From positions 1 through 31,145 of IMG/VR virus record IMGVR_UViG_3300020122_000231: a DNA stretch of 31,145 nucleotides. One strand, 5' to 3'. Shown piece by piece: positions 1 through 31,145 of the stretch (position 1 is the first letter of the stretch; every line of letters starts with the position of its first letter). Source of the stretch: a virus. Both the position numbers and the translations under genes were made by a program. Under the pieces are notes generated by a model that searched no databases, had not been told where the DNA came from, and was given only the letters and a program-made list of their open reading frames with translations.

Positions 1-327
1 ATCACCCGGCCGATACTCGCGGACTGTCCGCCGCTCGCCCGTGCACCGGTACTCGCGGTAACCACCCACGAGCACGAGGCTGCTGCTCCACGCCCAGGGG
101 TGTGAGTGCACCGCATCGTTAGGATCCGAGGCGACGAAATGATGGAGGAACACGGCGGGGCCGCGTTGCTTCGTGTACGGATTCCAGCCCGCCAGGAAAT
201 ACCGCGTGAGATACGGTTGTCCGTGCGGCCGGATGTCCTCGGAGCGCAGCCGCTGTGCGAGTGCGACACACCAAGCCAGGGCCGTGTCCGCGGGCCATGT
301 GACCACGGTGAGTGGATCAGTCTCCAT
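1..327 (-). CDS. Cupin-like phage protein, 3' end beyond the window edge
   Basis: The frame is open from ATG 327 to base 1 without a stop (109 codons), so the C-terminus lies outside the window. The start overlaps the HNH gene end by 11 bp. Around residues 63-90 there is FLHHF, then HSHPWAW and a GGYREYR strand, which resembles small phage proteins with a cupin-type beta-barrel and a metal-binding histidine cluster. No function is known to me for this family. If the window is circularised, the frame continues in phase from base 31145 for 22 codons to a TGA that overlaps the small terminase start. That tail does not look like the usual cupin C-terminal half, so a short piece may be missing. 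Confidence 0.6.
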   Translation of the reverse strand, partial: METDPLTVVTWPADTALAWCVALAQRLRSEDIRPHGQPYLTRYFLAGWNPYTKQRGPAVFLHHFVASDPNDAVHSHPWAWSSSLVLVGGYREYRCTGERRTVREYRPGD

Positions 328-646
328 CGGATGCGACTCTCGGTGATCGGCGTTTCGCCTCTGCGGCCGTTTTCGCCGCGTGACACGTGACGCACAAGGC
401 TTGCGTGTTCGTCTCGACATCGAGGCCACCATCGCCGAGCGGCACGATGTGATCCCGGGTCGTGGCGACCTCGAGACCACAGGCCGCGCAGAAGGGTTGC
501 CGTCGGAACAAGGCATTCCGCCACTGTTGCAACTGCCGGCCGCGCCTGCGGGCCACCCGGTGCGGACGCTGCCAGGCCGGGCGCCGATGTACCTGGCAGC
601 CAGCTACACCGCACGTCGTACACGCACGCGGTGGAGCCATCGGCAT
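317..646 (-). CDS. HNH endonuclease
   Basis: This is a 109-aa HNH nuclease. Zinc-type CxxC pairs (CTTC near residue 10, CAAC near 55) are followed by the catalytic segment TRDHIVPLGDGG, then N-x-QALCVTCHAAKTAAE near the C-terminus. Phage HNH proteins of this size usually lie beside the terminase genes and can stimulate packaging-related cleavage. Here the terminase would follow two genes downstream if the window ends are joined, which fits that role. The ATG directly abuts the TAA of the upstream gene. Met3 is an alternative start. Confidence 0.9.
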   Translation of the reverse strand: MPMAPPRACTTCGVAGCQVHRRPAWQRPHRVARRRGRQLQQWRNALFRRQPFCAACGLEVATTRDHIVPLGDGGLDVETNTQALCVTCHAAKTAAEAKRRSPRVASDGD

Positions 647-895
647 TTAGTCGGACTCCTCGGCGCGCATCGGCAATCGTGGAGGATTCTCCTCGACGAG
701 CGCCACGGCGAAGCATTCGCTATAGATCAACGCGCCATTGGCATCGATCTTCGGTTCACCATCACGCAAGGTGTCGAGCGTGAACACGCGAATACCCCAG
801 ACGATGACATCAGCCTCGTGACCGGCCATGAATGGCGGCACGAATCCGGCGACCACGAATCCACCATCACGCGTGAACAGTTTGACCGGCTGCAT
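647..895 (-). CDS. Small conserved-type phage protein of unknown function
   Basis: This is an 82-aa protein. ATG 895 overlaps the previous stop as TGATG, which fixes the start and points to coupled translation. The N-terminal half reads FTRDGGFVVAGFVPPF and then a beta-rich VIVWGIRVF segment. This pattern is familiar from small early proteins of siphoviruses, but no function is assigned. There are no cysteines of a zinc site, no signal peptide and no membrane segment. Confidence 0.75.
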   Translation of the reverse strand: MQPVKLFTRDGGFVVAGFVPPFMAGHEADVIVWGIRVFTLDTLRDGEPKIDANGALIYSECFAVALVEENPPRLPMRAEESD

Positions 896-1563
896 CAGAG
901 GCGTCCACGCAGTACGGCCTGCTCGAGCGCCGTGAGATCCCACTGCGCCACGATGGCATAGAGCTGCCCGGCGAGATGACGCACGAGCAAGGGATCCCTC
1001 GGGGGTTTCGGCGCCCAGACCGCATCCCAGAGAATGTGATAGTTCAAGAGCGCGGCACGCGGATGCAAGTGTGGCGGCACGATCGGCACGACGGCGACCG
1101 CTTCACTCTGCCAGCCGATCCGCTCGAGCGTGCCGTTCGGCCGATAGCGTTGCGATCCGCCTTCTGGCGTCCACCGCTGTGTAAACGCCGGCAAGGTCCC
1201 AGTCGGCAAGGTGACGCGCCGCCGATGGCCGCCGCGCCAGCGGACGGCATCATCAACGAAGGTCACGCCACCATCGGCTTTCAGCGAACAGCGGCACATC
1301 CGCGCATCGGCCCGACAAATCGCCAGGCGGGGATACAGCGTGTCGTCCTGCAGACCAGCGCCCTGCATCGTCCGTCCGAGATCGAGGACCTGCTGGCCGG
1401 CGGCAATCGCCTTGTAGCCGCGCCAGAGTCCCTCGTACTCCTTGCGTTCCTCCGGCCGCGCCGCGTTGAGCACGGCATGCTTGTATTCGAGATAGGCCTT
1501 GCGGGCCTCCTGGCGGGAAATCGTCGGCGCGCCGATGCGTTCGATGTCAGCTACGGTCATCAT
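895..1563 (-). CDS. Hypothetical early phage protein
   Basis: A 222-aa protein from ATG 1563 (a second ATG follows at 1560), overlapping the preceding gene by 17 bp. The N-terminal 60 residues are helical and charged. The middle contains YPRLAICRADARMCRCSL, and the rest is arginine-rich with a likely beta core. The end is helical (LTALEQAVL). I do not recognise the family with certainty. The position among replication and recombination genes and the tight packing suggest an early accessory role. Confidence 0.65.
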   Translation of the reverse strand: MMTVADIERIGAPTISRQEARKAYLEYKHAVLNAARPEERKEYEGLWRGYKAIAAGQQVLDLGRTMQGAGLQDDTLYPRLAICRADARMCRCSLKADGGVTFVDDAVRWRGGHRRRVTLPTGTLPAFTQRWTPEGGSQRYRPNGTLERIGWQSEAVAVVPIVPPHLHPRAALLNYHILWDAVWAPKPPRDPLLVRHLAGQLYAIVAQWDLTALEQAVLRGRL

Positions 1564-1837
1564 CAGCCTCCTCGTCCTCGTCCGCTTTTTTCTGGATCTT
1601 CACTTTCACGGTCTCCTCGCCTGGTTCGAGCTGGATCTCGATGCCGTCGTGGCGATAGACCGTCTTGCCGTGTTTGTGCATCAACGCCAGCGCGGCCGTC
1701 TTGAGTTCGGCTTCCTCCTTGTTCAGCGCCATGCGGCGATCGCGCACATCGGCGTAGGCCGCGGCGATGTCCTCGAGCGGCTTGATGACGCGATCGTCCA
1801 GGCCGGGCAGATTCGCGGAGCGGGGTTGTCGGGCCAT
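1547..1837 (-). CDS. Small charged coiled-coil phage protein
   Basis: A 96-aa protein whose start directly follows the previous stop (TGAATG). Residues 15-50 form a long helix (VRDRRMALNKEEAELK), followed by a beta hairpin (VYRHDGIEIQLEPGEE) and an acidic tail rich in D and E. The shape, helix then a short strand pair, is common in small phage early proteins of unknown function. A DNA-mimic or Gam-like role is possible given the acidic end, but nothing in the sequence proves it. Confidence 0.65.
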   Translation of the reverse strand: MARQPRSANLPGLDDRVIKPLEDIAAAYADVRDRRMALNKEEAELKTAALALMHKHGKTVYRHDGIEIQLEPGEETVKVKIQKKADEDEEADDDRS

Positions 1838-1984
1838 TCAGTTCGTCTCCTTCTCGCGGAAGCATCCGCAGATCCAGTCGGCGGCCGTCAACGCCGCATA
1901 CATCGACAGGACGAGCACAATGAGCACCACGCTTTCGGCACGGCCAGGCAGTCGGGATCGGCGGAGGATCATGGCGAATCTCAT
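1838..1984 (-). CDS. Small single-pass membrane protein
   Basis: This is a 48-aa gene. Its ATG at 1984 overlaps the upstream stop as ATGA. The N-terminus is basic (RRSRLPGR), then residues 18-35 form one hydrophobic helix (VVLIVLVLSMYAALTAA), and the tail carries a CGC motif. The basic N-terminus suggests an N-in orientation. It sits between two soluble hypothetical proteins in the early operon. Function unknown. Confidence 0.55.
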   Translation of the reverse strand: MRFAMILRRSRLPGRAESVVLIVLVLSMYAALTAADWICGCFREKETN

Positions 1985-2229
1985 GGTCGCTTTGAGAACA
2001 CCACGCGTGGATGCAACGGAATCTGGGCATCACTCGGCACTTCATCGAACGTCGCACTTTCAACGAGTAGTTGGACAATCCCGCTGCGTTCCTCCACTCC
2101 TGCGGAGAGATAGCACGTATCTTCGGGAAGAGGGTTCTCCATCACCATCACCGCATCACAGCCATGTTTCATCATCTCGATGAAAATCTCCGGCGTAATT
2201 AATACCCGCCGCACTCGTCGCAGACTCAT
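1981..2229 (-). CDS. Hypothetical early protein
   Basis: An 82-aa protein beginning MSLRRVRRVLITPEIF, then an alpha-beta pattern including VMENPLPEDT. The start overlaps the end of the cold-shock gene by 4 bp (ATGA). The N-terminal pattern (RRVLITPE, then a hydrophobic helix and a GLP/PLP turn) recurs in small phage proteins, but I know no function. There is no membrane segment. Confidence 0.6.
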   Translation of the reverse strand: MSLRRVRRVLITPEIFIEMMKHGCDAVMVMENPLPEDTCYLSAGVEERSGIVQLLVESATFDEVPSDAQIPLHPRVVFSKRP

Positions 2230-2435
2230 TCGGCCTCCTCGATGGTGATGCCCTCAGCCCGTGGCCCCTTCGGCGCGTCGACGCTGGTGAACTGCACGCG
2301 GAGGCCGTGGCGGAGCAAAGCGAATGCTTCACGGACCTCGAGGCCCGACCGATGAAAGAAGTACTCGACGCCCTTGCTGTCGACGATGAACCCGTAGCCC
2401 TTCTCGTGGTTGACGTTCTTGATCGTGCCGGTCAT
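2226..2435 (-). CDS. Cold-shock domain protein (CspA-like)
   Basis: A 69-aa single cold-shock domain. The RNP1-type motif is KGYGFIV (residues 12-18) and the RNP2-type motif is VEYFFHRS (23-30), with the expected five-strand beta-barrel length. Such proteins bind single-stranded RNA or DNA and melt secondary structure. The N-terminal MTGTIKNVNHEKG is close to the family pattern MxGTVKWFNxxKG, with the usual W-F pair replaced by N-V. The start overlaps the upstream stop as ATGA. In a phage early operon it may act as an RNA chaperone or antiterminator. Confidence 0.88.
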   Translation of the reverse strand: MTGTIKNVNHEKGYGFIVDSKGVEYFFHRSGLEVREAFALLRHGLRVQFTSVDAPKGPRAEGITIEEAE

Positions 2436-2659
2436 CGCGCCGCCTCCTGTCCGAGATCGATCCACCGTATGAGATAGCGCGCCTGTTCCTGCGTGCGGTT
2501 CAGGATCAGGCCTTCGGCCAGGGCCGCCGCTTCGATCTCGGAGACGAGCAGGTAGTAATGGGTTCCCGCCACCGCGGGCATCCACGGTTCGGCGTCCGGT
2601 GGGCGTCTCGAGGCGGCGACGCGCGCCGCGAGTCGCGCCGCTATCGTGGTCCGTGGCAT
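2432..2659 (-). CDS. Hypothetical small early protein
   Basis: A 75-aa gene overlapping the upstream gene by 19 bp. The N-terminus is basic and alanine-rich (TTIAARLAARVAASRRPP). A strand-helix segment, HYYLLVSEIEAAALAEGL, and a helix ending in YLIRWIDLGQEAA follow. No family is recognised. Its place between a CxxC protein and the cold-shock gene, both overlapping it, supports it as a real coding gene. Confidence 0.5.
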   Translation of the reverse strand: MPRTTIAARLAARVAASRRPPDAEPWMPAVAGTHYYLLVSEIEAAALAEGLILNRTQEQARYLIRWIDLGQEAAR

Positions 2660-2865
2660 GGTGCCTCATGGGAATCCTTATCGTTGAAGTGCTGATCGTG
2701 AAACGTGACCGCGTGATCAATCGCTTGCCGCGTGAGAAAGGCGTCAACGTCGGCCGTCGTGTCGTCGACCACAGAGACGCGCCAGCCGCACGCGCCACAG
2801 GTCGCATAGCCGCGGATCCGGCCGGGCCCATTGGCCTCGAACGTGAGCCGATACTCCGTGCTCAT
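2641..2865 (-). CDS. Small CxxC-containing protein
   Basis: A 74-aa protein. It has a CGAC pair at residues 23-26 and further His/Cys residues toward the end (HDQHF, PCHGP), suggesting a small zinc-binding fold. The start at 2865 overlaps the RusA gene stop by 4 bp (ATGA), which fixes it. Function unknown. Confidence 0.6.
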   Translation of the reverse strand: MSTEYRLTFEANGPGRIRGYATCGACGWRVSVVDDTTADVDAFLTRQAIDHAVTFHDQHFNDKDSHEAPCHGPR

Positions 2866-3353
2866 CGGCGATCGTCCGTGCCGAAAAACGGGAGCGGCAC
2901 ATCCCAGAAGGCCGGCGCCAGGCCGTCGCAGCGTTCGACGCGCACGTCCACGTGCGGCACCTCGGCGGCCTCGGCATACAGTTTCGCCGCGAGCAGTTCG
3001 ACGATCTGCGCATCGTCGCGAAAGACGACCTGCGAGAGCGCGTCCTGAATCGCGCGCACGCACTTATCGAGATCCGGCGTCTTGATGTGTGAGCGGACCG
3101 TCCGCGCCAACGATTTCGGCCGCGGCAGGTAGAACGCGACCGTCAAGCGCACGGCGCCGAGGAGCACGGACTGTTCGACGGGCGGCAGGCCGGCGATCGC
3201 CCGGTTCGCCGCCTCGGCCACGAGCTGCTGCCAGCCTTTGAGGTTCTTGTTCGCGTCGGTGATGATCGGCCGGGTCCAGCCCTTCGGCGTAAAGGCGCGT
3301 TTGCTGCCGGCCTGCTGCGCCACGCCGTTGATCCGAAATTCCAGAGCGGTCAT
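2862..3353 (-). CDS. rusA: RusA-family Holliday junction resolvase
   Basis: The 163-aa length fits phage RusA (about 120-165 aa). RusA is a dimeric, metal-dependent endonuclease that cuts Holliday junctions. The acidic core is visible: TPDLDKCVRAIQDAL (Asp94, Asp96, Asp104) then VVFRDDAQIVEL (Asp113, Asp114), the family arrangement of D-x-D/N, a helix and DD-x-Q. A lysine-rich N-terminal part (GSKRAF, NKNLKGW) also fits. It lies downstream of the exonuclease and zinc-ribbon genes, so the early operon carries a full recombination or DNA-processing set. ATGA overlaps on both sides. Confidence 0.9.
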   Translation of the reverse strand: MTALEFRINGVAQQAGSKRAFTPKGWTRPIITDANKNLKGWQQLVAEAANRAIAGLPPVEQSVLLGAVRLTVAFYLPRPKSLARTVRSHIKTPDLDKCVRAIQDALSQVVFRDDAQIVELLAAKLYAEAAEVPHVDVRVERCDGLAPAFWDVPLPFFGTDDRR

Positions 3354-3613
3354 TCGTCACCGGCCTGGCGGCGCCGCCAATCGAGCGGCAGGACATCGTT
3401 GCCGATCGTACGGATGGACATGAACGGCGTCAGCGGCACGGGCGCGAGTGGCACGAGCTCGGGCAGATCGGGCGGGGCCGCGCCTTCGCAACATTCGCCG
3501 CGGACCTTTTCAATCTTGCCGATCGTGAACACCAGCACCGGCGCGCCGAGCTCGAGGACGCGGCCACAACGGCCACAGCGTCGGGGATACTTCACGCGTT
3601 CCCACGTCACCAT
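3350..3613 (-). CDS. Zinc-ribbon-type small protein
   Basis: An 87-aa protein. The N-terminal CGRC (residues 13-16) and a later ECCEG segment form a likely zinc ribbon, followed by a proline-rich stretch and a short helix ending in LDWRRRQAG. The start at 3613 overlaps the previous gene by 7 bp. Small zinc proteins of this kind are common in phage replication modules. No specific function can be assigned. Confidence 0.6.
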   Translation of the reverse strand: MVTWERVKYPRRCGRCGRVLELGAPVLVFTIGKIEKVRGECCEGAAPPDLPELVPLAPVPLTPFMSIRTIGNDVLPLDWRRRQAGDE

Positions 3614-3855
3614 GACTCGTCCGCCTCTTCGCGGAGCCGCGCCTCGATGGCGTGCTGATGTCGCAGGTACCAGCAGATCCGCTCGATGCAATCCTCGAGA
3701 TCGTCCGCGCAGCGGCGGGCGTGCGGGCAGCAATCGGCCCGCCCTGGCGTGTGGCGGCAGTGGCGTTGCCGCATCGCCAGGGCCTTCTCCACTTCCTCCG
3801 CGGTGAACGCGGGGGCCAACGGGTCGTAGTCGCCGACGAGGTTATAGGCGCCCAC
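3607..3855 (-). CDS. Cysteine-rich helical protein
   Basis: An 82-aa protein with seven or so cysteines between residues 33 and 61 (RHC, DCCPHARRC, DCIERIC), set in helices rich in Arg and Glu. It may bind a metal. The N-terminal YDPLAPAFTAEEVEKAL looks like a linker and helix. It overlaps the replication-type gene by 14 bp. Function unknown. Confidence 0.55.
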   Translation of the reverse strand: MGAYNLVGDYDPLAPAFTAEEVEKALAMRQRHCRHTPGRADCCPHARRCADDLEDCIERICWYLRHQHAIEARLREEADESW

Positions 3856-4441
3856 GGAGTTTCTCCCTCCGGTATTTCTTCTTGTTAGCCGCGAGGACCT
3901 GCTGGACCGTGCTGCGTTTGGTACTAGTAGCTAGGGCATTTGTTCTTGACTCCGACTCCGGATCAAGACTCCGGATACAAGACTCCGACTCCGGATCAAG
4001 ACGTTTTGGCACCGTGGCGGCACCGTTCCCCTCCGGTGCTCGCACGGTGCTCGCATGGTGCGTGTCTGGTGCAGGCTTCTTCGGCGGAGGGGGAATGACA
4101 CTCGACGGCTCGTTCACATGCGGGTGTTGGTGCTTCGGGAACGTCGTGATCGCAATGTACGTGTCGCCGTTGACGGTGTAGCGCACGATGAAGCCGTGCG
4201 CCGCGAGCGTGATCAGCAGCTGGTCCACATCGACGTCGTCGTACGGGAACAGCTCGGCTTTGATCCGCTTCGGCCGATCCTCCAATCGGCCACTGCGATC
4301 GGCGAGCAGCCAGAGGCCCTCGTAACACAGCCGCACGGCGAACGCCGCCGCGGGCATCGGCGCCGCCGTCTCGGGCGGGCGGAGTTCCGCGAGTCCCTCA
4401 TTTTTGAAAAATCCCGGTTTCAGCATCCGTGCCCGTGCCAT
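3842..4441 (-). CDS. Phage replication-type protein, winged-helix N-terminal domain
   Basis: A 199-aa protein. The first 105 residues match a pattern frequent in phage replication genes: MARARMLKPGFFKNE, then LWLLADRSGRLEDRPKRIK, LFPYDDVDVDQLL, and FPKHQHPH. I read this as a winged-helix DNA-binding domain of replication-initiation type. The C-terminal half is low complexity, with a duplicated LDPESES and a basic end (NKKKYRREKLRGRL). The start is supported by an AAGGG ribosome site 8 nt upstream. It is the best candidate here for recruiting host replication proteins, but no helicase or loader gene is seen. Confidence 0.7.
   Translation of the reverse strand: MARARMLKPGFFKNEGLAELRPPETAAPMPAAAFAVRLCYEGLWLLADRSGRLEDRPKRIKAELFPYDDVDVDQLLITLAAHGFIVRYTVNGDTYIAITTFPKHQHPHVNEPSSVIPPPPKKPAPDTHHASTVRAPEGNGAATVPKRLDPESESCIRSLDPESESRTNALATSTKRSTVQQVLAANKKKYRREKLRGRL
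3948..4000 (-). repeat. 33-bp period direct repeat inside the replication-type gene
   Basis: The 20-mer GACTCCGACTCCGGATCAAG occurs at 3948-3967 and again, identical, at 3981-4000 (plus-strand reading), with a related CTCCGGATACAAG piece between. In the minus-strand protein this gives two copies of LDPESES separated by CIRS, in a disordered linker. In-frame repeats like this can expand or contract. Confidence 0.85.
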
Positions 4442-4473
4442 CTCGCTGCCCTTCAGCTCATTGGGTTACGTGT

Positions 4474-4740
4474 TCAACTGGACGACGTCGAGATACCGGT
4501 CCGCCGGCGCCAGGTGGCGGCGTCAGGACACGTCGCAAAATGCGTCGTTGTGGTCGTGGAATCGAGGACCTGTACTTCGCGCTCGGGCCCATACAGCGGC
4601 GGTTGGATCCGCACCGGGTCGATCGGCGGATTGAACGGCATCGCTCGCCCACTCTTGACCACGGTGGCCCACTCGATCGGCGCGCCGCAGCTCCGACAGA
4701 CGCCCGGCCGGCGCGTGTCCGCATAGACCTCGATCAGCAT
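4474..4740 (-). CDS. Zinc-finger-type small early protein
   Basis: An 88-aa protein. Near the N-terminus CRSCGAPIEWA contains a CxxC, followed by SGRAMPFNPP, and at residue 71 a further Cys in HFATCPDA. The layout of CxxC, then K-S-G-R-x-M-P, then H...C matches a small phage zinc-finger protein often found near replication genes. Function unknown. The start overlaps the previous gene by 7 bp. Confidence 0.65.
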   Translation of the reverse strand: MLIEVYADTRRPGVCRSCGAPIEWATVVKSGRAMPFNPPIDPVRIQPPLYGPEREVQVLDSTTTTTHFATCPDAATWRRRTGISTSSS

Positions 4741-4961
4741 CGGCGCCTCCGTTCACAGCCGGGCGGCACGCCGAACAGTTGCCAGCCCGGGGACTCCCGG
4801 CCGCAGACCGTGCACCTCAGATAGATCCGTGAGGGCGTATCACGCTGTTCCCAGACATGGCGGCCGCGGCAGGGCGTCGTCGCGACCCAGTACACGCGCA
4901 GGCAGATTGCGAAGGCGATGACGGAGTACGCCGCCAGGATGAACAGGAGCATCCACATCAT
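4734..4961 (-). CDS. Small membrane protein with a cytosolic or periplasmic CxxC
   Basis: A 75-aa gene starting at ATG 4961, overlapping the upstream stop as ATGA. Residues 2-27 are one hydrophobic helix (MWMLLFILAAYSVIAFAI). Four cysteines follow the helix, including CTVC near residue 50. Topology is probably a single anchor with a small metal-binding domain. No family is recognised. Confidence 0.55.
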   Translation of the reverse strand: MMWMLLFILAAYSVIAFAICLRVYWVATTPCRGRHVWEQRDTPSRIYLRCTVCGRESPGWQLFGVPPGCERRRRC

Positions 4962-5236
4962 CGATCCGCCTTCGGCGCCGGCGGATCGAACCAGCGCCAG
5001 CACCAGCGACACTGCCACTGCGGCGGGACGGCCTCGTCGTCGAGAAACGCCGCCATACTGCCCGTAGGAGCACCTTTTGTCCGTTCGTGATGGCCGCCTT
5101 TCCAGCCGGGACACCAACTGCCCCACGATCGCGGATCGGCGTCGAGCTTCACCGCGGCTTCGCCTGGCCGTTCGTTCTGCCGGCGATCACGCTCGAACGC
5201 ATCCTGCGCCCGGTTCCGCTCGTCGCGGCGGCTCAT
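4958..5236 (-). CDS. Hypothetical protein with Trp/Cys-rich C-terminus
   Basis: A 92-aa protein. ATG 5236 overlaps the previous stop as ATGA. The N-terminus is a charged helix (MSRRDERNRAQDAFERDRRQ). The centre and end contain WGSWCPGWKGG and QCRWCWRWF, a CxxC-like cluster among tryptophans that may bind zinc. No match to a known family that I can state. Confidence 0.55.
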   Translation of the reverse strand: MSRRDERNRAQDAFERDRRQNERPGEAAVKLDADPRSWGSWCPGWKGGHHERTKGAPTGSMAAFLDDEAVPPQWQCRWCWRWFDPPAPKADR

Positions 5237-5346
5237 TTGCTCGCGTCCCGTTGCGCGAGGAGCTCGGCGCGGGCGGCCTGCAGGGCGGCAATCTTGTCGT
5301 CGAGCGCCTTGATGGCCTTGTCGAGAATCGTCAGACGTTTGCTCAT
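5233..5346 (-). CDS. 37-aa coiled-coil mini-protein
   Basis: ATG 5346 overlaps the exonuclease stop as ATGA, and its own stop overlaps the next ATG in the same way. The protein is one amphipathic helix with heptad-like leucines and isoleucines (LTILDKAIKALDDKIAALQ), so it may form a coiled coil. The tight coupling on both sides is the main evidence that it is translated. Confidence 0.5.
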   Translation of the reverse strand: MSKRLTILDKAIKALDDKIAALQAARAELLAQRDASK

Positions 5347-6329
5347 AGCCGCGTGATCTCCAAGGTGAAACGGCCCTTCGGATCGGTGATCGTGTATTGC
5401 TTCTTGAGATCAGCCGGCAGATCCACCCGCGATTGTTTGCCCCACTTGCCGACGACCTGAAACGGCCCGACGATGCCGGCCTCGACGCCGCGGAGGCGGG
5501 CCTTGACGTCCTTGTCGATCGCGTCGTACTCGTCCGCCGCGGCCTTGAGCGTTTCGCGCTTCTCGAGCGCGGCCTCGAGGTCGGGATCACTGAGCACGGT
5601 GGCGCCGACGGCGGACAGGGGCGGATTGCACGTATGGCCGTACCACGCGCAGACCCGACACTCGCCGGGATCGTCCGTCAGGAAATCCGGCAGCGTCCCC
5701 GCCGCGACGTGGTCGAGCGCTCGCTCGGCCCGCAGGAGAAAATCCTCCATCCGATCGAGATGCCGCTCGAGCTCCACGGGCAACAGGCGCGGAATGCCCG
5801 ACCGGTCGAGGAGCAGGAACCCGAACGGCTGGCCGGCGCCGTAGAGATACGCCAGGAGCTGATAGCCGCCGCCCCGCGTCCAGGGATTGCCGAACAGATC
5901 GTCAAAGGTCTCGATCCGATCGACCATCATCGGCGACCAGGCCTTGACCTCGAGCGGCGCCGTGACGCCGTCCACGCGCAATTGGGCATCGACCTTGCCG
6001 ACGATCGCCGCCCGGCCTTTGTGGTCCTTGAGCGTGAAGCGTTCCTGTTGCCCGATGACGGTGAAGGGGGGTTCGGCATCGCGGCCGATGCGCGTCAGGT
6101 CGGCGAGGAGATCGCGCTCGCGATCATCGCCGCGGCGGAACTTCGCGAGGACTTCCGGCGGCCAGGGCGGCAGGCGTTCGGGCTGGGTGAGCTCGTAGAC
6201 CATCCGCCGTTCGCAGACGCGCCAGGCGCTCGCATACACGTAGGCGTGTGGCGTCTGCGGCCGGCTCGTCGCGGCCAGGTACCCGGCCCAATTCGCGCTG
6301 ATCAGATCCGCGATCGCGTCGGGGGTCAT
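5343..6329 (-). CDS. PD-(D/E)XK exonuclease with Cas4/AddB-type Fe-S site
   Basis: A 328-aa nuclease. The catalytic motifs are Asp114 in GKVDAQ, Glu127-x-Lys129 in PLEVKAW, and Gln157 with Tyr161 in GGGYQLLAYLYG. One cysteine near the N-terminus (Cys39, WRVCERR) and three after the nuclease core (Cys224, 227, 234 in ECRVCAWYGHTC) give the four-cysteine arrangement that binds a 4Fe-4S cluster in Cas4 and AddB. It probably resects DNA ends for phage recombination. The C-terminal 90 residues contain a coiled coil. It begins 3 nt after the zinc-ribbon gene, so the two are likely made together. Confidence 0.85.
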   Translation of the reverse strand: MTPDAIADLISANWAGYLAATSRPQTPHAYVYASAWRVCERRMVYELTQPERLPPWPPEVLAKFRRGDDRERDLLADLTRIGRDAEPPFTVIGQQERFTLKDHKGRAAIVGKVDAQLRVDGVTAPLEVKAWSPMMVDRIETFDDLFGNPWTRGGGYQLLAYLYGAGQPFGFLLLDRSGIPRLLPVELERHLDRMEDFLLRAERALDHVAAGTLPDFLTDDPGECRVCAWYGHTCNPPLSAVGATVLSDPDLEAALEKRETLKAAADEYDAIDKDVKARLRGVEAGIVGPFQVVGKWGKQSRVDLPADLKKQYTITDPKGRFTLEITRL

Positions 6330-6332
6330 CGG

Positions 6333-7301
6333 CTACCCCTCCGCGCCGGGTTCCCGTTCTTTCTTGCCGAACACTTCGTCAGCCGTCGGTGGGCCCGAGA
6401 CACTCGCGGCCGGCCATGTGCCATCAAGGGCGACCGACTTCGCGGGCGATGCGCTCGAGGCCGGGGCTGCGGCCGCCTTGGCCTGCTGCTCGGCGACCCA
6501 CTTGTCAGCATTGACGATGAACTTTTGCTGCGGATGTTTGTTGTAGTTCGGACAGCCATAGAAGGCGGCGCGGCCATCCTTCGCCGGCCGATAGACGCCT
6601 TTCGCCTGGCAATGCGGACAGACCGGCGGATCGACGGCCGGCGCTTTGCTCGAGGCGCCGCCGAGGCGTTCATCACGCGTGCCGAATCCGCGGCCGCGGC
6701 GACAGTCCTCGATCCGTTTCGGCGTCCCTTCCCATGCGCGGATCAGATCCTCGGCCGGGACGCTCTTCATGCCGGCGAGCTCGCGGGTGATGTTGCCGTC
6801 CAGATTCGCTCGTGCGGCCTTGCGGACCGCGAGATCGAGATCGAGGCCGTGCTTGTCGCGGCAGAAATCATCCGTCGACGAGCGGCCGCCTTCGACGGCC
6901 TCGAGCGTCTGGCCGGTGAGCTTGCAGCGACCCGAGCCGCCGATGATGTAGTGGAACACGGCCGGGTCGGTGCCCGTGACCTTCTCGGGCGGCGTGACGC
7001 CGAACACCTCGATCCCCCACAGGTCGCGCACGCGATCGGCGCCACAGTCCTGCAGGTACCCGACGACCTGGCCGCCCTGTTCATCGGGTGACTTGAACAA
7101 CAACCAATCGGGCGGACTCGTGGCGCGGATCGCCGCCGAGCGCAGCGTCGTGATGACCTGCACGCGAGCCTCGATGATCTCGAGGGCCGCGCCTTTGAGC
7201 GCGGCGAGCTCGCCGACGGTCACCGGGATGGCCGGCTGGCGCAACGCGAGCGCGGTCTCGGTGTCGGGCGGGTCCATGTCGATCGTGTCGGGCGTAGTCA
7301 T
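6333..7301 (-). CDS. Zinc-ribbon protein paired with exonuclease; candidate recombination mediator
   Basis: A 322-aa protein. The start at 7301 is preferred because an AAAGGG site lies 9 nt before it; ATG 7307 has only 3 nt spacing. Residues 30-190 form a conserved-looking domain with WLLFKSPDEQGGQ, CKLTGQTLE and VRKAARANLDGNITRELAG. A zinc ribbon follows (CPHC at 228-231, YGCPNYNKHP at 249-258), then a low-complexity tail. The position just before a Cas4-like exonuclease is where phages usually encode a single-strand annealing protein. That role is inferred, since I do not recognise RecT, Erf, Red-beta or Sak motifs. Confidence 0.6.
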   Translation of the reverse strand: MTTPDTIDMDPPDTETALALRQPAIPVTVGELAALKGAALEIIEARVQVITTLRSAAIRATSPPDWLLFKSPDEQGGQVVGYLQDCGADRVRDLWGIEVFGVTPPEKVTGTDPAVFHYIIGGSGRCKLTGQTLEAVEGGRSSTDDFCRDKHGLDLDLAVRKAARANLDGNITRELAGMKSVPAEDLIRAWEGTPKRIEDCRRGRGFGTRDERLGGASSKAPAVDPPVCPHCQAKGVYRPAKDGRAAFYGCPNYNKHPQQKFIVNADKWVAEQQAKAAAAPASSASPAKSVALDGTWPAASVSGPPTADEVFGKKEREPGAEG

Positions 7302-7333
7302 AACCATCTGCCCTTTCGAGGAGGAACGCGGAG

Positions 7334-7597
7334 TTAGGCGTGATGCCGGGAGCGGCCGAAGGTGGGCGCGACGGTCTCGCCCTGCAGCCACCGCGTAATC
7401 AGAACGCCGGAATAACACTTCGGCCCGAGGGCCGGGCGAACTTTGAACTGGTCGAAGGCGCCGGCTTTCGCGAGGACATGGAATCGAGATTTCTTGATCT
7501 GCAGGATGGCCGCGAATTCGGTCGGACCGAGGAGCGCGCCGGTTTGCGCGTGCGCCCGGGCGGTCTCCGCCGAGAGGATCACGCCGTCCGGTTTCAT
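7334..7597 (-). CDS. Excisionase/AlpA-like winged-helix DNA-binding protein
   Basis: An 87-aa protein. Residues 24-70 contain GPTEFAAILQIKKSRFHVLAK, a turn, then YSGVLITRWLQGE, the arrangement of a MerR/Xis-type small winged helix (helix-turn-helix, two strands, helix). Such proteins bend DNA at attP to direct excision, or act as early regulators. ATG 7597 overlaps the end of the Cro-like frame as ATGA. It could equally be a second Cro-type regulator. Confidence 0.65.
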   Translation of the reverse strand: MKPDGVILSAETARAHAQTGALLGPTEFAAILQIKKSRFHVLAKAGAFDQFKVRPALGPKCYSGVLITRWLQGETVAPTFGRSRHHA

Positions 7598-7890
7598 ACG
7601 GCCTCGCCGCCGGCTGCCGCCGCCGCCAGGGCGCGATCGCGGCGCAGCTTCTTCCGCGCCCGTTCCACTTGGAGCTGGGTCGGCGTCATCGCCGGCCAGG
7701 CGATCGTCGAGGGCCGCACCTCGAGCACCCGGGCGATCGCGTCCCGTTACCGCTGGCGCAGCGGGGCGCCTTCGCCATGCTCAATCTGCCAAAAGCGGGT
7801 CTGGGTCAGGCCGGCGCGTGCCGCCAGGCCATGCTGGGTGAGATCCCGGGCGGCGCGGAGCACCCGGAGCGTCTGAGGAATTCTCGCCAT
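7594..7890 (-). pseudogene. Cro-like HTH regulator interrupted by in-frame TAA
   Basis: From ATG 7890 the frame runs to a TGA at 7594-7596, 99 codons in all, but codon 48 is TAA (7747-7749). The first 47 residues include a classic HTH pair (LTQHGLAARAGLTQTRFWQ, then IEHGEG). After the stop the frame continues sensibly with RDAIARVLEVRPSTI, the usual last helix of the domain. The C-terminal end is basic. A single change such as GAA or CAA to TAA would explain it. The overlap with the next ATG is kept. Alternatives are a functional 47-aa peptide, restart at ATG or GTG codons after the stop, or a sequence error. Confidence 0.75.
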
Positions 7891-7945
7891 ACCGGCCGAT
7901 CATTATTCCAACTGGTTCGTGCTTGCAATAGGATAAAATATCCAA
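7891..7945. promoter_or_regulatory. Divergent cI/cro-type control region with two operator-like repeats
   Basis: The sequence GATnnnnnnTCCAA occurs at 7898-7911 and 7932-7945, 34 bp apart, and each copy covers one -10 box. The second lies in a 13-bp palindrome, GGATAAAATATCC (7931-7943). For the minus gene: -35 TTGCAA (7923-7928), 17-bp spacer, -10 TAATGA (7900-7905). For the plus gene: -10 TAAAAT (7934-7939) with no good -35. Both predicted start sites fall at or within about 3 nt of the ATG, so the mRNAs would be leaderless or nearly so. Confidence 0.65.
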
Positions 7946-8365
7946 ATGGAAAAGCGACGCGCCCGGCTGAAGCATTCGCCCTACGATCGGAAACGGATGG
8001 CCGCCCAGCACCCGATTGATGCCGAGATCCGCGAGCGGCTCCGCAAGATCGCACCCCATCAAGTTGAGCTCGCGAAGCGGTTGGGCCGCAGTCCAGGCTG
8101 GGTGAACAAGTACATCAATGGCGCGGGTCACGCCACGATCGACGATGTGATCAGAATCGCCGCGGTTTTGATCGGCGTCGACGCGCTCCACTTGACGGAG
8201 ATGGAACTGCGGTTGCTCCGCGGGTGGCGGCGCCTGCCCGTCCACCGGCAGGAGGATGTCGTGGATCTGGTGGCGGCGTATGCCAGTCGGAAGCGCCGAC
8301 GATCAGGCGGGCGATCGGGCGGTACAGCTCGGGGTCCAAGCAACAAAGAGCCTGGTACACGATAA
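7946..8365 (+). CDS. CI-type HTH repressor, short form
   Basis: A 139-aa protein. The HTH (XRE) domain lies at about residues 30-75: QVELAKRLGRSPGWVNKYI, then ATIDDVIRIAAVL. It is divergent from the Cro-like gene and shares its operators, the classic position of a lysogeny repressor. There is no S24/LexA-type peptidase domain, so release would not be by RecA-driven self-cleavage. The C-terminus is basic and low complexity. ATG 7946 sits at the predicted transcription start; ATG 7997, with GGAAACGG before it, is an alternative start. Confidence 0.8.
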   Translation: MEKRRARLKHSPYDRKRMAAQHPIDAEIRERLRKIAPHQVELAKRLGRSPGWVNKYINGAGHATIDDVIRIAAVLIGVDALHLTEMELRLLRGWRRLPVHRQEDVVDLVAAYASRKRRRSGGRSGGTARGPSNKEPGTR

Positions 8366-8545
8366 GCCGCGGCGGGACGGACACGGGAGCACCTCCGTTC
8401 GGACGCGTCCTTTACCCTACGACTCCCCGCTTTTTTATTCAATTGGAAATAGCGGGATGTGACTCAACGATTGCGCAATATGTGGGACCCGACACGAACA
8501 GCTCAGGCTGACATCTGACAGCAGACAGGAGAGAGGAACGACACG
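8366..8545 (+). other. Intergenic region between repressor and integrase
   Basis: About 180 bp without a gene. It holds a perfect palindrome GGACGCGTCC (8401-8410), a T-run (8431-8436) just after CCCCGC, an inverted repeat CCCGCT (8426-8431) with AGCGGG (8451-8456), and a second palindrome ATTGCGCAAT (8470-8479). CTGACA occurs twice before the integrase ribosome site (AGGAGAGAGG). I see no convincing terminator, since no stem directly precedes the T-run, and no strong promoter. Confidence 0.5.
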
Positions 8546-9778
8546 ATGAGTCTCTATCGCGAGCAACACGCCGACGGCACATTCAAAACGGGCATCTGGA
8601 TGTATCAGGTGTACGTCAACGGCACGCGGGTCCGCCGCAGCACCGGGACGACGAACGAGCAGAAGGCCAAGCGGATCGAAGCGGCCGCCAAGACGGATAC
8701 CGATCGGGGCGCGCCGACCGCCGCCGCCGTCGGTAAGTTGCGCTGGACGCAGGCCGAGGACGGCATCCTCGCCGACTACGCCAACAACGAGTTCGACTCA
8801 CTCGAGGATCTGCAGGGCCGCCTCGATAATCATCTGACGCCGTTCTTCGGCAAGCGGACGCGGATGACCGCGATCGGCACCGCCCGGATCAATGCCTACA
8901 TCAAGCACCGGCGGGCGGCTGAGGCCGCCAACGGCACGATCAACCGCGAGCTCGCCGTCCTCAAACGGATGTTCACGCTCGCCGTCCAGGCCGGCCAGTT
9001 GATCTACGCCCCGTATATTCCGTCGCTGAAGGAACACAACGTGCGGAAGGGGTTCTTCGAGTACGAGCAGTTTCTCGCCGTGCGGCGGCATCTGCCCGTC
9101 GCGCTGCAAGGCGTCGCGACCGTGGCCTACATCACGGGCTGGCGCGTCGACAGCGAGATCCTGATCCACCAATGGGCGCGGCACGTGGACTTCGCCGGCA
9201 ACGAGCTCCGCCTGGAGGCGGACGAGGCCAAGAGCGACGAGCCGCGCACCTTCCCGATGACGGAGGAATTGCGCGCCGTCTACGTGGCGCAGGATGCGGC
9301 CCGGCAGGTGCTGAAGGACCGCGGCCAGATTTGTCCGTGGGTGTTCTTTCGGATGGTCGCGAAGGGTCGCCGCGGGCTCTCCCCGAAGCACGCCGCTCAT
9401 GCGGCCATCGTGCCGACGCCGCAGCCGATCAAGCGGTTCGACAAGGCGTGGGCGACGGCCTGCAAGGCGGCGGGCTGTCCCGGCATGCTGCGGCACGATT
9501 TCCGGCGCACGGCGATCCGCAACATGGTCCGGCGCGGCATCCCCGAGCGCGTCGCCATGCAGCTCTGCGGGCACAAGACGCGGTCCGTCTTTGACCGCTA
9601 CAACATCGTGAGTCCGGCGGACCTGCAGGCGGCGCGGACGCAGTTGGAGGACGTGGCCGGGGGCGGTGTCAATCCGCTGACAGCCAGTAAAACAGCCAGT
9701 TTGGCGGATCTGACGAGTCCCGCCGCGAGCAAACTCGCGAAAACCTTAAGGAAATTTGGAGGCGCCGCCCGGATTTGA
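8546..9778 (+). CDS. int: Tyrosine recombinase integrase
   Basis: A 410-aa integrase. The N-terminal part (res 1-55) has a beta-sheet arm-binding look, and residues 65-150 form a SAM-like core-binding domain (WTQAEDGILADY to LKRMFTLAVQ). The catalytic residues are Arg200 (TGWRVDSE), probable Lys229, His317 and Arg320 (LRHDFRRTA), His343 (CGHKT) and Tyr352 (FDRYNI). It inserts and, with a directionality factor, excises the phage. The last six codons and the stop lie inside the tRNA-derived attachment core, and codons near 380-386 contain two arm-type repeats. An AGGAG-type site precedes the ATG. Confidence 0.95.
   Translation: MSLYREQHADGTFKTGIWMYQVYVNGTRVRRSTGTTNEQKAKRIEAAAKTDTDRGAPTAAAVGKLRWTQAEDGILADYANNEFDSLEDLQGRLDNHLTPFFGKRTRMTAIGTARINAYIKHRRAAEAANGTINRELAVLKRMFTLAVQAGQLIYAPYIPSLKEHNVRKGFFEYEQFLAVRRHLPVALQGVATVAYITGWRVDSEILIHQWARHVDFAGNELRLEADEAKSDEPRTFPMTEELRAVYVAQDAARQVLKDRGQICPWVFFRMVAKGRRGLSPKHAAHAAIVPTPQPIKRFDKAWATACKAAGCPGMLRHDFRRTAIRNMVRRGIPERVAMQLCGHKTRSVFDRYNIVSPADLQAARTQLEDVAGGGVNPLTASKTASLADLTSPAASKLAKTLRKFGGAARI
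9681..9702 (+). repeat. Candidate arm-type integrase sites, left arm (2 copies)
   Basis: CAGCCAGTAA (9681-9690) and CAGCCAGTTT (9693-9702) are direct repeats 12 bp apart inside the integrase coding region. The same motif recurs on the other side of the attachment core, the arrangement expected for arm-type binding sites of a tyrosine integrase. Confidence 0.65.
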
Positions 9779-9801
9779 ACCGGGGGTGGAGGTTTTGCAG
9801 T
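9757..9801 (-). other. attP: attP core: 3' half of tRNA-Cys(GCA)
   Basis: Read on the minus strand this gives the anticodon loop CTGCAAA, the 3' anticodon strand ACCTC, a T-arm (CCCGG, loop TTCAAAT, CCGGG), the acceptor strand CGGCGCC and TCCA. No 5' half exists: upstream bases do not supply GGCGCCG, and the 5' anticodon strand is TCGGA and does not pair. So it is not a working tRNA but the stretch shared with the host gene. Integration would restore the host tRNA-Cys 3' end. The integrase stop codon (9776-9778) lies inside it. Confidence 0.85.
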
Positions 9802-9841
9802 CCGACCGCCCCTGATTTCCCCTCACTCGAAAATGGGCCAC

Positions 9842-9884
9842 AATCCCGCGATTTGCTCAGAAAACTCTAGCATTTCGCGGGATT
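9842..9884. repeat. Inverted repeat between attP core and right arm
   Basis: AATCCCGCGATTTGC (9842-9856) pairs with GCATTTCGCGGGATT (9870-9884), 13 of 15 positions, around a 13-nt loop. The plus strand continues CTTTCTT, so it could serve as a weak terminator for the integrase message. It could also be a structural or protein-binding element of the attachment site. Confidence 0.6.
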
Positions 9885-9932
9885 CTTTCTTCCAGTCCTT
9901 TACGCTGTAAGTCGTTGATTTCCGCTTCCGTC

Positions 9933-9962
9933 CAGCCAGTTACCAGCCAGTAAATAGCCAGC
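9933..9962 (+). repeat. Candidate arm-type integrase sites, right arm (3 copies)
   Basis: CAGCCAGTTA (9933-9942), CAGCCAGTAA (9944-9953) and a partial TAGCCAGC (9955-9962) are direct repeats about 11 bp apart, about one helical turn. They have the same orientation and sequence as the two copies left of the core. Confidence 0.7.
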
Positions 9963-10008
9963 AAGGGCTGTAAGTGAATTTAGGATCGGTCGGCGGCGGG
10001 CCCCGAGA

Positions 10009-10102
10009 CGGCCGTCAGGACTGACTAGGCGCCCCCAGAATCAACGCGGACCGGCCAGGCCGGCTCTCCTCCTGCCTGGCGGGCCGGCCTTCCTGACGGC
10101 CG
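10009..10102. repeat. GC-rich nested inverted repeat
   Basis: CGGCCGTCAGGA (10009-10020) is perfectly complementary to TCCTGACGGCCG (10091-10102), 70 nt apart. Inside it GCCAGGC (10054-10060) pairs with GCCTGGC (10074-10080). It lies between the right arm of attP and the toxin-antitoxin promoter. It has no T-tail, so it is not a simple intrinsic terminator. Confidence 0.65.
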
Positions 10103-10145
10103 CAGAGCGGGCCGTCCCAGGCCGCCCCCGCCTCTTCTCACTCTC

Positions 10146-10193
10146 GTAGTTACAAAATACTTGACACGGCTGGCGCTTGTAGTTACAATTTAC
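10146..10193 (+). promoter_or_regulatory. Sigma-70-type promoter and twin operator of brnTA
   Basis: A perfect -35 TTGACA (10161-10166), 17-bp spacer and -10 TACAAT (10184-10189) predict a start at about 10196-10197, directly at the ATG of the toxin gene. The 15-mers GTAGTTACAAAATAC (10146-10160) and GTAGTTACAATTTAC (10179-10193) differ at two positions. The second covers the -10 box and the first abuts the -35. They are likely operators for the RHH antitoxin. Confidence 0.8.
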
Positions 10194-10196
10194 TAA

Positions 10197-10460
10197 ATGG
10201 CGATGGAGTTCGACCCCGTCAAGGATGCCCGCAACCGGGAGAAGCACGGCATCAGCTTGGCGCGGGTCGACGAGCTGACCGATCGGATCGCGATCTACTC
10301 GCCGCGGCACGGGGAGGATCGCTGGGCCGTGATCGGGCGGCTCGACGGCCAGCTCTACACCGCCATCATTACCCGACGTGGCGCGAATACGCGCGCCATC
10401 AGTCTGCGCCGCGCCAGACGGCGCGAGGAACAAGACCATGCCCATGCGACAGCGAAATGA
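10197..10460 (+). CDS. brnT: BrnT-family toxin (DUF497, RNase-like)
   Basis: An 87-aa protein with the family pattern: MEFDPVKDARNREKHGISL (F-D-P-x-K...N..KHG), then DRWAVIGRLDGQLYTAIITRRG and ISLRRARRREEQ. BrnT is a RelE-like fold ribonuclease that slows translation and is blocked by BrnA. ATG 10197 coincides with the predicted transcription start, which would make a leaderless message; ATG 10203 (MEFDP) is an alternative. The 3' end overlaps brnA by 23 bp. In a temperate phage the pair may stabilise the lysogen or exclude other phages. Confidence 0.88.
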   Translation: MAMEFDPVKDARNREKHGISLARVDELTDRIAIYSPRHGEDRWAVIGRLDGQLYTAIITRRGANTRAISLRRARRREEQDHAHATAK

Positions 10461-10743
10461 CGACGACACGTATACCCCTGAAGAGATCACGCACGCCGTG
10501 CGCGCCGCTGACGGCCCCGAGGGCTTGCTGGCGGCGATGGCCGAGTCGAAACGGCGCGGCCGTGGCCGACAGAAGGCGCCGACCAAGCTGCTGATCACCC
10601 TGCGTCTGGATCGCGACGCGGTCGCCCGCTATCGCGCCACCGGGAAAGGCTGGCAGTCCCGCATCAGTGAGGACGTGCACAAGGCGTCGCTGCGGCGGCG
10701 GCGCGCGCCGGCCACGCGCACCAAGCGCCAGGGCGTCCGGTAA
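10438..10743 (+). CDS. brnA: BrnA-family ribbon-helix-helix antitoxin
   Basis: A 101-aa protein. The C-terminal half has the BrnA RHH pattern: RQKAPTKLLITLRLDRDAV, then RYRATGKGWQSRISEDV, and a basic tail. The N-terminal 45 residues (YTPEEITHAVRAAD) would wrap the toxin. BrnA with BrnT represses its own promoter, which fits the twin 15-mer repeats upstream. The start is set at MPMRQ inside the end of brnT, giving translational overlap. Confidence 0.85.
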   Translation: MPMRQRNDDDTYTPEEITHAVRAADGPEGLLAAMAESKRRGRGRQKAPTKLLITLRLDRDAVARYRATGKGWQSRISEDVHKASLRRRRAPATRTKRQGVR

Positions 10744-10757
10744 TGGAGGGTCACCCG

Positions 10758-10901
10758 ATGCCCGAATCCGAGACGTCCATCCTGCGTATCGTGCTGATGG
10801 TCGTGGGCGTGCTGGCGATCCTCCCGCTCACGCTGACGTTCGGGATCTACGGCTTCCTCGGCGCGCTGTTCTTCCTGCTGCTCGCCGCCTTTGCCAAATG
10901 A
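10758..10901 (+). CDS. 47-aa membrane protein
   Basis: A small gene 14 bp after brnA, with a GGAGGG ribosome site 7 nt before the ATG. Residues 8-46 are almost wholly hydrophobic (LRIVLMVVGVLAILPLTLTF, then GFLGALFFLLLAAFA), giving one long or two short membrane helices. It converges on the late operon end. Its role is unknown. It may travel with the toxin-antitoxin pair as part of a lysogenic module. Confidence 0.6.
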   Translation: MPESETSILRIVLMVVGVLAILPLTLTFGIYGFLGALFFLLLAAFAK

Positions 10902-10912
10902 CCTCCCGGGTC

Positions 10913-11062
10913 CTACTTGCCGCCGGGCAGGATGCGGATCAGCTCGAGGACGGCCAGGAGCAGGACAGCGACCCAGAGCGGCGCCTTCCCGGCCGCCGCC
11001 GCGATCGTCACGAGGAACGCCGCGAGCGCCAGGACGACGAGGACGTTGAGCAGGCTCACCAT
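10913..11062 (-). CDS. 49-aa two-helix membrane protein, holin candidate
   Basis: It starts at ATG 11062 with an AGGAGG site 7 nt upstream. There are two hydrophobic helices (res 3-24, NVLVVLALAAFLVTIAAAA; res 29-45, WVAVLLLAVLELIRIL) separated by GKAP, and a basic end (PGGK). Size and two-helix topology fit a small class II-type holin, and it is the last gene of the late operon. No lysin lies next to it, so the role is only suggested. Confidence 0.6.
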   Translation of the reverse strand: MVSLLNVLVVLALAAFLVTIAAAAGKAPLWVAVLLLAVLELIRILPGGK

Positions 11063-11078
11063 GAGACGGCCTCCTGAG

Positions 11079-11294
11079 TCACGGGATACAGACCTCCGAC
11101 GCCACGGCAATCGCCTGGACCGGCTGGCGACTGCACTTGAACACCACGAAGCACGCCGTCGTGCGCGTGTCCCGCACGACCTCGATGCGGCAGTACTCCG
11201 AGCGCTGCTCGTAGACCGCGACGAACCGCGGGACCGCGGGCGCAATCGACGCGCACCCGCCGGCCAGCAGCGCGACCAGGGCGCAGACCTTCAT
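11079..11294 (-). CDS. Small lipoprotein, possible outer spanin
   Basis: A 71-aa protein. The N-terminus MKVCALVALLAGGCAS looks like a lipoprotein signal with Cys14 as the lipidated residue. The mature part has three more cysteines and a beta-rich look. ATG 11294 overlaps the beta-helix gene stop as ATGA. A short late lipoprotein next to a small membrane protein recalls o-spanins, but it lacks the usual proline-rich stretch. It suggests a host with an outer membrane. Confidence 0.6.
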   Translation of the reverse strand: MKVCALVALLAGGCASIAPAVPRFVAVYEQRSEYCRIEVVRDTRTTACFVVFKCSRQPVQAIAVASEVCIP

Positions 11295-12628
11295 GCCGGA
11301 TAGTCCGTCGCCCCGACATCCTGCGGCGTGAGCTCGATGATCGCGTCGGGCATGGCGTCCTGCCAGGCCTTCACGCCGGAGCCGCCGCCGTCGATCTTCA
11401 TGCCGTACTCGCTCGGCGAGCACTTCATGTTTTTCAACACGAGGTTGGTCGGCATCGGCGGCGGGATCAGGTACATCGACGTGCCGAGGTACGTGGCCTC
11501 GATCGTGATGTTCTGCAGCGTCAGCGCGTCGGGCCCGCCGAGGAGGCAGATGCCGCGAGCATCCCCGCCGTACGTGCCCGGGTCGATGTCGGAGAACATC
11601 ACTTCATCGAGCACGACATCGGTCATCGGCACGGATTCCTGGCCGTCGTCGCGGCCGAGGATCTTGAGGCCGGCGCCGCCGTGCCGGCAGTGACAGTGGC
11701 TGATCTTGACGTGCTGGATCGTCGTCCACGGCGCGGTGCCGTCCTGATTCCGCGTCGATAGCAGGATCAGGTACGCGCCCTGGCCTTCGGCCGTGCCGCC
11801 GTACTCGAGGATGCAGTTGTCCATCTCGAACCCGACACAGCATTTCAGTTCGAGCGCGTTCTTGATCTGCGCGCCTCGCGCATACCACTCGGGGTTTTTC
11901 GTGAGCGTGCAGTCCGTGATCCTGATGTTGGTCGGCATCCGCTCGGGACTCGTCGCGTCGGCGCCGCCGAACATGACCACCTCGCCGGCGCCCTCGAGAT
12001 AACAGTCGTCGATGACGACATCCCGCGTGCCGTCCCAGCCGCTGATCGCCTGCGTGTCGCGGCCGATGTCGAAGATGTTGTCCACGTGGCACTGCGTGAT
12101 GAACGCGCCGGCCCCGTTCAGCATGATGCCCCGGTGCGCGCCGAACCCCGGATCGCCGAGCAGACTGCAGCGGTCGATCGTGACGTGCGCGCCGGTCACC
12201 GCCACGAGCTGCCGGTTCTGATGCGCCGTCTTGACGGTCAGGCCGCGGAGCGTGACGGCCTCGCCCTCGACGGTGATCGCGTCCTCATCCGTCCCGCCCT
12301 GGATGACGACGCCGGTCCCGGCGGCCGTCGCCCGGCCTGGCGGAATGACGGCGGCGGTGAGCGTCACCGGTTGCCGCAGGACCAGGCTCCCGGTATACGT
12401 GCCGGCCTCGAGAATGAACACGCTTTCAGCCGCGGCCGCATCGAGGAGCGGTTGTAGCGGCGTGCCGGCCGTCACCGGGATTCCGATGATCGGCTCCGGT
12501 GGCTCGGGCGGCGTACTGCCCTGCAAGGCCTCGAGCGCGAGATCGAGTATGTCCTTGGCGTCGTGGATGTAGCCGATCGCCGCGTCGATGTCAGAGGCGT
12601 GCTTGCGGCGTGGATAGCGTGGTGTCAT
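11291..12628 (-). CDS. Right-handed beta-helix protein, tailspike/depolymerase-like
   Basis: A 445-aa protein. Residues 1-40 are a helical N-terminus. Residues 50-430 carry repeated short strands of the pectin-lyase-like fold (AITVEGEAVTLRGLTV, VTIDRCSLLGD, IRITDCTLTKN, HVKISHCHCRHGG). Such phage proteins bind or cut surface polysaccharides as tailspikes. A GAGGG site lies 6 nt before the ATG. It is separated from the rest of the late operon by the plus-strand inserted gene. Catalytic residues cannot be assigned by eye. Confidence 0.8.
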   Translation of the reverse strand: MTPRYPRRKHASDIDAAIGYIHDAKDILDLALEALQGSTPPEPPEPIIGIPVTAGTPLQPLLDAAAAESVFILEAGTYTGSLVLRQPVTLTAAVIPPGRATAAGTGVVIQGGTDEDAITVEGEAVTLRGLTVKTAHQNRQLVAVTGAHVTIDRCSLLGDPGFGAHRGIMLNGAGAFITQCHVDNIFDIGRDTQAISGWDGTRDVVIDDCYLEGAGEVVMFGGADATSPERMPTNIRITDCTLTKNPEWYARGAQIKNALELKCCVGFEMDNCILEYGGTAEGQGAYLILLSTRNQDGTAPWTTIQHVKISHCHCRHGGAGLKILGRDDGQESVPMTDVVLDEVMFSDIDPGTYGGDARGICLLGGPDALTLQNITIEATYLGTSMYLIPPPMPTNLVLKNMKCSPSEYGMKIDGGGSGVKAWQDAMPDAIIELTPQDVGATDYPA

Positions 12629-12732
12629 GGGTGTCCCTCAGAGCTCCGTGCGCTGGATCTGGCCCGGCTATTTGCAGGCAACGCCAGATTTCGTGACTGG
12701 CGCGGCGTCATCATCTTTCCTACGATCCCGCC

Positions 12733-13437
12733 GTGTCGCGCCGGATTGATCTTGCCGGTCGCCGCTTCGGGCGGCTCGTCGTGGTCAAATGTCATACGCC
12801 GTCGCGCGGCGGGCGGCTTTCGTGGCAATGTCGGTGCGACTGCGGCGCGACAATCATCGCCGCCGGGCAGGAACTGCGGCGAGGTGAGACACAGAGTTGT
12901 AGCTGCTTGCACGACGAGTTGCTCGCGGCGCGCCACCGCAGCCACGGTGAGGCGCTGAAGGATCCGAGCGACCGCACGCCAGAGTATCGGGCGTGGCAGG
13001 AAATGAAACGCCGCTGCTTGAACCCGTGGCGACCGGACTACGACAACTACGGCGGGCGCGGTATTCGCATCGCCGACGAATGGCTGCATGACTTCACGGC
13101 ATTCCTGCGAGCGGTCGGGCGGCGTCCCTCGTCCGAGCACTCGCTGGATCGCATCGATGCTGACGGGAATTACGAACCCGGCAACGTCCGATGGGCGACA
13201 GCAGAAGAGCAACGACAGAATCAACGTGTGCCGACGCTCACGCTCGCTGGGCGCACGTTCGGCAGGTTGACCGTGATCGCCCTCGCAAGCGTGAAGCCGT
13301 GGCCGCGATGGCGCTGTCGCTGCGAGTGCGGGCGCGAAGTCGTCGTCGCGGGCGGGCATCTTACGAGCGCCCATACCACGAGTTGCGGATGCCGCAAGCG
13401 TGAGCGTCCACACGACGCGCTCGGTCGGTTCTCATAG
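12733..13437 (+). CDS. HNH/AP2-type endonuclease-like protein with duplicated zinc ribbons
   Basis: A 234-aa protein starting with GTG. Two similar zinc ribbons frame it: residues 8-58 (GRRFGRLVVV, CRCDCG, SCSC) and about 172-222 (GRTFGRLTVI, CRCECG, SCGC). Between them are YRAWQEMKRRC, NYGGRGI, HSLDRIDADG and YEPGNVRWATAEEQ, a module found in free-standing phage endonuclease-like proteins. It reads against the late operon, and its stop adjoins the stop of the neighbouring minus-strand gene. No clear ribosome site is seen. This looks like a mobile gene inserted in the operon. Confidence 0.75.
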   Translation: MSRRIDLAGRRFGRLVVVKCHTPSRGGRLSWQCRCDCGATIIAAGQELRRGETQSCSCLHDELLAARHRSHGEALKDPSDRTPEYRAWQEMKRRCLNPWRPDYDNYGGRGIRIADEWLHDFTAFLRAVGRRPSSEHSLDRIDADGNYEPGNVRWATAEEQRQNQRVPTLTLAGRTFGRLTVIALASVKPWPRWRCRCECGREVVVAGGHLTSAHTTSCGCRKRERPHDALGRFS

Positions 13438-14781
13438 CCGACTCCCGTCTACTCGCCTCGCGCCATTGCCATAGCCCCAACATTTCGCATCGGTGTGCTT
13501 CACATCGTCGATGGTGCACGCGGACACGTAGCCGCGGACGTTGGCATCCTCCGGCGTGACGCTGACGGTGCTGTAGACCGGATTGCCGGCGGCATCGACG
13601 GCGTCGTCCACCTGCACCTGCACGGTGTCGCTATCCCACATCCAGAAGGCGAGGTCCTCCTCCATCCGCAACTTGAAATCGTTGCCGCGCTGGCCGAACT
13701 GGTAGAGCGTATCGACCATGCGCGCCTGGAGCATCTGCGGCGACCAGTGCGGCCCCATCGTCTGGTAATCGAGGCCGTCCACGCCACCGCCGGCCAGGTC
13801 GTCGTACCAGCCGAAGCGTCCGCGTTCGTCGCCGTCCGCAAACCAACTGGTGTAGTGCGGGGAAAAGTGTTCCCAACTGCTGATGCCGTGCGCGTGCGCC
13901 AGGCCGCCGAGATGCCGCAGGGATTCGATGAGCGGCTGGCCCGGCGTGTTCCACAAATTCAACTCCCAGCCGAGCGAGACTTCGTCCACGAGCTTCGCGG
14001 CCACGAGCCGCTCGAATACGGGATCGACGAAGTCCGCCCACTGCTGCGGCGACATGCCGGCGGGCTGGAAATCTTTCGAGCCGAACCGCACGTGCAGGTA
14101 CTTGACGTACTTCTTCACGAGCGCGCACGTCTCGAGGAACTGCTCGAGCGTCTGGCCTGAGCCGGGCGTCTTGCCGGGATTGTCGACCGGCCCGACGGCA
14201 TCGGCATACGACAACAGAAAATGCGTGTACCCATACCCGGCGTACTTGGTGAGGTACTGCTGCTGAAAGTCGAGCGCGTACTTCGGCAGGAACCAACTAA
14301 AGATCCGTTCGTACTTCCGCCCCATGCCGGGGACCATCGGCGCCCCCTCCATCTCCACGCCCCAGAAATCGCCGCGCAGGTAATCGCGATCCGGCGGCGG
14401 CGTCCAGGGGAGCGCGGTGTAGTAATTGACCGGCGGCGGGAACGGTGGCAAAGGCCCCCGGACGATCACCGGGATCGTGGGGGCCCGCTTAAAACTTGGT
14501 TTGAGCGTGGCGACGATGTTGATCGTCTGATCGTGGAACGTCACTTGCGGATTCGCGCCCGTCGTCCAGGGCGCATAGCCGTCGGCGATGATCGAGACGT
14601 CGCCGATCCACGGTGGATCCTTCGGGGGGCCGTGATAGAAGTTCGCCGGATTGGTACTGCGGACGGTCCCGGAGAGGCCGGCATCGATCCGAATGACGAG
14701 CGGCCGGGTGATGAGGGCGCCGGCCTCGTCGAGCGCAGTGACATTCAATTCGACGGGCGGCGGGTTGGTCGGTCGGGTCAT
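13432..14781 (-). CDS. Tail-associated protein with TIM-barrel glycosidase-like domain
   Basis: A 449-aa protein. The start at 14781 has an AAAGGA site 8 nt upstream; the longer frame from 14808 lacks this. Residues 1-95 are a beta domain, followed by a proline-rich linker (PLPPFPPPVNYY). From about 130 the order of strands looks like a TIM barrel: DFWGVEMEGAP, YTHFLLSYAD, YLHVRFGSKDF, VSLGWELNLWN, ISSWEHFSPHY, GLDYQT and LRMEEDLAFWMW. The acidic residues in GWELN and MEEDLAF are possible catalytic pairs. Similar proteins are common in phage tail regions, and I know no proven substrate. Confidence 0.65.
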   Translation of the reverse strand: MTRPTNPPPVELNVTALDEAGALITRPLVIRIDAGLSGTVRSTNPANFYHGPPKDPPWIGDVSIIADGYAPWTTGANPQVTFHDQTINIVATLKPSFKRAPTIPVIVRGPLPPFPPPVNYYTALPWTPPPDRDYLRGDFWGVEMEGAPMVPGMGRKYERIFSWFLPKYALDFQQQYLTKYAGYGYTHFLLSYADAVGPVDNPGKTPGSGQTLEQFLETCALVKKYVKYLHVRFGSKDFQPAGMSPQQWADFVDPVFERLVAAKLVDEVSLGWELNLWNTPGQPLIESLRHLGGLAHAHGISSWEHFSPHYTSWFADGDERGRFGWYDDLAGGGVDGLDYQTMGPHWSPQMLQARMVDTLYQFGQRGNDFKLRMEEDLAFWMWDSDTVQVQVDDAVDAAGNPVYSTVSVTPEDANVRGYVSACTIDDVKHTDAKCWGYGNGARRVDGSRL

Positions 14782-14800
14782 GGCGGCGGTCCTTTCCCGC

Positions 14801-14947
14801 TTACGCACTGGGGTTGATGTTCAGGAGTTTCAGCAGGACCGGGAGATCGATCGTCCCGGTCACCTTCACGCCCATCGTGTTCAGGCCGGCCACGATCTGA
14901 TTCACTTTCTCGAGCGTGGCGAGCACGTCGGCAAGGTTCGTCGGCAT
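14801..14947 (-). CDS. 48-aa small late protein
   Basis: It starts at ATG 14947, 3 nt after the previous stop, with GGGGAG just upstream. The sequence is an amphipathic helix (LADVLATLEKVNQIVAGL) followed by VTGTIDLPVLLKLLNI. It is soluble, with no known family. Its place between a membrane coiled-coil protein and the TIM-barrel protein suggests a minor structural or lysis-related role. Confidence 0.5.
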   Translation of the reverse strand: MPTNLADVLATLEKVNQIVAGLNTMGVKVTGTIDLPVLLKLLNINPSA

Positions 14948-14950
14948 GGG

Positions 14951-15316
14951 TTACTCCCCTGTCTTTCCGAGGCAGACGTTGCGTTCTTCGTTGCTGCGGG
15001 CGACGACCAGGCAGACGCGCCGCATCAGCCGGTCAATTCGCGCCGCGATGTCGTCGTAGTGTTCGCGGTTGTCTTTCGTGTCTGCCCGAATCGCCGCGTG
15101 ATCATCGTGGAGGTCGTTTCCGAGCTCCTTGAGCCCGGCGATCATTTGTCCCTGGAGTTGCTGCGTTTGCTCCACGCGAGCCATCCGCTCCGACATCTGC
15201 GTCGTGAGCACGTAGACGAGGAACAGGGCGATCACGCTCGGCACGCCGAGAAACACCGCCGCCCGCAGCCAGGACGGCAGGCCCTGCACGTCGACCGGGA
15301 TCGGCTCCATCGCCAT
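14951..15316 (-). CDS. N-anchored coiled-coil membrane protein, inner-spanin or holin-like
   Basis: A 121-aa protein. ATG 15316 overlaps the upstream stop as TGATG. Residues 16-38 form one membrane helix (WLRAAVFLGVPSVIALFLVYV), then residues 40-100 a charged coiled coil (MARVEQTQQLQGQ, LHDDHAAIRADTKDNREHY). An N-terminal anchor with an outside coiled coil is the plan of inner spanins. The tail has two cysteines. No lysozyme gene adjoins it, so the function is inferred from shape only. Confidence 0.6.
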   Translation of the reverse strand: MAMEPIPVDVQGLPSWLRAAVFLGVPSVIALFLVYVLTTQMSERMARVEQTQQLQGQMIAGLKELGNDLHDDHAAIRADTKDNREHYDDIAARIDRLMRRVCLVVARSNEERNVCLGKTGE

Positions 15317-15609
15317 CAGAACGATCCGACGCCCCACAGCCGGCGGACGAACGTGCGGAAATCCTTCGCGGCCGCCAGCGGTTCGGCGCCGGCCCAGATG
15401 CGCCCGAGCTGCGCCAGGTCTGAGATCGCGGTTTTGAGTGAGGCGACGTCGTCGGGCGTGTAGCCGAGGCCTTCGAGCGTCGCCTGGTCGGTGGCGTCCA
15501 GATACCCTTGCAGCGTGGCGGTATCTTGGAAATTGTTCTGGAACGATCGCGCCAGGTCGCCGGCGCGGGCATCGATCTCGGTTTTGGTGACGGGCAGGCC
15601 GACAGGCAT
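15316..15609 (-). CDS. Small helical late protein
   Basis: A 97-aa protein, start at 15609 with AAGGAG 7 nt before. It is mainly helical: TEIDARAGDLARSFQNNFQD, LQGYLDATDQATLEGLGYTP, then LAQLGRIWAGAEPLAAAKDF. Similar small helical proteins occur in siphovirus tail regions without known function. There is no membrane segment. Confidence 0.6.
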   Translation of the reverse strand: MPVGLPVTKTEIDARAGDLARSFQNNFQDTATLQGYLDATDQATLEGLGYTPDDVASLKTAISDLAQLGRIWAGAEPLAAAKDFRTFVRRLWGVGSF

Positions 15610-15623
15610 ACGGGACTCCTTGG

Positions 15624-16235
15624 TTAGAACGGAATGACCAGTTGTCCAATGACATAGAGCGAGGTATCGGCGACAAATGGCGTCCCGCCGATGTCGCGGA
15701 GGAGGCGAATATTCGGACTCCCGGCTTCGGTCAACATCACGCCCATCCCGGTTTGAGCCGATCCGTAGAAATGAAACGTGGTGCCGGTGTTGCGGGGGGG
15801 CGACGCCGCCGGGAGGCCGGCCGGCAAGACGATCCCGAGAGCGACGTTGGAACCCGTCAAGTTGGACGCAGAGATAAAGAACTGGACGAGCACCGTATAG
15901 GGCGTGAGCTTGAGCCAACAGTACGAACCCTGATTCCCGGCGGTGACGGTCCACACGCCGGTTCCTTGGACCACCTTGAAATTGGTGGCGGCATACGGGA
16001 CATTGCTCCACGGCCCGGCGTTGATTAGCCCGATCGCGTTCGCGTTGTTCGTGATGAGCGTGTCTTGCGCGGCGTCTTTCGTCGTGCCGTCGTCCACATC
16101 AGCGAGGGCCACGTCGATCGGGTCGAGGAGGACGCTCTTGATCGCAGCCTTGTCCCACAGCGAGCCGTCGAGGTTGTTGCCGGAATCGTCGATCAGCGCA
16201 TTCCAGGGAGCGCGGTTGATGAGGATCGGGGCCAT
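15624..16235 (-). CDS. Minor tail/structural protein, beta-rich
   Basis: A 203-aa protein starting MAPILINRAPWNALIDDSG. The first 75 residues are helical with DIDVALADVDDGTTKDAA-like spacing. Residues 80-203 are beta-strands rich in G, T, Y and W (WTVTAGNQGSYCWLKL, TTFHFYGSAQTG). It sits directly after the large tail hub gene, so it is probably a tail-tip or fibre-base protein. Confidence 0.6.
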   Translation of the reverse strand: MAPILINRAPWNALIDDSGNNLDGSLWDKAAIKSVLLDPIDVALADVDDGTTKDAAQDTLITNNANAIGLINAGPWSNVPYAATNFKVVQGTGVWTVTAGNQGSYCWLKLTPYTVLVQFFISASNLTGSNVALGIVLPAGLPAASPPRNTGTTFHFYGSAQTGMGVMLTEAGSPNIRLLRDIGGTPFVADTSLYVIGQLVIPF

Positions 16236-16245
16236 GTGCGAATCC

Positions 16246-18906
16246 TTAGCTCGTCACGTCGAGGTTGGCGCCGAGCCGGCGCAGGATATCTTCGAGGGAG
16301 AACCGGACGGACGAGGCCGTCACCGTGAACCGGGGATTGAGCCGCGGCGCGAAGTTGATCTCGGTGATCGTGACCTCTTGGATCGTCAGCGTCGCATTGA
16401 TGGCTGGCGAGGCCAGGTTGAACGTGATCGGCTTGCCGCTCTTGGTTTTCGGATCGCGGGTCGCATACGGCACCGTCTGAATCGGCTGCGCATACTGCGC
16501 GAGGTCCGCGTCGCAGAGCTGCGTCAAGGAGGTCTCGCCGCGGCGTTCGTCGGTGATCAGATGTTCGATGATGCCGTCCGAGTGGTCGATCGCCGCGAGC
16601 TGCGCCTGGGCGCCGAGGTCATCGCGCTGCACCCACAGATTGATCGGCGCGCCTTTGATGAGGGCGCGGAGCAGGCCGGTCACGCCGAGGAGCGCGGCCG
16701 CGGCGGTGACGGTGGAGTTATAGGACACGGTCGCGGTAATGGCGCCGGGGCCCGTGGGCGGAATCCCGGTGAGCGTGTTCCCGCTGATCGCGGTGTACCG
16801 GATCGTTTGCTGGCCGTTGCCGATAATCGCCCAGCCGCCACCGGGCGAGGCCCAGCCGGCGCCGGCCACGATGAGCGTCGGACTCCCCGCGATGACCATC
16901 CCGTTCGGTTGCGTAATCCCCGAGGTGTCGCCGGTCGGCGCATTGGCGCCGAGGTTCGCGTCGAGGAGGGCATCGAGGTACGTGGTCGTGACGTTGTCGG
17001 CGATCGTCGCCACGAGTTTGAGCTGCGAGGCGCCGGCTGGCGTCCGGTAGATTTTGCGGCCAGTGACGGCGGCGGCGCCGATCGCCAGGCCGGCGAGCTG
17101 GACCTGCGCGGCCGTCGCGGTGTTCGTGGTCGGCACGTTGGCGCCGAGGGCGCTATCGGGCGTGGCGTCGGTATAGGTCGCCGTCGTGTTGTCGTTGATC
17201 GTGCCGGCGAGCTTCAATTGACCGGCGCCGGCCGCCGTCCGATAAATCTTGCGGGCAGTGACGCCGGCCGGGCCCAGCGGAATCGCGGAGAGGAGCGCGG
17301 AGCCGACGATCCCATTACTGCCGGTCAACTGCGCGTACGGCGAGATCGACCCGCTGACATAGCTTGAGTACCACGAACTGGAGCCGGGCTGATTTACGAC
17401 GCCGAGCGCCCCATTGGTGATGAGAATTTTGAGGGGCGCGCCGTTCAGTGAGATCCACGTGTGCACGACTTTGACGTTCGGGTCCTGGCTCATCGGGATG
17501 TAGTACCCGAACCCCTTCCCGTAGCCGGGCGAATATTGCGGAATCGTCCAATGGTTCGAGGCATTCGAGATGCCGCTTTCGTTCAGGCCGTTCGCGGGCG
17601 GGATGGCCGTTTTGTCCGGGTTCGTCGAGTAGGAAAACCACAAGACGACGGTTCCGCCGGGCGGGAGTTCGCCGTACCCAAACGAGGCGGGGTCATCGAC
17701 GACGATGATCGCTTTCGTCCCCACGTCAATCACGGGTTGTGTAAACGGGACGGTGCCGCTCGGCGTCGTTTCCCCGGCCGCATTGACGAACGTCACGGCG
17801 TACGTATGGGCGCCGGCATTGGGACCGTTGCCGCCGCCAGCATTCGGGCCGACCGCGGGCGGCGCGGCCGGCGGCGTCAGCGTGCCGGTGACGTTGATCG
17901 TGGCGCGTGGGCTGACGAGGGATTCCCCGGAGGCCGTCACGAACGACACCGCGTAATCGTGCACGCCGGGCGTGACGCCCGAGCCCTGAGCGATCGCGAG
18001 CGTGGGCGGCGCGGCCGGGCCGATGCCCGGGCCCACGACGGTGCCCGCGCCACCCGGCACTGTGCCCGTGTAGCGGAGCCGTTGCGTTTCACTCACGGCC
18101 TGGCCGCCGGCCGGATTGAACATCACCGCATTGGAGATCGGGATGATCGGATCGTTGGCATTCACATCGGCAATGACTTCCTCGGCATAGCCTTTCCCGT
18201 ACACGCGGGTCCGCACTTGGGACGTGTCGATCGCGACGGCGATCGGCGGCGCGAGGAGGAACGGATGCACGTCGTCGATCGGATCCGGGATCTCCGTCGT
18301 CTCGTCCGTGAAGAGATGCAGGACGAGATCGTCCCAGTAGAAGTAGCCGCCGATCAGTTTGGCGAGCTGGCGCAGACAGCCGTCCATCCCCTCGCTCGCG
18401 TCGAAGTTGACGGAGACCGGGGGGAGGTTGGGTTGAATGCCGGCGCCGGAATAGCCGGGGGCCCAGTTGGTGAGGAGCCACTGCGCCACGGTCGTCGCCG
18501 ACGTATTCGTCCACTGGCCGTATGGGAGTTTGCGATTCGCCCGCGGCGTGTCATCGATCGCCTGGCAGGGATACACGGTCTGATGCGGCTGCAGCTCGAA
18601 GGACAAGCCGACCGTTTGCAGCGGGCCCGCGAAGAGCGTGCGCGGCTTGTTGGCATTGAGGCGAATCGTCAAGCGTTGGCCGGCCCGGGGCGGCGTGGCC
18701 GCATCGATGGTCAGCGCACAGGTATCGGGCGTGTCGTTGATGACGTCGTGGATCGTGACCGACTGGTACCGGACCTTCACGGGCTGATCGTCCAGCCGGA
18801 AGATCCCCCAGGCCTCGCGGATGTCGTGCAGCGCGTCGATGTACGCCAGGCGGAACCCGAGGCGCTTGCCGACCAGCGCATAGTGGTCATTCGGCGGCGA
18901 CGGCAT
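16246..18906 (-). CDS. Large tail protein, baseplate hub/tail-tip type
   Basis: An 886-aa protein whose start overlaps the tape measure stop as TAATG. Residues 1-260 resemble a tail hub: FRLDDQPVKVRYQSVTIHDV, CALTIDAATPP, QRLTIRLN, then MDGCLRQLAKLIGGYFYWDD. Residues 290-640 are Ig-like or carbohydrate-binding-like beta domains with two related modules (RKIYRTAAGAGQLKLAG and RKIYRTPAGASQLKLVA). The C-terminal 180 residues return to hub-like sequence (DLGAQAQLAAIDHSDGIIEH). It would cap the tail tube and hold the fibres. Confidence 0.75.
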   Translation of the reverse strand: MPSPPNDHYALVGKRLGFRLAYIDALHDIREAWGIFRLDDQPVKVRYQSVTIHDVINDTPDTCALTIDAATPPRAGQRLTIRLNANKPRTLFAGPLQTVGLSFELQPHQTVYPCQAIDDTPRANRKLPYGQWTNTSATTVAQWLLTNWAPGYSGAGIQPNLPPVSVNFDASEGMDGCLRQLAKLIGGYFYWDDLVLHLFTDETTEIPDPIDDVHPFLLAPPIAVAIDTSQVRTRVYGKGYAEEVIADVNANDPIIPISNAVMFNPAGGQAVSETQRLRYTGTVPGGAGTVVGPGIGPAAPPTLAIAQGSGVTPGVHDYAVSFVTASGESLVSPRATINVTGTLTPPAAPPAVGPNAGGGNGPNAGAHTYAVTFVNAAGETTPSGTVPFTQPVIDVGTKAIIVVDDPASFGYGELPPGGTVVLWFSYSTNPDKTAIPPANGLNESGISNASNHWTIPQYSPGYGKGFGYYIPMSQDPNVKVVHTWISLNGAPLKILITNGALGVVNQPGSSSWYSSYVSGSISPYAQLTGSNGIVGSALLSAIPLGPAGVTARKIYRTAAGAGQLKLAGTINDNTTATYTDATPDSALGANVPTTNTATAAQVQLAGLAIGAAAVTGRKIYRTPAGASQLKLVATIADNVTTTYLDALLDANLGANAPTGDTSGITQPNGMVIAGSPTLIVAGAGWASPGGGWAIIGNGQQTIRYTAISGNTLTGIPPTGPGAITATVSYNSTVTAAAALLGVTGLLRALIKGAPINLWVQRDDLGAQAQLAAIDHSDGIIEHLITDERRGETSLTQLCDADLAQYAQPIQTVPYATRDPKTKSGKPITFNLASPAINATLTIQEVTITEINFAPRLNPRFTVTASSVRFSLEDILRRLGANLDVTS

Positions 18907-21239
18907 TACGACAGCCTCGATCCCCGCATGACGGACCGCGTGATCTGATCCGCCACGCGCCGAGCGATGTTCGCTTCGGTGTCGACGATGTTGAACGTGT
19001 TGTGGACGGTGACGCCCGCGCCATTCGCCGCAATCGATCCGCTCGCGGTCGGCACGAAGAGTTCCGGCCCGCGCTCGCCCACGAGGTACGGCGTGCCGGC
19101 GTCGACAGGTCCGCCGGCGGCTCGGGTCGAGAGGCCGCCGATCGGGCCGGAGATGATGCCACCCGCCGCGATGTAGGCCGCTTCCCCGGCGGTGTGCCGG
19201 CCGCCGGCCAGGACGGTGCTTGCCACCGAGGCGTACCCGGTCATCTGGCCGAAGAATGCCGGGATCGTCTGGTCGGTGACCAGGGCGGTGAACTGGCCGT
19301 GGAGCTCCGCGACGGCGTCCTTATTCCGCTTCAAGGCCTGTGTATGGCCGTCCTCGGCGGCGGTCGACTGCTGGACGGCCGCGACCTCCGCCTCTTGATC
19401 CTTGAGAAACTGATCCATCAACAGTTGCTCTTGGTTGTACTGGCTGATGCCCTCTTGTTTTTTCTGGTGCAGCGCATCGAGCGCAATCTGGAGTTTCGTC
19501 TGGGCGGTTTCGACCTTGACCGTGCCGTCGACATTGCGCCCATACGCCGCTTCGAGTTTCCCCTGCGCCTCGAGCTCGGCGATGACCTGCTCGTTGACCA
19601 CCCCGGCGTGCTTCTGCTCGAGCGCCATCATCTGATTCGCGATCGTCGTGCGGCGGGTCGCGAGGTCCTCGATGATCTTCATCCGATCTTTTTCGGAGGT
19701 GATCTGGTCGTAGACGGCCTTCGCGGTCGCCTCCTCCGCGGCGATCAACAGATTCAGTTGGGCAATCTGGCCGTCGAAGCTGTAGGCCTTCAGGTTCGCC
19801 TGCGTGATCGCTTCCAGTTGCCGGATCCGTTTGGCGTACTGGTCGAGCGCGATTTTGTCGGCCTCCTCCTGGGCATGGACCAGATCGTCGGTCGCCTTCT
19901 TGGCGGCCTCGAGGCCTTTCTTGTAGGCCTCGAGCTGCGTGACGCTGACGCCGATGCGGGCGGCATTCTGCGCGTTCAGTTGCCCCATCGCGTCGAGCTG
20001 CGCGAGGTAGGTTTTCTGATAGTCGAGGAGCGGCGCGACGGCGTTGGCTTCCATCGCCCCCATGAATTGCGCGGCCTGGCCGCGGGCATCGAGCGCCACC
20101 TTGACCTCGCCGTGCGCCTTCGCGGCGTCTGTCGCGGCCTTGGCCGAGGCCTCCGTTTTCTTGTTGGTCTCGTCGAGCAGTTTCGTGAGATTGCCCGAGA
20201 GGCCGGTCATGTCCTTGAACGTCGCGACGAACAGATCCCACTTGCTCGCGCCGTCATTCGTCGCTTTGTTCAGGACGTTGAACCCCTGCGCGAGCTTGCC
20301 CAGGCCTTCCGTCACGAAGGCATCGATCGACGTCTGCGTGCGTTTGATCGCATCCCCGTATTCGGCCATCGCGGCCACGGATTCCTGGCTCGTGATCTTG
20401 TTCAGTCGCTTCGCATCGTCCACGGCCTTGTCGACGCCGGTCGAAAACGCCGCCATCGAGGCGCCGAGCTTCCCGCCGTAGAGATCCGCCGCCGCGGCGT
20501 CGCGGATGCCGCCGGTCAACTGGCCGAGCGCCCGCTCCGTCGTGAGGAACAGGTCGGAGGCGTTCTTGTCCTTGAGGTCGTCGATCTTGATGCCCATCGC
20601 CGCGTACGCCGACACGACGCTCGCATCGCCGCCGGCGATCCGGTTCTGCAGACTGAACAGCGCCCGCCCGAGCTCCTCGCTCGAGACGCCATAGGATGCG
20701 GTCGCCGCCGTCAGGATCTGCAGGTCCTCGACGTTGATGTGGGTTTGCGCGCTGAGCGTATTGAGCGCGCTCGCGCCCTCGACCAGCTTGCCGATGTACT
20801 GGACGATCGCGTTGACGCTGAACGCGGCCGCGGCCGCCGAGGCCCAGCTCGTGAGCGTGGATTCCCAACTGCTCGTGTTGGTCTGGGCCTCCTTCGCCGC
20901 CGTGGCCGTGGCCTTGGTGGCGTCGGCGAGTTTCTGCATTTCCGGCGGGACCGTTTCCCCGATCGCCTGGTACTTCGCGATCGCTTCCTGCAGCGTGGCG
21001 TTGAGTTTGATCTGTTCGTTCGTCGTGAGGGCGGTGACGCCATGCACCTTGTCGATCGCGATCACGAGCTCGTTGGCCTGCTGGATGATCTGGCGGCCCG
21101 AGAACTTGTCCACCATGTCATTCAGTTTTTTCCCGACCGTGTCGGCGCCTTTCCCGAAGTCCGCGAGCGCCACGTCCGCGGCGTTGATGGCCGACAGGAA
21201 CGTGGAGAATTCCGCGACGAAATTCGCGTTGACACCCAT
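18906..21239 (-). CDS. Tail tape measure protein
   Basis: A 777-aa, mainly helical protein that sets tail length and is ejected with DNA. The N-terminal 100 residues contain hydrophobic and coiled segments, and residues 100-330 the conserved core (ASALNTLSAQTHINVEDLQI, GVSSEELGRALFSLQNRIAGG). Coiled coil runs from about 430 to 640. The C-terminus has the typical RAAGGPVDAGTPYLVGERGP and ELFVP motif. It is read after the frameshifting chaperone genes, the standard siphovirus order. At about 1.5 Angstrom per residue the tail would be around 115 nm, an estimate by family rule. Confidence 0.92.
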   Translation of the reverse strand: MGVNANFVAEFSTFLSAINAADVALADFGKGADTVGKKLNDMVDKFSGRQIIQQANELVIAIDKVHGVTALTTNEQIKLNATLQEAIAKYQAIGETVPPEMQKLADATKATATAAKEAQTNTSSWESTLTSWASAAAAAFSVNAIVQYIGKLVEGASALNTLSAQTHINVEDLQILTAATASYGVSSEELGRALFSLQNRIAGGDASVVSAYAAMGIKIDDLKDKNASDLFLTTERALGQLTGGIRDAAAADLYGGKLGASMAAFSTGVDKAVDDAKRLNKITSQESVAAMAEYGDAIKRTQTSIDAFVTEGLGKLAQGFNVLNKATNDGASKWDLFVATFKDMTGLSGNLTKLLDETNKKTEASAKAATDAAKAHGEVKVALDARGQAAQFMGAMEANAVAPLLDYQKTYLAQLDAMGQLNAQNAARIGVSVTQLEAYKKGLEAAKKATDDLVHAQEEADKIALDQYAKRIRQLEAITQANLKAYSFDGQIAQLNLLIAAEEATAKAVYDQITSEKDRMKIIEDLATRRTTIANQMMALEQKHAGVVNEQVIAELEAQGKLEAAYGRNVDGTVKVETAQTKLQIALDALHQKKQEGISQYNQEQLLMDQFLKDQEAEVAAVQQSTAAEDGHTQALKRNKDAVAELHGQFTALVTDQTIPAFFGQMTGYASVASTVLAGGRHTAGEAAYIAAGGIISGPIGGLSTRAAGGPVDAGTPYLVGERGPELFVPTASGSIAANGAGVTVHNTFNIVDTEANIARRVADQITRSVMRGSRLS

Positions 21240-21242
21240 CGG

Positions 21243-21365
21243 CTACTCCTCCCCGCCGGCATTCATCGCGGCGGCCTGGCGGTCCTGTTGCTCGGTGAGC
21301 CAGCGCACGAGCTCCGCGTGGTGCCGCGTCGTCAAGGCGTGCACCTGGGGCAAGGTCCAGTGCAT
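21243..21365 (-). CDS. Tail assembly chaperone, second part (gpT-like)
   Basis: A 40-aa frame starting MHWTLPQVHALTTRHHAEL and ending before the tape measure gene. Its ATG overlaps the first chaperone stop as TAATG, so it may be made alone. The same frame is also open upstream to the slippery site, and it is most likely made as the C-terminal part of a -1 frameshift fusion. The sequence resembles the small second chaperones of Gram-negative siphoviruses. Confidence 0.75.
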   Translation of the reverse strand: MHWTLPQVHALTTRHHAELVRWLTEQQDRQAAAMNAGGEE

Positions 21366-21763
21366 TAGCTGACAGATGGCGAAATCGGACTGGAGACGTT
21401 CGCGCCATCCGGGTCGTTTTTTTCCGCCTCCTGCGCGGCGGTGACGGCGGCCTCGTGCACCTCGAGCGCATCGCGGATCGCTTTCGCGAACCGCGTCTTG
21501 AGGTTGTCGAAGGCCGCCGCGCTCACGGCCACGGGTTTTCCCTTCGGATCGACCACGGACCAGCCGACGATGTAGGCGCCCATGCGGGCCCGCCCGATGA
21601 GCATCGGGTCGAGCGTCAGCCCCTCACCCGGGGCGACTTGGCGGCGCATGGCGGCGTACATCGCCTGCTCCTCGCCATACGTGAGCTCCACCTTGACATC
21701 GATCCAGTGCCCGCCCGGCAGCGCCAGGCGCGTCACATCCGGCACGACGAACGCGTTGATCAT
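21243..21763 (-). CDS. Tail chaperone -1 frameshift fusion (gpGT-like)
   Basis: Reading frame 0 from 21763 through codon 116 (AAC ending at 21416), slipping back one base, then frame -1 to the TAG at 21243-21245, gives a 173-aa fusion. The -1 frame has no stop between the slip site and the second chaperone: it reads RPGWRERLQSDFAICQL before MHWTLPQ. In lambda and relatives the G/GT ratio guides tail tube assembly on the tape measure protein. Confidence 0.75.
21365..21763 (-). CDS. Tail assembly chaperone (gpG-like)
   Basis: A 132-aa protein; ATG 21763 overlaps the upstream stop as ATGA. It contains MINAFVVPDVTRLALPGG, then EEQAMYAAMRRQ and a helical AKAIRDALEVHEAAVTAAQ, matching tail assembly chaperones that lie just before the tape measure gene. 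The slippery heptamer lies 17 codons before its stop. Confidence 0.8.
   Translation of the reverse strand: MINAFVVPDVTRLALPGGHWIDVKVELTYGEEQAMYAAMRRQVAPGEGLTLDPMLIGRARMGAYIVGWSVVDPKGKPVAVSAAAFDNLKTRFAKAIRDALEVHEAAVTAAQEAEKNDPDGANVSSPISPSVS
21416..21422 (-). other. A AAA AAC slippery heptamer for -1 frameshift
   Basis: On the minus strand the in-frame codons are GAA AAA AAC, so the heptamer A AAA AAC is in the correct phase for simultaneous -1 slippage. It is a canonical efficient slip sequence. The base after it begins an uninterrupted -1 frame into the second chaperone. Confidence 0.8.
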
Positions 21764-22080
21764 CTCGGTCCTCCCCTGGCGACCGCGGCTCCGAGTCGGG
21801 CCGTGAACGCCTGATCGCGATACTGCAGGATGTCGAGCACCGGCCAGTGCCACTCACCGCGCTGCAGCGTCACGATGAACGTGAGGGGCGTCTGCGCCAG
21901 CTTGTAGTCGTCGCCGTGGCGGATGTGGGCGCGCACGATGGTCTGGAGCTGTGCATCGCGTTCGACGACATAGCCTTCGACGTCGGCGGCGATCGCGTAC
22001 GGCCCGAGTTGGATGCGGCCGCAGATCCCACTCGCGAGCACGCCGACGCGTGGCGGCACCTTTCGGCGCGGCATCGGCAC
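21760..22080 (-). CDS. Hypothetical tail-region protein
   Basis: A 106-aa protein between the tail tube and chaperone genes. It begins with a basic MPMPRRKVPPR and then reads beta-rich: GYVVERDAQLQTIVRAHIRH, PLTFIVTLQRGEWHWPVLDI. It may be a tail assembly or tube-associated factor by position. No family is recognised. It overlaps the next gene by 4 bp. Confidence 0.6.
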   Translation of the reverse strand: MPMPRRKVPPRVGVLASGICGRIQLGPYAIAADVEGYVVERDAQLQTIVRAHIRHGDDYKLAQTPLTFIVTLQRGEWHWPVLDILQYRDQAFTARLGAAVARGGPR

Positions 22081-22092
22081 GGCGTGGCTCCG

Positions 22093-22515
22093 TTACGGGG
22101 TCGGCGGTTCGCGGGTCCAGCCGGCCGCCGCGACGAATGTGCCGGCCAGGGAGATCGCGCCCGTCGCCTTGACGTCGATCGAGGCGTCGAGCCAGCCGAG
22201 GCCCTTCCACATCATGGTCGGGAGGAGCGTGCTCGGGACGAGCTCGAGGAGCACGGCGACTTCGCCGAGCGCGGCGTCGAAGATCGCCAGGTCGTCGGAG
22301 TCGTACCAGCCGCCCATGGTCCCCTTCAGATCAGGGAGCCCCTGCACGTATACGAGGTTTGGGTCGCCGAAACTCGTGACGTCGGCCTTATTACGGGCCA
22401 TGTTGAGCGTCCACGAATTCATCGACGCGAGCGGGACCGGCACGGCGGCCGTCGGCGGCGTCGGTGGCGCCGGGTCCATCAGGATCTGCCCCTTGCTGCC
22501 ATACATGCGGTTCAT
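22093..22515 (-). CDS. Major tail tube protein
   Basis: A 140-aa protein. It has the tail-tube pattern SMNSWTLNMARNKADVTSFG, then VQGLPDLKGTMGGWYD, and beta strands to the end (SIDVKATGAISLAGTFVAA). Size and position after the tail completion gene and before the chaperones fit the siphovirus tube subunit that stacks as hexamers. There is no separate Ig-like domain. Confidence 0.85.
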   Translation of the reverse strand: MNRMYGSKGQILMDPAPPTPPTAAVPVPLASMNSWTLNMARNKADVTSFGDPNLVYVQGLPDLKGTMGGWYDSDDLAIFDAALGEVAVLLELVPSTLLPTMMWKGLGWLDASIDVKATGAISLAGTFVAAAGWTREPPTP

Positions 22516-22539
22516 CGGTTATCCCCTTCCCTCTTGTGG

Positions 22540-22971
22540 TTAGCCGTTGGTCGTCGGAACGACCTCGAGTTCGTACGTGCCGCCTTCGTGTTGCCAGTGC
22601 TCGGCCGGGTTCACATCCGGCTCGCTGTAGCGGCGATAGCTGACGCGTTGCGCCCGAATCACCTTGTAGCCGGTCGGCGCCAGCATCGTGTCGGCGTTCT
22701 GCAGCAGATGATCGATCTGCGTGCAGGCCTTGCGCGCATCGCTCGCGCTGTTGCTGAAGATGACGGCCTTGACGAAATACTCGAACCGCTCGAACGCCTT
22801 GAACCCCTCGAACATGTACGTATCTTCGTGATCCGAGATCGACACGATCGCGAAGCGTTTCGATCCCTGCGGCGCCGCATCGAAGTACACGCCGTCCGGC
22901 AGCAGGCCGTGCAGGGTCGCATCGTTCTGCAGGAGGCCGAGCACCGCACTGTCGACGGCGCCGCTGTCCAT
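22540..22971 (-). CDS. Tail completion protein (DUF3168-like)
   Basis: A 143-aa protein with the family pattern: a helix at the start (AVDSAVLGLLQNDATLHGLL), then GVYFDAAPQGSKRFAIVSI, and a helix with KACTQIDHLLQNA. It joins head and tail, as gpU or SPP1 gp17-like proteins do. The gene lies between the HK97 gp10-like gene and the tail tube. Confidence 0.85.
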   Translation of the reverse strand: MDSGAVDSAVLGLLQNDATLHGLLPDGVYFDAAPQGSKRFAIVSISDHEDTYMFEGFKAFERFEYFVKAVIFSNSASDARKACTQIDHLLQNADTMLAPTGYKVIRAQRVSYRRYSEPDVNPAEHWQHEGGTYELEVVPTTNG

Positions 22972-22972
22972 C

Positions 22973-23386
22973 TCAGGTCTCCGTTACCATGAAGCCCGCC
23001 GACTGCACGAGCGCGACGAGCGCGGCTTTCATCAGCACCCGATGCCGTTTCGCGATCGACACCAGGCCTTGATCCTTGTGCGCCGGTTCCGATCCCCGGT
23101 TCCACCCTTGTTTCGTGACACGGTTCTCGGTCCCGTATTCCCACCAGACGGCCTGCGGCGTCCGACTCTCCACCACGAACCGCGCCTGATACTGGTGACT
23201 GCGATCCGTGACGACGACGCCGTCGCGCATGGGCCCGGTCGGATAGACCGTCTTGACCTCGCTCGCCGTATCCGCGGCCGCCGTCGCGACGATCGCGATC
23301 GCGTCGTTGGTCAGTTCATCGGGCATGTCGCGCAGCGCCTTCCGCAGCTCGTCGAGGCCATCGAGGAACAGGTTGACGCTGCTCAT
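22973..23386 (-). CDS. HK97 gp10-like head-tail/tail completion protein
   Basis: A 137-aa protein; ATG 23386 overlaps the previous stop as ATGA. Sequence features: GLDELRKALRDMPDEL, ASEVKTVYPTGPMRDGV, and QAVWWEYGTENR, the usual gp10 signature of helix, then a G-P-L/M-R segment and an aromatic E-Y/F-G-T motif. It closes the head-tail junction. Confidence 0.85.
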   Translation of the reverse strand: MSSVNLFLDGLDELRKALRDMPDELTNDAIAIVATAAADTASEVKTVYPTGPMRDGVVVTDRSHQYQARFVVESRTPQAVWWEYGTENRVTKQGWNRGSEPAHKDQGLVSIAKRHRVLMKAALVALVQSAGFMVTET

Positions 23387-23787
23387 GCGGCCCCCACCAC
23401 GCTCGGGACGCTCGACCCGGCGGCGCCCCCGCTCACGCGTTCCTCGCAGACGATTTCGAGTTGAATGTTCCGCTCCTCCACGTTGCGCACCGCCTGGATC
23501 GCGAACGTCCGGCCGGCGAACGTCACGCGGGTTTGCGTCGTCACGCCGGGCACGTACGGCACGACGACGAGGTACGGCAGGAGCGCCGTCACGGTCCCGG
23601 CGACGACCCGCCGCAGATCCGCGGCCGAGGCCGGCGTGACGCTGCCCCACGCCGTCGCGACGAGCACCCAGCCCTCGATGTACCCGCCATCCCCATCCGG
23701 TACCGAGCCGCCGGGATTCTCGAGGGTGACCTCGTGGCGGCGTTGCCCGGCCGGGACCCAGGCATGGGCGGCAGCGGCCGGACTCAT
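23383..23787 (-). CDS. Head-tail adaptor / head closure protein
   Basis: A 134-aa beta-rich protein: RRHEVTLENPGGSVPDGDGG, then WGSVTPASAADLRRV and RVTFAGRTFAIQAVRNVEER. This is the SPP1 gp16/HK97-type head closure pattern (H/RV-x-L-x-x-P, later I-x-x-V-x-N-x-x-E-R). It overlaps both neighbours by 4 bp. Confidence 0.82.
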   Translation of the reverse strand: MSPAAAAHAWVPAGQRRHEVTLENPGGSVPDGDGGYIEGWVLVATAWGSVTPASAADLRRVVAGTVTALLPYLVVVPYVPGVTTQTRVTFAGRTFAIQAVRNVEERNIQLEIVCEERVSGGAAGSSVPSVVGAA

Positions 23788-24116
23788 GCGATCCCCGGGT
23801 CGTGATACGCGCGCAGGAGCTCGCGCACGGTCACCGATAGATCGCCGGGTTCGCTCGGCCGCGGCGGGTTCTCCGTGTCATCGCCGCGGAACCGATAGAG
23901 CTCGCCGGTCTGCACCAGAATCGCGGCCACGACGACCGGCGGCACCGCGCCTGCGGACCACGTATCGACGATGGCTTTCGATCGCGGCGTCGTACTGCAC
24001 CAGCCGAGGATGTGCGCTTCCGCCTGGTCGGCAAGACTCTGCAGATCGGTATCCTCCGCGGTCGTCGTGATCCGCAGGCGCGCCTTGACCTGATCGAGCG
24101 TCACGAAGGTCGTCAC
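23784..24116 (-). CDS. Head-tail connector (HK97 gp6-like)
   Basis: A 110-aa helical protein: TLDQVKARLRITTTAEDTDL, SLADQAEAHILGW, and VVVAAILVQTGELYRFR, the gp6-like DNA-packaging adaptor pattern. The usual motif of T-L-x-x-x-K-x-x-L-R-I, then D-x-x-L at the start is clear. It forms a ring under the portal. Confidence 0.85.
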   Translation of the reverse strand: MTTFVTLDQVKARLRITTTAEDTDLQSLADQAEAHILGWCSTTPRSKAIVDTWSAGAVPPVVVAAILVQTGELYRFRGDDTENPPRPSEPGDLSVTVRELLRAYHDPGIA

Positions 24117-24643
24117 GTATGCCGCCTGGTGTCGTCGTAGACCTGCTGCCAGTCTTTCCCTTTCGGGCCTGGCGGGCCTGGCGGGCCGTCCTTGCCGTCG
24201 CGGCCGTCCTTGCCGCGCTTAACCTTGAGCGTCCAGGCCTTCGAGCCGTCGCCCGGCTCGTAGGCGCGGCCCTCGAGCCAGATGCCGCGGTAGATGTCGA
24301 CGGCAAAGGCGGCCGTGCCGATCTCCTTGACGACGTCGCCGCGGATCGCCGTGATCGTGAACGAGCGATCATCGCGTTGCGTCACGCCGAGATCGTCGAA
24401 GCCGAGGCCGTCGACGCCGTCCCGGCCGGCGGGACCCGGCGGCCCGGGCACGGGCGCCCGCGTCTCGAGGACGGCCAGGCGCTCGCGCATGGCGCCGATC
24501 TCGGTGACGGCGCCGGCCAGGTGGCGGATCTGCGCATCGGTCACGGTCACCTGCGCCGCGAGCTCGCCCACGGCCCGCTGCACGAAGGCCCGCACGACCG
24601 GCGCGATCCCCTCGACGATGGCGGTGAGTTCGTCCTCGGTCAT
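24113..24643 (-). CDS. Collagen-like head/connector-region protein
   Basis: A 176-aa protein. Residues 1-65 form a helix (LTAIVEGIAPVVRAFVQRAV, MRERLAVLETRA), then GPPGPAGRDGVDGLG, a beta domain (TITAIRGDVVKEIGT), and a second triplet run, GKDGRDGKDGPPGPPGPKGK. The G-x-y repeats suggest a trimeric stalk, so it may be a head fibre. It overlaps the portal and the connector genes by 4 bp. Confidence 0.7.
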   Translation of the reverse strand: MTEDELTAIVEGIAPVVRAFVQRAVGELAAQVTVTDAQIRHLAGAVTEIGAMRERLAVLETRAPVPGPPGPAGRDGVDGLGFDDLGVTQRDDRSFTITAIRGDVVKEIGTAAFAVDIYRGIWLEGRAYEPGDGSKAWTLKVKRGKDGRDGKDGPPGPPGPKGKDWQQVYDDTRRHT

Positions 24644-26052
24644 GCGGCCACGTCCAGGGCTTTGCTCAGGAGATGCTGGATACTCGCCGCCACCTGGCCG
24701 GCCGGCACGGCTGGCGCGGCCATCGGCGCCGGCCGGGGTTTCGCAAACGGATCATTGGCGTCGCGCTGCGCGAGCGCCTCGAGGCTGAACATCTGCTGCT
24801 GCATGTACGGCGTGTCGCCGCCCTTCACGCGTCCGAGGCCGAAATACTTCCGGCGCGCTTCATCGGGCGACATGCCGCCGCCGCCGATGCCGTCTTTCGC
24901 CGCGGCCGTTTTCGTCGACGTGTCCATCCAGATCAGATCGTCAATATCGAATTCCGTCCCGTACTGCGTGCCGTCCGCGAGCGGATCGAGAATGCCGAGC
25001 CCCTCGTCGAGGCTCGTCTCGAGGTTCGTCATCAGCGACTGCAGACATTGCGCGAGGTACTGCTGCAGGAGCGGCTCGACGTTCGCGTACGGCGGCGGCG
25101 GGCCCACGCCAATCATGTACGGCTGGACGTGATAGCAACTGCAGACCGTTTCCGCCGTCCACTTCAGTTGCTCGATGAGCTGCGCATCGACGGCGTTCAT
25201 CGTGAGCGGCGTGAACTTGATGTCGGCCGTGATGACGGCGACCTTCCCGGCATTCGCCGGGCCGTTGAAGGTCTCCCAGTCCGTCTTGGCCTGGGCGAGC
25301 TGCTCGGGTGACATGCCGGCCGGGGCCACGAGGAGGCCGCTTGGCCGGCTGCCGTTGGTGAAGAACTGGCCGGAGGCCTGCTGGATCGCGAGTCCCTGCG
25401 CCGCGGCCAGGCCGCACGCGAAGATCGGCGACACGCCGACCAGCGGGTGGAACAGGCAGACCATCGTGTCGTGAATGAGTTCCTTCGCCGGCAGGATGAC
25501 GGAGTCCTGCGTGAGCCCGGCGAGCTCACCCGAGAGATCATCGCGGCGGAGCTCGTAGTAGATGCCGCCATCCGGGGCGACGAGCGGCTTGACGCGATTG
25601 GGATCGAGGACATAGAGCGCGACGACGACGCCGCGAGCATCGCGTTGCTTCAGGACGAACGTATTCCCCCAGATCAGTTTCGAGGTGATCCACTGTTCGA
25701 CGAACTTGTTGATCGTCTGATAGCGGTTCGGCTTGCGCAGCACCGGCGAGAAGGCCGGCGATTCGGTCGGCTCCCAGATGTCCTCGTCCGTCCGCTCGAC
25801 GAGCTGCAGACAGAGCTTGCCGATATCGGAGGCGATGAGCGTGACGCAGGAGAACACCGCGGAGTATGCCAGGGCGAGATCGCGCCGGCCCTCGACGTTG
25901 GCCTGCCACGCCCCGGTGTAGGGCTCGCGCACGACTAGCGGGAACCAGCCGCCGCGGGTGCTATCGAGGCCGTTCGGCGCCGTGAGCGGTGGCGCGGCCT
26001 TCGCGGTGAGCTCCAGGGATCGGCCGAACCACTCCAAGCGGACCGTCGGCAT
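24640..26052 (-). CDS. Portal protein (HK97 family)
   Basis: A 470-aa portal, the dodecameric ring through which DNA enters and leaves the head. It has ALAYSAVFSCVTLIASDIGK near residue 65, the family's first helix region, then VLRKPNRYQTINKFVEQWIT, and PSGLLVAPAGMSPEQ in the middle. The C-terminal part holds VCSCYHVQPYMIGVG and YLAQCLQSLMTNLE. The start overlaps the previous stop as TGATG. Confidence 0.93.
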   Translation of the reverse strand: MPTVRLEWFGRSLELTAKAAPPLTAPNGLDSTRGGWFPLVVREPYTGAWQANVEGRRDLALAYSAVFSCVTLIASDIGKLCLQLVERTDEDIWEPTESPAFSPVLRKPNRYQTINKFVEQWITSKLIWGNTFVLKQRDARGVVVALYVLDPNRVKPLVAPDGGIYYELRRDDLSGELAGLTQDSVILPAKELIHDTMVCLFHPLVGVSPIFACGLAAAQGLAIQQASGQFFTNGSRPSGLLVAPAGMSPEQLAQAKTDWETFNGPANAGKVAVITADIKFTPLTMNAVDAQLIEQLKWTAETVCSCYHVQPYMIGVGPPPPYANVEPLLQQYLAQCLQSLMTNLETSLDEGLGILDPLADGTQYGTEFDIDDLIWMDTSTKTAAAKDGIGGGGMSPDEARRKYFGLGRVKGGDTPYMQQQMFSLEALAQRDANDPFAKPRPAPMAAPAVPAGQVAASIQHLLSKALDVAA

Positions 26053-26513
26053 CAGGCGCCTGGCGTACTGTTGCCACTCCGCGCCGCCTCCGTGAACGTG
26101 AACGACAGCACGTTCGAGAGGTTGCCATCGCTGGCGCGCACCTGCACCGGCACGACGGCCGGCGCCTGCCAGACGGCCATGTTCACGCCGGTCGTGAGCT
26201 CCGTGTCCGAGACGACGGTCGTCGGTTCGTCGTAGCCGTTCCAGACGATGACGCTCTCGGACGTGAACCCGCTCCCCATGACGTGGACAGTGAAATCCGG
26301 CGACCCGAGCGCCACCGTCGACGGCGTGAGGTCCGTGAGCGTCGGCGGCGTGATCGGCCCGTCGACCCAGCCCTCAATCGAGACGAACCCGATCCCGCGC
26401 AGCGTTTCCGCGAGCGCCCGATCCGTCACGGCATACGTCTCGCCTTCGGCGTGCGCCTGGTCGTGTTCGGTGTGATACGTCCGCGCCGTCACGTTGATCG
26501 CGTCACCGGCCAT
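26052..26513 (-). CDS. IPT/TIG-domain head-region protein
   Basis: A 153-aa protein; ATG 26513 has AAAGGA 7 nt upstream. Residues 1-45 are a small alpha-beta part (ARTYHTEHDQAHAEGETYAV). Residues 55-145 form one TIG-type Ig domain: TLTDLTPSTVALGS, VHVMGSGFTSESVIVWNG, VPVQVRASDGNLSNV. Placed between capsid and portal genes, it may decorate the capsid, as Ig-like head proteins do. Confidence 0.75.
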   Translation of the reverse strand: MAGDAINVTARTYHTEHDQAHAEGETYAVTDRALAETLRGIGFVSIEGWVDGPITPPTLTDLTPSTVALGSPDFTVHVMGSGFTSESVIVWNGYDEPTTVVSDTELTTGVNMAVWQAPAVVPVQVRASDGNLSNVLSFTFTEAARSGNSTPGA

Positions 26514-26697
26514 GCTTGGATCCTTTCGGGACACGTGGCGGCTCGCTCTCCGGCGGCCTGACGATGGTGGCGAACCCCGCGACCTCGAGCGCCAGCACAT
26601 GCTCGGGCGCCACGAGAATCGTGTCACCTGGCTGCGGGTACTGGCCGTCCCAGTACCCGCCGCGCTGCACGATCATCGGAATGGGCGACTCGTCCAT
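26503..26697 (-). CDS. 64-aa head-region protein
   Basis: ATG 26697 is 2 nt after the capsid stop, and the end overlaps the TIG gene by 11 bp. The sequence MIVQRGGYWDGQYPQPGDTI is followed by VLALEVAGFATIV and a proline-rich basic tail. No family is recognised. It may be a small capsid-associated or completion protein. Confidence 0.55.
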   Translation of the reverse strand: MDESPIPMIVQRGGYWDGQYPQPGDTILVAPEHVLALEVAGFATIVRPPESEPPRVPKGSKHGR

Positions 26698-26699
26698 GT

Positions 26700-28595
26700 C
26701 TACGCGCCGTAGGTCGCCACGGTGTACTGGACGACGCCCGCCCGCGCTTTCTTCCAGTTGATGAACCGCTCGGCGCGCAACCCGACGAAGTTGTTTTGCC
26801 AGAGGGAGGTCATCACTGTCGTCGCCAGGACGGGATTGTCCGGCGCCGAGTCCATCTGCAGCGACGCTTCGCGGCTGACGTCGATCGTCACGCCGCCATC
26901 GTCGGCATACAGCACCGCCTTCGGCTGCACCAGGGCGACGGTCGTGCCGGCGGCCTGGGAGACCACGGCCTTGTAGCCCATGATCGTCCCGCCATCCTGG
27001 CCGATCCCCGGGAACAGCGGCTGGCCGAGCGGATTGAGCGCGTTGGTGAGCGCGAGCGCGTTTGTCTCGGACAGGATCAGCACCGCGCCCGCGGTGGAAA
27101 TGCCCGCCGCGGTCATCGCGGCCGCGAGCGCCTGGATGTCCGTCCGCGCATTGGCCGGCGAGGTGCCGGCGGTCGTGATCGGCGTTACGCCGTTGGTCAC
27201 CGAGCCCGGTGACACGCCCGCGACGGCGGCCTTCGTCGGGTCGATAAATTCGGTATCGAGGAAGGCGCTGATTCCGGCGACCATGTCGCGGCGGATCACA
27301 TCTTCGGCCGAGGGCGTGGACGTCCGCGCCAGCTCCTCGGTGATGACGATGATGCCGGCCGCCTTCGTGATCGCGAGCGTGATCGTGCCGAACTGCAGCT
27401 TGCCCACCGGTTTCGGCGCGCCCTGGCCGACCCACTGGTACGTGCCGCCGCCGGTCTGCGAGGCGACCGACACATTGAACGGCACTTTGAAGAACGTATC
27501 GACCTTGCCGAGGATCGTCGCCGGCCGCAGGAGCGCCAGAAATTCGCTCGTGAGCGGCGTCAGGGGCGCGAGCGGACCGGCCCACGTGGCATCGGTGGTC
27601 GTGCCGGCGGCCACGGCGGCCTTGAGCGCGAGCTCCACTTCGGGTGTGGAGTCGTGCCAGCGCCGGGCATACTCGATCGCGTCGGCGTTCGATCCGCGGC
27701 CCATCGCCTTGGCCTGGCAATAGCGGATAAACGCCGTCGCCGGCGCGAGGTTGCTCTTGACCGAGATGATCGGCACCCCGCCGCGCTCGCGGCTGGCGTC
27801 GTCAGGATTCGCGGCCGTGATCGGCGTCGCCTTGGCGATGGAGACTTTCTCGAGGTCGTGCATTCGCACGAGATGCGCATCGACGGCCTTGAGCTCGGTG
27901 GCGAGGCCGTCGTATTCCTCCGTCTCGGCCTGGTCGAGCGTCGCGCCGGCCTCGGCGGCCTTGGTCATGATCGCCGTCATCCGCGCATGTTTGGCGGCGC
28001 GGGTATTCTCGAAGTTCGTGATCTGTTCGGCGAGGGTTTTCTGTTCCATGTGCGGCACGCTCTTTTCGGCGTGCACGATCGGGAGAGGGTCCCTGACGCG
28101 GGACGGATGACGGCCAGACGCGGCCAGGGCGAGCGATTTGATGGACTGAATGGTCGCGCCGGCATTCGCCGGAATCGCGACCAGGGAGAGTTCGAGGATT
28201 TCCGATTTCAGAAAGCGGAACCCGCCGGTCTCCTTGTTGAACGCCTCTTCGATGGAGCGGAACCCGATGGAGACGCCGGCCAGGAGCCCGGCCTTGATGC
28301 TCTGCCAGGCTTCCTCGATGCGATCCCGCAGCGGCCCGGCGTCGGCGAGCGTGGGCAGACTCGCCGTGAATTCGAGGCCGTCCGCGGTCGGTTTCTTGAA
28401 CGTGACCGTGCCGACCGGCTTTTTCGTGTCGTGGTACAGCAGCAGCGGGAGGGGGTTTTTGTAGGTGATACCGAGCGGCTCGACGACGTCGCCCATGCGA
28501 TCGGGTTCCGGCGTCGTAGCGATGCCCGCGATCGTCCGTTGATGGGTATCAACGGCCTTGATCGTCAGGAGCGCATACGCACGCGTCAAGGGCAC
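26700..28595 (-). CDS. Prohead protease-major capsid protein fusion
   Basis: A 631-aa fusion starting with GTG. Residues 1-155 form an HK97-type (U35) protease: His55 in LLLYHDTKKP, Ser109 in LLAGVSIGFRS, and EILELSLVAIPANAGA. Residues 185-265 are a scaffold-like coiled coil (MEQKTLAEQITNFEN to AVDAHLVRMHDLE). From about 280 to 631 the HK97-fold capsid follows, with WVGQGAPKPVG, IVITEELARTST and GYKAVVSQAAG. Residue Met183 could serve as an internal start for capsid alone. A fused, self-cleaving protein is the likely precursor. Confidence 0.9.
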   Translation of the reverse strand: MPLTRAYALLTIKAVDTHQRTIAGIATTPEPDRMGDVVEPLGITYKNPLPLLLYHDTKKPVGTVTFKKPTADGLEFTASLPTLADAGPLRDRIEEAWQSIKAGLLAGVSIGFRSIEEAFNKETGGFRFLKSEILELSLVAIPANAGATIQSIKSLALAASGRHPSRVRDPLPIVHAEKSVPHMEQKTLAEQITNFENTRAAKHARMTAIMTKAAEAGATLDQAETEEYDGLATELKAVDAHLVRMHDLEKVSIAKATPITAANPDDASRERGGVPIISVKSNLAPATAFIRYCQAKAMGRGSNADAIEYARRWHDSTPEVELALKAAVAAGTTTDATWAGPLAPLTPLTSEFLALLRPATILGKVDTFFKVPFNVSVASQTGGGTYQWVGQGAPKPVGKLQFGTITLAITKAAGIIVITEELARTSTPSAEDVIRRDMVAGISAFLDTEFIDPTKAAVAGVSPGSVTNGVTPITTAGTSPANARTDIQALAAAMTAAGISTAGAVLILSETNALALTNALNPLGQPLFPGIGQDGGTIMGYKAVVSQAAGTTVALVQPKAVLYADDGGVTIDVSREASLQMDSAPDNPVLATTVMTSLWQNNFVGLRAERFINWKKARAGVVQYTVATYGA

Positions 28596-28616
28596 GCGCC
28601 CTAGCCTACGGCCGGG

Positions 28617-28826
28617 TTAGCGTTTCACTCGCGTAAAAGGCCTGCGCTCGTTGAAATCCGCCACGTATTCGTTGACGGCCTCGCGGATCACCCCGGCGAC
28701 GCCGGTCTGGCTCACGCTCGCGACCCGTCGGAGCTCGAGGCGTTGCGCGGGTGTCACGTTCACGTAGATCCGCTGTGAGGCCGGGACGTCGAACAACGGT
28801 TTACGCCCGGTCCGTTTCTGAGTCAT
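28617..28826 (-). CDS. Small ribbon-helix-helix-like protein
   Basis: A 69-aa protein with an AAAGGG site 8 nt before the ATG. RIYVNVTPAQRLELRRVASV, then TGVAGVIREAVNEYVADF, matches the strand-helix-helix of CopG/Arc-type DNA-binding proteins. It lies between the large terminase and the protease-capsid gene, 12 nt after the terminase. It may regulate late genes or bind DNA during packaging. Confidence 0.7.
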   Translation of the reverse strand: MTQKRTGRKPLFDVPASQRIYVNVTPAQRLELRRVASVSQTGVAGVIREAVNEYVADFNERRPFTRVKR

Positions 28827-28838
28827 GGCGGTTCCCTT

Positions 28839-30518
28839 TCACCCGAATATGACCATGTGATAGCTCGGCGGCCGCACCACGGGTTGCCCGATGCGGCGCG
28901 CATTCGCCATCACCAACGCGCTCGGCCCGTCGATCTTGTCCTTCGCCACCTCCTTGTCGAGGCGGACTTGCTTGAACCGGCCCGGCCGCAAGACGGCATT
29001 GTCCATCTGCCAGGTCATCACCAGATTGTCACCGTGCACGATCGCCCCCTCGACGATGAGTTTTTGCACCGAACGGATCGATTCGTTGAGCGCGTAGCCT
29101 TGCGGCGTATCGATCACCGTGAGCCCTGCGCCTTGCAAATGGAGCGCGAGCTGGTGCGCGAATCGCTTGTCATAGGCAATCTCGCGGATCCCGTCACGCC
29201 GCGCGTCCTCGAGCACCGTCTCCTCGATGAGGTCGTCGTCCGTCGTGTCGCCCTCGGTCACCGTCAAGAGGCCCGCGCGTTCCCATTCCTGGTAGGGGCG
29301 GTCGGGATATTTCGTCAGCGCCGCCCGCGGCAGCCAGAAGCGCATCTGCAGCACCTGGCGCTCGTCGCAATCCCAGAGCCGCGCCCATGCCGCGAAATCA
29401 TCGGTCTGCCCCAGGTCGAGCCCGCCATAGCAGGGCACGCCCACGAGCTCGTCGGCGCTCGGCATCGGCAACCGCCCGGCCTCGCGCCATCGCGCCATGT
29501 TCCAGGCCGGGGTGTGCGCCTGGGTCCAGACGCAGAAATTCAGGCGCAGCACCATGTTCTCTTCGGAGGCGATGTTGCGCGCGTTCTCCACCTGGCGGTC
29601 GAGATACTCCTGCTGAATGATGATCCCGAGGTTCGGGTTGGCCTTGATGTGACACGTCTTGTCGGTCAGCGGATCGTCGTGTTCATCGAGCGCGCAGACA
29701 TAGGCGAAGAGGCGCTGATCCTCCACGATCCCCTCGAGCATTTTGCGCGCGTGCTCGTGATGCTGCCAGCAAATCGACGTCCGATCGAACCCGCTGTTGG
29801 TGATCCCGAGCGCGAGGGGTTGCTTGCGCCGCTTCATCCCGGCGCGCATCTTGTTGACCACGACCGCATCGGCGTATTCGTGTTCCTCGTCGAAAATCAC
29901 GATGTGCGGGCGCGGCCCGGACTTGCCGCGTTTGTCTTTCGACATCGGCCGAAACCACGAATACGTGGCGGCGTAACTGAGGTTGTCGGCGCTCCGATAA
30001 ATCAACGCGGCCAGGTCCGGCGAGGCCTCGACCATGCGATCCGCGTCACGCCAGCACAACCGCGCTTGCTCGATGCCCGTCGCCACCGAGTAAATCTCGG
30101 CCGCTTGCTCGCCGTCCATCGTCAGCCCGTACAGCCCGATCCCCGCCGCGAGCGGGGTCTTTGCATTGCCCTTGCCTTCTTCGACGTACGCCTCGCGATA
30201 CCGCCGGTAGCCGTCGTGCCATTTCCAGCCGAAGATCGATCCGACGATAAACGTATTCGCCGGCGTGAGCGTGAAGGGGACGGGCGCGCCGTCGGGGTCC
30301 AGCGTGTCGGGCAAGCGCAACACGCCCTCGAAGAATTCGATGATGTGGTCGGCCGCGGCCTCGTAAAACGTGAGCCCGAGCGGATGGCCGGCCTTCCTCG
30401 CCGCGGCGTGCCGATCGCGCAGATGGCGCGCGCACGCCAGACGCACGAGCGGACCGGCGACGAGGCGGCCGTCGTCAACGTCAGCCGCATAGCGATCCAC
30501 ACGATGCGTGAACTTCAT
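28839..30518 (-). CDS. terL: Terminase large subunit
   Basis: A 559-aa packaging ATPase-nuclease. The start MKFTHRVDRYAADV at 30518 matches the family; the longer frame from 30623 lies inside the small terminase gene. Walker A-like EEGKGNAKTPLAAG (residues 113-126) and Walker B HIVIFDEEH (205-213) are clear. The nuclease has GGLDLGQTDDF (Asp368), AYDKRFA and DGPSALVMA. Walker A is the variant form GKGNAKT in place of the usual GKGNGKS/T. A 10-codon frame couples it to the small subunit. Confidence 0.93.
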   Translation of the reverse strand: MKFTHRVDRYAADVDDGRLVAGPLVRLACARHLRDRHAAARKAGHPLGLTFYEAAADHIIEFFEGVLRLPDTLDPDGAPVPFTLTPANTFIVGSIFGWKWHDGYRRYREAYVEEGKGNAKTPLAAGIGLYGLTMDGEQAAEIYSVATGIEQARLCWRDADRMVEASPDLAALIYRSADNLSYAATYSWFRPMSKDKRGKSGPRPHIVIFDEEHEYADAVVVNKMRAGMKRRKQPLALGITNSGFDRTSICWQHHEHARKMLEGIVEDQRLFAYVCALDEHDDPLTDKTCHIKANPNLGIIIQQEYLDRQVENARNIASEENMVLRLNFCVWTQAHTPAWNMARWREAGRLPMPSADELVGVPCYGGLDLGQTDDFAAWARLWDCDERQVLQMRFWLPRAALTKYPDRPYQEWERAGLLTVTEGDTTDDDLIEETVLEDARRDGIREIAYDKRFAHQLALHLQGAGLTVIDTPQGYALNESIRSVQKLIVEGAIVHGDNLVMTWQMDNAVLRPGRFKQVRLDKEVAKDKIDGPSALVMANARRIGQPVVRPPSYHMVIFG

Positions 30519-30547
30519 TTGTCGAGCAACCGGACCAGTTTCTCCAT
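30515..30547 (-). CDS. 10-codon coupling mini-ORF between terminase genes
   Basis: ATG 30547 overlaps the small terminase stop (TGATG), codes MEKLVRLLDK, and its own TGA overlaps the large terminase ATG (ATGA). The large terminase ATG lacks a clear ribosome site, so this frame may carry ribosomes from one gene to the next. The peptide itself probably has no function. Confidence 0.4.
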   Translation of the reverse strand: MEKLVRLLDK

Positions 30548-31077
30548 CAGTGCACCTTATCGGGACGCCGCAGGGTGGCACCCCGCTCCTGTAGTTCAAC
30601 CAGCTTCGATCGTGGTGTCTCAACCACTTGACCCCGCTCCGATGCCGACGGCGCCCGTTGCCCTGTCCACCCGAGGCGCGCGCGCCCGATAGCCGTTAAC
30701 CCGAGCGCGCTGGCCAGGTGCGTCTTTTTCTCGATCCAGCCGCGTGCCTGCGTGTCGAGCAACCGCACGAGCTTCTCGTCGATCGCGCGTTTTCGGAGCT
30801 CGAGACGCAAGCGTCGACCCCGTTCCTCGACGTGCACGCACGCCCGGCAATAGTCGGCGAGTGTTTCCACGTCGGCCTCGGTCAGTATCCGCGCGCCGGC
30901 CAGCAACGGCGCGAATTGATCCCAATACCGCCGCTCGGCCTTGACCAGTTCGGCCGGCGCCCGAAGCGACGCACGAGCCGCGAACGCGGTCTCCACCTCG
31001 CGATCCCGATGCGCGGGACGCGTTTTGGAATTCTGCAAGGTGCGCACGGCGTCAGGCTTCGGCGGTCGGCCTCTCAT
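30547..31077 (-). CDS. terS: Terminase small subunit (P27-like)
   Basis: A 176-aa protein starting MRGRPPKPDAVRTLQNSKTR, the typical N-terminus of P27-family small terminases. It is followed by ELVKAERRYWDQFAPLLAGA and TEADVETLADYC, the conserved helices. It recognises packaging sites and guides the large subunit. AGGAG lies 7 nt before ATG 31077. The ribosome site is within a near-palindrome (31078-31090). Confidence 0.85.
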   Translation of the reverse strand: MRGRPPKPDAVRTLQNSKTRPAHRDREVETAFAARASLRAPAELVKAERRYWDQFAPLLAGARILTEADVETLADYCRACVHVEERGRRLRLELRKRAIDEKLVRLLDTQARGWIEKKTHLASALGLTAIGRARLGWTGQRAPSASERGQVVETPRSKLVELQERGATLRRPDKVH

Positions 31078-31145
31078 CAGGAGTCTCCTGTTTTGTTCTC
31101 GCCCAATTTCGGCCCGGTCCGAGGTTGCCTCACCGAGGGGTTTCC

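Follow-up and report, generated by a model that had tools for sequence, protein, structure and literature searches.

A lambda CRISPRi map scored cro as required for the lytic cycle, with the authors' caveat that polar effects on downstream genes cloud this knockdown (PMC10695390). Stop hops, between matched codons around a stop, have been demonstrated in synthetic constructs, and no natural in-frame stop hop is known (review PMC5009743). Here we describe a Cro-like gene that contains one nonsense codon, flanked by two identical codons, in an uncultivated temperate phage. The window, by which we mean the whole stretch of DNA analysed, corresponds to the whole virus record of 31,145 bases, and no terminal direct repeats were found in it. 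The feature appears to be mostly ordinary, an isolated single-base nonsense change that is either a real mutation or a sequencing error. The best reading is a nonsense lesion that probably makes a loss-of-function allele, with sequencing error close behind.

The regulator frame and its switch setting

The Cro-like helix-turn-helix (HTH) regulator gene lies on the minus strand at 7594..7890, with its ATG at 7890-7888 and its final TGA at 7596-7594, and on read-through it has 98 codons up to the final stop. Translation from the ATG gave MARIPQTLRVLRAARDLTQHGLAARAGLTQTRFWQIEHGEGAPLRQR, followed by a TAA at 7749-7747 (codon 48), then RDAIARVLEVRPSTIAWPAMTPTQLQVERARKKLRRDRALAAAAAGGEAV and the final TGA. 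The TAA was the sole internal stop of this frame. The Pfam family HTH_31 matched the read-through product at residues 7-61 (E 1.6e-7), a match that spans the TAA, and tblastn with the proteins of relatives (14 query ORFs, with one contig present in two copies) also passed through it. Because these alignments cross the TAA and 12 contigs encode the protein with a Glu at this position, the regulator is more than a chance open frame. The final TGA overlaps the ATG of the next gene (7597-7595) as ATGA at 7597-7594. The first-pass annotation had described an HTH frame interrupted by this TAA alone, with residues past the stop that complete the HTH domain and a final stop that keeps the overlap with the next gene, and all three points were confirmed.

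The next gene (7334..7597, minus strand) encodes 87 aa and is weakly like small DNA-binding or excisionase-type proteins, and its homologues come after the regulator in several relatives. On the other side, a divergent HTH gene of 139 aa (7946..8365, plus strand), the probable lysogeny repressor, is followed downstream by a tyrosine integrase (8546..9778, plus strand). A homologue of this divergent gene adjoins the regulator in 11 of the 12 relatives. The regulator has a Cro/C1-type HTH fold, with an HTH domain as the best PDB match (E 2.5e-4) and 434 Cro among the matches, and by position it opens an early operon, with the probable repressor gene pointing away from it and a control region shared by the two.

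Between the two genes, the element CCATTTGGATATTTTAT..ATTG at 7926..7950 is predicted to be a shared promoter/operator. The element, CCATTTGGATATTTTATTcCATTG, is conserved in six aligned phages and in the window extends over the divergent gene's start codon, which suggests that the repressor transcript is leaderless or has a very short leader. The element is a near-palindrome and is strongly conserved in phages whose flanks have diverged. A scan of the region for sigma-70-type promoters found nothing. From this layout we infer a lysogeny/lysis switch with a Cro and a repressor role for the two HTH genes. As judged from fold and position, the regulator would bind the shared operators and lower repressor transcription. 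The label 'Cro-like' given by the first-pass annotation thus stood as far as the fold and the position (a divergent HTH neighbour, the start of a gene series) are concerned, with operator binding and a lytic function as presumed parts of it.

Under the standard code, the gene gives a 47-aa product (7750..7890, minus strand) that, according to the family match and a structure model, has helices 1-3 with the HTH but not helix 4 or the C-terminal helix. The model was made with AlphaFold2 for the protein of the nearest relative, L005, with the family alignment; it had a mean pLDDT of 89 and showed helices at residues 8-14, 19-25, 30-38, 46-56 and 72-95. Residue 48 falls near the start of helix 4 (46-56), where the pLDDT is about 95, so in the model the stop costs nearly all of this helix and everything beyond, including helix 72-95. 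The HTH fold of the truncated product is therefore incomplete, as the stop lies near the start of helix 4. The HTH_31 cut-off was exceeded by the L005 protein (35.5 bits), by the read-through frame of the window and even by the 47-aa form. With part of the fold core and the long C-terminal helix missing, the 47-aa form should, judging from the model, be inactive; the C-terminal helix presumably serves dimerisation.

The best internal start, a GTG at 7728, opens a possible reinitiation frame (7594..7728, minus strand) of 44 aa, in which a Pfam check found no family match, including no HTH. A restart as a regulatory device, one of two options raised by the first-pass annotation, therefore cannot restore the regulator. 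It could at most keep translation running into the overlapping next gene.

Codon 48 in relatives and the age of the stop

Scans of viral contigs in IMG/VR recovered the regulator gene in 12 contigs, representing 10 distinct sequences. Codon 48 was GAA or GAG, both Glu, in every one of them, the frame was open through this codon in all, and none of the 12 had an internal stop in the regulator. The nearest relative, L005, which is the same contig as L002, has GAA at codon 48 and shares 86% protein identity with the window regulator. A GAA or CAA codon had been expected in close relatives, and this was essentially what we found. Relatives that share the stop and a conserved 47-aa product, which would have spoken against a recent nonsense change, were not found among the 12 contigs, and a conserved short form is thereby ruled out. 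No other contig contained the window-specific 24-mer just before the stop, as a second assembly of the same phage would, and no relatives of the regulator were found in bacterial or archaeal genomes (genome_contigs) or among sequenced phages.

At the DNA level, the switch region, the BrnT-like region and the capsid genes of the window were 82-84% identical to L002, and most of the remaining genes could not be aligned. This patchy similarity indicates, at the sequence level, that the two are mosaic relatives. Two other loci were observed along the way. At 10197-10743 there are small adjacent genes, which by motif look like a BrnT/BrnA toxin-antitoxin pair, and the first is 93% protein-identical to its L002 counterpart, above most of the genome. 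A minus-strand gene at 5343-6329 is weakly like phage Cas4-domain exonucleases (phrog_1706, phrog_1990) and has conserved counterparts in L009 and L017, with 63-73% identity.

The age of the stop was judged from the codons around it. Between the window and L005, dN/dS was 0.22-0.33 for the codons after the stop and 0.04 for those before it, and the intact pair L005/L008 gave 0.14-0.26 after the same codon. Nonsynonymous differences over codons 49-75 amounted to 7.5 for window/L008 versus 10.0 for L005/L008. By these sequence comparisons there is no excess amino-acid change on the window branch after the stop, and the stop thus either arose long after the split from L005 or is not real. Across the window, the 26 frames checked (~7,700 codons) contained one internal stop in total, and the 25 frames other than the regulator were intact. 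The first-pass annotation had noted intact neighbours and a change that looks recent, and both statements agree with these counts, with the Glu kept in relatives and with the absence of excess change after the stop.

Three possible origins of the change were considered and rejected. The window and L005 differ at codons 47-48 by three changes within four bases, but a clustered mutation event is ruled out, since shuffling the 34 differences yields such a cluster in 74% of trials; that codon 47 is variable across the regulator family also counts against it. The quasi-palindrome CCGCTG-CGC-CAGCGG is perfect in the window and bulged in L005, but a template switch within it would leave the T unexplained. 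A templating copy elsewhere in the window was searched for and not found.

Real allele, error or recoding

We consider it somewhat more probable than the alternatives combined that the TAA is a real and recent loss-of-function allele in a phage or prophage population. A single-base change would have turned a Glu codon into TAA in the first gene of the leftward gene series of a temperate phage, the mutated gene being the Cro-like HTH regulator that faces the divergent HTH gene, the probable repressor. The presumably inactive 47-aa remnant would leave the early operon without this control, and the overlapping gene downstream may be less tightly coupled in translation. Were the gene to act as cro does in lambda, lytic growth of this copy would be impaired, or it would be a locked prophage; a gain for lysogeny, as the first-pass annotation proposed, is at most a possible effect. 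A real allele would show a temperate phage shortly after the loss of one half of its lysis/lysogeny switch.

A base-call or assembly error, with a sense codon in the true genome and an intact regulator, is the one serious competitor and has a substantial chance of being correct. Only one base is involved, all relatives found have Glu, and the lack of excess amino-acid change past the stop is what would be expected for a functional gene. The base differs from that of the nearest relative by a G-to-T transversion, and such changes also arise in libraries through oxidative damage. However, the TAA was the only nonsense codon in about 7,700 codons, and no frame break was visible. Nonsense changes would make up 2.9% of random single substitutions in these genes (4.7% for G>T/C>A), so rare that many other errors would usually be expected alongside. 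This low share and the lack of any other break make an error-rich contig unlikely, but a single stray error is possible. If the TAA is an error, it cautions against inferring a regulatory device from a single base of a virus contig.

Translational recoding, either a matched-codon stop hop on CGG-UAA-CGG or readthrough, would produce full-length regulator at a low level, with most ribosomes ending at 47 aa, and we regard it as very improbable. The stop is flanked by identical arginine codons (CGG-TAA-CGG, 7744..7752, minus strand), the frame past it is intact and conserved, and codon 47 is CGG, equal to codon 49, only in the window, a layout like that of the synthetic stop hops (PMC5009743). 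The take-off codon lies at the end of a GC stem, and folding of 71 nt of RNA compared with shuffles gave a z of -2.35 in the window and +0.52 in L005. In contrast to a conserved stop and context, as a programmed device would show, the relatives have Glu in 12 of 12 cases, and a hop would drop this invariant residue. The codon match is also modest and was spotted after the fact: in the window genes, 3.9% of sites have the same codon at i and i+2, and CGG makes up 2.5% of codons. UAA is moreover the least leaky stop codon. Readthrough as a regulatory device, the other option of the first-pass annotation, is thus unlikely, since the stop is missing from all relatives found and 8 other genes use TAA as their ordinary terminator. 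The specific version, a natural, stem-aided in-frame hop from CGG over UAA to the next CGG that yields a little Cro-like protein, adjustable in amount and shorter by one residue, is slightly less probable still and runs against the lack of any known natural case (review PMC5009743). It is also the only reading that would surprise.

A code with TAA as sense has the one in-frame TAA in its favour but is scarcely credible, because it is refuted by stop-codon usage in the window, where TAA terminates 8 of the 26 frames and is in frame in none but the regulator.

Comparison with known systems

The locus shares with stop hops and T4 gene 60 bypassing the identical codons around a stop and a stem-loop at the take-off codon; it differs in that it is not conserved, has no 50-nt gap and is known from sequence alone. 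Compared to Cro/CI-type regulators (HTH_31, HTH_26, HTH_3; 434 Cro, 2CRO; the CapH N-terminal domain, 7T5U; C.AhdI/C.BclI), the HTH core fold is the same, the protein is likewise small and single-domain with a C-terminal helix, and the gene likewise faces a divergent HTH gene next to an integrase, whereas truncation at residue 47 sets the window copy apart. Characterised Cro proteins are weakly similar to it in sequence, and operator binding is here a prediction. The locus belongs to a small family made up of Cro-like/repressor pairs from uncultivated phages, with no relative in the sequenced-phage collection. In contrast to the described nonsense alleles of phage regulators, the case presented here comes solely from the sequence of an uncultivated contig, but it has the same make-up, one sense-to-stop change with the flanking coding sequence intact.
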